Below, piece by piece: positions 1 to 47,254 of a stretch of DNA of 47,254 bases; the stretch's first letter is position 1, and each line of letters begins with the position of its first letter. The DNA is taken from the NCBI GenBank assembly GCA_026982395.1, contig JALSHD010000162.1, positions 1-47,254 of the forward strand. The letters run 5' to 3'. Source of the DNA: Chromatiales bacterium (GTDB lineage Bacteria > Pseudomonadota > Gammaproteobacteria > Thiohalospirales > Thiohalospiraceae). Both the position numbers and the translations under genes were made by a program. Under the pieces are notes generated by a model, which was given only the letters and a program-made list of their open reading frames with translations, had not been told where the DNA came from and made no database searches.

Positions 1-117
1 GATTTTTGATGAAATTCCCAACTCGCTGGCGGGATAAATGAGAACAACGCCAATCTCGGAAATCAATTTAATCTCGGTGGTTGATTTGCCAGATAACCCT
101 GACCAAAAAACCGCCTG
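1..117 (-). other. start of the next integron cassette (partial)
   Basis: This stretch lies beyond the attC of the first cassette, so by integron logic it is the 5' part of the second cassette, read on the minus strand. One minus-strand frame stays open from the cassette border to the window edge (about 40 codons). It includes the run EIGVVLIYPASELGISSK. I see no ATG in that frame; the only plausible start is an internal TTG. I do not recognise the product and cannot tell whether it is a real gene without the sequence to the left. Confidence 0.35.
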
Positions 118-210
118 ATCTAACGCCTCACATCACCGGCAGCAAAAAGTAGAGCGACGAGGAACGAGGAGCGGTGCTTTTTGCTGTCCGAGTGCATGTG
201 ATTGTTAGCC
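118..210 (-). repeat. attC recombination site of first cassette
   Basis: On the minus strand the site opens with the core GGCTAAC (210-204) and closes with GTTAGAT (124-118), which fits the GTTRRRY consensus. The two halves form an imperfect inverted repeat: a perfect 10-bp stem CAGCAAAAAG / CTTTTTGCTG, plus outer boxes CACATGC and GATGTGAG, enclosing a loop. Total length is 93 bp, within the normal attC range. The stop codon of the cassette gene overlaps the first base of the core, as is typical. The core at the cassette start (GTTAGCC, 658-652) is the exact complement of GGCTAAC, as expected if the two met in the circular cassette. Confidence 0.85.
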
Positions 211-657
211 TATTTACCAGCCAAGTAAAACATAAACAGTGCTACCCAGCTAACTAGAAAAACAAACGGAAGAAAGATACCTAGTAAAACATTATTCCTT
301 GGCCAATGGTTTCGCTCGCTACTGTTTTCTGCATATTCTTTAAGATATGATTCTTCATTTTTTTCACACAGCTTTCGCTTAGCATGCCCAAGCGATGTAT
401 ATATCAACTTGGCATTAACTAATAACCATATTAGGTCTATGATACTGGCCAGTAGAAAAAGAACGATAATTTTTGCGCCAAGATCCGTTTCGATAGATGA
501 AATAAACACAAAATATGATGCAAAAAATATTGACTGTGCAACTAAAAAATTGTTGTTAATTGAAAGCAGCATCATGTTGTGATGTTTCACGTAATCGTAG
601 TAATAATCACTTCCCCTCATATTACCTCCTTACTACCTATGAATTATTTGAGGCTAA
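124..657 (-). mobile_element. integron gene cassette 1 (534 bp)
   Basis: The cassette runs on the minus strand from the crossover point G^TTAGCC at 658/657 to the G of the next core at 124. It holds one gene (210-620) and one attC (118-210), the standard one-gene-one-attC design. Orientation is also standard: the gene reads away from attI and intI. The borders rest on the matching core boxes, not on homology. Confidence 0.8.
210..620 (-). CDS. cassette-borne three-helix membrane protein, unknown function
   Basis: This 136-residue protein is encoded in the first integron cassette. It starts at ATG 620 behind a strong ribosome binding site, AAGGAGG, four bases upstream. Three hydrophobic helices are visible at about residues 25-43, 48-70 and 110-133. 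A charged, Lys/Glu-rich segment of about 40 residues separates helices 2 and 3 and is probably cytoplasmic. The N-terminus carries a Tyr-rich stretch (DYYYDY). I do not recognise the family. The layout (short N-terminus, two close helices, soluble loop, last helix) resembles small membrane effectors common in cassette arrays and defence loci, but that is only an analogy. The stop codon abuts attC. Base composition is AT-rich compared with the chromosomal genes further right, consistent with acquisition. Confidence 0.8.
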   Translation of the reverse strand: MRGSDYYYDYVKHHNMMLLSINNNFLVAQSIFFASYFVFISSIETDLGAKIIVLFLLASIIDLIWLLVNAKLIYTSLGHAKRKLCEKNEESYLKEYAENSSERNHWPRNNVLLGIFLPFVFLVSWVALFMFYLAGK

Positions 658-921
658 CTTTAACTCGACGTCAGATCGACGCGAAGTTTTATATCGAACT
701 GACGTATATCCCCGCTCTCCAAGCAGCCAATCCTGCTACGGTCATTTTTTGTTAAATATCTGTAATTCCAGTTACAAACAGGCTGTTTTTGTTCTTCTAT
801 GGTTTAACGTACCACCTTAAGCAAACAATATCGAGCATGTAATTACGTCATTCTTACAGAATATTACAAGTTAAATCAATATTCCAGAATATCGACATAT
901 TATTTATCAGGGAACGCATTC
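652..921 (+). other. attI core and intI promoter region
   Basis: The 301 bases between the cassette gene and intI hold the recombination border GGCTAAC (652-658), whose complement GTTAGCC is the attI/cassette junction. Just inside attI lies an inverted pair ACGTCAG (668-674) and CTGACGT (699-705), possibly integrase-binding sites. The rest is AT-rich and should carry the intI promoter and perhaps a cassette promoter. I cannot place -10/-35 boxes with confidence. I looked for a LexA box (CTG-N10-CAG) and found none with correct spacing. The intI ribosome binding site is AGGGAA at 909-914. Confidence 0.6.
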
Positions 922-1908
922 ATGACTCAAGGTAGATCTTCTCCTTTTCTTGATTCTGTTCGCGATTCGATGCGAGTCAGGCATTACAGCATCCGTACCG
1001 AGCAGGCTTATATTGGCTGGATTAAGCGATTTATACTTTTTCACAATAAGCGGCACCCCAGAGAACTTGGTGAACAAGAGGTGGTAGAGTTCCTTACGTA
1101 TCTTGCTGTTTCGAGAAAAGTGGCGCCGGGAACACAGAATCAGGCGTTTAATGCGCTTGTGTTCCTTTATAAGGTGGTATTGGGCCAACCGTTGGAGGAT
1201 CTTTCCGCTACCGTCAGGGCAAAGAAACCCCAAAAGCTGCCCGTTGTGCTAACGCCTCAGGAGGTAGGTGAGATATTGCGGCAACTTCATGGCCACTATT
1301 GGCTGGCCGCATGTTTGATGTATGGTTCGGGCCTGCGCCTGATGGAGTGTATGCGGCTCAGAGTCAAAGATCTCGACTTCAACCATCGCGCAATTGTGGT
1401 ACGCAATGGAAAAGGAGCGAAGGATCGGGTGGTGACACTGGCGGATGAATTGATGGTTCCCCTACAACGCCATCTGGAATCGGTAAAAATGATCCATGAA
1501 AAGGATCTCAAGGATGGTTTTGGTGCCGTTTATCTGCCTTATGCGCTGGAACGCAAGTATCCCAAGGCACCGACGGAATGGGGCTGGCAGTATTTGTTTC
1601 CCGCCGGGGAACGAAGTATTGATCCCCGCTCCGGTGTGGAGCGGCGTCACCACCTGGGGGAGCAATCAGTACAAAGGGCAATGAAAAAAGCCGTGCGTAA
1701 AGCCAACATTCACAAACCAGCCAGTTGTCATACCCTGCGCCACTCTTTTGCAACTCACTTGCTGGAAAGGGGAATGGATATCCGCACGGTTCAGGAGCAG
1801 TTGGGGCATTCCGATATCCGCACCACGCAAATCTATACTCATGTGCTCAAACGTGGTGGAAATGCCGTGATAAGCCCGTTAGGAGCCGTTGTTACTCGGG
1901 ATTCCTGA
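922..1908 (+). CDS. intI: integron integrase IntI
   Basis: This 328-residue tyrosine recombinase inserts and excises gene cassettes by recombining attI and attC sites. The N-terminal SAM-like DNA-binding domain spans about residues 7-95. The catalytic domain shows the full set: R139 ([13 protein letters not shown]), K164 or K167 (NGKGAKDR), H270-xx-R273 (HTLRH), H296 (LGHSDIR) and nucleophile Y305 (IYTHV). Between the Lys and His-x-x-Arg motifs it carries the extra segment that separates IntI from XerC/D (about residues 187-222, with [11 protein letters not shown] and EWGWQYLFP), which folds onto single-stranded attC. Length is normal. The start at ATG 922 follows AGGGAA. The gene points away from the cassette array, the standard geometry. 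All catalytic residues are present, so it is probably active. Confidence 0.95.
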
Positions 1909-2095
1909 TTGGGGACAGCCTTTTCCGGTACTTCATTTAGCGGATAAAAGCCCCTTTTCCGAGATCATATCGACCGCTTTTTATACTGCCGTTTATTCAA
2001 TTCCTGCTCCGAAAAAAGGCGCTTGAACTGCTTGACTACTGTAGTAACATTGGCTGGCTTCAGCCGATCATTCAACATTTGCTATTGTCAAAATG
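1909..2095. other. gap behind intI
   Basis: These 187 bases separate intI from the IS200-like remnant. I see no gene, no clear attC half and no good terminator. One RYYYAAC match (ATTCAAC, 2070-2076) lies where the missing half of the neighbouring attC might be, but the flanking L box does not match. Confidence 0.4.
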
Positions 2096-2704
2096 ATCCG
2101 ATCGGATGAAGCCTCAAGAGTTCCCCTGAAATTCAATGGGTTTAAAGATCCTACCTATGACAGTTAGCTAGAAATCAAAGCCTTTTTACTCTGTTTCTCG
2201 CTCTTGATTTTCCTGATACTTCACATAAGCGAGGATCTTTTCCGCATCCAATCCAACCATGTCAACACGATATCCTCTTGCCCGAAAATGATTACCCCAA
2301 TATGGACGCTTCTTTAACTCCTTGAGCTTATTGAGAACCCGCATGGCTGTTCTACCCTTCAACATCCCAACAATGTCTGATACCGAAACCTTTGGTGGAA
2401 TCAATATCAATAGATGTACATGCTCTGTTTGAATATCGAGCTCTACAATTTCACTCTTCTTCTGTTCAGAGAATGCACGGATACAACGCTCAACCTCCGC
2501 CGCTACCTTTCCAGCCAATATTCGAAACCGGTACGTTGGAACCCAAACCACATGGTACTGACAGCATCAAAATGAATGTGATGACTTTCTAAATCGACTT
2601 ATTGCTTTTCCTCTTCGGTCGTTGTGGGGACAACACCCAGAGGTATAGCAATGGGTCGTTCAACTAGCAAAGCCGTTGAACTCTGACCACGCGCTCAGCG
2701 CGTG
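2096..2704 (-). mobile_element. decayed IS200/IS605-family element
   Basis: A Y1-type transposase gene lies between two hairpin-forming ends, as in IS200/IS605 elements, which have no terminal inverted repeats. Upstream of the transposase is the hairpin CACGCGC-TCA-GCGCGTG (2688-2704), followed by a second inverted pair GTTCAAC/GTTGAAC (2658-2664, 2675-2681). Downstream of it is the palindrome ATCCGATCGGAT (2096-2107). The exact outer ends are not determined and are given only to the hairpins. The element interrupts the attC of the toxin-antitoxin cassette. Confidence 0.6.
2186..2602 (-). pseudogene. tnpA: IS200-type transposase TnpA, N-terminus broken
   Basis: TnpA of IS200/IS605 elements is a small HUH-family enzyme that moves single-stranded DNA. 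Here the HUH motif (TEHVHLLI) and the region of the catalytic tyrosine (LAYVKYQENQ) are intact. The conserved N-terminus is damaged. In the same frame upstream one reads SRFRKSSHSF, then a TGA stop at 2569-2567, then CCQYHVVWVP, which matches the usual start of this family. The expected ATG before SRFRK reads ATA (2602-2600). Translation could begin at an internal GTG (2551) to give 121 residues, but that lacks the first beta strand. Most likely a dead copy that could still be moved in trans. Confidence 0.75.
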
Positions 2705-2780
2705 ATTTTTTCATTTGCGAATAAAGATGCAAGCAAAGCGGCGCAGCTTTATTTTGTCCGTGTGTATGCGATTGTTATGT
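2705..2780 (-). repeat. left half of a disrupted attC site
   Basis: Directly behind the toxin gene (minus strand) the sequence opens with the core ACATAAC (2780-2774). It then matches the intact attC at 118-210 in 21 of 27 positions, including the shared CGGACA block and a terminal AAAG. A second half that would pair with it is missing: only CTTTATT appears before the sequence runs into the hairpin end of the IS200-like element. The core at the other cassette end (GTTATGT, 3357-3351) is the exact complement of ACATAAC. Confidence 0.7.
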
Positions 2781-2786
2781 TCTTCT

Positions 2787-3053
2787 CTATGAGTAGTGCG
2801 TCCATATTCGGATAACTTTAACAACATGCTTTTCTTCGCAAACTTGGTAGACCAATCTATGTTGAATATTTATTCTTCGCGAGTAGGCGCCAGAGAAGTC
2901 ACCAACCAACTTTTCATATGGAGGCGGTTTTTTATAAGGATTCTCTTCTAGCACTTCCAGCAATGATATGACCTTATGCCTCAACCCGGATGCTGCAATT
3001 TTCTTAGCGTCTTTTGGGGCCTGTTTTGTATATACCAATTCCCAGCTCACCAA
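2787..3053 (-). CDS. yoeB: YoeB/Txe-family mRNA-interferase toxin
   Basis: This 88-residue protein belongs to the YoeB/Txe branch of the RelE superfamily, ribosome-dependent endoribonucleases that cut mRNA in the A site. Diagnostic stretches are SRRINIQHRLVYQV in the middle and the C-terminal RIWTHYS, which holds the His-Tyr end typical of YoeB. Length is normal. Its ATG overlaps the end of the antitoxin gene by seven bases, so the two are translationally coupled. It is free if the antitoxin is lost, which fits an addiction role. I see no inactivating change. Confidence 0.88.
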   Translation of the reverse strand: MVSWELVYTKQAPKDAKKIAASGLRHKVISLLEVLEENPYKKPPPYEKLVGDFSGAYSRRINIQHRLVYQVCEEKHVVKVIRIWTHYS

Positions 3054-3289
3054 CCAGGCTCCTTAGAGCACTCTGATATATTTTGACTCATGCCTTCTTT
3101 AATTGCTTCACGCATTCCGGGCACTGACAACAAATGTAGCGTTTCAGCAATTGCGTTCCAATCATCCTCGGAAACAAGGACAGCATTACCTCTTTTTCCT
3201 GTAATTACAATGGGTTGATGAGTCTCTGCCACCTCATCAATAAGACTATAGAGCTTAGAGCGAGCTTCTGTTGCATTCAATATTGTCAT
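3047..3289 (-). CDS. yefM: YefM/Phd-family antitoxin
   Basis: An 80-residue antitoxin of the YefM/Phd family. The N-terminal part (MTILNATEARSKLYSLIDEV, HQPIVITGKRGNAVLVSEDDW) is the conserved DNA-binding and dimer fold; the C-terminal acidic tail neutralises the toxin. The ATG at 3289 follows GAGGAGG-like purines about ten bases upstream. Such proteins repress their own promoter. The 60 bases upstream include a CGTACG palindrome (about 3323-3328) that could be part of an operator, but I cannot confirm it. It is the first gene of the orphan cassette. Confidence 0.88.
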   Translation of the reverse strand: MTILNATEARSKLYSLIDEVAETHQPIVITGKRGNAVLVSEDDWNAIAETLHLLSVPGMREAIKEGMSQNISECSKEPGW

Positions 3290-3446
3290 GATAAATACCT
3301 CCTCGACTTAGCGTGCGCTATTGCGTACGGTATGTCAAAGCATATTTTGAACATAACAAATGGATAGTCAGCGGAATACTCCCCATGGAAGGTGAAACAA
3401 TCTCAGATAGGGGTATACTCAACACATCATTAGCCTAGGAGAAACA

Positions 3447-3899
3447 ATGCTCGAACTGTTAAACGATAATGTGCTCTGGTGGCACTGGATCATAGTGGGG
3501 CTGGCGCTGCTGGTCGCGGAGATGATAACCGGAACTTTCGTCCTGCTTGGCCTGGGCATCGCTGCCATCCTGGTCGGTGCAATCGCTCTGCTGTCCGATG
3601 TCTCGTTCAACACCGAACTTTTGCTGTGGCTGGTTTTTTCGGTCGTAGCAATGGGGATCTGGTTTAAGTGGTTCAGAGCCAAACCCGTCACTCAAAGCGG
3701 ACAGTCAAACTACCGTCTGGATACCTTGGGTACCGTAAAGGAAGAGATTGCCCCCCACCACCGTGGCAAAGTGGTTTTTGACACCCCGGTTCTGGGCAAC
3801 GCCTCATGGTACGCCACTGCCAGAATGCGGATTCCCGAGGGAGCACGGGTAAAAATCGTGCAGATCAGCGGACAACTTATCGAAGTGAAACAAATATAA
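3447..3899 (+). CDS. NfeD-family membrane protein
   Basis: A 150-residue short NfeD protein. Hydrophobic helices fill about residues 10-75, followed by a C-terminal OB-fold-like soluble domain (LDTLGTVKEEI through RVKIVQISGQLIEVKQI). Short NfeD proteins occur with SPFH/stomatin partners and are thought to help organise membrane microdomains. The next gene, 11 bases downstream, is exactly such a partner. The start at ATG 3447 follows AGGAGA. A TATACT box at 3414-3419 could be its -10, but no convincing -35 is visible. It marks the border between the integron region and core chromosome. Confidence 0.9.
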   Translation: MLELLNDNVLWWHWIIVGLALLVAEMITGTFVLLGLGIAAILVGAIALLSDVSFNTELLLWLVFSVVAMGIWFKWFRAKPVTQSGQSNYRLDTLGTVKEEIAPHHRGKVVFDTPVLGNASWYATARMRIPEGARVKIVQISGQLIEVKQI

Positions 3900-3910
3900 A
3901 GGTAAAAATC

Positions 3911-4783
3911 ATGGAATCGCTAAATTTCGAAGCACTGAATATATTGATAGTACTTGCAGTTGTTGTCGTGCTAACACTCTACATGGGGATCAAGATTGTC
4001 CCCCAGGGGGAGGAGTGGGTAGTGGAAAAACTGGGGAAATTTTCCCGCACGCTCCATCCCGGACTCAATTTCATTATTCCCTATGTTGAACGGGTAAGGC
4101 AACGCATTTCCACCCGCGACATTATCATGGATATTCCACAGCAGGAGGTGATAACCCGGGACAATGCCGTTATCCTTACCAACGCCATCGCATTTGTCAG
4201 GGTCACCAATCCAAGAGATGCCCTCTATGGCGTCGAAAACTTCGAGCTGGCTATTATCAATTTAATTATGACAACCCTGCGCTCCATCGTGGGTGAAATG
4301 AAACTTGACGAAGCACTATCCAACCGTGAGCAGATCAAGGCCCGGCTCAAAGAGCAGATTATCGACGACGTAGCCGACTGGGGAGTAACCGTGAAATCGG
4401 TGGAGATCCAGGACATCAGCCCCAGCAAGTCGATGCAGGCATCCATGGAGCGCCAGGCGGCGGCCGAGCGGGAACGGCGTGCCATCGAGACCACTGCCGA
4501 GGGCAACAAGAACGCCATGATCCTGGAGGCACAGGGCAAGCTGGAAGCCGCCAAGAAAGAGGCGCAGGCGCAAATCGCACTGGCCAACGCCTCTGCCAAG
4601 GCGATCGAGATGATCAGCCAAAGCGTTCAGGACAAGGAGCTGCCTGCCATGTTCCTGCTGGGTGACCGATATATCGATACGCTGGAAAAGATGGGGCAGA
4701 GCGAAAATGCCAAGCTGATTGTCTACCCGGCGGACCTGCAGGGAACCATCAAGGGAATGTTGGGAAATGTCTTTAAAAAATAG
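3911..4783 (+). CDS. stomatin/paraslipin-like SPFH protein
   Basis: A 290-residue SPFH (band 7) protein with one N-terminal membrane helix (about residues 7-25). Next come the band-7 domain (IVPQGEEWVVEKLGKFSRTL and TRDNAVILTNAIAFVRV) and an Ala/Glu-rich coiled coil (AAAERERRAIETTAEG onward). These proteins oligomerise into membrane scaffolds and often bind membrane proteases. The start is ATG 3911, 11 bases after nfeD, with AAAGG upstream; a longer upstream frame overlaps nfeD and is not used. Sequence fits the paraslipin group that pairs with NfeD. It sits 29 bases before an RND efflux set on the same strand, so co-transcription is possible. Confidence 0.92.
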   Translation: MESLNFEALNILIVLAVVVVLTLYMGIKIVPQGEEWVVEKLGKFSRTLHPGLNFIIPYVERVRQRISTRDIIMDIPQQEVITRDNAVILTNAIAFVRVTNPRDALYGVENFELAIINLIMTTLRSIVGEMKLDEALSNREQIKARLKEQIIDDVADWGVTVKSVEIQDISPSKSMQASMERQAAAERERRAIETTAEGNKNAMILEAQGKLEAAKKEAQAQIALANASAKAIEMISQSVQDKELPAMFLLGDRYIDTLEKMGQSENAKLIVYPADLQGTIKGMLGNVFKK

Positions 4784-4812
4784 CAAGGAACCCGGTTAGA
4801 ACAAGCGGCAAA

Positions 4813-6282
4813 ATGATCCGTTTTGCCAGTACACTTCTGTTGGCTGCAGCCCTGTCCAGTTGCAGCCTGCTACGCCCCTGGCACACACAGCCCGATCTGC
4901 CGGAGACACCACCGACCTGGACCGCCGCGAGCACCAGCAAACAGATCTTTGATGCAACCGCCTGGCGCAGGGAGTTTGCCGACCCACAGCTGACAAACTT
5001 GATTGAAGAGGCGGTCGGCAACAACTTCGACCTGCGCAGCGCCGCCGCCCGTGTCAACGCTGCACGGGCCAGCGCCGTTGTCAGCGGTGCCGACCGAATC
5101 CCCCAAATCTCCGCCTCACTCAACGCCAGTCGGGCGAAACGGGCCACGGTGGTAGGTGGCACCGTTATCTCCGGCATCAGCAACTACTTCCAGAGCGGAA
5201 TAGAGATCCGCTGGGAGGCTGACATCTGGGGGCGACTCAGCCACCAGGCACGGGCCGCAACCCTGGAGCTGGCCGCCAGCGAGGCGGACTACCAGGCCGC
5301 CCGGCTCTCACTGGCCGCCAACATCAGCCGCGCCTGGTTCAACGCCATCGAGACACGGCAGCAGGTGGAACTTTCGCGGCAGACCGTCGCCAACTACCGG
5401 CAGGCGCTGGAGAGCATCCGCGGCCGTTACCGCTCCGGGCTGAACAGCGCACTGGACGTGCGGCTGGCACGCAGCAACCTCGCCAGCGCCGAGAGCCAGC
5501 TCGCGGCGCAGCAGCTCCGCCTGGACGGAGAGCTGCGCACCCTGCAGACCCTGCTGGGACGCTACCCCTCCCGTCAGCTTGCCCTGGCGGACAACCTCCC
5601 CGAGCTGCAACAGCCGGTACCGGCCGGACTGCCCGCCGACCTGCTGACCCGGCGACCGGATCTGAACGCGGCACAACACCGCCTGCAGGCAGCCGACGAG
5701 CGCGCCAGCCAGGCGGCGAAGGACCGCCTGCCGCGCATCCAGCTCACCACCAGCGGCGGCACCAGCAGCGACCAGCTGAACAGCCTGCTGGAGGGCGACC
5801 GCCTGATCTGGAGCCTCGTCGGCGGCATCACCGCTCCCCTGTTTCAGGGCGGGCGGCTGAAGGCCAACCAGCAGCTGGCCCGGGCCAACGCCGAACAGGC
5901 GGTGAACCAGTACGCCCAGAGCCTGCTCAACGCCTTTCGTGAAGTGGAGACCGCCCTGGCCGCCGCCCCGCTGCTGGAGATCCGACAGCAGGCACTGCAA
6001 ACGGCGGTGCAGGAGGCCCGAGAATCGGAACGGCTGGCCGCCGAGCAATACCGCACCGGGCTGGTGGATATAACCACCTGGCTGGAGGCCCAGCGACGGC
6101 TGTTCAACGCCCGCAGCAACCTGCTGCAGATCCGCAACCAGCGCCTGCAGAACCGCATCGACCTGCACCTTGCCCTGGGTGGGGATTTTATCACTGCTGC
6201 CAGCTCTGAAGCTGTGGACAAGAGTAGATTTGCCACACGGACACTAACTCCAGGAAGAGACTCGGAAGTTGCGGAACAATGA
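4813..6282 (+). CDS. RND efflux outer-membrane lipoprotein (OprM/NodT type)
   Basis: A 489-residue outer-membrane factor of the OprM/NodT class, the exit duct of tripartite pumps. A lipoprotein signal is clear: a hydrophobic segment ending LSSC, so Cys17 would be lipidated. Two OEP repeats follow (about residues 60-250 and 265-450), rich in Ala and Gln as in the long periplasmic helices, with the family phrase LTRRPDLNAAQHRLQAA. The Ser/Thr-rich C-terminal tail after the second repeat is weakly conserved. It is the first gene of an oprM-mfp-rnd set that looks complete. The substrate cannot be told from sequence. Confidence 0.93.
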   Translation: MIRFASTLLLAAALSSCSLLRPWHTQPDLPETPPTWTAASTSKQIFDATAWRREFADPQLTNLIEEAVGNNFDLRSAAARVNAARASAVVSGADRIPQISASLNASRAKRATVVGGTVISGISNYFQSGIEIRWEADIWGRLSHQARAATLELAASEADYQAARLSLAANISRAWFNAIETRQQVELSRQTVANYRQALESIRGRYRSGLNSALDVRLARSNLASAESQLAAQQLRLDGELRTLQTLLGRYPSRQLALADNLPELQQPVPAGLPADLLTRRPDLNAAQHRLQAADERASQAAKDRLPRIQLTTSGGTSSDQLNSLLEGDRLIWSLVGGITAPLFQGGRLKANQQLARANAEQAVNQYAQSLLNAFREVETALAAAPLLEIRQQALQTAVQEARESERLAAEQYRTGLVDITTWLEAQRRLFNARSNLLQIRNQRLQNRIDLHLALGGDFITAASSEAVDKSRFATRTLTPGRDSEVAEQ

Positions 6283-6338
6283 CTGGTTCAAACACTCCGT
6301 GTACTCTGTGTCTTTATGGTGAATTACCAGAATAACTG

Positions 6339-7520
6339 ATGAATAAAATCTCCAAACTTCTGCTCCCCCCGCTGGTACTGCTGATCAGCGCCGCAATCGC
6401 CTGGCTGGCCATCATCAACCGGCCGGAGCCGGAGCGGAGAGAGCCGGTGGTGGAGAGGATCAGCGTCGAGGTAATGCCGCTGCAGCGGCGGGATTTCCCG
6501 ATCCGGATCGGCAGCCAGGGCACCACCCGGCCGCACACCGAAACCACCCTGATCGCGCAGGTTTCCGGCACGGTGATCGAGGTGTCGCCGCGTTTCAATC
6601 CCGGCAGTTTTTTCCGCGCCGGGGATCTGCTGCTGAGGATCGATCCGCGTGATTACCGGGCCGCCGTCACCATCGCGGAATCCGAACTGGCCCAGGCCCG
6701 GCTGCGGCTGGCGCAGGAGCAGGCCCGCGCGGCGCAGGCGCGGCGTGACTGGGAGCGCCTGGGGGAGCCGGGGGAGCCCGATCCGCTGGCGCTGCGCAAG
6801 CCCCAGCTGCAGAGCGAGCAGGCCGCGGTGGCAGCCGCCGAGGCCCGGTTGACGCAGGCCCGGCTCAATCTGCAGCGCACCCGGATCCGCGCCCCCTACA
6901 ATGGACGGTTGCTGGAGAAAAAGGCGGATCTGGGGCAGTTCCTCAACCCCGGTACGGTAGTGGGCCGGATCTACGCGGTGGATTTCATCGAGGTGCGGCT
7001 GCCGCTGAGCAATCGGCAGCTGGCCTTCGTCACCATCCCGGAGCTGTACCAGGAGCAGGAGAACCCCGCTCCCGCCGGCCCGGCGGCCACCATCCGGGCG
7101 GAGATCGGCGGGCGGGAGTACCGCTGGCCGGCGCGGATCGTCCGCTCCGAGGGGGCCATCGATCAGGGTAGCCAGCAGACCTTCGTGATCGCGCGGGTGG
7201 ATGAGCCCTACGCCCGGCGCGAACCGGGCCGGCCGCCGCTGAAGATCGGCCAGTTCGTGCAGGCGGAGATCGAGGGGCGCACGCTGGAGAGGGTGTTCGT
7301 GGTCCCCGACAGCGCCCTGCACTCCGGCAACACCATCTTCATCGTCGACAGCGACGACCGGCTGCGCCAGCACCAGGTCGGGATCGTCTGGCGGGATGGC
7401 GAGCAGACAGTAATCGAGGGCGATCTCCGGGAGGGCGCCCGGCTGGTGATCAGCCCGGTCAGCGCCAGCCTGATCGGCCGCCGGGTTTCGGTATCAGCCA
7501 CCAGCGGGGAGCCGCGTTGA
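6339..7520 (+). CDS. RND efflux periplasmic adaptor (MFP)
   Basis: A 393-residue membrane-fusion protein linking pump to outer-membrane duct. An N-terminal hydrophobic anchor spans about residues 7-26 with no lipobox. Then come the biotinyl-lipoyl half-motif (LIAQVSGTVIEVSPRFNPG), an Ala/Arg/Gln-rich helical hairpin (about 100-180), the second lipoyl half (IRAPYNGRLLEKKADLGQ), and a beta-barrel/membrane-proximal part. The start is ATG 6339, 56 bases after the outer-membrane gene. It ends overlapping the pump gene by four bases, showing tight coupling. Confidence 0.93.
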   Translation: MNKISKLLLPPLVLLISAAIAWLAIINRPEPERREPVVERISVEVMPLQRRDFPIRIGSQGTTRPHTETTLIAQVSGTVIEVSPRFNPGSFFRAGDLLLRIDPRDYRAAVTIAESELAQARLRLAQEQARAAQARRDWERLGEPGEPDPLALRKPQLQSEQAAVAAAEARLTQARLNLQRTRIRAPYNGRLLEKKADLGQFLNPGTVVGRIYAVDFIEVRLPLSNRQLAFVTIPELYQEQENPAPAGPAATIRAEIGGREYRWPARIVRSEGAIDQGSQQTFVIARVDEPYARREPGRPPLKIGQFVQAEIEGRTLERVFVVPDSALHSGNTIFIVDSDDRLRQHQVGIVWRDGEQTVIEGDLREGARLVISPVSASLIGRRVSVSATSGEPR

Positions 7521-10500
7521 ACGCGATGATCGCCTGGTTCGCCCGCAATGACGTGGCGGCCAATCTGCTGATGGTACTGATCCTGGCGCTGGGGGCGATG
7601 GCCATCAGCCAGCGCATCCCGCTGGAGATCTTCCCCAGTTTCGAGGCCGACATGGTGCGCATCAACGTGCCGTTTCGCGGCGCCACCCCGGCGGATGTGG
7701 AGTCCGGTGTGGTGGTGCGCCTGGAAGACACGCTGCGCAATCTGGAGGGGGTCAAGCGGCTCACCGCGGTGGCGATGGAGGGGGTCGCCACCGTCATCGT
7801 GGAGATCGAGCGCGGCTACAACGCCCGCGAGATGCTGGGGGATATCAAGAGCCGGGTCGATGGCATCAGCACCTTCCCGGCCGGGATCGAGCGCCCGGTG
7901 GTCAATCTGGTACAGCAGCGCAAGGAGGTGATAGATGTGGTGATCGCCGGGGAGCTGCCGGAGCGGGAGCTGCGCCAGCTGGGGGAACGGGTCCGGGATG
8001 AGCTGCGCGCGCTGCCCGCCATCTCCCAGGTGGAGCTGATCGGGGTGCGCCCCTACGAGATCAGCATCGAAATCGCGGAGCAAACCCTGAAGCAGTACGG
8101 GCTGAAGTTCGACGACGTGGCCCGGGCGATAGAGAACAGCTCTCTGGATATCTCCGCCGGGGCGCTCAAGACCCGCGCCGGGGAGATCCTGCTCAGCACC
8201 CGCAGCCAGGCCTACCGGCAGCAGGAGTTTGCCGCCATCCCCGTAATCACCCGGCCCGACGGCACCCGGCTGACCCTGGGCGATATCGCCACGGTGCGGG
8301 ACGGCTTCGAGGATGTGCCGCTGAAGGCGGAGTTCAACCATCAGCCGATGGTGGCCATCGAAGTCTACCGGGTAGGCGACCAGAGCGCGCTGGAGGTGGG
8401 TGACGCCGTCAAGCAGTATGTGGCGCAGGCGGCGGCGACCATGCCGCCGGGGGTCACCCTCAGCTACACCCACGACCGCTCCCGCTACATCAAGTCACGC
8501 ATCGGTACCCTGACCAACAGCGCCCTGCAGGGAGGGATCATCATCTTCCTCCTGCTGGCACTGTTCCTGCGCCTGGCAGTGGCCTTCTGGGTGGTGGTGG
8601 GGATCCCCATCAGCTTCATGGGGGCGCTGGCGCTGGCCCCCGAGCTGGGGGTGACCATCAACCTGATCAGCGTGTTCGCCTTCATCGTGGTGCTGGGGAT
8701 CGTGGTGGACGATGCCATCGTCACCGGCGAGAACATCTACACCCACCGCAAACGGGGCAAGAGCGGACTCAGCGCCGCCATCGACGGCGCCCAGGAGGTG
8801 GCGGTGCCGGTCACCTTCGGCATCCTCACCACCGTCGCCGCCTTCCTGCCGCTGTTCATGGTGGAGGGGGTGCGCGGCCAGATCTTTGCCCAGATCCCGG
8901 CCATCGTGATCCCGGTGCTGCTGTTTTCGCTGGTGGAGTCCAAGCTGATCCTGCCGGCCCATCTCAAACACCTCAGCGACAACCCCCCGCAGCAGCGCTG
9001 GATGCAGCTGCTGGCGCGGTTGCAGGGGGGCGTCGCCGACGGCTTCGAACGGGCCATCGAGACCCTCTACCGGCCGCTGCTGAAAACCGCGCTGCAGCGC
9101 CGCTATCTCTCACTGTCGCTGTTCATCGGCGTCAGCCTGATCATCTTCAGCCTGGTGCTGGGCGGCCATCTCAGTTACGTCTTCTTCCCGCGGGTACAGA
9201 GCGAAACCGCCCGCGCCGTGCTCACCATGCCCCCCGGCACCCCGTTCGCCACCACCCTGCGCCATATCGACCACTTCACCAAAGAGGCGGAGAAGCTGCG
9301 CGACAAGTATACCGATCCCGAAACCGGCGAGAGCATCATCCGGGACATCATCTCCACCACCGGCTGGAAGGGGGGAGGCCTGATCGACTCCCACATCGGC
9401 CGGGTGGTGTTCGAGATCATCCCGCCGGAGCGGCGCACCCTGGAGATCAGCAGCGCCGAGCTGGTGCGCGAGTGGCGCCACAACATCGGCACCATTCCCG
9501 GCGCGCAGGAGATCACCTTCCGCGCCGAGATCGGCCACGCCGGAGAGCCCATCGACATCCAGCTCAGCGGCAGCAACACCGAACACCTGGCCGCCATCGC
9601 CGACACCCTGAAACAGCGGCTGCGCGAATACTCCGGCCTGTTCGACATCCACAGCACCCTGGAGGGGGGCAAGGAGGAGATTCAGTTGAGCATCAGGCCG
9701 CAGGCACAGCTGCTGGGCCTGACCCAGGCCGACCTGGCCCGTCAGGTGCGCCAGGGGTTCTTCGGCCATGAGGTACAGCGCATCCAGCGGGACGGGGAAG
9801 AGGTGCGGGTGGTACTGCGCTACCCGGAACAGCAGCGGCGGACCATCGCCGCACTGGAGTCGATGAGCATCCGCACCGCCGACGGCAGCGAACTCCCCTT
9901 CACCGCGGTGGCGACCGCCACCAGCGGCCAGAGCCCCGCGCGCATCACCCGCATCGACGGCAAGCGCACCATCAACATCCGCGCCGACGCCAACAAGGAG
10001 ACCACCGATCTCGAAGCGATCAAGCGGGATCTGAACCGTCTGCTGCCGGAGCTGCTGAAAAAATACCCCGGCATCGAGTACAGCCTGGAGGGAGAGGAGC
10101 GCGAACAGCAGGAGTCGCTGCACAGCCTGAAGGTGGGGATCCTGTTCGTACTGTTCGTCATCTACGCCCTGCTGGCGATCCCCTTCCGCTCATACACCCA
10201 GCCGCTGATTGTCATGGCGGTGATCCCGTTCGGCACCGTGGGCGCCATCCTCGGCCACATGATCATGGGCATGACCCTCAGCATCTCCAGCATGCTGGGG
10301 ATGCTGGCGCTCTCCGGCGTGGTGGTCAACGACAGCCTGGTGCTGGTGGACTACATCAACCGGCGGCGGCGCGAAGGGGTAGCGGTAATGGAGGCCATCA
10401 CCACCGCCGGCAGCGCCCGCTTCCGCGCCATCTGGCTCACCTCCCTGACCACCTTCGCCGGCCTGCTGCCGCTGATCTTCGAAAAGAGCACCCAGGCGCA

Positions 10501-10651
10501 GTTTCTCATCCCGATGGGGGTGTCACTGGCGTTCGGAATACTGTTCGCCACCGTTATCACCCTGCTGCTGGTCCCCATCAACTACCTGATCCTCGACGAC
10601 CTGCACCGGCTGTTCAGCAAGCAGTCATCTGCTGCACAGGCGGAGCGGTAA
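7517..10651 (+). CDS. RND efflux pump, AcrB/MexB-like permease
   Basis: A full-length RND transporter of about 1,040 residues, driven by proton motive force. Twelve membrane helices and two large periplasmic loops are arranged as in AcrB. The proton-relay pair is visible in TM4 as D398-D399 (VVDDAIVTGEN). A matching segment in the second half reads SGVVVNDSLVLVDYIN. The start is uncertain: TTG 7517 lies five bases after GGGGAG and overlaps the adaptor stop, while ATG 7526 gives the common start MIAWFARN. The overall sequence is closer to the little-studied pumps that follow NodT-type ducts than to AcrB itself. Substrates are unknown. Confidence 0.93.
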   Translation: MNAMIAWFARNDVAANLLMVLILALGAMAISQRIPLEIFPSFEADMVRINVPFRGATPADVESGVVVRLEDTLRNLEGVKRLTAVAMEGVATVIVEIERGYNAREMLGDIKSRVDGISTFPAGIERPVVNLVQQRKEVIDVVIAGELPERELRQLGERVRDELRALPAISQVELIGVRPYEISIEIAEQTLKQYGLKFDDVARAIENSSLDISAGALKTRAGEILLSTRSQAYRQQEFAAIPVITRPDGTRLTLGDIATVRDGFEDVPLKAEFNHQPMVAIEVYRVGDQSALEVGDAVKQYVAQAAATMPPGVTLSYTHDRSRYIKSRIGTLTNSALQGGIIIFLLLALFLRLAVAFWVVVGIPISFMGALALAPELGVTINLISVFAFIVVLGIVVDDAIVTGENIYTHRKRGKSGLSAAIDGAQEVAVPVTFGILTTVAAFLPLFMVEGVRGQIFAQIPAIVIPVLLFSLVESKLILPAHLKHLSDNPPQQRWMQLLARLQGGVADGFERAIETLYRPLLKTALQRRYLSLSLFIGVSLIIFSLVLGGHLSYVFFPRVQSETARAVLTMPPGTPFATTLRHIDHFTKEAEKLRDKYTDPETGESIIRDIISTTGWKGGGLIDSHIGRVVFEIIPPERRTLEISSAELVREWRHNIGTIPGAQEITFRAEIGHAGEPIDIQLSGSNTEHLAAIADTLKQRLREYSGLFDIHSTLEGGKEEIQLSIRPQAQLLGLTQADLARQVRQGFFGHEVQRIQRDGEEVRVVLRYPEQQRRTIAALESMSIRTADGSELPFTAVATATSGQSPARITRIDGKRTINIRADANKETTDLEAIKRDLNRLLPELLKKYPGIEYSLEGEEREQQESLHSLKVGILFVLFVIYALLAIPFRSYTQPLIVMAVIPFGTVGAILGHMIMGMTLSISSMLGMLALSGVVVNDSLVLVDYINRRRREGVAVMEAITTAGSARFRAIWLTSLTTFAGLLPLIFEKSTQAQFLIPMGVSLAFGILFATVITLLLVPINYLILDDLHRLFSKQSSAAQAER

Positions 10652-10702
10652 CAGAGCTGGCTTATCCAGGATTCGGGAGGGATGAGTGAGAATCCGGGAG
10701 AC

Positions 10703-11416
10703 TTAATGAAACCCGGTTATGTTTTCCACAACAGTGATCAGCGAAGGAGAACCTTTTTTGTGCTGTTCGATACGCACCGGCAGGTAACCAAAGCGGGGAG
10801 CACACCAGAACAAGGAGTGGCGCTTCCCTCCCGGCCGTATCTCCCGCACCCCGACCACTTCAACCCTGCCCATTTTGGTATCCAGCATCTTGCTCTCTGT
10901 CACCTTGTAGTGACGATGTTTTATCCGTTTACCATCCAGCAGCGAGTAGTGAAACTCTCGCTCTCCCTGGCGCAGGCGCTCCATGATGGCGAACTGGATG
11001 CTGGTCTGATCCTGGGCGTCATCAGGCAGTTTCCACTGCTTGCCTGAATGGTGGTCGATGGCAACCCCCTTGTCCCGATCGTATTCCAGATCCATGCTCT
11101 TTTTACGGCTGCCGCCATTCTCCCGATAGGTGTATCTCAACGGAACGACGTTACCATCCTCCACTACCCATTGGCTGCGCTCCTCTGTGTTTCCGTCAAG
11201 AATCCAGGCAGCCATGCCCCGGGGTTCGGCGACCGATTCGATGATATAGCTGCCGTCTTCTGCCAACCGCCCCTTGCGCTCCAGCTCAACCAGGGTGATT
11301 CCGGCCTGGCTCAGGCGATAAACGACACTAAACCGATCCGGAAGCCATATTTCATCTGCAACCGACACCGCACTGTACAGAAAAAGCAAAAGCAGGAATA
11401 TCTGTCGTATAATCAT
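10703..11416 (-). CDS. DUF3108 periplasmic protein
   Basis: A 237-residue protein with an N-terminal signal peptide ([20 protein letters not shown]) and a DUF3108 domain filling the rest. The function of DUF3108 is not established. The start is ATG 11416, which shares a base with the purN stop (TGATG), so translation is coupled to purN; an in-frame codon six residues upstream is less likely. The purM-purN-DUF3108 order is a familiar gammaproteobacterial arrangement. It ends 51 bases from the convergent RND pump gene. Confidence 0.85.
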   Translation of the reverse strand: MIIRQIFLLLLFLYSAVSVADEIWLPDRFSVVYRLSQAGITLVELERKGRLAEDGSYIIESVAEPRGMAAWILDGNTEERSQWVVEDGNVVPLRYTYRENGGSRKKSMDLEYDRDKGVAIDHHSGKQWKLPDDAQDQTSIQFAIMERLRQGEREFHYSLLDGKRIKHRHYKVTESKMLDTKMGRVEVVGVREIRPGGKRHSLFWCAPRFGYLPVRIEQHKKGSPSLITVVENITGFH

Positions 11417-12066
11417 CAGCGTGAGCCATCCCATTGAGTCGGCCTTTCCAGCAGCTTGCCGTCAAGATATGGCTTCTCGTTATCCAGCCTTAACCGCCCT
11501 TCGGCAAACCAGCGGATCGCCTGGGGATAGATCTTGTGCTCCTGAACCAGCACCCGCGCTGCCAAAGTTTCCGGGGTATCATCGGGAAGCACCGGCACCT
11601 CTGCCTGTATGACCACCGGGCCGCCATCCAGTTCGCCGGTAACGAAGTGGACACTGGCGCCGTGGCGCGTGTCGTTTGCTTCCAGTGCGCGCCGATGGGT
11701 GTGCAGTCCCCGGTAGTCGGGCAGCAGTGAGGGGTGGATATTGAACAGATGTCCCTGGTAGTGAGCGACAAATCCGGGAGTAAGAATGCGCATGAAACCG
11801 GCCAGTACCACCAGTTCCGGAGCATAACTGTCGATGGCCTGCTGCAGCGCCTGGTCAAAGCGCTCTCGATCGGCAAACTCCCGATGGTCGATGACCCGCG
11901 TTTCGATGCCGTGGTTACGGGCCCGCTGCAGCCCGTAGGCATCTGCGCAATTGCTGATCACGGCGCGGATCTCCACCGGCAGATGCTGCTGTTCAATCGC
12001 ATCGATGATGGCCTGCAGATTGCTGCCTCCACCGGATATCAGCACCACGATGGGTAACGGCTTCAT
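11416..12066 (-). CDS. purN: phosphoribosylglycinamide formyltransferase PurN
   Basis: PurN transfers a formyl group from 10-formyl-THF to GAR in step three of purine synthesis. The 216-residue protein has the N-terminal [12 protein letters not shown] loop. The catalytic region [20 protein letters not shown] supplies the conserved Asn and His; the third catalytic residue is the Asp in ELDGGPVV. Length is normal. The ATG overlaps the purM stop by four bases (ATGA), and its own stop overlaps the next start, so the three genes form one operon. Confidence 0.97.
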
Positions 12067-13115
12067 CCCCGGATCAGGACCTGCGTTTCACCCTCACCAC
12101 GAGTGCGGATCTGGCCAATTCGCCATACCGTCTCGCCAGCCTGCTGCAGAACTGATAGCGCCGTGGCGGCATCCTCTGCGGCCACACACAACACCATGCC
12201 GATGCCGCAGTTGAATGTACGGTACATCTCCTCGGTTTCGATATTGCCCTTCTCCTGCAGCCAGTCAAATATGGGGGGCTGCTGCCACGCCCGGGCGTCA
12301 ATTTCGGCGCAGCACTCGTCCGGTAACACACGGGGAATGTTTTCCAACAGTCCCCCGCCCGTGATGTGGGCCAGCGCATGGATATCGATCTGCTGCAGCA
12401 GCGACAGCAGTGGCTTGACATAGATCCGGGTCGGCTCCAACAGCGTCTCTCCAAGGGTGCGCTGCTGGAACGGTTGGCCGAGATCGCTGTTGTCCACCTC
12501 CAGGATTTTGCGAATCAGGGAGTAACCGTTGGAGTGCGGTCCCGATGAGGCCATTCCCAGCAACACATCTCCGGCCCTGACCTTGCTGCCGTCGATAATG
12601 CGGGATTTCTCGACCACCCCCACACAGAAACCGGCCAGGTCATAGTCCCCTTTGGCGTACATGCCGGGCATCTCCGCCGTTTCGCCTCCGATCAGGGCGG
12701 CTCCGGCAAGCTCACACCCCTGACCAATTCCCCTGACCACCTCGGTAGCGGTCTCCACATCCAGCTCGGCGGTGGCATAGTAGTCCAGGAAGAACAGCGG
12801 CTCGGCACCCTGTACAATCAGATCATTGACGCACATGGCGACCAGATCGATGCCGATAGTGTCATGCTTGCCCATGGTCATCGCCAGTTTGAGCTTGGTG
12901 CCCACACCGTCGGTTCCCGCCACCAGCACCGGCTCCCGGTAGCGATCCAGCGGCAGTTCGAACAGGGCGCCAAACCCGCCCAGGCCCGCCAGCACTCCGG
13001 GGCGGCGGGTACGGGCGGCAATCGGCTTGATCTGTTCTACCAGGGTGTTGCCGGCCTCAATATTGACACCGGCATCCCGGTAGCTGATGGAAGATGGTTG
13101 GCTTTCTGGGTTCAA
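12063..13115 (-). CDS. purM: phosphoribosylformylglycinamidine cyclo-ligase PurM
   Basis: PurM closes FGAM to AIR with ATP in step five of purine synthesis. The 350-residue length matches the family. Typical stretches include [13 protein letters not shown] near the start, [25 protein letters not shown] and [16 protein letters not shown]. It is the first gene of the purM-purN-DUF3108 operon and is divergent from the DUF2066 gene; 132 bases lie between the two starts. I see no clear PurR-type operator. Confidence 0.98.
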
Positions 13116-13182
13116 ATGGACTCTCCAAAAGTAGCGATGCAGGCAGGCAAATGCCGTTTAGGTTATTCTATCAATCATGGGA

Positions 13183-13212
13183 TTGACAGGGAAAGCTTAC
13201 ATTTAATATATA
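13183..13212 (+). promoter_or_regulatory. sigma-70-like promoter of DUF2066 operon
   Basis: A perfect -35 box TTGACA (13183-13188) is followed 18 bases later by TATATA (13207-13212), within an AT run that allows shifted -10 boxes. Transcription would begin near 13219. This rules out an in-frame ATG at 13212 and supports the DUF2066 start at 13248. Confidence 0.65.
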
Positions 13213-13247
13213 TGCGGGAGAAAAGGCGTCAGGCGCAAGGGGTTTTA

Positions 13248-13838
13248 ATGTTATACAGATCGTTTTTTGTTCTCATTTTTTCTTTGTTGTTCATCTCTGC
13301 AGGATGGGCGGAACCAGTTACCGGCCTTTACGAATCGGAGGTTCCGGTTGAAGATCAGAGTCAGGAACAGCGCCAGCAGGCTATCCGTAAAGCACTTGAA
13401 GAGGTATTGGACAAGGTTGCCACTGCACGTGAGTCAACCATTGCCAGAGATCTCCTGAACAGTGCCCTGGAGCGCGCCGAGCACTATATACAGCAGTACC
13501 GTTATACAGAACAGGGGTTGTGGGTGCATTTTGACAACCGGGCGGTCGACGAACTACTGCAGCAGGATCTGCCCAGCAGCACCACACCAGATGAGGGAAT
13601 CCTGCTGAAAGTGACCGGGATTCGCTCCCTGTCGGATTATGTGCGGGTTACAAATTATCTGGCTTCACTGAAATTGCTGTCTGCTGCTTGGCCACGCATC
13701 GTGGCGCCGGACAGTACCCTGTTCCAGATAAGAGCACGCAACGGACGGGGAGCAGTGGCGCAAGCCATCGTCCGGGATGGTTTTCTGCAGCGGATAGATG
13801 GGGACGCGCCGGTGCTCTCTTTCCTCTATTCACCCTGA
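13248..13838 (+). CDS. DUF2066 secreted protein
   Basis: A 196-residue protein with a signal peptide (MLYRSFFVLIFSLLFISAGWA) and a DUF2066 domain. The ATG at 13248 follows AAGGGG and lies just downstream of the promoter at 13183. The function is unknown. The gene stands between purM and hda in many gammaproteobacteria, and this copy keeps that order with a phosphotransferase gene in between. It looks shorter than many homologues, which from memory run to roughly 350 residues, so the C-terminal part may be missing. No frame disruption is visible. Confidence 0.8.
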   Translation: MLYRSFFVLIFSLLFISAGWAEPVTGLYESEVPVEDQSQEQRQQAIRKALEEVLDKVATARESTIARDLLNSALERAEHYIQQYRYTEQGLWVHFDNRAVDELLQQDLPSSTTPDEGILLKVTGIRSLSDYVRVTNYLASLKLLSAAWPRIVAPDSTLFQIRARNGRGAVAQAIVRDGFLQRIDGDAPVLSFLYSP

Positions 13839-13861
13839 CGACATACAGCAGACCATTAAAA

Positions 13862-14410
13862 ATGCAGGCCCGAGACATTCCCAATCTCATCACGGCGTTA
13901 CGCTTTTTGATGGTACCGCCAACACTCTTGCTATTGCTGGATGAGCGCTATTCACTGGCGCTGTTGATCTTTGCCATTGCCGGAATCTCTGACGGAGTCG
14001 ATGGCTTTCTCGCCAAACACTACGGGTGGACCAGCCGCCTCGGCGCCATTATGGATCCCCTCGCAGACAAGCTGTTGCTGGGCTCCACTTTTATCGTACT
14101 CGCATGGCTGGGCGATCTTCCAATATGGCTGGTAGCACCAATTATCTTGCGAGATACCGTGATTGTTTCCGGCGGACTCGCATACCATTTCCTGATCGGC
14201 CACTACGAAATGGCCCCCTCCATCATCAGCAAACTGACTACTTTCAGCCAGATAATGCTGGTCGTTATCGTGCTGGCTGTCTACGGCGATCTGATCTCCG
14301 TGGCGCAGCCGGTACTGGATGGTCTGGAAATAGCGGTACTTGTATTAACCCTTGCCAGCGGTGCTTCCTATGTGTGGAGCTGGGGCAAGAAAGCACTGCA
14401 ATCAGTATGA
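13862..14410 (+). CDS. CDP-alcohol phosphatidyltransferase family protein
   Basis: A 182-residue integral membrane enzyme of the family that joins CDP-diacylglycerol to an alcohol (PgsA, Pls and cardiolipin synthase relatives). The signature normally reads DG-x2-AR-x8-G-x3-D-x3-D. Here it is DGFLAK, eight residues, G-AIM-D-PLA-D, so all metal-binding Asp are present but the Arg is Lys. About five membrane helices are visible. The start is ATG 13862, 23 bases after DUF2066, and the end overlaps hda by three bases. The exact product is unclear because pgsA usually sits elsewhere. Confidence 0.88.
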   Translation: MQARDIPNLITALRFLMVPPTLLLLLDERYSLALLIFAIAGISDGVDGFLAKHYGWTSRLGAIMDPLADKLLLGSTFIVLAWLGDLPIWLVAPIILRDTVIVSGGLAYHFLIGHYEMAPSIISKLTTFSQIMLVVIVLAVYGDLISVAQPVLDGLEIAVLVLTLASGASYVWSWGKKALQSV

Positions 14411-15102
14411 ACCAGCTACCTCTCGGAATAGGTTTGCGGGAAGGCATAACCTTTGACAGTTTCCACTTCGGCAACAACAAGGAAGCCCAACACACCCTCA
14501 TCCACTGCCAGCAGCCATTCATCTATCTCTGGGGTCCACCGGGTAGTGGCAAAAGCCACCTGCTGCAGGCCTTGGGACATCAGGCAGCTACCCGCGGAGA
14601 AACCTCCGCCTATCTCCCGCTGGCGGACGCGGCAGAGCTGTCACCAGACTACCTTCAGGGGCTGGAGCAGCTCTCGCTGGTCTGCATCGACGATATCGAC
14701 AGGATAGCACAGCTACCACAATGGGAAGAGGCGCTGTTCCACCTGTACAACCGCATCCAGACCGCCAACACCCGGCTGGCACTGACCGCCGTCAGCAGCC
14801 CCGTCACGCTGCCGATCACACTGCCTGATCTACGTTCACGCCTTTCCTGGGGGCTGGTCCTGCGGCTTAACCTGCTGGATGATGAAGGCAAACTTGCGGT
14901 CTTGCAGCAACGGGCCCGGGCCCGCGGCATGGAGCTGCCAACCGAGGTAGGACGCTATCTTCTGCACCGCATATCAAGGGATATGGCTTCATTGTCAAAC
15001 TGGCTGGAAAAGCTGGATGAGAGATCGCTGGCCGCACAACGCAAACTGACCATCCCTTTTGTGCGTGAGCTGCTTTCACCGGATGAAGAAAAACCGGCCT
15101 GA
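14407..15102 (+). CDS. hda: DnaA regulatory inactivator Hda
   Basis: Hda, with the beta clamp, stimulates ATP hydrolysis by DnaA and so prevents over-initiation. The 231-residue protein (E. coli Hda is about the same size) starts at ATG 14407, overlapping the previous stop. The N-terminal clamp-binding peptide is visible as MNQLPLGI. The AAA+ core has Walker A GPPGSGKSH, a Walker B-like VCIDDIDRI, and a sensor/arginine-finger region PDLRSRLSWG. The DUF2066-phosphotransferase-hda order agrees with a hda operon. Confidence 0.95.
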   Translation: MNQLPLGIGLREGITFDSFHFGNNKEAQHTLIHCQQPFIYLWGPPGSGKSHLLQALGHQAATRGETSAYLPLADAAELSPDYLQGLEQLSLVCIDDIDRIAQLPQWEEALFHLYNRIQTANTRLALTAVSSPVTLPITLPDLRSRLSWGLVLRLNLLDDEGKLAVLQQRARARGMELPTEVGRYLLHRISRDMASLSNWLEKLDERSLAAQRKLTIPFVRELLSPDEEKPA

Positions 15103-15127
15103 TTGTCGAGCGGCGGATAAACCGGGA

Positions 15128-15580
15128 TCATATCCAGCGTCTCACCCGCGCTCTGTAGGCACTGAACTCGTCAGGAAAAAGCTCCGCCAGCACCCTCTCC
15201 TCCGGGATTATCTGAAATCTTGTGATATACCAGACGAAGAGGACCAGCACGGCAAGGTTGACAATATTACCCAGCCACAGCATCCAGGAGAGCAGCACCA
15301 GCATTACGCCAAGATACATCGGGTTTCTGCTGAATCTGTATATTCCCGCATTGACCAGCCGGGCTGTATTTCGGGGTTTCATGGGATTGACGGTGGTATC
15401 CGCACCAAGAAACAGCGCAATTGCCGATATCTCTACCGCCAGCCCGGCAAGAAACACCATCAGGGGAAACAGGCCCGGTATCTCCAGCATCATCATGGGC
15501 AGAGTCGCAAATTCGGCGATCTGCCACATTATTGCCGCCGATATCAACGCCACCAGCGGAGGTGGAACCTTCAGCTCCAT
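15128..15580 (-). CDS. isoprenylcysteine methyltransferase-like membrane protein
   Basis: A 150-residue membrane protein of the ICMT/PEMT-like group. Four hydrophobic helices are followed by the conserved C-terminal part (NAGIYRFSRNPMYLGVML, then IIPEERVLAELFPDEFSAYRARVRRWI). In this family that part binds S-adenosylmethionine. Bacterial members methylate lipids or unknown acceptors; they do not act on prenylated proteins. The product of this copy is unknown. It is one base from the end of wrbA, so it is probably the second gene of a wrbA operon. It converges on hda. Confidence 0.85.
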   Translation of the reverse strand: MELKVPPPLVALISAAIMWQIAEFATLPMMMLEIPGLFPLMVFLAGLAVEISAIALFLGADTTVNPMKPRNTARLVNAGIYRFSRNPMYLGVMLVLLSWMLWLGNIVNLAVLVLFVWYITRFQIIPEERVLAELFPDEFSAYRARVRRWI

Positions 15581-15581
15581 C

Positions 15582-16226
<645 letters not shown>

Positions 16227-16405
16227 CTAGCACTGTCCCGGATTCCATCCCTTCTGCCCCATCCCTGCGGAAGTTTCGTAACCATCCAGGCCGGAATCAT
16301 CCACCTTGACAGCCTATAGGGGCAGTGTTAGCTTGCAGCGCACGGACAGACGTTCTTTTTCGCTGATTTTTATATGATTCTGCAAAACGACAGGCAGACT
16401 ATGAG

Positions 16406-16732
16406 ATGCTGAAAACGCTAATTGCATTGGGAATAAAATATCTCGTAATCATACTGTTGCTGATCAGCACCGGTTGCGCCAGCACACCACCGGTACAGGA
16501 GATGAGCGATGCGCGTCAGGCGGTACAGGCCGCCCGTGATGCCAGTGCCGGGCACTATGCACCAATCAGCTTCGGGGAGGCCGAACGCCTGCTGGAGCAG
16601 GCAACCCGGCTGCTTGAGGCAAAAAACTACCGCAAGGCCAGACAGAGCGCCCTAGCCGCCAAGGAGATGGCTCTGAAAGCACGCCATGCTTCATCCAGAA
16701 AACAGCGTAACGAAAAATATCCGGAGGACTGA
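16406..16732 (+). CDS. DUF4398 lipoprotein
   Basis: A 108-residue lipoprotein. The signal segment ends ISTGC, so Cys24 would be lipidated. The mature part matches DUF4398 (MSDARQAVQAARDASA, APISFGEAERLLEQATRLLEAKNYRKARQSA), a helical-hairpin domain often found in outer-membrane proteins near OmpA- and TPR-type proteins. No exact function is known. It is followed by the UPF0114 gene 31 bases downstream. The 215 bases upstream, back to wrbA, hold the promoter region; I see no other gene there. Confidence 0.85.
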   Translation: MLKTLIALGIKYLVIILLLISTGCASTPPVQEMSDARQAVQAARDASAGHYAPISFGEAERLLEQATRLLEAKNYRKARQSALAAKEMALKARHASSRKQRNEKYPED

Positions 16733-16763
16733 ATCCGGCCCTGCTGCTGGCTTGTCACATTCA

Positions 16764-17297
16764 ATGATGAAAAAACTGGAAACTGCTTTTGAAAACTTTC
16801 TGTGGAACAGCCGCTTTATTGTACTGATTGCGGTAGTTTCCAGTCTGTTTATCGCATTTGCGGTGTTTTATGTCGCCACGGTCGATGCGTTCTACACCAT
16901 CTACCAGGCGCTGGAATACGGCATGCCTGGAATGGAGAAGGCGGAGAAGATGGCCTTGCGCGCCTCTATCATCACCCATGTGGTGGAGATTGTGGATGGC
17001 TATCTGTTGGCTACGGTACTGCTGATCTTTTCGCTGGGGCTGTATGAGCTGTTCATCAGCAAGATCGATCTGGCAGAAAACTCGGAAAAATCATCCAACG
17101 TGTTGCTGATTCACAGCCTGGATGATCTGAAGAACCGGCTGGCCAAGGTTATTCTGATGATCCTGATTGTGCGCTTTTTCGAATATGCTATCGGGATGAA
17201 GTTTTCCACCCCGCTGGATTTGCTGATGTTCTCCGGAGGTATTGCGCTGGTGGGGCTGGCTCTGTATCTGTCCCATTCCGCTGAAAAAAAGGGCTGA
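16764..17297 (+). CDS. UPF0114/YqhA-family inner-membrane protein
   Basis: A 177-residue membrane protein of the UPF0114 (YqhA) family, whose function is not established. Four hydrophobic helices are visible (about residues 15-40, 70-95, 125-145 and 150-170). The stretch VVEIVDGYLLATVLLIFSLGLYELFISKID is typical of the family. The start is ATG 16764; a longer frame upstream overlaps the DUF4398 gene and is rejected. The next gene starts 38 bases downstream. Confidence 0.88.
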   Translation: MMKKLETAFENFLWNSRFIVLIAVVSSLFIAFAVFYVATVDAFYTIYQALEYGMPGMEKAEKMALRASIITHVVEIVDGYLLATVLLIFSLGLYELFISKIDLAENSEKSSNVLLIHSLDDLKNRLAKVILMILIVRFFEYAIGMKFSTPLDLLMFSGGIALVGLALYLSHSAEKKG

Positions 17298-17335
17298 CAA
17301 GGACGCGTTGACAATCAACCCACAGGAGAAATTCA

Positions 17336-17800
17336 TTGACAAAACTAGCGTTATTCCTATCAGCGATGCTGCTCCTCTGCGGCTCTGCAGGAGCAACAAC
17401 CGATTTCAGTCTGCCAGGCCTTGATGGCAAGACCTACCGGCTGTCCGATTACCGCGGAAAGTGGGTGGTAGTGAACTACTGGGCTACTTGGTGCCCCCCT
17501 TGCCGGAAAGAAATTCCTGATCTTATCGAGTTTCACGAGCGCAACAAGAATGACAAGGCTGTCGTGCTAGGAGTAGCGTACGAGCAGATCAGCACCAGCA
17601 GACTACAGAAATTTGTCGACAAATACGCCATTAACTACCCGATCCTGATGGTTGAGCCTGGCTCACCTAATGTGCTCGGCCCGATTCCGGGGCTACCCAC
17701 CACCTACCTGGTCTCTCCCAAGGGCAAGATAGTGGCGCAGCAGGCCGGCCTAATCACCGGCAAGGCAATCGAGAAGTTTATCCAGAATTACACTGAATGA
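17336..17800 (+). CDS. TlpA-like periplasmic thioredoxin
   Basis: A 154-residue secreted thioredoxin-fold protein of the TlpA/ResA type. After a signal peptide (about residues 1-20), the fold contains the active site WCPPC (YWATWCPPCRKE) and the cis-Pro loop GLPTTYLV. These proteins reduce or maintain thiols in the periplasm, often for cytochrome c assembly. The start is TTG 17336, because a good ribosome binding site (GGAG at 17325) lies seven bases upstream and no ATG is nearby. It overlaps the acylphosphatase gene by four bases. Confidence 0.9.
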   Translation: MTKLALFLSAMLLLCGSAGATTDFSLPGLDGKTYRLSDYRGKWVVVNYWATWCPPCRKEIPDLIEFHERNKNDKAVVLGVAYEQISTSRLQKFVDKYAINYPILMVEPGSPNVLGPIPGLPTTYLVSPKGKIVAQQAGLITGKAIEKFIQNYTE

Positions 17801-18075
17801 CACAGGGCATCCGTTGTATCGTCAAGGGGCGCGTACAGGGGGTGTTTTTTCGCGCCACAACGCAGAAAAAGGCAGCTGAACTGGGGCTGCATGGCTGCGC
17901 AAGCAATCTGCCTGACGGCAGCGTTGAGGTGGTTGCCTTTGGAGAGCCGGAATCCCTGCAGACTCTGCAGGAGTGGCTGTGGCAAGGCCCCCCTGCAGCG
18001 CAGGTCAGCGAAGTACAATGCTCGGACTTTGAAGGAAAACTCCGCGACTGCACGGGAGATGTCAGGTTTTATTAA
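17797..18075 (+). CDS. acyP: acylphosphatase
   Basis: A 92-residue acylphosphatase, which hydrolyses carboxyl-phosphate bonds such as those in 1,3-bisphosphoglycerate. It has the signature [18 protein letters not shown], with the phosphate-binding Arg, and the catalytic Asn region [14 protein letters not shown]. The length is standard. The ATG overlaps the TlpA stop (ATGA). It converges on ispH and the stop codons overlap by four bases. Confidence 0.95.
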
Positions 18076-19010
18076 CCCGGGTTCCGCAATCCTTCGGGAA
18101 GCTTGAATACCACCTTCTCGGGACGGGTAATATAATTCTCCACCGAACCCGCTCCCCAGGCTTTCAATTGTGCTATCACCTCCTGAACCAGAATTTCCGG
18201 CGCTGAGGCCCCCGCGGTAAGCCCGATCCGGTTTTTCCCATCCAGCCATTCCCGCTGAATCTCTCCTGCATTATCAATCAGGTAGGCCGAGGCGCCATTG
18301 CGCTCTGCCACTTCACGCAGGCGGTTGGAGTTGGAACTGTTGGGAGAACCCACTACCAGAACCAGATCACAGCGGTGGGCCAGATCCTTGACCGCATCCT
18401 GTCGGTTCTGGGTGGCGTAGCAGATATCATCTTTCTTCGGTTGCAGGATATTGGGGAAGCGGTCACGCAGCGCTTCGATCACCTGACTGGTGTCATCAAG
18501 AGAGAGCGTGGTCTGAGTCACCAGGGCCAGATTGTTAGGATTTATCACCTTCAGATGCTCAACATCTTCCGGAACTTCGACCAGATAGATCCCCCCGGTT
18601 GAACTGTCATACTGCCCCATGGTGCCTTCCACCTCGGGATGGCCGGCATGTCCGATCAGAACACATTCGCGCCCCTCCCTGGCATAACGCTCCACCTCAA
18701 GATGTACCCGGGTAACCAGAGGGCAGGTGGCATCGTAAACCTTGAGATTGCGACGCCGGGCCTCCTGCTGCACCGCCTTGGAAACCCCGTGGGCACTGAA
18801 AATCACAATGGCATCATCCGGCACCTCATCCAGATCCTGGACAAACCGCGCCCCTTCGGCCCGCAACCCCTCCACCACAAACCGATTGTGCACCACCTCG
18901 TGACGCACATAAATAGGTGCGCCGAACCGTTCCAGGGTGCGCTCCACAATCTCGATGGCGCGATCAACTCCGGCACAAAAACCGCGCGGATTGGCTAACA
19001 GAATATTCAT
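18072..19010 (-). CDS. ispH: 4-hydroxy-3-methylbut-2-enyl diphosphate reductase IspH
   Basis: IspH makes IPP and DMAPP in the last step of the MEP isoprenoid pathway, using a 4Fe-4S cluster. The 312-residue length is normal. The three cluster Cys lie in [24 protein letters not shown] and [11 protein letters not shown]. Other conserved blocks are [25 protein letters not shown] and [16 protein letters not shown]. It is divergent from mrp with 54 bases between. The C-terminus overlaps acyP by four bases. Confidence 0.98.
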
Positions 19011-19064
19011 TGCAGGATTTTTACCTCATAATAGGCAGTCGTTATACAACTCTGGAGCAGTTTA

Positions 19065-20153
19065 ATGAGTGATCTGTCTCGTGCACAAGTAGAATCCGCC
19101 ATCAGCGAATATATCGATCCCTGGCTGGAAACCGATCTGCTATCCGCAAAGTGCGTCAAGGATATCAGCACTGCGGACGGAAAGGTAAACATCAAGATAG
19201 TGCTCGGATTCCCCGCCGCCGGTTACCAGCAGGATCTGGAGCAGCAGCTGCGACAACGGATTACGCTCCTCGAGGGCGTTTCAGGACTGGAGATCGAGAT
19301 TACCACTCACATCATCCGGCATGCAGTACAGAAGGGAGTTCAGCCGCTCAAGGGGATAAAGAATGTGATTGCCGTAGCATCCGGCAAAGGTGGAGTAGGG
19401 AAGTCCACCACCGCAGTCAATCTGGCGCTCGCCCTTCAGGCGGAAGGTGCCAGGGTGGGGATTATGGATGCCGATATCTACGGCCCCAGTCTGCCCCGGA
19501 TGATTGGCGCCACCGGAAAACCGGAGTCGAAAGATGGCAAGTCCATGGAGCCAATCGTCAGCCACGGATTGCAGACCATCTCCATCGGCTATCTGATAGA
19601 CGAAGAAACCCCGATGATCTGGCGTGGCCCCATGGTGACCAGTGCCCTGCAGCAGCTGATCAACGACACCAACTGGCAGGATCTCGACTACCTGATTATC
19701 GACCTTCCCCCCGGCACCGGTGATGTTCAGCTCACCTTGGCACAGAAGGTTCCGGTCAGCGGCGCAATCATCGTCACCACCCCGCAGGATATTGCACTGC
19801 TGGATGCGCGCAAGGGGCTGAAGATGTTCGAGAAGGTGAGCGTGCCGGTACTCGGCATTGTCGAAAACATGAGCACCCATATCTGTTCGCAGTGCGGTCA
19901 TGAGGAGCATGTTTTTGGCGAAGGGGGTGGCAAACAGATGGCCGAACAGCATGGTGTCACGCTGCTGGGTTCGCTCCCCCTGGATATCCATATCCGCGAA
20001 CAGGCCGACAGCGGAAACCCAACCCTGGTTGCCGATCCGGAGAGCCGCCTGAGCACTGTTTATCGTGACATGGCTCGCCATACCGCCGCACAACTCTCCT
20101 TGCGGCCGAGAGACTTCAGTCACAAGTTTCCCAGCATTGTGGTAGAGAAGTAG
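19065..20153 (+). CDS. apbC: Mrp/ApbC iron-sulfur carrier ATPase
   Basis: A 362-residue P-loop ATPase that carries and delivers Fe-S clusters. The N-terminal MIP18-like (DUF59) domain spans about residues 5-80. The Walker A is the deviant form SGKGGVGKS (residues about 106-115). The switch regions read [12 protein letters not shown] and [15 protein letters not shown]. The conserved Cys pair CSQC near residues 274-277 would hold a cluster at the dimer interface. Its position next to ispH, itself an Fe-S enzyme, may be more than chance. It precedes dcd by 22 bases. Confidence 0.96.
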
Positions 20154-20175
20154 TTTACGAGGAAAAAGAAAACAG

Positions 20176-20742
20176 ATGAGCATCAAGTCCGATCACTGGA
20201 TCCGCCGCATGGCAGAACAGCACAACATGATTGAACCGTTCGTATCACGCCAGGTGCGGGATACCGATGCCGGCAGGGTGATCTCCTATGGCACCTCCAG
20301 CTACGGTTACGATATCCGCTGCGCCGACGAGTTCAAGATCTTTACCAACATCAACTCCGCCATCGTGGACCCCAAGGAGTTTGACGCCGACAGTTTTGTG
20401 GATTTCAAGGGGGATGTCTGCATCATCCCGCCCAACTCCTTTGCCCTGGCCCGTACCGTGGAGTACTTCCGCATTCCGCGCAGTGTACTGACCGTCTGTC
20501 TGGGAAAATCCACCTACGCTCGCTGCGGGATCATCGTCAATGTCACCCCGCTGGAACCGGAGTGGGAGGGCCATATTACCCTTGAGTTTTCCAACACCAC
20601 CCCACTGCCTGCAAAAATCTATGCCAATGAAGGTGTTGCCCAGGTGCTGTTTTTCGAGTCCGACGAGGTATGTGAAACCTCGTACAAGGACCGCGGTGGC
20701 AAGTATCAGGGACAGACCGGAGTTACGCTACCTACCTCATAA
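20176..20742 (+). CDS. dcd: dCTP deaminase
   Basis: Dcd converts dCTP to dUTP, feeding dTMP synthesis. The 188-residue protein shows [17 protein letters not shown], the catalytic stretch [23 protein letters not shown] and the C-terminal [11 protein letters not shown]. Length and motifs are those of the monofunctional proteobacterial enzyme. The start is ATG 20176 behind GAGGAAA. It is probably co-transcribed with mrp. A MITE-like element begins eight bases after its stop. Confidence 0.97.
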
Positions 20743-20750
20743 TGCCGGAA

Positions 20751-20953
20751 GGGCACCTCTAAAAACAGTAATTTTTTCGCAAGAGCAAGGAAGCTCCGCA
20801 CGCACGACTGCATGGTCGCAGGAGGTACGAGTCCGTGGATGGACGAGGTAGAATGAAGCAGGAAGCCAGAGTCAAGAACCGCAGGGTATACATGAGGATT
20901 CGAGCACGAAGCCGACACCGCTATCGCGGAAAAGTGTATTTTTAGAGGTGCCC
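20751..20953. repeat. 203-bp MITE-like element with 15-bp terminal inverted repeats
   Basis: GGGCACCTCTAAAAA (20751-20765) and its exact reverse complement (20939-20953) bound a 203-bp stretch. The repeats continue imperfectly inward. There is no plausible gene inside. This is the form of a non-autonomous, IS-derived element moved by a transposase elsewhere; the GAGGTGCCC ends recall IS5-group elements, but from memory only. I see no clear target-site duplication. It fills most of the 329-base gap between dcd and the phosphodiesterase gene. Confidence 0.75.
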
Positions 20954-21071
20954 TGATAAAGAGTCCAAACCTTTCGTCAACGCCTTGATCAAACACAAGG
21001 AGCAACAAATAAAAGTGGTGGTATAGTGCGGATTACCATATATTTTCCGCGATAGGGGCTGGATATCTGAT

Positions 21072-22208
21072 ATGCACTGCGGTGTGAAACGCTTGATGGC
21101 CAATGCCGTCAACAGAGGCAGCCGGACGTTTCTCGTTATTGCTCTGCTCACACTGCTGCTCCCGGCTGCAGCCTCTGGCAATCAGGTAAAATATGTTATT
21201 CACGTCAGCGTCGATGGTCTTCGCCCAGACGCCATAACCATTCTGGGACGCAAACAGGCACCAAATTTCTACCGCCTGCGAGCAGAAGGGGCATTCACCG
21301 ACAATGCCCGCACTGACGTTCACTATCTGGGCACCCTGCCGAACCACACCAGCCAGCTGACCGGACGGGGGGTAAAGGGTTCTGCCGGACACAATTACGG
21401 TGACAACAGCTTTCCACCCCTTCAGCTTACGCTCCACTCCAACAAAGGAGCTTACATAGCCAGCATTTTCGATGTGGTTCACGACCACGGCCTGTCTACA
21501 GCACTATACACCGCCAAGGAAAAATTCGAGATTTTCAGACAGAGCTACGACAGTATCAACGGCGCACCTGACCAGAAGGGAGTTGACAATGGCCGGAACA
21601 AAATCGACCACTATGTCTATATTGAAGACACAGCAAAACTGGTCAACAACTATATAGCCACCATGCGGTCCTCCCCTTTCAACTACAGTCTGCTTCATCT
21701 GCGTGATCCGGACTCTGCGGGACACGACAATTATTGGGATGTAACTCCAGGCAGCCACTACATGAATGCCGTTGCCAAAATCGACAGGTTATTGGGAAAA
21801 ATTCTTGATCTGGTTGCCAGCACCCCCGGGTTATCGGGAAAAACGGTCGTTATCGTAACAGCGGATCACGGCGGCACCTATGGTTCAAATCACACCATTT
21901 TGGACAGCCGGAAAAACTACACTATCCCTTTCTATGTATGGGGAGCCGGAGTTCCTGCTGGCGCTGATCTTTATGCAATGAACAGACAAACACGCCTTGA
22001 TCCCGGCCACGCACGCCCACCCTACACAGATCCTGTACAACCGATCCGAGCAGGTGATGCGGCCAATCTGGCACTGGACCTGCTGGGCCTGGAACCTGTC
22101 GAGGGTTCGAGCATTAATTTCGCCCAGGATTTAACGGTAACACAGGAACACTCGACCAAATCTTTTGTCTGGATAGTATTACTGGTTGGTCTCATTCTGC
22201 TTCTTTAA
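21072..22208 (+). CDS. secreted type I phosphodiesterase / nucleotide pyrophosphatase
   Basis: A 378-residue protein of the alkaline-phosphatase superfamily, type I phosphodiesterase/nucleotide pyrophosphatase group. A signal peptide ends near residue 36 (TLLLPAAASG). Metal and catalytic sites are visible in order: Asp of SVDGLRPDA, nucleophile Thr in LGTLPNHTSQLTG, Asp and His of LRDPDSAGHDN, the DH pair of VTADHGGTYG, and a late His (SNHTILD). It ends in one hydrophobic helix (FVWIVLLVGLILLL) with nothing after it, so it is probably held at the membrane facing the periplasm. Substrates in this family range from nucleotides to phosphodiesters and phosphonates. The CotH-like gene follows 14 bases later. 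A start at codon 9 (ATG 21096) is also possible. Confidence 0.88.
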   Translation: MHCGVKRLMANAVNRGSRTFLVIALLTLLLPAAASGNQVKYVIHVSVDGLRPDAITILGRKQAPNFYRLRAEGAFTDNARTDVHYLGTLPNHTSQLTGRGVKGSAGHNYGDNSFPPLQLTLHSNKGAYIASIFDVVHDHGLSTALYTAKEKFEIFRQSYDSINGAPDQKGVDNGRNKIDHYVYIEDTAKLVNNYIATMRSSPFNYSLLHLRDPDSAGHDNYWDVTPGSHYMNAVAKIDRLLGKILDLVASTPGLSGKTVVIVTADHGGTYGSNHTILDSRKNYTIPFYVWGAGVPAGADLYAMNRQTRLDPGHARPPYTDPVQPIRAGDAANLALDLLGLEPVEGSSINFAQDLTVTQEHSTKSFVWIVLLVGLILLL

Positions 22209-22222
22209 GAAAGGCCAGGCTG

Positions 22223-23518
22223 ATGCATATTAAAAAACTCGTTTGCATAACAATTACTGTTTTTTTGTTCATTGCCAACCCCAGCGAACCGGGCCATGCT
22301 CTGGAAGTGAGCAAGAATGCCGAAACTGTATCTGAAAAAAACTGCTCCGATACTGTAATCAACAAATATCGGCCACTTCAGTGCAAACAATCCAGTTCCC
22401 CTCTTTTTCAGGCTGACGCAAATGATGTTCTGAAGCTGGAAATAATCTCTGATTTCGCACATATCAACAAGGAGATCTACAGCGAAACGGGCGGTGATTC
22501 TGCCATCATGTCCTGGCAAGACAAAAATGGAAGCACGGAGTATCTCCCGGTCTTTATAAAAGACAGGGGAAATTCCAGAAGAGATTTTTGCGAATGGGTT
22601 CCCCTGCGCATCATTTTTGAAAGACCGGAGATAAAGAGGCAGCTGGATAGTTCACTGAAGAAAATCCCGCCGGATAAAAACCGGTTGGTCGCACTGTATA
22701 ACAAGCTGAAATCGATACACAAAAACAATCCGCTCAACAAAGGGATTTCCCAGAAAGACAATCTTTTCCAAAAGCTTGGTGATGACATAAAGCTGGTGAC
22801 ACACTGTGGAAAAAGCAGCTGGAAGCGTGTCGGTGGAGATACCCGGGAGGAGCAGGAGGAGAGACTTCTCCAGGAGTACTACATCTACCAGGTACTCGAT
22901 CAGATGAAGTCGGTAACCTTGAAAACCCGTCTTGCTGAAATAACCTATCGCGATCCCGAAGGCAAAATACTTGTAACCAGGAAAGCGTTTTTCCGGGAAC
23001 CGAAATCCCGGCTGGCCAAGCGGTGTGGACTGTCAAAGCGTCCCCGGGCCGGGGTGAAATACAATGGTATCGACGATATTTCCTGGTTCCAGCTAGAGCT
23101 ATTTAACAGATTTGTCTATTTCAAGGACTATGATCGGGATGGGCGCAATATCAATCTGTTGTATCGAGATGACGGAAAAATATTCGCAGGCCCTTACGAT
23201 TTTGATCTGTCAGGAATACTCGTCCCTGACTATCGCCCCAACAGTGCCTCACTGGAGGAAAACCTGGAACGCTATTTTCGAAGCTGGATCAAATACCATG
23301 ACGGAGATGAGATGGCGGTCGTACAGATCTTCTTCATGGTAAAAAACAAAAACAGAATGCGCAGAGTGCTCGAAAACTCCCTGCTCAATGAAAAAAAGAA
23401 AGCCCATATGCTGGACTGGTTTGACAGCTATATGGCAGTTCTTGAACAGTTTATCGAAACAAACAGGAAACTGATGCCCGAGCTGGTGGAGAAGCTGGAA
23501 AAAGAAAAACTGCAATAA
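22223..23518 (+). CDS. secreted CotH-kinase-like protein
   Basis: A 431-residue protein with a signal peptide (about residues 1-27, ending PGHA). I do not recognise a close family. The segment KDYDRDGRNINLLYRDDGKI followed by FAGPYDFDLSGIL resembles the catalytic centre of CotH-type atypical kinases, which have a conserved Asn region and a P-x-D-x-D metal site. An N-terminal region with basic and acidic patches and paired Cys (residues about 41 and 55) precedes it; the C-terminus is a Lys/Glu-rich helix. CotH phosphorylates spore-coat proteins; here the substrate is unknown. It lies 14 bases after the phosphodiesterase gene, so one operon is likely, and converges on the PycTM-DUF3616 gene. 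Confidence 0.6.
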   Translation: MHIKKLVCITITVFLFIANPSEPGHALEVSKNAETVSEKNCSDTVINKYRPLQCKQSSSPLFQADANDVLKLEIISDFAHINKEIYSETGGDSAIMSWQDKNGSTEYLPVFIKDRGNSRRDFCEWVPLRIIFERPEIKRQLDSSLKKIPPDKNRLVALYNKLKSIHKNNPLNKGISQKDNLFQKLGDDIKLVTHCGKSSWKRVGGDTREEQEERLLQEYYIYQVLDQMKSVTLKTRLAEITYRDPEGKILVTRKAFFREPKSRLAKRCGLSKRPRAGVKYNGIDDISWFQLELFNRFVYFKDYDRDGRNINLLYRDDGKIFAGPYDFDLSGILVPDYRPNSASLEENLERYFRSWIKYHDGDEMAVVQIFFMVKNKNRMRRVLENSLLNEKKKAHMLDWFDSYMAVLEQFIETNRKLMPELVEKLEKEKLQ

Positions 23519-23530
23519 TGCGGAGACGAC

Positions 23531-25198
23531 TCAGCGAAGTTGAATCTGTTGATAATCAATCAGCAAGAATCCGGCATTTTTGCTGTTTTTTCTGTCGCCA
23601 TCATCACTGACAATCAGGATACGGCTGTCATCACCTATATGGATTGAACTGATACCTTCCGCATTCCTCACTCCACTTAGCCCCTTCAGCAAAACCTGCC
23701 GGGGAGGCGTTTCGGGCTCGCCTTTCCAGAACCAGATCTGGTTTTGTCTGCCACCGCCTTTTTTTGAACTGCCTGCAATTATAAGATAGCCGTGCAATCG
23801 TGAATCATAACTCATTCCACGAATGGCGTTACCATTCAGGTCAAGCCGGATTAGTTCAGGCTGAAAATAAAATGAGGGAATATCTGCAAACAGTGCATCA
23901 AGATCATTGACAACAGCGATCAGGGCCCTGCCCTGCCTGTCCAGAGGAGCACGAAAACCAAGCAGTAATTTATCCTGCCCGGCATTCAAAGAGAGTGCTT
24001 CGATGTTAAACTCTCCATCGGCAGCACCTCGCTCCAGCTCGGGAAAAATTTTTATAAGTTCTTTTTTCAACCCGGTTACAACAAGCGGTTCAATAATCCG
24101 ACTGCCAGAAACCCGGAACCGGGCCAGCTTGCCACGATCATCACCATAGTTTCCGCTTTCTGTATCGGAATGTGAAGTAATGGTGTAGACATAACCCTTG
24201 CTATCCACATCCACTCCCTCCAGATCATCCAGATTGCGGAACTGCCGGTACGGCCCGTTTTTTTCAAACATGTCACCCGGTGAAAGCCGAGCCGAGCTGA
24301 CATCTCCCGAAGAACTAAATGTCAGCAAAGCAAACGGGTGGCCGGGCTCATCTTCCACCACAAGCACCCGACCATCACTCAACTGCTGCACCCCGGAAGG
24401 CTCGTAAATACCGCTGGAGAGTGGAAATCGGCTGAACCTGGCTGGCTCGGCACTCTGACTGATCATATCCGGTTGCCCAGGCTTCAGCATGATAACGCCA
24501 GCCACACCAATGAAAGTGACGATACAGAGACCCAGCCCAACAATAAATACTGAATATGAGGTTCGCAGCAGAAAAAATTTTCGCCGGATAATTACACTCA
24601 TGGTATGGATATAGCTGACCATCTCCTCGTATACCAGATTCTTGTCATCCAACACCTCTTTCATCACCGCCACATACTCATCATTGGTAAGATCAGCATT
24701 GTCCATGAAATACATCACATTGGCCTTGCCGTTCAGAAAATCTTCCGGTCCCTTGACTGCATCACAACAACGCTCGGCAATAGGGCGGGCAGAAATAACT
24801 GCGTAGATCATTGAGATAAAACCGGAGATAAGCAATACGATAATCGGAAGAATATACAAATTGTTGTCGGCAAATGCCACCACCGATCCACCAGTAGCCA
24901 ACAGAATTGAAATGATCAGGCCGTTGATGGTTATCATGATACTGGCCTTGTTATCGGCAAGACTGGTCAAGTCAAGATGGGTGCGATATTGAGAACGCAG
25001 CATGGTCTCGATACCGCGGCTGGAACCGCCTTTGAATTTTTTGCTTTTTACCCGCGTTCGGCACTGCTCCCCCCCTGCTGAATGGGGGATGGATGGAAGA
25101 CCGGCTATGCCTTTTCTGTTCTTGTTTTCTTTTTTCGGTTGGGCCCGGGCAGATGTTTCTGCGGCCGTTTCCCCGGTTGATGAAACGTTATCTGTCAC
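23531..25198 (-). CDS. PycTM-like membrane module fused to DUF3616-like propeller
   Basis: A 555-residue two-part protein. Residues about 66-240 resemble the Pycsar-effector membrane module (DUF5706-like): RSQYRTHLDLTSLADNKASI, then helices at about 86-109 and 113-137, a soluble loop, and a third helix at about 213-238. Residues about 262-550 resemble DUF3616: NLDDLEGVDVDSKGYVYTIT, EFNIEALSLNAGQDKLLLGF and a late NGNAIRGMSYDSRL, probably a beta propeller. With the N-terminus inside, three helices put this domain in the periplasm. The first 65 residues are low-complexity and basic; the start is GTG 25198, but the true start may be later. No nucleotide cyclase gene is near. The fusion is new to me. 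Identification is by eye. Confidence 0.7.
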   Translation of the reverse strand: MTDNVSSTGETAAETSARAQPKKENKNRKGIAGLPSIPHSAGGEQCRTRVKSKKFKGGSSRGIETMLRSQYRTHLDLTSLADNKASIMITINGLIISILLATGGSVVAFADNNLYILPIIVLLISGFISMIYAVISARPIAERCCDAVKGPEDFLNGKANVMYFMDNADLTNDEYVAVMKEVLDDKNLVYEEMVSYIHTMSVIIRRKFFLLRTSYSVFIVGLGLCIVTFIGVAGVIMLKPGQPDMISQSAEPARFSRFPLSSGIYEPSGVQQLSDGRVLVVEDEPGHPFALLTFSSSGDVSSARLSPGDMFEKNGPYRQFRNLDDLEGVDVDSKGYVYTITSHSDTESGNYGDDRGKLARFRVSGSRIIEPLVVTGLKKELIKIFPELERGAADGEFNIEALSLNAGQDKLLLGFRAPLDRQGRALIAVVNDLDALFADIPSFYFQPELIRLDLNGNAIRGMSYDSRLHGYLIIAGSSKKGGGRQNQIWFWKGEPETPPRQVLLKGLSGVRNAEGISSIHIGDDSRILIVSDDGDRKNSKNAGFLLIDYQQIQLR

Positions 25199-25284
25199 AA
25201 TCTGATGCTCGAGGTACCTCTATCACTTTTCTTCATCTTCGCTGGAGTAAGAATAGGAAACAGAACAATGTTTTTCAACCCGCT

Positions 25285-26229
25285 TCAAAACAGGCGTAGC
25301 CGTTGCCGGTTTTTGATATGAGAAACAAGAATCTGTTTGAACACATCGGGGTTCTTGCTGTGGGTAATCTCACCTTCACGCGGAAAGTGAAGGTCATTGA
25401 GCCGCGACAGCCAGAAGCGCAGGGCCGCTGCGCGAAGGATTACCGGCCAGGCATCAGCCTCGCAGGGCTGAAATGGTCGCTGCTGCCGGTATCCCTCGAG
25501 CAAGGCCTGAACCCGCTCCTCATCCAGCACACCATCATCTGAAACAGCCCAATCATTGGCAGTGATCGCCAGGTCATACAGCAACAATCCGTCACAAGCG
25601 TAATAGAGGTCAATGATGCCGGTCAGCTGCTCACCAACAAACAGTGCATTGTCCCGAAAAAGATCAGCATGGATCACTCCACGGGGCAGTTGTTCAAAAT
25701 GGTAGTTTGACTGAAATGCCAATTCGTTCTCCAACAACTGGCGCTCTTCAGCAGCTAGCAGTGGCTGCAGTTTTTTTGCGGTCTGCAACCACCAACCGGG
25801 ACCACGGCTGTTGGCGCGGCGCCGGGGAAAATCCTGTCCCACCCGGTGCATTCTGCCAAGCTCGGTACCCAGGGTGAAGCAATGAACAGCCGCAGGCTGC
25901 TCTACACTCTTGCCGGGCAGACGCTGCACCAACGCAGCAGGTTTTGCCTTCAGGGTACGCAGATAGTGCCCCTGATTGTCAGCAACAGGATGAGCAGATG
26001 GAACACCATGTTCGGCAAGGTAGGCCATCAGTTCCAGAAAATAGTCCAGCTCTTCCGCACTATGCTGCTCGAACAGGGTAAGAACATACTCCCCCTGCTC
26101 TGTGGTGACGAAATAGTTGGTGTTCTCTATTCCGGCACTGATACCCTGAAAACCGTCCAGGCTGCCGAGAGAATAGTGTGCAAGAAAAACCTCCAGTTCA
26201 GCATGATCAACGACAGTATAGACAGACAT
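25285..26229 (-). CDS. thrB: homoserine kinase ThrB (APH-fold type)
   Basis: A 314-residue homoserine kinase of the aminoglycoside-phosphotransferase fold, the form used by pseudomonads and relatives instead of the GHMP-type enzyme. It phosphorylates homoserine for threonine synthesis. The N-terminal lobe carries GIENTNYFVTTEQGEYVLTL. The catalytic loop is HADLFRDNALF, and the metal-binding Asp lies in GIIDLYYACDG. Length is normal. It follows the DUF2782 gene by ten bases on the same strand, the known polA-side arrangement in gammaproteobacteria. Confidence 0.95.
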   Translation of the reverse strand: MSVYTVVDHAELEVFLAHYSLGSLDGFQGISAGIENTNYFVTTEQGEYVLTLFEQHSAEELDYFLELMAYLAEHGVPSAHPVADNQGHYLRTLKAKPAALVQRLPGKSVEQPAAVHCFTLGTELGRMHRVGQDFPRRRANSRGPGWWLQTAKKLQPLLAAEERQLLENELAFQSNYHFEQLPRGVIHADLFRDNALFVGEQLTGIIDLYYACDGLLLYDLAITANDWAVSDDGVLDEERVQALLEGYRQQRPFQPCEADAWPVILRAAALRFWLSRLNDLHFPREGEITHSKNPDVFKQILVSHIKNRQRLRLF

Positions 26230-26239
26230 TTAACCGACT

Positions 26240-26620
26240 CTACCAACGAAACAGAATCCACTGGCTGACCGAACGACCCTCCAAATCATTGCGCCGGCTG
26301 TCCAGATCACCATCCCCGTCCGTATCGATAAGGTAATAGGGATATCCCTTCGCTGGGGTAATCTTGACCATGTAGATCTGGCCATTAACGCGGTACTCCT
26401 CCACAGAGGTGTTATCCCCGGATGTGGTTATGGTTACCTCCGGCTCGGGAACATTTCCCTGCTTCACCTCGGGCATCGGGAGTTCTGAACGAAACACTTC
26501 CGGCTGATGCAGCGGCCGTGGATCAACGGCCCAAGCTGATGAGCCAGCGAAGAGGGCGGAAAACAACAGGGTATACAATTGCCGGGTTAATGGTAGCATG
26601 GTGATATGGTTACAGGTCAT
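26240..26620 (-). CDS. DUF2782 periplasmic protein
   Basis: A 126-residue protein with a signal peptide and a C-terminal DUF2782 domain (VEEYRVNGQIYMVKITPAKG, YYLIDTDGDGDLDSR, SQWILFRW). The function is unknown. The start at ATG 26620 overlaps the LOG stop by four bases; an ATG seven codons later would also give a good signal peptide. The domain is found between polA and thrB in many gammaproteobacteria, as here. Confidence 0.85.
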   Translation of the reverse strand: MTCNHITMLPLTRQLYTLLFSALFAGSSAWAVDPRPLHQPEVFRSELPMPEVKQGNVPEPEVTITTSGDNTSVEEYRVNGQIYMVKITPAKGYPYYLIDTDGDGDLDSRRNDLEGRSVSQWILFRW

Positions 26621-27339
26621 AGATCGAGTAGTACTTCTCTCTCTTGTGCCGAGGGCTCAAAGCCGCGATGCTCGTAGTGACTGAAGATAGCATCTACCAC
26701 CTGCTGCGGTTTGTCCAGTACCTGTATTAGATCCAGATCTTCCGGATCGATGGTTTTCTCCTCTACCAGGGTGGTTTTGAACCACTCCAGCAGCCCGGTC
26801 CAAAACGGGGCATGCACCAGAATGATGGGAATACGGCGGGTCTTTCCGGTCTGCACCAGGGTCAGGATCTCCGCCAGTTCGTCCAGCGTACCGAAGCCGC
26901 CCGGCAGCACCACGTAGGCTGCCGCATATTTTACAAACATCACCTTGCGGGAAAAGAAGTGACGGAAGCTGAGAGAGATATCCTGATAAGGATTACCACT
27001 CTGCTCATGGGGCAACTGGATATTCAGGCCGATACTGGCAGACTTGCCGGCATAGGCCCCCTTGTTGGCCGCCTCCATGATCCCGGGGCCACCACCGCTT
27101 ACCACCGAGAAACCGGCATCGGAAAGTGCGCGGGCAATATCCTCCGCTAGCTGATAATAGGGGTGATCCGTCTCAGTACGCGCCGAACCGAAGATGCTGA
27201 CCGAGGGCTTGATGCGCGCCAGCCGTTCGAACCCCTCCACGAATTCGGCCATTATCTGGAAGATCTTCCAGGACTCCCGGGTCAGCTCTGTATCGTTGAG
27301 TGGGGTAAGACTCAACTGATGATGCCTGTTTTTATCCAT
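26617..27339 (-). CDS. LOG-family nucleotide phosphoribohydrolase
   Basis: A 240-residue protein of the LOG (lysine decarboxylase-like, TIGR00730) family. The signature reads PGGFGTLDE, with GGGPGIMEAANKGA upstream. Members split the N-glycosidic bond of nucleoside monophosphates, releasing the base; plant relatives activate cytokinins. The bacterial role is probably nucleotide salvage or control. I chose ATG 27339; a TTG four codons upstream is less likely. It is the first gene of the LOG-DUF2782-thrB operon and diverges from polA. Confidence 0.92.
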   Translation of the reverse strand: MDKNRHHQLSLTPLNDTELTRESWKIFQIMAEFVEGFERLARIKPSVSIFGSARTETDHPYYQLAEDIARALSDAGFSVVSGGGPGIMEAANKGAYAGKSASIGLNIQLPHEQSGNPYQDISLSFRHFFSRKVMFVKYAAAYVVLPGGFGTLDELAEILTLVQTGKTRRIPIILVHAPFWTGLLEWFKTTLVEEKTIDPEDLDLIQVLDKPQQVVDAIFSHYEHRGFEPSAQEREVLLDL

Positions 27340-27413
27340 TGTAATTATCAATTCCGCCGTATTATAAAAATAAACGCTCTTTTTAGCACATTGTGTCTGA
27401 TTGCGACATAATT

Positions 27414-27447
27414 ATTAACCCGGCATACTTGGTCGTCGGGTCAATAA
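27414..27447. repeat. collapsed copy of the long-hairpin repeat
   Basis: This 34-bp stretch holds both ends of the element at 38161-38356: it starts ATTAACCCGGC and ends TTGGTCGTCGGGTCAATAA, with the middle missing. The two ends pair as a short hairpin. It lies 36 bases upstream of the polA start. Confidence 0.65.
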
Positions 27448-27482
27448 ACTCGATTGCTTCTCTATTATTATCATCGGCGGTT

Positions 27483-30188
27483 ATGAACAAACCTGAAAAC
27501 AAACCCCTCATTCTGGTGGATGGCTCCTCCTACCTGTATCGCGCCTTCCACGCCATGCCTTCATTGACCAACTCCAAAGGAGAGCCTACCGGCGCGGCTT
27601 ACGGGGTAATCAATATGTTGCGCAAGCTGCTCAACGACTACCAGCCGGAGCAGATTGCGGTGGTATTTGACGCCAAGGGAAAGACCTTCCGCGATGAGCT
27701 CTATCCAGAATACAAGGCGCACCGGCCGCCGATGCCGAAAGAGCTGCAGCAGCAGATCGAACCCATTCATGCCATTGTCCGGGCGATGGGACTACCGCTG
27801 TTGATGGTGGACGGGGTGGAGGCCGATGATGTGATCGGCACCCTGGCCCGGCAGGCGACGGAGCAAGGGATGGAGACGGTGATCTCCACCGGGGACAAGG
27901 ATCTGGCCCAGCTGGTGAATGAGCACGTCACCCTGATCAACACCATGAACAACACCGAGCTGAATCCGCAGACGGTGGTGGAGAAATTCGGTGTTCCCCC
28001 GGACAGAATCGTGGATTACCTTGCCCTGATCGGTGACAGTGTGGATAACATTCCCGGCGTACCCAAAGTGGGCCCCAAGACGGCACAGAAGTGGCTGCAG
28101 AAATACGGCGGCCTGGACGAAATCATCGCCCATGCCGACGAAATCAAGGGAAAGGTGGGAGAAAACCTGCGCGCCAGCCTGGAGCAGCTCCCCCTCTCCC
28201 GCCAGCTGGTCACCATCAAGCAGGATGTGGATCTGCCGGTCAAACCGGAACAGCTCACCCGCCAGCCACCGGACACAGCGACACTACGCAAACTCTATCA
28301 GCAACTGGAGTTCCGATCCTGGCTGGAGGAGCTGCTGGCCAACAGCGACGCCGATCCGGATCCTGACAGCACAGGGGATGACCCGGAATACCAGATTATC
28401 ACCAGCCAACAGGAGTTTGAGCAGTGGTATCAACGCTTGGCTGCAGCGGAGCTGTTTGCCTTCGACACCGAGACCACCAGCCTGAACTATATGCAGGCCG
28501 AGATTGTCGGCGTCTCTTTTGCTGTCCAGCCGGGAGAAGCAGCCTATCTTCCCTTGGGCCACGACTATCCCGATGCCCCGCCGCAGCTGCCGCGTGAGGA
28601 GATTCTGCAGCGCCTCAAACCCCTGCTGGAGGATCCGGCCAAGGCCAAGCTGGGCCAGCACCTCAAATATGACATGAACGTGCTGGCCAACTACGGGATC
28701 AACCTGCAGGGTGTGCGCTACGACACCATGCTGGAGTCCTACGTGCTGGACAGTACCGCCACCCGCCACGACATGGACTCCCTGGCACTCAAATATCTGG
28801 GCTGCAGCACCATCCACTACGAGGATGTGGCCGGCAAAGGGGCAAAACAGTTGAGTTTCAACCAGGTTCCTCTGGAGCAGGCCGGCCCGTATGCTGCAGA
28901 AGACGCCGATATCACCCTGCGTCTGCACCAGGTACTGTGGCCCCGGCTATGTGAACAACCCCTGCTCAAACAGCTGTTCGAGGAGGTAGAGATCCCTCTG
29001 GTGCCGGTCCTGTCGGCCATCGAGCGCAATGGTGTACTGGTGGATGTGGAACTGCTGCGCCGGCAGAGCCAAGAGCTGACAGAAAAAATTGCCGGGATTG
29101 AGCAGGAGGCCCATCAGATGGCCGGAGAGGTTTTCAATCTTGGCTCCCCCAAGCAGATCCAGAATATTCTCTACAACAAACTGGAGCTGCCGGTAAAGGC
29201 CAAAACCCCCAAGGGCCAGCCATCCACCGCCGAGTCCGTCCTGCAGGAGCTGGCGCTGGACTATCCGCTACCCCAGCTGATCCTGGAGTATCGGGGCATG
29301 AGCAAGCTCAAATCCACCTATACCGACAAGCTGCCGGAGCTCATCGACCCGGCGACCGGGCGGATCCACACCTCCTACCACCAGGCAGTAGCGGCCACCG
29401 GGCGGCTCTCCTCCTCTGACCCGAACCTGCAGAACATCCCCGTGCGTACGGCAGAAGGGCGGCGTATCCGCCAAGCCTTTATCGCTGCACCGGGAAACCG
29501 CATCGTCTCTGCCGACTACTCCCAGATCGAGCTGCGCATCATGGCGCACCTGTCGGATGACCCACGCCTGCTGGAGGCCTTTGCCGCTGGTGAAGATATC
29601 CATCGCGCCACCGCCGCCGAGGTGTTCGGTGTCTCCCTGGAACAGGTGACCACCGAGCAGCGCCGCAGCGCCAAGGCGATCAACTTCGGGCTTATCTACG
29701 GAATGTCCGCCTTCGGCCTGGCCAGGCAGCTGGGTATCGAGCGTGGCGCCGCCCAGGAGTATGTCAACCGCTATTTCGAACGCTACCCCGGTGTGAAGCG
29801 CTTTATGGACAGCACCCGCGAGCAGGCAAAGCAGCAGGGATATGTGGAAACGGTGTTCGGCCGCCGCCTCTATCTGCCCGAGATAAACGCTGCCAACGCC
29901 CAGCGCCGCCAGTATGCCGAGCGCACAGCGATCAACGCCCCCATGCAGGGTTCAGCCGCAGACATCATCAAGCGCGCCATGATCGATATCCATCACTGGC
30001 TACAACGGGGTAGAGTGGCAGCCCGCATGATCATGCAGGTACATGACGAACTGGTATTCGAAGTGAGCCAGGCAGAGGTGGACAGCCTGTGCAAGCAACT
30101 GCGGCAGCGGATGGCCAATGCCGCCGACCTGAAAGTGCCACTGATAGTGGATGTTGGAGTTGGAGAGAACTGGGATCAGGCGCATTAA
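27483..30188 (+). CDS. polA: DNA polymerase I
   Basis: A 901-residue DNA polymerase I, used for Okazaki-fragment processing and repair. The 5'-3' exonuclease domain spans about residues 1-290 ([32 protein letters not shown]). The proofreading exonuclease keeps its catalytic [11 protein letters not shown]. The polymerase domain has [30 protein letters not shown] and [10 protein letters not shown]. The start is ATG 27483; a longer upstream frame runs through the repeat and is rejected. It overlaps the gltX stop by four bases in convergent orientation. Confidence 0.98.
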
Positions 30189-31597
30189 ACAGCAGTACCT
30201 TGCGCCTCAATCCAGGCAATGGCGCGCTCAATCCGTTGAACAGTACGCTCCCGGCCCAGCAGTTCAAGAGTAATATCAATAGGCGGTGAAACCGGGCCAC
30301 CAGCCACGGCAACCCGCAATGGTTGAGCAATTTTCCCGAGTTTCAATTCCCGCAGCTCGGCGGTTTCCACCACGACCTTGTGAATCGCCTCACTTGACCA
30401 GTCCGGCAACGCTTTAAAAGCGTCAAGCATATCGGCAAGCGCTTCTACTGCTGCCGGTTTGAGATTTTTACGGGCGGCCTTCTCATCATAGCAATCAAAA
30501 TCCCGATAGAAAAATGCGCTGTTCTGCGCCATCTCCACCAATGTCTTGGTTCGCTCCCGCTGTACTTTGACTACCTCCACCAGTTCAGGACCATCAACCG
30601 GATCGATATCCAGTCTGCCCATCTGGTAACTCAAATGGTGGGCTACATGCGCAGGATCGCTATTCATGATGTATTGATGGTTCAACCACAGCAGCTTTTC
30701 GCTGTTAAAGGTGGATGCGGCCTTGTTGACATCCTTGATATCAAACAGCGAGATCATCTCATCCAGGGAAAACAGCTCACGATCTCCATAGGACCAGCCC
30801 AGCCGCACCAGGTAATTGAGCAGTGCCTCGGGCAGAAAACCGTCCTCCCGATACTGCATGACACTGACAGCACCATGACGCTTGGAAAGACGTTTGCCGT
30901 CATCGCCAAGAATCATCGGGACATGGGCATACTGCGGAAGTTCCGCTCCCAGGGCCTTGAGAATATTGATCTGGCGTGGTGTATTGTTGATGTGATCATC
31001 GCCACGGATCACATGGGTCACCCCCATATCCAGATCATCTACCACCACGGTCAGATTGTAGGTAGGAGTACCATCGGAGCGGGCAATAATGAGATCGTCC
31101 AGTTCACTGTTATTGAACACGATCTTGCCTCGCACCAAGTCATCGACAATAACCGCGCCTTCCACCGGATTACGGAAACGAATCACCGGATTCACCCCTT
31201 CACGCGGCTCGGCGCCCGGACGGCAGCACCCATTGTAACGAGGTTTCTCCTTGCGCCCCATCTGCTCGGCACGCATCCGCTCCAGCTCCTCTTTGGTACA
31301 GTAACAACGATAGGCATCTCCACTATCGAGCAGTTGCTGAATCACCTCCTTGTAGCGATCAAACCGTTCCGTCTGGTAAATCGGGCCTTCATCGTACTCC
31401 AGTCCCAACCAGGTCATCCCTTCCAGGATCGCATTAACTGACTCGATGGTAGAGCGTTCAATATCGGTATCTTCAATACGCAAAATAAATCTTCCGCCAT
31501 GTTTGCGCGCGTGCAACCAGGAAAACAGCGCCGTGCGCGCACCGCCAACATGCAGATAACCGGTAGGGCTGGGGGCAAAACGGGTTCGAGTACTCAT
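30185..31597 (-). CDS. gltX: glutamyl-tRNA synthetase
   Basis: A 470-residue class I synthetase that charges tRNA-Glu. The HIGH-type motif is [14 protein letters not shown] and the KMSKS-type motif is KRLSKRHG. The zinc-site segment keeps three Cys ([10 protein letters not shown] through NGCCR). Length is normal. Its ATG at 31597 is divergent from the tRNA-Val gene. It converges on polA. Confidence 0.98.
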
Positions 31598-31659
31598 AGA
31601 ATTCTTTCAATCCAGTCCAGGAAAAGGGATATTCTACTCGCCCCTTGCAATTCTGTGAA

Positions 31660-31688
31660 TTGACGCCCCCCCTTCCCGGCCGTAGAAT
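31660..31688 (+). promoter_or_regulatory. sigma-70 promoter of tRNA-Val
   Basis: TTGACG (31660-31665) and TAGAAT (31683-31688) are separated by exactly 17 bases, close to the ideal sigma-70 promoter. Transcription would start near 31695, a few bases before the mature tRNA at 31702. Confidence 0.75.
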
Positions 31689-31701
31689 TCGGTTTTCATC
31701 G

Positions 31702-31776
31702 GGGCGATTGGCTCAACGGGAGAGCACTGCCTTCACACGGCAGGGGTCACTGGTTCGAACCCAGTATCGCCCACCA
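31702..31776 (+). tRNA. tRNA-Val (anticodon CAC)
   Basis: The sequence folds as a full cloverleaf: acceptor GGGCGAT / ATCGCCC, D stem GCTC/GAGC, anticodon stem CTGCC/GGCAG around loop TTCACAC (anticodon CAC, read as Val GTG), variable loop GGGTC, T stem ACTGG/CCAGT with loop TTCGAAC, discriminator A, and encoded CCA. All stems pair without mismatch. The gene stands alone with its own promoter. Confidence 0.96.
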
Positions 31777-31794
31777 TTCAAAGCCCCGTGCAGA

Positions 31795-32309
31795 CTATTG
31801 GCTTGCAGAATCTGCATCCCGTTCGGAAGAACGAAGCAATTCCCTGTCATCCCGCTCCCGTATAAGCCAGTAGACAGCCCCAAGTGCAACCATGCTCAGC
31901 GCCAGTGCAGCAAGCGTCGGAGCACCCATCTCCTTGGCATCCAGAATAATAAATTTGCGGGACAGTGCCAGCAAAGCGATGAGCAGTACCGTTTTGACCT
32001 GAATAATATGCGCCTTGCGCTCAAGCACCTGTATAATCGAATGCTTGAACTCCATGGCTATTAGCAAGGTCATGATCATTCCGAATATACTCTGGAAAAC
32101 CGCATGATCCAGCGGGTCAAATGCTTCCAGCACCAGAACCTTGAACACCTCAGCCCCGAGCCGCCACAGTGCCACCACAGTGCCACCACAATGATGACAG
32201 AGATCAAGCCGGTAAGGATCAACGCTACAGCATGCTCAAAGCGCTCATAGAAAGTCATCACTGACCAGTGCTTGAACAAGGCGGCTATAACTCGTTTTAT
32301 CTGTGACAT
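31795..32309 (-). pseudogene. PsiE-family membrane protein, broken by an 11-bp duplication
   Basis: Two overlapping frames together read as one PsiE-family (phosphate-starvation-inducible, DUF) membrane protein. The first part, from ATG 32309, begins MSQIKRVIAALFKHW and runs to SVIIVVALWWHC. The second resumes with VALWRLGAEVFKVLVLEAF. At the switch the 11-bp unit CCACAGTGCCA occurs twice in tandem (32164-32185). Removing one copy gives a 167-residue protein in a single frame, with about four membrane helices. The ATG has GAGGGTG upstream. The gene is therefore inactive as read, but the lesion is so simple that it is probably recent, or it may flip back by slippage. A sequencing artefact is also possible. 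Confidence 0.85.
32164..32185. repeat. 11-bp tandem duplication
   Basis: CCACAGTGCCA is repeated exactly, head to tail. A partial third unit (CCACA) follows. It causes the frameshift in the psiE-like gene. Confidence 0.95.
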
Positions 32310-32440
32310 GGTTTCACCCTCAACAATCAGCAAAACAAATCACATAACCAATCAACTTATACTGTAGACAATTGAAGTACAGGAAAAAATCCTCTTTATT
32401 TTCCGGCTGTAGAGGCTTGTTTAATCAGAGCGTAATAATA

Positions 32441-32466
32441 AAAAAACCCGCCACAAAGGGCGGGTT
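32441..32466 (-). terminator. rho-independent terminator of the small gene at 32490
   Basis: On the minus strand AACCCGCC and GGCGGGTT form an 8-bp stem with a six-base loop, followed by a T run. It lies 24 bases after the stop of the 58-residue gene and separates it from the psiE-like gene. Confidence 0.85.
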
Positions 32467-32489
32467 GTTCTCTCTCACCAAGGGAAAAA

Positions 32490-32666
32490 TCAGTTCGATA
32501 CCGTACAAGCTGTCTCTTCCTTGATTAAACCGGCTTCAACGGCATCAATCGCTTTTTGGTCATGCTCATTCACCGGACAGCCACAGCTATACCCCTCTTT
32601 GGTGGCATGAAGCCGTGCCTGTTCAATATGCCATTGAGCAACTTTCAGGTGTTGATCTACATTCAT
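32490..32666 (-). CDS. small Cys-containing protein, unknown
   Basis: A 58-residue soluble protein, start ATG 32666 with AGAGGAAA upstream and a strong terminator downstream, so it is a real gene of its own. It holds a CGCP motif (YSCGCPVNEHDQKAID) and a third Cys near the C-terminus, which might bind a metal. The amphipathic N-terminal helix begins MNVDQHLKVAQWHIEQ. I do not recognise the family. A longer frame upstream would add 50 residues but lacks the signals and is rejected. Confidence 0.7.
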   Translation of the reverse strand: MNVDQHLKVAQWHIEQARLHATKEGYSCGCPVNEHDQKAIDAVEAGLIKEETACTVSN

Positions 32667-32995
32667 TCTGCTTTTCCTCTTAATCAAGTCAATTCCAAAA
32701 CAATAGTTGAGTTTTTTACTCGGGTAATAGATGTTATCACAAATAAAATTGAAAAGTAAGATTCTGAAAATCGAAGACCAATCCTCAAAAAGCCAAAAAC
32801 CTGCAGGCCGATCCACTTCTGTTTTTTCCCAGGAAAAAACCCGGAAAACTCTGGATTAACGGGTCGCGATGGAAAGCTGAAGCAAAGCCATTTGCGGAGT
32901 CCGGGTCAGCCCATGTTTCCTCATCTATCCATCCCCCAAAAGCGGGGTGGGCAGTTCAAATGCATGAGGGTCAAAGATTCGGCAATACGAAACCT

Positions 32996-33736
32996 CTAAA
33001 ACCTGACCAGATAGCCCGCCTGCAACATCAAATCCGGCGAGCCATCATCCAGACCCAGCAAAACTGCACCTCTGAGCCGCCCTCTTCCCTGAGTCTGGTA
33101 GTCCGCTCCGGCGGTAAGAGCCATCCTGTCCCCTTCTGTATGCAAACCTAGCTCACCGCTCAAATGGAGCTGCCTGTCTACCTGATAAATTACACCACCA
33201 CCCAGCTGGAAAGAGGTCTCTCTGTCATCATCGCCCTGTTCCTCGAAATTCAGTCCAGCCATTCCCATCACAACAGTTTTATTATCTACCGGATGCCTGA
33301 TAGCACCAAAAAATCCAATATCAGTATCCCCCTGACCGATATCCTCATCACCTATCGGCAAGGTAAGGCTGGCCCCTACAGTAACCCGGTTGTTCCCCTG
33401 ATCGCGTACATGATATTTCCCGACTATTTCGATATCCGCCAGCCCCGATTCGCTGCTGCCATTCTCGGGTTTAACCCTGACAAACCCGCCACCCAACCCC
33501 ACTTCAATATTTGCTGCCAACGGAATTCCGCCCTGAACAACAAAAGCGGTGGCGCTCAAATCGCTATCATCATACTTTGCATAGCTTCCACTTCCTTCAA
33601 CATAGACCACTGAGGATTGAGCTGCATCTCTTTGAAAATGCTGAAAAAACCTAACATCATCCTTCGTTGCGGAACTGGCCATTACATCTTGCATGGCGAT
33701 GGCTACGGCAAATACAATAAGTATCTGTTTCTTCAT
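32996..33736 (-). CDS. predicted outer-membrane beta-barrel protein
   Basis: A 246-residue protein with a signal peptide (MKKQILIVFAVAIAMQDVMA). The mature part has many alternating polar/hydrophobic strands (VRVKPENGS, IGFFGAIRHPV, QLGGGVIYQV, HLSGELGLHTEG) and ends in the aromatic LVRF typical of barrel proteins. I read it as a small outer-membrane barrel of the porin-like/transporter type; the exact family and substrate are not clear. The start at ATG 33736 follows GGAG. The 180 bases downstream hold nothing I recognise. Confidence 0.7.
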   Translation of the reverse strand: MKKQILIVFAVAIAMQDVMASSATKDDVRFFQHFQRDAAQSSVVYVEGSGSYAKYDDSDLSATAFVVQGGIPLAANIEVGLGGGFVRVKPENGSSESGLADIEIVGKYHVRDQGNNRVTVGASLTLPIGDEDIGQGDTDIGFFGAIRHPVDNKTVVMGMAGLNFEEQGDDDRETSFQLGGGVIYQVDRQLHLSGELGLHTEGDRMALTAGADYQTQGRGRLRGAVLLGLDDGSPDLMLQAGYLVRF

Positions 33737-34225
33737 TTTTGGTTATCTCCTTGAATACAAGCGCAAAATCGTACCAGCTCAGGGTGGACTCAACAACTCC
33801 ACCAGCTAAAGCAGATACGGTTCAAATCCACAAAACAGCCGAAAATCTGTCGCCTGTATTACACGCCACCATCGAGAGAACCCAACCACGGCATGTAGAC
33901 AAAAGATCGATGAACTGGATGAGACAAGGTACACAAGAAGGATCGGCACCGCTCGCCCAAGGAATAGTAAGTATACTGAGGTCAGCTTCGAGATCCGACA
34001 GATCTTCGATATCTGCGCATGGTGACGGAGTATCAGGCTTGAATGCCATACAGTCTGCCTGTCGCAATGTCAGTTGCGCCCTTAAACCTTTCTTGTGGTA
34101 ACCATGAACGAACGGTTCTCCAATATTGGAATGGAATTCACAAAAGCATTTTTTCATATTGCCGGTGTGCCTTATGTTAAGGTATACCCCGATTTCCTTA
34201 ACGCTTCGATGGAACAGAGAAGTAG
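33737..34225. other. 489-base gap without a recognised gene
   Basis: Between the barrel gene (reading left) and the TPM gene (reading right) there are overlapping open frames on both strands (up to 137 codons). None has a family match I know, a signal peptide, or a convincing ribosome binding site. It should hold two divergent promoters. The short palindrome CCAATATTGG is present near 34119. A decayed gene cannot be excluded. Confidence 0.4.
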
Positions 34226-34969
34226 ATGGGTTCATTGAAAATCGGCAACAACAGGATCAGCCGCTGGATGGTGCTGCTTCTGTTTTTTCTGAGCTTTCCG
34301 GCAGCCCACGCTGCGCCTGAATTCCCGGCACTGACGGGGCGGGTTGTTGATCAGGTGGGATTACTCTCCAGCACTGTGCACGACGAGCTGGAAAAGCTAC
34401 TGGCCCGGCACGAAACAGAGACATCCAATCAAGTAGTTGTGCTGACACTGTTGTCACTGCAAGGTTATGATATCACTGACTATGGCTATCAACTTGGCCG
34501 TTATTGGAAAGTCGGGCAGAAAGAGCACAATAACGGCGTAATCCTGATTGTTGCCCCCAAAGAACGCCGGGTGCGGATTGAAGTTGGCTATGGCTTGGAA
34601 GGCTCATTGACCGATGCGTTAAGCAACAACATAATTCAGACGCAGATTCTGCCTCATTTTCGGCAAAAGAAATATGAAACCGGAATTGTTGCTGGTGCTC
34701 AGGCTATTCTGGCCGCCATTACCGGCAGCTATGAGCCGAAAGAGAGATCCGGAGAAAAATCTATTGCTCCGGCATTTGTTTTCCTTCTGTTAATGCTGCT
34801 GTTTCTGTTGATGGTATACCTGCAGGATCGACGAGGCTACCCCCAGCGAAGCGCTAACATCGATGGATTCATCTACTTTCCACCAGGGCCAGGGAACAGC
34901 AGCCGGGGTGCTGGTTTCGGCGGAGGGGGTGGCAGCTTCGGGGGCGGCGGTGCCTCGGGAGGATGGTGA
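34226..34969 (+). CDS. TPM-domain membrane protein (YgcG-like)
   Basis: A 247-residue TPM-domain protein. A signal peptide ends near residue 30 (PAAHA). The TPM domain follows (VVDQVGLLSSTVHDELEKLL, QVVVLTLLSLQGYDITDYG, VRIEVGYGLEGSLTDALSN), then one membrane helix (about 177-197) and a Gly/Ser-rich cytoplasmic tail. This build is that of YgcG-type proteins, whose role is unsettled (photosystem repair in plants, membrane stress in bacteria). A second TPM gene begins two bases later. A LemA partner, often present, is not in the window. Confidence 0.9.
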   Translation: MGSLKIGNNRISRWMVLLLFFLSFPAAHAAPEFPALTGRVVDQVGLLSSTVHDELEKLLARHETETSNQVVVLTLLSLQGYDITDYGYQLGRYWKVGQKEHNNGVILIVAPKERRVRIEVGYGLEGSLTDALSNNIIQTQILPHFRQKKYETGIVAGAQAILAAITGSYEPKERSGEKSIAPAFVFLLLMLLFLLMVYLQDRRGYPQRSANIDGFIYFPPGPGNSSRGAGFGGGGGSFGGGGASGGW

Positions 34970-34970
34970 T

Positions 34971-35639
34971 ATGTTTCTGAGTGAAGCAGAAAAACAGCTT
35001 ATCAGTACAACTATACAAAAAGTGGAGTCAAAAACCACCGGCGAACTGGTAACAGTGATTGTCCGCTCCAGTGATGCCTATCGCTATATCCCCCTGCTTT
35101 GGGCATCACTCATTGCGCTCTCTCTGCCAGCCCTGATCTACCTGCTCTGTTTGTGGATGGGATGGTTCGGCGAATATGCCAATTGGGGTTATCAGCACCC
35201 TTATAACATTACGTATCTGTTTATAATTCAGATCGCTGTTTTGGTGTTGCTGGTACCGCTGTTTCTGTGGCAGCCCATCAAAATGCGTCTGATTCCCCGA
35301 TCGGTCAAACACCTGCGTGCCAGCCGGTTTGCCTACGAACAGTTTTTCGCTCAGGAGCTTCATTTGACAAAACAGCGCAATGGCATACTGATTTATGTTT
35401 CAGTGGCCGAACGTTTTGTTGAAATTCTTGCTGACAAAGGGATCAATGACCAGGTTGAGGAAGGGTACTGGAATAATATCATCGGCCACTTCGTTCTACA
35501 GATCAGGAAAGGCAAAATCGCAGACGGCTTTATTGCAGCAATCGAATCATGTGGAGCAGTGCTGGCGCGGCATTTTCCACAAACATCTGATGATATCAAT
35601 GAGCTACCGAACCACCTTGTAGAGATAGAGAACAGATAA
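34971..35639 (+). CDS. second TPM-domain protein
   Basis: A 222-residue protein starting at ATG 34971 with GGGAGG upstream, two bases after the first TPM gene. Instead of a signal peptide it has an N-terminal TPM half (LSEAEKQLISTTIQKVESKT, GELVTVIVRSSDAYR), then two internal membrane helices (about 42-60 and 82-103), and the rest of the TPM fold after them (NGILIYVSVAERFVEILADKG, IADGFIAAIESCG). The two TPM proteins probably act together in the inner membrane, facing opposite sides. Confidence 0.85.
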   Translation: MFLSEAEKQLISTTIQKVESKTTGELVTVIVRSSDAYRYIPLLWASLIALSLPALIYLLCLWMGWFGEYANWGYQHPYNITYLFIIQIAVLVLLVPLFLWQPIKMRLIPRSVKHLRASRFAYEQFFAQELHLTKQRNGILIYVSVAERFVEILADKGINDQVEEGYWNNIIGHFVLQIRKGKIADGFIAAIESCGAVLARHFPQTSDDINELPNHLVEIENR

Positions 35640-35717
35640 AAGGCACCCCAAAAAAATGGTCATTTACACACGTAAACTCACATTTATTGCCTTGAACTGG
35701 CATATTTCGGGAACAAA

Positions 35718-35729
35718 CTGAGTAGTTAC
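35718..35729. repeat. copy of the GTAACTACTCAG repeat
   Basis: CTGAGTAGTTAC occurs here in the gap between the second TPM gene and the DUF3135 gene. The same 12-mer, reversed, recurs at 39715 and 42765. Confidence 0.6.
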
Positions 35730-35762
35730 CGGAATTTTTTCCAGTCCAGAGGGTAACAGAGT

Positions 35763-36116
35763 TCAGTTGGCCTGATGAAAAGGAACCACATCAGCAATTT
35801 TCCGTTGCATTTCAGGCCGGCTTTTCTTCTGTTCGTCAAAATCGAGCAGGGATTTCAGCATGGCCTGTTGCCGGTAGAAAGACTCCCACATCATATTTGA
35901 CAGGCTTAAAAACGAGGCGGTTGGGTTGGGAGCCATGGCCCGAATACTGTCAATGCGCCACTGCAAGCCAGTCATGCGTTTTTGCCGCTCTTCCGGTATC
36001 TGTCGAATCAGCGCTCTAATTGCATCATTACGTGCGGCTTCAAACGCAGCCGGATCGCTATCGGCCAGACGACGCCATTCATCAAAATCAAAACCATTTT
36101 CCAGAGAAGTATCCAT
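35763..36116 (-). CDS. DUF3135 protein
   Basis: A 117-residue protein matching DUF3135 (DFDEWRRLADSDPAAFEAAR, LQWRIDSIRAMAPNPTASF). No function is known; it is soluble, helical and without a signal peptide. The start is ATG 36116. It lies downstream of rho on the same strand, separated by 146 bases that show no gene. Confidence 0.85.
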   Translation of the reverse strand: MDTSLENGFDFDEWRRLADSDPAAFEAARNDAIRALIRQIPEERQKRMTGLQWRIDSIRAMAPNPTASFLSLSNMMWESFYRQQAMLKSLLDFDEQKKSRPEMQRKIADVVPFHQAN

Positions 36117-36262
36117 ATTCCAACCTCATACTGTATCTGAGCAGCATCCCGTTTTTAACGGGGCGGTGCCAATCTTGCTATCAAGTCTAGTACAGTGGGT
36201 TACGAGTGGAATATGCGCTCTGTCAATTCAATGTAAATTAAGTCCAGACAGATTCTGACAAA

Positions 36263-37522
36263 TTACTGACGCTTCATGGAGTCAAAGAACTCCGCGTTGG
36301 TTTTGGTGACCTTGAGCCTGTCCTGCAAAAACTCCATGGCCGCCAGTTCGTCCATGGGGTGCAACAGTTTGCGCAGGATCCAGATCTTCTGCAGCTCGTC
36401 TGGCGCAATGAGTTTCTCTTCGCGGCGGGTACCGGAGCGGTTGATGTTGATGGCCGGATAGATGCGTTTTTCGGCGATCTTGCGATCCAGATGCAGCTCC
36501 ATGTTACCGGTGCCCTTGAACTCTTCGTAGATCACATCGTCCATGCGCGAACCGGTATCCACCAGCGCTGTCGCAATAATGGTGAGAGAGCCGCCCTCTT
36601 CGATGTTACGCGCAGCACCGAAAAAACGCTTGGGGCGATGCAGGGCATTGGCATCCACTCCCCCGGTCAGAACCTTGCCGGAAGAGGGGATGACGGTGTT
36701 GTAGGCTCGCGCCAGTCGGGTGATGGAATCGAGCAGGATCACCACATCCTTTTTGTGCTCCACCAGCCGTTTGGCCTTCTCGATCACCATCTCGGCCACC
36801 TGCACGTGACGGGTGGCCGGCTCATCGAAGGTGCTGGAGACCACTTCACCACGCACCGAACGCTCCATCTCGGTGACCTCTTCCGGCCGCTCATCGATGA
36901 GCAGCACGATCAGGTAGCACTCGGGATTCTTGGAGGCAATGGAGTGAGCAAGCTGCTGCAGCATCATGGTCTTACCCGCCTTGGGCGGAGATACGATCAA
37001 GCCACGCTGCCCCTTGCCGATAGGTGAAACCAGATCGATGATGCGGACAGTGAGATCCTCGGTACTGCCGTTGCCCATCTCCAATACCATGCGCTCTTCG
37101 GCATGCAGCGGGGTCAGGTTCTCGAACAACACCTTGAACTTGGCATTCTCGGGTGCTTCAAAATTTATCTTGTCTACCTTCAACAGGGCAAAATAGCGTT
37201 CTCCCTCTTTGGGGGGGCGAATCTTGCCTTCAACGCTGTCACCTGTACGCAGGTTGAAACGGCGAATCTGGCTGGGGGAAACGTAGATATCATCAGGGCC
37301 GGCCAGATAGGAGCTGTCAGCGGAGCGCAGAAAACCGAATCCGTCCTGCAGGATCTCCAGCACACCACCGCCAAAAATATCTTCACCATTTTTCGCGTGT
37401 GCTTTCAGTATGGAAAAAATGATGTCCTGCTTACGGGCCCGGGTATTCCCCTCAATACCCAGGGACTGTGCCAGCTCAACAAGCTCTGAGGCTTTTTGCT
37501 TCTTTAGTTCTGTAAGGTTCAT
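36263..37522 (-). CDS. rho: transcription termination factor Rho
   Basis: A 419-residue Rho, the same length as E. coli Rho. It is a hexameric RNA helicase that ends transcription. The start is ATG 37522 ([17 protein letters not shown]); an upstream TTG is rejected. The N-terminal RNA-binding part holds [15 protein letters not shown]. The ATPase core has Walker A PPKAGKT and Walker [11 protein letters not shown], and the Q/R loops follow. It is preceded by trxA on the same strand, the rhlB/trxA-rho arrangement known from E. coli. Confidence 0.98.
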
Positions 37523-37718
37523 GGTTGTCAATCAGATTAGTATGCGTCGATAGATATAGCGGGAACTAGAAATATATAAAGGAGCCACGGACTGTAAACA
37601 GTCTCGCCAATTTATACCTAATGGGAATATAGAAAAAAGCGCGATGCGCCACCTGTGTTTGTAACAGGGAAAAAATACGGTTAATTTCTTGCTTTGATTT
37701 GCAAGGTTAACACCAATA

Positions 37719-37756
37719 AACCTCTGCGTCCAGCCCCCCAAGCGAACGCAGAGGTT
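37719..37756 (-). terminator. possible terminator hairpin after trxA
   Basis: AACCTCTGCGT (37719-37729) and its exact complement (37746-37756) form an 11-bp stem with a 16-base loop, just after trxA. There is no T run, so it may be a pause site or a processed 3' end and not a true intrinsic terminator. The remaining 200 bases before rho show no gene and should include the rho leader. Confidence 0.5.
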
Positions 37757-37769
37757 ATAATTTCATTTT

Positions 37770-38096
37770 TTAAAGATTGCTGTCGATAAAGGCGGTCAAC
37801 TGGGATTTTGACATGGCTCCCACTTTGGTTGCCTCGACATGACCATCCTTGAACAGCATCAAGGTAGGAATACCGCGAATACCGAACTTGGGTGGAGTAG
37901 CAGGGTTCTCATCGATATTCAGCTTGGCAACTTTCAGCTTGCCAGCATAATCCTCTGTGATCTCATCCAGGATTGGGGCAATCATTTTGCACGGCCCACA
38001 CCAATCAGCCCAGTAATCAACCAACACCGGCTGGTCTGAATTTATCACCTCTTCTTCAAATGTACTGTCCGTTACATAGACGATGTTGTCGCTCAA
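37770..38096 (-). CDS. trxA: thioredoxin TrxA
   Basis: A 108-residue thioredoxin, the standard length, with active site [11 protein letters not shown] and cis-Pro loop [11 protein letters not shown]. It reduces protein disulfides. I place the start at TTG 38096, because GGAGG lies seven bases upstream and the resulting N-terminus ([16 protein letters not shown]) fits the family. A longer frame would add 27 residues of no known thioredoxin type. It lies back to back with rhlB across a hairpin element. Confidence 0.95.
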
Positions 38097-38160
38097 TTTA
38101 TTGCCTCCAGTTTGGCGCATCCGGCCAATCTTGCCGAATTCATGCCTTCTTTCACATTGT

Positions 38161-38356
38161 ATTAACCCGGCGACCAAATATATCGTGTTCAGCGGCAGCC
38201 TCTCTTTTCAAAACCACCCGGCTAGGGGCTTCAGGCATGTGCCGACCCTGCGTTGCAGCGCTTGACAATGGAGTAACCATTGCCTGCGCACTGCGCCTTG
38301 ATTCGGCACATGCCTGAAGCCCTGAACACGATATATTTGGTCGCCGGGTCAATAAT
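38161..38356. repeat. 196-bp long-hairpin repeat element
   Basis: Two long arms are inverted copies of each other: ATTAACCCGGCGACC at 38161 onward, and the exact complement ending near 38356. The right arm (38303-38356) is continuous. The left arm is split by an extra 34 bases (38193-38226), after which it continues (38227-38245). The centre includes CAATGG-AGTAA-CCATTG. RNA or single-stranded DNA would fold into one long stem. Related copies are at 27414 and 39779. It fills most of the gap between trxA and rhlB, and it may be a MITE or a double-ended terminator. Confidence 0.8.
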
Positions 38357-38426
38357 ATCTAATTTCAGCCGAATCTGATGATGATTTCAAGCCCAAAGCA
38401 TACGAATTTTGATATTCTCCCTGTAT

Positions 38427-39713
38427 ATGACTCAAATAAACAGAACAAATACCGCTTTTTCGTCCCTGCAACTGCTGCCCGAACTGCTTGAAGGTGTAAC
38501 AGACGCCGGTTTTTCAACCTGCACCCCAATCCAGGCGGAAACTCTGCCACTGGCTCTGGCGGGTCAGGATGTGGCCGGCCAGGCACAGACCGGAACCGGC
38601 AAAACCGCCGCTTTTCTACTTGCGGTCATGACCCGGCTGATGCAGCGGCCTGCTGCCGGTAACAGGCAGTCCAGCCAGCCACGCGCCCTGATCCTGGCCC
38701 CCACCCGGGAGCTGGCCATCCAGATCCACAAGGATGCCATGGTGCTGGGCAAGCATACCGGACTTCGTCTTGGGCTTGTCTATGGCGGCAGTGGCTATGA
38801 ACAGCAGCGCAATCAGCTGACAGAGGGGGTGGACATCCTGATCGGCACCCCCGGACGGCTGATCGACTACTTCAAACAGCGGATATTCAACCTGAAGTCC
38901 ATCAAGGTGCTGGTGCTGGATGAGGCTGATCGGATGTTCGATCTGGGTTTCATCAAGGACATCCGCTTTCTGCTGCGCCGCATGCCCCCTCCGGATAAAC
39001 GGCAGAGCCTGCTGTTCTCGGCAACCCTCTCCCTGCGCGTCACCGAGCTCGCCTATGAGCACATGAACAACCCCGAGCTGGTGCGGATTGATGTGGAGCA
39101 GGTTACCGCAACCCGCGTCACTGAGGGAGTCTACTACCCCGCCAATGCAGAAAAGATTCCGTTGTTGCTGGGGCTGCTTGGCAAACTGCAACCACAGCGC
39201 AGCATCGTTTTTGTCAACACCAAACATGCGGCTGAACAGGTCTGGAGTTATCTGGAAGGAAACGGTTTCCAGGCAGCCGTTCTGTCAGGTGACGTACCGC
39301 AGAAAAAGCGTATCAGCCTGCTGCAACGCTTTCAGAATGGTGAGCTGTCCATCATGGTAGCGACCGACGTGGCCGCCCGGGGTCTGCATATCGACGATGT
39401 AACCCACGTATTCAACTACGATCTGCCACAGGATGCCCAGGACTATGTACATCGTATCGGGCGCACCGCACGTGCCGGAGCCAGCGGGGAGGCCATCAGC
39501 TTTGCCTGTGAAAAATACGCCTTTTCACTGATGGAGATCGAGGCCTATATCGGTCATAAAATACCGACTCAGGATATCGACTCCTCGCTGCTGGTCACAC
39601 CCGGACAACCGGCAAAAATAAAACGGCGGCCCCATCCTTCGGGAAGAAAAAACGGAGAGGCGGACAAACACCGCCGCAGGCGTCCACGGAACAGAAAAGC
39701 ATCCACCAGATAA
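38427..39713 (+). CDS. rhlB: DEAD-box RNA helicase RhlB
   Basis: A 428-residue ATP-dependent RNA helicase; in E. coli RhlB works in the RNA degradosome. All motifs are present: Q motif ([13 protein letters not shown]), [49 protein letters not shown] and [10 protein letters not shown]. The C-terminus is basic (Arg/Lys-rich tail), as in RhlB. The start is ATG 38427; no clear ribosome binding site is visible. It is divergent from trxA-rho, the conserved neighbourhood that supports the rhlB name over other DEAD-box helicases. Confidence 0.93.
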
Positions 39714-39714
39714 C

Positions 39715-39761
39715 GTAACTACTCAGAGGATGGTCAATACGCTACGTGGCTGAGCAGTTAC
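39715..39761. repeat. GTAACTACTCAG hairpin (REP-like)
   Basis: GTAACTACTCAG (39715-39726) and CTGAGCAGTTAC (39750-39761) pair with one mismatch around a 23-base loop, just after the rhlB stop. The left arm is repeated at 35718 (inverted) and 42765, and the partial right arm CTGAGCAG also at 42792. Confidence 0.65.
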
Positions 39762-39778
39762 TAATCCGAAGGGTGATG

Positions 39779-39820
39779 ATTAACCCGGCAACAATATATG
39801 TCGCATTCAGGGCTTCAGGC
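39779..39820. repeat. half copy of the long-hairpin repeat at the fliK end
   Basis: ATTAACCCGGC through GGGCTTCAGGC matches the left/right arm of the 38161 element with a few changes. Only one arm is present. The last codon and the stop of fliK (39820-39815) lie inside it. Confidence 0.65.
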
Positions 39821-40849
39821 AAATATATCGATCAAGCCGGAACCACCATATGCCGTACCACGAATAGTGAGCATCTCTTCCACACCGTGGCTTTCCACGC
39901 CGTTCATGGCTGAATGGCTGCCCTGACGCCGGCTCTCCCCTTCCTGCTGCTGTCCCCGGCCTGGCTGCTGCTGTGAAACATCGGCATTGGCCAGCGTCAG
40001 CCCGGCATCACCCAGCATTTCCCGCAGCCGGGGTACGGCAGCCTCCAGGGCATCGCGGGTCACGGCATGATGAGCAGAGAAGGTGATATTGGCCTGTTCG
40101 TTACGAACCTCGATACGCACCTCAACAGGACCCAGATGTTTCGGGTTGAGGCGTAACTCGGCCTGCTGAATATCTCGCTTGACCATCCAGACCATCCGTT
40201 CTCCCAAAGCGTTCTGCCACTGTGGTGAATTCATGTGAGGTGACAGCGGCAGAGAGGGAGGAGCGGAGGCTGGTGTTGAACTGTTGCTGGCAGCCCCAAC
40301 CACAACCGCCGGAGATGGCTGTGCCAGGATTCCGGGCATCAGATCCGGGCTCTCCTTTTTCCCGGCCGCTGCCATCATCAATTGCGGCAGGCGCATGGCC
40401 ACTTGCTGTAACTCCGGTTCACCATCACCGGTCAACAACACCTCCTCTGGCTGAAGCAGCTCCGGTTCAAGCAGATTTGTGGTCTGAGGCATCAATGGAG
40501 GACTGAGCTGCGGGCTGTTTTTTATCATGGCAGGCGCTATGCCTGTGGTGGCTGCCCCGGTCTCTGCGGCCGTACCGGAAGATATGGCGATTGCCGCCGG
40601 CAGGATAACAACCGGCAAGATATTGCCTTCCTGTTCAGCGGGCGGCAACTCGGGAACGGCCTCTTCACCATCGACCGCAGCAGGCAGATCACCATTTTCC
40701 CCCGTTAACCGGGTCACCAGCATCTCCAGAAAAGCTTCCGTCTCCGCGCCCTCTTCCGCACTGGAAAGCGCTTCGGACTGCGGCCCGCCACTCACTGCCG
40801 GTGAGGTTGTTGCGGGGGTGCTGATTGGTAATTGCATGGCTGAACTCAT
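39815..40849 (-). CDS. fliK: flagellar hook-length control protein FliK
   Basis: A 344-residue FliK, which measures hook length and switches export to filament subunits. The N-terminal two thirds are low complexity, Pro/Ala/Glu-rich, as usual. The conserved C-terminal hook domain spans about residues 210-310 (QWQNALGERMVWMVKRDIQQ, AELRLNPKHLGPVEVRIEV, REMLGDAGLTLANADVS). The last residues GLIDIFA and the stop lie at the repeat at 39779. In most genomes fliK follows fliJ directly; here a six-gene efflux block lies between them. Confidence 0.92.
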   Translation of the reverse strand: MSSAMQLPISTPATTSPAVSGGPQSEALSSAEEGAETEAFLEMLVTRLTGENGDLPAAVDGEEAVPELPPAEQEGNILPVVILPAAIAISSGTAAETGAATTGIAPAMIKNSPQLSPPLMPQTTNLLEPELLQPEEVLLTGDGEPELQQVAMRLPQLMMAAAGKKESPDLMPGILAQPSPAVVVGAASNSSTPASAPPSLPLSPHMNSPQWQNALGERMVWMVKRDIQQAELRLNPKHLGPVEVRIEVRNEQANITFSAHHAVTRDALEAAVPRLREMLGDAGLTLANADVSQQQPGRGQQQEGESRRQGSHSAMNGVESHGVEEMLTIRGTAYGGSGLIDIFA

Positions 40850-40906
40850 AACGTGCTCCTCTCTGTTTGAGAACTACCGAGCAAACCTTGTGCCACCGGG
40901 CAGCCG

Positions 40907-42211
40907 TCACTGCAGCCAGCGGTTGACCTGTTGCAGATCCTCCACTGCCAGACTGCCCGCGGCCTGCTTCAGGCGCAGGGTGGCCAACAGGTAATCATAG
41001 TGGGCAGTGGCGTGGTCGCGGCGGGTACGGAACAGCTCCTGCTGCACATTCAGCACATCCACGATGGTGCGTGTCCCCACCTCGAAACCGGCCTCAGTGG
41101 CCTGCAGCGCAGTCCGGCTGGAGGCCAGTGCCTGCTCCAGCGCCTGCACCCGGCTGATTGCGGAGATGACTGCGCGCCAGGCATCCCGGGTTGTCCGCAG
41201 GGTGCTGCGCAGCTGCCTCTCCAGCTCGTCACTGGCCTGGCGGTACTGGTAGCGGGCCTGGCGGGTGCGGGAGCTGATCCCGCCCCCCTGGTAGATGGGA
41301 AGATTCAACTGCAGGGACAAACTGGCGAGATCGTTGTCCACATAGCGGGCCGCCTCCGTCTCGCTGCGCTGGTAGCTGCCGACCAGACTGAGTGACGGGT
41401 AGTGACCTGCAGCACGACGCTTGATCTCCTCCTGAGCCACTTTCGCTGCGTGACGCGCCACTCTCAGTTGCAGATTGTTCTCCCGCGCCGCCTGCACCCA
41501 AGCCTCGATGTCGTTCGGTTGCGGGGTCAACAGCGGGATCTCCTGCGACAGCGGATTCAACTCCACGCTCCCGTCACCGGTCAGTTCGGTCAGGGCCTCG
41601 ATGGCGCTGTCCAGCCTGTTGCGGGCGGTTATCTGCCGCGAAACTGCGCTGTCGTAGCGGGCCTGTGCCTCCTGCACATCGGTGATCGCGGTCAGCCCAA
41701 CGTCGAAGCGCTGTCGTGCCTGTTCGAGCTGGCGGCCGATGGCGGCCTTCTCGGCACGGGTGAACTCCAGATCATCGGTCGCCGCCAGCACATCGAAGTA
41801 GCGCTGCGCCACATCGAGGATGATACTCTGCTGGACCACCCCGTAAGCCGCCTCGGCCTGTGCCACCCGCTCCTGCGCCTGATCGAGCTGGACCCGGTCG
41901 GCGCGATTGTAGAGGGTCTGGCTGAGACGCAGCGTGTAGCTCTGACTGCGGTAGTCGTCGGTCGCGCCCGGCTCCGGGTTCCAGCGGTTGGTGGCGGCGT
42001 TGATGCTGGCATCGAGACGGGGCAGCCAGAGCGCCCGGGACTGCGGCAGCAGCTCCCGACTGGCCAGCAGCTCGGCCTCTGCCGCCTTCAGGGCCGGGGC
42101 ATTTGCCAGCGCCTGCCGGTAGCTCTCCATCAGATCCGCCGCCGCAGCTATCTGGACGGACAACAACAGAGCCAGCCCGATGCCCGAGCGTAAAAGGTTT
42201 CTGTTCATCAC
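40907..42211 (-). CDS. tolC: TolC-family outer-membrane channel
   Basis: A 434-residue TolC-type outer-membrane protein with a signal peptide (about residues 1-24), not a lipoprotein, so different from the OprM-type duct at 4813. Two OEP repeats (about residues 25-220 and 230-420) hold stretches such as YRQALANAPALKAAEAELLA and FEVGTRTIVDVLNVQQELF. It is the last gene of the tetR-adaptor-ABC operon and serves as the exit duct. It starts 18 bases after the cytochrome c' gene. Confidence 0.93.
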   Translation of the reverse strand: MMNRNLLRSGIGLALLLSVQIAAAADLMESYRQALANAPALKAAEAELLASRELLPQSRALWLPRLDASINAATNRWNPEPGATDDYRSQSYTLRLSQTLYNRADRVQLDQAQERVAQAEAAYGVVQQSIILDVAQRYFDVLAATDDLEFTRAEKAAIGRQLEQARQRFDVGLTAITDVQEAQARYDSAVSRQITARNRLDSAIEALTELTGDGSVELNPLSQEIPLLTPQPNDIEAWVQAARENNLQLRVARHAAKVAQEEIKRRAAGHYPSLSLVGSYQRSETEAARYVDNDLASLSLQLNLPIYQGGGISSRTRQARYQYRQASDELERQLRSTLRTTRDAWRAVISAISRVQALEQALASSRTALQATEAGFEVGTRTIVDVLNVQQELFRTRRDHATAHYDYLLATLRLKQAAGSLAVEDLQQVNRWLQ

Positions 42212-42229
42212 TCACTGCTCCATCGAGGA

Positions 42230-42697
42230 CTATTCGGTGCTGCGCTTGCCATAGAAGTGCTCCTGCAGCGGTTTTCTGAAATTGCGGTGGCACTCCAGAC
42301 AGCTGCTCTGCAGGGTCGCGAAGGTGGAGATGATCGCATCGGCATCGCTCTTCGCCGCCGCTTCCGCCAGCTCGCGCGCGGTGTCATGGGTGACGGTGTC
42401 ATACCCCTTGAACCTGGCCATATCCTTGCCGAACAGAGCCATGATCTTTGCCCGTTCGCTCATGGGAGGGCGCGGATGATCGGCAATTTTCATCGCGGAA
42501 TCCGCCACCTGCGACCACTGCTCCCGGGAGATCGCCTCGGCAATGGCTCCCATCTCCTTGCCCATCTCCTGCATGATCTTGCGCAGTACCAATGGTTCGG
42601 AATCGGTGTCGCCGGTTTCGGAGACCACCGGGCCGGTGACGGCCAGAACAGTCAGTCCGGCAAACAGGGTGGTGACGAAAGTACGGGATTTTTTCAT
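42230..42697 (-). CDS. cytochrome c'
   Basis: A 155-residue periplasmic cytochrome c' with a signal peptide (about residues 1-26) and a four-helix-bundle mature part. The haem site is CLECH (C133, C136, H137) close to the C-terminus, as the family demands. Cytochrome c' binds NO and CO and may protect from nitrosative stress. Its position inside a drug-efflux operon, between the ATPase and the TolC gene, is unusual. A 119-base gap upstream with a repeat suggests it may have its own promoter. Confidence 0.88.
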   Translation of the reverse strand: MKKSRTFVTTLFAGLTVLAVTGPVVSETGDTDSEPLVLRKIMQEMGKEMGAIAEAISREQWSQVADSAMKIADHPRPPMSERAKIMALFGKDMARFKGYDTVTHDTARELAEAAAKSDADAIISTFATLQSSCLECHRNFRKPLQEHFYGKRSTE

Positions 42698-42764
42698 ATC
42701 GGTTTCTCTCCTTTTTCAAAAAAATTCGGCGGTCCTGGTGGCCGCCATGACAACAAAATCCGGG

Positions 42765-42799
42765 GTAACTACTCAGCTTGTTCACTACCCGCTGAGCAG
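42765..42799. repeat. third copy of the GTAACTACTCAG repeat
   Basis: GTAACTACTCAG (42765-42776) and CTGAGCAG (42792-42799) occur in the gap between the ABC ATPase and cytochrome c' genes. The right arm is shortened compared with 39715. Confidence 0.6.
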
Positions 42800-42816
42800 G
42801 ATGGTTCGGCCAATCG

Positions 42817-43542
42817 CTATTCAAACTCCCGGCCCTCTCCCGCCTCTTCATGGGTGCGTCCATCCCGGATGTGATAGATGCGCCTGAAGGTGGGGATGAT
42901 TTTTTCGTCGTGAGTGACCACGATGATGGCGGTCTGGTACTGCCGGGCCATCCGGTTGAGGATGCGAATCACCGCCAGGGCGCGTTGGCTGTCGAGCGGC
43001 GCGGTGGGCTCGTCGGCCAGAATCACCGGGGGCCGATTGACCAGCGCCCGGGCAATCGCCACCCGCTGCTGCTCGCCGCCGGACAGCTGGGAGGGCATCG
43101 CTGCGGCACGATGGGCGACATCCAGCGCCTCCAGCAGCTCCACCGCCCGTTTCCGGGACTCGGCATTGGGATGCCCGGCCAGCATCGGCAGCAGAGCCAC
43201 GTTATCGGTAACATCCAGAAACGGGATCAGATAGGGCGCCTGGAACACGAAACCGATCTTGTCGCGGCGCAGGGCGCGCAGATCCCTGATCTGCCAGCCG
43301 TTGTCGTAGATGACCTCTCTGCCCAGGGTCATGCGGCCTGCCGTGGGTTCGATTACCGCGCCCAAGCATTTGAGCAGCGTGCTCTTGCCCGAGCCCGACG
43401 GGCCGATCAGTCCGACCACCTCGCCGGGCATCACCCGCATGTTGACCTCTTTCAGCGCATCCACTGCGGTATCACCCTCACCGTAGCGTTTGCGCATGCC
43501 CTCGATCAGGATGCCTTCGGCCTGTTTCGTTCCGTCTTCCAT
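42817..43542 (-). CDS. ABC transporter ATPase, MacB/LolD type
   Basis: A 241-residue ABC ATPase with Walker [11 protein letters not shown] loop, signature LSGGEQQRV, Walker [14 protein letters not shown] and the H loop VVTHDEK. It belongs to the LolD/MacB-type group that drives mechanotransmission (FtsX-type) permeases. The start is ATG 43542, with GGAGG five bases upstream; an earlier TTG overlaps the permease. One base separates it from the permease stop. Confidence 0.93.
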
Positions 43543-43543
43543 A

Positions 43544-44728
43544 TCAGCCTCCAATCGCTTCGGCCGGGTCGACCTTGAGGGCGGCGCGGATCGCCAGCAG
43601 GCTCGCCAGAATGCAGATGAACACTATCGCAATGAATCCGCGCAGGGCATCCCCCGGCTCCAGCAGAACATATTTGGGAAACATGGGTGCCCAGATGGTG
43701 GCGGAGATCTTGCCGACCACGAATCCGATCAACCCCAGTCCCACCGCCTGCTGCATGATCATGGCGGCGATGGTGCGGTTGCGGGTGCCGATCAGCTTCA
43801 GCACCGCGATCTCCCTGATCTTGCCCATGGTCAGGGTGTAGATGATGAAGGCGACGATGGCCGCGCTGACGATGGCGAGGATCACCAGAAACATGCCGAT
43901 CTGCTTCGATGAGGTGGCGATCAGTTTGGCCACCAGGATCTCCTCCATCTGCGCACGGGTATAGACCTGCAACCGCTTCCAGCGGCGGATCGGCTCCGCC
44001 ACCTCCTCTGCGGTGAAGCCCGGCTTGATCTGCACCAGCACCGCATTCACGAAGGGGTTGCTGCTTTGCGAGTCGATCACTGCCTCCAGCACCCCCGGCC
44101 GGTTGAAGGCGGGGTTGGCCGCGGTCCGATTGCGCTCGCTGATGATGGCGTCGTTGTCTTTCAGGAACTGCGCCTCCTGGGCATCCCGGAGCGGTATGAA
44201 TACCATCGGGTCGCCCCCGGAGGAGACCATGCGCCGGGTCAGACCGACCACGGTGTAGTCATGGCGGCGGATCCGGATCAGCTGACCCAGCTTGAAGCCG
44301 GTCGCAATGTCCGCCACCGCCTCATAGTGACTGCGGGTGATCTGCCGCCCCGCCACCAGATAGCCGGGGACACCGGGGCCATCGGGCACGATCCCCACCA
44401 CCATGGCGCGCACATCCCGCTCCCCCTGGCGCACCTGCATGGTCAGGTAGGTGACGCTGGCGGCATCGGCCACCCCGGGCATGGCCAGGATGCTGCGATA
44501 GAGATCGTCATGGACGCTGGAGGGTTCCGCGTAGGGCCCCAGGGTTTTCTGCTGCACCACCCAGAGATCGGCGCCGCTGTTGTTCAGCAGCACCTTGGCA
44601 TCGTCCACCATGCCCCGATAGACGCCGGCCATGGTCAGCGTGACCCCGATCAGCAGTCCCAGGCCCATCCCGGTGAAGACGAACTTCCCCCAGGCGTGCA
44701 GCACGTCGCGGGCGGCAAGGCTGATCAT
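43544..44728 (-). CDS. ABC transporter permease, FtsX/MacB-like
   Basis: A 394-residue permease of the FtsX/MacB/DevC class: an N-terminal membrane helix, a large periplasmic domain (about residues 40-270), and three C-terminal helices with the conserved KIREIAVLKLIGTRNRTI. It works with the separate ATPase, unlike MacB, where both are fused. The ATG overlaps the adaptor stop by one base (TGATG). Adaptor, permease and ATPase form a type VII-like tripartite exporter together with TolC. Confidence 0.92.
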   Translation of the reverse strand: MISLAARDVLHAWGKFVFTGMGLGLLIGVTLTMAGVYRGMVDDAKVLLNNSGADLWVVQQKTLGPYAEPSSVHDDLYRSILAMPGVADAASVTYLTMQVRQGERDVRAMVVGIVPDGPGVPGYLVAGRQITRSHYEAVADIATGFKLGQLIRIRRHDYTVVGLTRRMVSSGGDPMVFIPLRDAQEAQFLKDNDAIISERNRTAANPAFNRPGVLEAVIDSQSSNPFVNAVLVQIKPGFTAEEVAEPIRRWKRLQVYTRAQMEEILVAKLIATSSKQIGMFLVILAIVSAAIVAFIIYTLTMGKIREIAVLKLIGTRNRTIAAMIMQQAVGLGLIGFVVGKISATIWAPMFPKYVLLEPGDALRGFIAIVFICILASLLAIRAALKVDPAEAIGG

Positions 44729-45918
44729 CAGACACCTTCCACCAGCCGATCGGTGACGGTGATGCGGCTGTTGGCGGTCAGCTCCTTTTCGCTGTAGAGC
44801 ACGACCCTGTCGCCCGGCTCCAGGCCGTGGAGAATCTGCACCCGGCCATCCAGATCGGCGGCCCCGATCTCCACCGGAGCGAAACGCAGCGCATCATCCT
44901 CCACCAGCCAGACACCACGCTGGCCGTTCACCCGCTTGACGGCAGCGTTGGGCAGCACCGGGGCCGCCTCCAGAGGGGGCAGGGAGACCGTCACCTCGGC
45001 CAGCTCCCCCAGCGGAGGAAACGGCTCCGGCAGCCGCTCGAACACCACCTTGGCCAGCGTCTCCTCGGTGACCGGATCCGCCAGCAGCTCGATCCTGGCC
45101 ACCTCGCCCGGGAAGGATTGAGCGGAGCGGGAGCGCAGCACGATGGTGGCGGGCAGTCCCCTCGCCAGCCCGTCGGACTGCAGCTGATTGAAGCGGACGC
45201 TGATCCAGATGGTTGCCGGATCGATGATCTCCACCACAGTCTGACTCGCCACGGCACTGCTGCCCGGCTCGATACGGCGGGCAGCCACTACGCCATCCAC
45301 CGGCGCGATCAGGCGCAGGTTGCTGCGTTGCCGGAGCAGTCCCTCATGGTTCGCACGCAGCACCTCCAGCTCCTGCCGCGCAGCATCCAGGCTTGCCCGG
45401 GCTGCCGCCAGACCGGCCCTGGCAATCTGATACTCCTGTTTTTTTGCCTCGGCGGCCTCCTTGCTGACATTGCGTTCCGTCGCCAACCGCTGGTAACGCT
45501 CTGCCTGCGCCCGGGCATATTCGGTGCGCGCAGCCAGCTCCCTCACCCTGGCCTCCGCGGCGACCACCGATGCGCCAGCCCGCTTGACAGCCGCCTGGTT
45601 GGCGGCAATCCTGTCGTCCATATCCACCGGATCCATCTCGCCCAGCAGCTCTCCCGCCTCCACCCGATCGCCGACATCGACCCCGAGCCGCAACAGTCGG
45701 CCGGTCATCACCGGACCGACCCGGTAACGGTAGCGCGCCTCGACGGTGCCGATGCCAAACAGCGCCGGCGTTATCGCCTGCTTCTCGACCTCGACCACGG
45801 TAACCGGCACGGGAGCCAGTGGACCGGAACTGGTCGCCACATAGCCAAACGCAAGCAACAGAGGCAGCAGCACCAGCAGCAGCGCCACGGTACGGCGGTT
45901 CATGGCCGGCCTGTTCAT
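44728..45918 (-). CDS. HlyD/DevB-like periplasmic adaptor
   Basis: A 396-residue membrane-fusion protein with an N-terminal anchor (about residues 9-28), lipoyl half-motifs around a coiled coil (GDRVEAGELLGEMDPVDMDD; LIAPVDGVVAARRIEPGSSA), an Arg/Ala-rich hairpin, and barrel domains. It bridges the ABC permease and the TolC channel. The start ATG 45918 overlaps the tetR stop by four bases. A second ATG five codons later is possible. Confidence 0.92.
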   Translation of the reverse strand: MNRPAMNRRTVALLLVLLPLLLAFGYVATSSGPLAPVPVTVVEVEKQAITPALFGIGTVEARYRYRVGPVMTGRLLRLGVDVGDRVEAGELLGEMDPVDMDDRIAANQAAVKRAGASVVAAEARVRELAARTEYARAQAERYQRLATERNVSKEAAEAKKQEYQIARAGLAAARASLDAARQELEVLRANHEGLLRQRSNLRLIAPVDGVVAARRIEPGSSAVASQTVVEIIDPATIWISVRFNQLQSDGLARGLPATIVLRSRSAQSFPGEVARIELLADPVTEETLAKVVFERLPEPFPPLGELAEVTVSLPPLEAAPVLPNAAVKRVNGQRGVWLVEDDALRFAPVEIGAADLDGRVQILHGLEPGDRVVLYSEKELTANSRITVTDRLVEGV

Positions 45919-46523
45919 GACCGCACCTCGATACCCCGGCGGTAGATGGCAAACACACCTGGCACCCTGTCCCGCATGGTGGCGCTCTCTCCTGCGATCA
46001 GTGACTGCATGACCAGCCCCTGAACGGCACCGATGAACAGTTGCCGCGCCGCGGCGGTATCCACCGACGGGTCGATCTCACCCGCCGCCTTGCCCTTCTC
46101 GATCCACCCCTCCAGGCGTTCACCGTATCTGCGCAGCAGGGTGCGCGCCATCCGTTTCGGCGCACTCTCACCGGAGTGTTGCAGCTCCCCGAACAGCATC
46201 CGTGGTACCCCGGGATAGGCGGAGACAAACTCGATGTGGGTCAGGAACATCGCCTCCAGCGCAGCAAGGGGGGTCGCCGCCGCTTTCGCCGCCTTGTCCA
46301 CCCGTGTCAGCAGACGCTCCGCCACCCACTCCATCACCGCCTGCCAGATGGCATCCTTGCTGGGGAAATGGCGGAACAGCGCCCCCTGGGTCACATTCAT
46401 ATGCTTCGCAATGGCCGCTGTGGTGATATTGCTGGGATTGTGTTCGGCGGCAAGCTCGACCACCGCCTCGACGGTAACGTCACGACGTTGGTCAGCGGGC
46501 AGGTGTTTGCTTCTGGATTGCAT
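45915..46523 (-). CDS. TetR-family repressor of the efflux operon
   Basis: A 202-residue TetR-type regulator. The N-terminal helix-turn-helix is ITTAAIAKHMNVTQGALFRHF, followed by the ligand-binding helical domain. It is the first gene of the operon and overlaps the adaptor gene, so it should be co-expressed with, and control, the efflux genes. A perfect 24-bp palindrome lies 18 bases upstream of the start, the best candidate for its operator. The ligand is unknown. Confidence 0.92.
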   Translation of the reverse strand: MQSRSKHLPADQRRDVTVEAVVELAAEHNPSNITTAAIAKHMNVTQGALFRHFPSKDAIWQAVMEWVAERLLTRVDKAAKAAATPLAALEAMFLTHIEFVSAYPGVPRMLFGELQHSGESAPKRMARTLLRRYGERLEGWIEKGKAAGEIDPSVDTAAARQLFIGAVQGLVMQSLIAGESATMRDRVPGVFAIYRRGIEVRS

Positions 46524-46540
46524 GGTGCGCCTCGACTCAA

Positions 46541-46564
46541 AAGATAGTAATTGATTACTATCTT
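46541..46564. promoter_or_regulatory. TetR operator palindrome
   Basis: AAGATAGTAAT and ATTACTATCTT are exact inverted copies around a two-base centre. Size and place (directly upstream of tetR) match a TetR-family operator. It would give autorepression of the whole operon. Confidence 0.8.
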
Positions 46565-46834
46565 AGGCGCAAAAGAGTAGATGTCAAGTACAACGAGGGT
46601 GAATTTATCTACGGCAGAGGAAGAAACAGATGATTGACCAGGCGCCCACCAGTATCCCTACCGATACACCAGAAGCCTGCGGCGTTTGGGATTGGCCCTG
46701 CCACACCGACCAATTTCGGATGCCACCCGATAGACTCATTTGTGACCAGCAGAAAGTTTTCCAGTGACCCCGAGCTGTTTGCAACAATTGGTTGGCAATA
46801 GTGGTGTGGCAAAGGATAACTATGCGAAATCGCT
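46565..46834. other. gap between fliJ and tetR
   Basis: These 270 bases hold the promoter of the efflux operon and the end of the interrupted flagellar operon. Short open frames exist on both strands, but I recognise no protein, signal peptide or clear repeat. Confidence 0.4.
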
Positions 46835-47254
46835 TCAACCTCCAGAACTGCGCTGGGCACGTTCGTCACTCTCTTTCTGTTCGCAGCGCAGCTCCCCTTG
46901 CAGCTCTTCTGCCTGGCAGCTTGAAATAACCGAGTCCACCATCTTTACCCGGTTCCTTGTCTGGAACCAGTTGTCCTGAGCGATCGCCACATCCTGTTCT
47001 GCCACCAGAACAACCTTTTGTTGCTGCTCTATCGCTTCGGAAAGTTTGCTGACGAAACTCTGATAGTGCCGCAACTGGGTGGCCTTTATGCCGTTGCAGG
47101 CGGCATCCTGCAACTGGCAGATATACTCGTTCCGGTAGGACTCAAGCTCCTGAAGTTGTTGCTGCTGTTGCTGCAGGCGCTGACGGATCTCTCCCAGCTT
47201 GCGCGCCGCCCGCTGCTGTTTGTCTTCCGCCAACCTTGCTACCGGCTGTAACCG
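46835..47254 (-). CDS. fliJ: flagellar protein FliJ (5' end cut by window edge)
   Basis: The frame is open to the right edge (RLQPVARL precedes AEDKQQRAARKLGEI), which matches the usual FliJ start, so the first codons are outside the window. FliJ is the coiled-coil stalk of the flagellar export ATPase FliI. The visible 139 residues are mostly Gln/Glu/Arg-rich coiled coil (RQRLQQQQQQLQELE) with a typical length. An internal TTG at 47233 is not the true start. FliI should lie to the right. Confidence 0.88.
   Translation of the reverse strand, partial: RLQPVARLAEDKQQRAARKLGEIRQRLQQQQQQLQELESYRNEYICQLQDAACNGIKATQLRHYQSFVSKLSEAIEQQQKVVLVAEQDVAIAQDNWFQTRNRVKMVDSVISSCQAEELQGELRCEQKESDERAQRSSGG

What the first reader, a model, noticed from the sequence alone, without database searches (positions are those of the whole stretch)
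32164..32185. 11-bp tandem duplication that breaks a psiE-family gene
Removing one unit restores a 167-residue reading frame exactly. Such a simple repeat could revert by slippage, so it may act as an on/off switch, or mark a very recent loss, or an assembly error.
Basis: seen in the sequence. Interest (0 to 1): 0.5.

Follow-up and report, generated by a model that had tools for sequence, protein, structure and literature searches.

The report
Recent 11-bp duplication breaks PsiE-family gene
A copying slip seems to have duplicated 11 bases in one bacterium's gene for a small membrane protein and broken its reading frame; the related bacteria compared carry the gene unbroken, so this looks like an ordinary recent gene loss rather than a built-in on/off switch.

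Summary
An 11-bp unit is repeated exactly (16-base run at lag 11, window 32164-32190, gene on the minus strand) and splits a PsiE-family (PF06146) gene into a 77-aa frame and a 127-aa frame. Nine of nine aligned relatives lack the extra 11 bp and have one open frame. Both halves still look constrained, carry no further lesion and have changed only slightly more than in the closest relative, so the event, if real, is recent compared with the split from that species. An imperfect partial copy adjoins the unit (2.8 copies), a usual setting for replication slippage. In a 264,854-base sample of this genome it is the only exact tandem duplication (unit 9-119) that breaks a frame inside a gene. Best reading: a recent slippage-made loss-of-function allele, revertible in principle, in a genome with one intact PsiE-family paralogue. 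A selected on/off switch is not supported: the tract is not shared by relatives, and neither reads nor a second isolate could be examined. An assembly error is unlikely but not excluded.

The parts
32164..32190 (-). Exact period-11 run: two complete 11-bp units (32164-32185) plus 5 further matching bases; the out-of-frame duplication
   Evidence: extra 11 bp absent in 9 of 9 aligned relatives
32076..32309 (-). Upstream part of the broken PsiE-family gene: ATG 32309 to the premature stop 32076-32078 (77 aa: about 45 residues that align with the relatives, through most of the first membrane helix, then about 32 out-of-frame residues)
31795..32178 (-). Downstream part of the broken gene, open from GTG 32178 (127 aa, three of the four hydrophobic stretches); PF06146 102.8 bits
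31702..31776 (+). Neighbouring tRNA-Val(CAC), context only; also next to the intact orthologue in G004
30185..31597 (-). Neighbouring 470-aa ORF, context only (glutamyl-tRNA synthetase-like; name recalled, not searched)

Best explanation
A recent loss-of-function allele of a PsiE-family membrane-protein gene. Inferred: during replication a strand slipped between the 11-bp stretch and the similar bases that follow it, and 11 bases were copied twice. Shown in the sequence: because 11 is not a multiple of three, the frame breaks within the first membrane helix; about a quarter of the protein is left in one frame and three quarters in another. Inferred: no full-length protein is made; the loss is tolerated, perhaps because an intact PsiE-family paralogue remains; the allele can revert at a low rate like any short tandem duplication, without being a selected switch.
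For: Exact duplication, far above chance. 9 of 9 aligned relatives (the 9 strongest of the 19 other places) have no extra 11 bp and keep open frames of 137-174 aa from the start codons I chose. The array is 2.8 copies, so an imperfect partial copy adjoins the unit; in the 9 relatives the longest same-lag runs are 6-8 bases and none of the three longest in any gene is at lag 11. Pieces against the closest relative G004: dN/dS 0.107/0.779 (39 codons) and 0.116/0.909 (122 codons); with outgroup L004, residues unique to the window 9, to G004 6. Own genome: one PsiE-family gene with an open 170-aa frame on C31. G006 (96% complete) shows no orthologue, and the gene beside its copy of the downstream small ORF is a different one. 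PMC4169377 (passages): tandem duplications of 9-60 bp arise in a coding sequence, 3 of 11 bordered by 3-8-base direct repeats, and two tested ones revert (3.6e-5 for a 60-bp unit, 9.3e-7 for a shorter one).
Against: No reads or second isolate were examined, so the allele's frequency is unknown. The excess of changes in the window lineage (nucleotides 41:33, residues 9:6 with outgroup L004; 36:26 and 8:4 with L005; 33:29 and 5:3 with L007) has one sign but is too small to show relaxed selection. Retained conservation would also fit a gene that is mostly intact (switch) or an assembly error. G006's gltX-tRNA contig is only 3,049 bases, so the gene's absence there is likely, not proven. In one spontaneous-mutation spectrum none of the four multi-base insertions looked like a duplication (PMC2788575, passage).
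Confidence: 0.74

Rival explanations
1. Assembly or sequencing artefact: the cells carry one unit and the gene is intact.
For: The window is a contig of a 193-contig draft genome; the gene looks otherwise intact and constrained, as expected if it were never broken; 9 of 9 aligned relatives have no second unit.
Against: The tract (27 bp exact, 31 bp in all) is much shorter than a usual read, and errors at tandem repeats are expected to collapse rather than expand copies (PMC12817950, passage, about longer units). No second broken gene stood out by eye among the window's ORFs (no systematic frameshift test was made).
Confidence: 0.12
2. Reversible on/off switch (phase variation): slippage between one and two units turns the gene on and off in the population and is kept by selection.
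For: Duplications inside a gene are a known reversible state: PMC4243769 (passages) speaks of spontaneous, reversible sequence duplication in pneumococcal capsule genes. Both halves are still conserved.
Against: Tract absent in 9 of 9 aligned relatives; only two complete units; no other exact frame-breaking tandem duplication inside a gene in a 264,854-base sample (the one other out-of-frame unit there is intergenic). A search for PsiE with phase variation found 15 papers, 14 listed, none with a title on such a switch (listing only).
Confidence: 0.06
3. The downstream frame is translated on its own from GTG 32178, which lies inside the repeat, and gives a working, shortened protein.
For: The 127-aa frame covers PF06146 positions 15-121 of 122 and three of four hydrophobic stretches.
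Against: By eye, no clear ribosome-binding site precedes GTG 32178, only a G-rich stretch (sequence). In the model of the G004 orthologue the first membrane helix is residues 20-56 (mean pLDDT 71), and more than half of it would be missing; the motif ERFE before it (residues 22-25) is invariant in the 9 aligned orthologues.
Confidence: 0.06

Closest known systems
Spontaneous reversible sequence duplications in pneumococcal capsule genes (Waite et al. 2001, 2003; seen only as described and cited in passages of PMC4243769)
   Same: A duplication inside an open reading frame stops gene function and is described as reversible.
   Different: Here reversal was not and could not be observed. A capsule locus there; a PsiE-family gene with a paralogue here.
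De novo tandem repeats in a beta-lactamase gene of Burkholderia thailandensis (PMC4169377, passages)
   Same: Units of 9-60 bp within a gene, 3 of 11 bordered by short direct repeats and explained by replication slippage.
   Different: Those change an enzyme's substrate range rather than abolish the protein and were selected in the laboratory; this one is out of frame.
PsiE family, PF06146
   Same: Downstream piece 102.8 bits against a cut-off of 23.9; the intact G004 orthologue 105.9 bits and modelled with four long helices.
   Different: The frame is broken. Not E. coli-type PsiE: NCBIfam equivalog score 24.5 for the piece and 28.7, 31.1 and 30.1 for three intact orthologues, cut-off 138.
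Contingency loci with simple sequence repeats (Haemophilus, Neisseria; listing, otherwise recalled)
   Same: A repeat whose copy number sets the reading frame.
   Different: Here only 2.8 copies, a long unit, and no sharing of the tract with relatives.

Membership tests
PsiE family (PF06146) | Score above the curated Pfam cut-off | tested here: met
   102.8 bits against 23.9 for the downstream piece; 107.3 bits in the whole-genome search
PsiE family (PF06146) | One uninterrupted frame covering the domain | tested here: not met
   Frame broken at 32164-32190; profile positions 15-121 of 122 in one frame, the start in another
PsiE equivalog of E. coli type (NCBIfam NF002763) | Score above the equivalog cut-off | tested here: not met
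   24.5 bits against 138 for the piece; intact orthologues of G004, G001 and G003 also far below, 28.7, 31.1, 30.1
Phase-variable contingency locus | Repeat unit length not a multiple of three, inside the gene | tested here: met
   11 bp, within the gene
Phase-variable contingency locus | Repeat tract maintained among related genomes | tested here: not met
   0 of 9 aligned relatives have the extra unit or any exact tandem duplication with a unit of 7-59 bases in the gene
Phase-variable contingency locus | Both states observed in one population, switching at high rate | not testable with these tools
   No reads; one genome per species held
Slippage-made tandem duplication (pneumococcal or beta-lactamase type) | Exact tandem copy beside a short direct repeat | tested here: met
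   2.8 copies at 95% match: an imperfect partial copy adjoins the two exact units. That this partial copy was there before the duplication is inferred.
Slippage-made tandem duplication (pneumococcal or beta-lactamase type) | Precise loss of the extra unit observed | not testable with these tools
   Needs reads or culture

The most novel reading that the evidence does not exclude
The 11-bp repeat is a young, revertible on/off allele of a PsiE-family membrane protein that is kept at intermediate frequency in the natural population: a phase-variable PsiE-family gene built from a single slippage event rather than from an inherited repeat tract.
Probability: 0.06. Interest if true: 0.45.

Novelty: new member of a known kind. 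Interest (0 to 1): 0.15.

Why it matters
As found, it is a clean example of gene inactivation by a short tandem duplication caught early, with the broken frame, the adjoining imperfect repeat and the intact relatives all visible. It matters mainly as a caution: a revertible repeat in one assembly is not evidence of a switch. If reads from the source sample showed both states at high frequency, it would be a switch in a family whose function is poorly known (the last point recalled).

Tried and rejected
Repeat tract shared in the genus: rejected; 9 of 9 aligned relatives lack it. The other 10 of the 19 further places (9 in other genomes, 1 on own contig C31) were not aligned: they are weaker matches (E 8.3e-11 to 6.6e-9) and look like other paralogue groups.

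Genome rich in frame-breaking tandem repeats: rejected for the sample. In 264,854 bases (window plus 11 stretches, 9.7% of 2,724,414) there are 7 exact tandem duplications with a unit of 9-119: five of 9 bp (in frame), one of 13 bp, and this one. The 13-bp one (L078 3138-3163) lies between two ORFs that end at 3057 and 3208, so it is intergenic. The stretches were contig starts, chosen because those contigs were known to be long enough, not at random. Imperfect duplications were not counted.

Second copy of the same gene in the assembly: none found (the other own match, on C31, is 36% identical).

Programmed ribosomal frameshifting: considered and rejected by inspection only (no homopolymer or X XXY YYZ site seen at the tract).

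Age: a rough neutral model gives 2.8 extra amino-acid changes if 2% of the branch since the split from G004 was unconstrained and 14 if 10%; the observed excess is 2 to 4 by outgroup. The counts include the poorly aligned C-terminal tail. Hence 'recent', with a wide margin.

Conserved gene order as support for orthology: only partly. The block is the same in G004. In G001 the gltX-like gene, tRNA-Val, small ORF and psiE-like gene are on one contig in another order. In G003 the psiE-like gene is about 30 kb from gltX, in G002 and G007 on other contigs. Orthology there rests on sequence.

Literature: ten searches. Isolate names of two relatives: 0 papers. cap3A with tandem duplication and capsule: 0 papers, so the pneumococcal work was seen only through passages of PMC4243769.

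The viral, phage, plasmid and E. coli collections were not searched; they seemed unlikely to bear on this gene.

Full report
What is there. On the minus strand of the window a gene starts at ATG 32309, and its family sequence runs on to the stop at 31795-31797. At 32164-32190 an 11-bp unit is repeated exactly (16-base run at lag 11); Tandem Repeats Finder calls 32160-32190 with 2.8 copies. Because 11 is not a multiple of three, the first frame ends at 32076-32078 after 77 aa, and the rest of the protein lies in another frame, open from GTG 32178 (127 aa). That part matches PF06146 PsiE with 102.8 bits against a cut-off of 23.9, profile positions 15-121 of 122. It is not an E. coli-type PsiE equivalog: 24.5 bits for the piece and 28.7, 31.1 and 30.1 for three intact orthologues, against 138. 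By chance an exact 11-bp tandem duplication is expected 0.01 times in a shuffled window (200 shuffles).

Relatives. The window is contig C162 of a 2.72-Mb draft genome in 193 contigs, 96.87% complete. A search of 56 genomes, the own one included, with the downstream piece found 20 places in 15 genomes. I aligned the 9 strongest places outside the genome itself: G001-G005 and G007 of the same genus, and G020, G037 and G046 of the same class. All 9 lack the 11 extra bases at this point and have open frames of 137-174 aa. The closest relative, G004, shares the block of gltX-like gene (name recalled), tRNA-Val, psiE-like gene and downstream small ORF over window 30209-32760 at 84% DNA identity; in G001 the order differs, and in G002, G003 and G007 the psiE-like gene lies elsewhere. 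From matching contig lengths (13,748 and 13,767 bases) G004 and G001 appear to be the MAGs Dive96_bin10.247 and S012_118, both titled only 'Gammaproteobacteria bacterium'. G006 (96% complete) shows no orthologue; beside its small ORF lies a different gene, but its gltX-tRNA contig is only 3,049 bases long, so absence is likely rather than proven.

How old. The two pieces were compared apart. Against G004, dN/dS is 0.107/0.779 (39 codons) and 0.116/0.909 (122 codons). With outgroup L004 the window has 41 unique nucleotide changes and G004 33; unique residues 9 and 6. With L005 the numbers are 36:26 and 8:4, with L007 33:29 and 5:3 (the two pieces summed). The window is slightly ahead each time, never by much. 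A rough model puts the unconstrained part of the branch at a few per cent, under about a tenth. No further stop or indel is seen in the two pieces. The break is therefore recent relative to the species split, or it is not real, or the gene is usually intact; sequence alone cannot separate these.

How it arose. In the direction of the gene the two exact units are followed by an imperfect partial copy (2.8 copies in all, 95% match). Slippage between neighbouring repeats is a usual way for a short tandem duplication to form; in PMC4169377 (passages) three of eleven laboratory duplications were bordered by direct repeats of 3-8 bases, and reversion ran at 3.6e-5 for a 60-bp unit and 9.3e-7 for a shorter one. 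A unit of 11 bp would be expected to revert no faster (inference).

Switch or loss. A selected switch predicts a maintained tract, more units, or similar tracts elsewhere. The tract is absent in 9 of 9 aligned relatives. In a 264,854-base sample of the genome there are 7 exact tandem duplications with a unit of 9-119; five are of 9 bp and in frame, one of 13 bp is intergenic, and this one alone breaks a gene. Reversible duplications in pneumococcal capsule genes (PMC4243769, passages) show that such an allele can act as a switch, so the reading is possible, but nothing here speaks for it beyond that.

What is lost. The modelled G004 orthologue (AlphaFold2, mean pLDDT 71.4, pTM 0.52) has an N-terminal helix and four long helices, 20-56, 65-94, 101-118 and 126-164. 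The duplication falls inside the first long helix (about residues 40-45). The genome has two other PsiE-family places: one on C31 with an open 170-aa frame, and one on C16 whose frame carries stop codons. So of three PsiE-family genes in this genome one is clearly intact.

Verdict. Observation confirmed; 'very recent loss' most likely; 'switch' unsupported; 'assembly error' unlikely but open until reads are checked.

Noticed in passing
L030 (own genome, contig C16), about 240-1160, minus strand: Another PsiE-domain gene of the same genome reads in pieces: an N-terminal piece that matches Protoglobin (PF11563, 58.1 bits against 25) and a PsiE piece, with in-frame stop codons at L030 804-806 and 333-335. 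A relative (G001 contig C286, L047) has a 398-aa open frame over the same region. A protoglobin-PsiE fusion, apparently broken here.
   Followed up: partly
window 35653-35729: An interspersed repeat of about 77 bp: 23 places in the own genome including this one, 19 rows in G001 and 16 in G004 (only 40 candidates of each genome were scored), with no Rfam match. The other 22 own copies match at 73-86% identity. Ten aligned copies share a core; the window copy folds with z-score -1.97 on the + strand and -0.95 on the - strand. REP- or MITE-like (recalled).
   Followed up: partly
window 32310-32420: Stretches upstream of the broken gene are well conserved with G004 by eye (alignment), although silent sites in the gene are near dS 0.8-0.9; perhaps promoter or operator.
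   Followed up: no
L084 (G006 contig C13), near its end after the tRNA-Val gene: The DNA resembles the reverse strand of an IS200-type transposase gene (recalled, not searched); it may explain the contig break and the missing psiE-like gene in G006.
   Followed up: no
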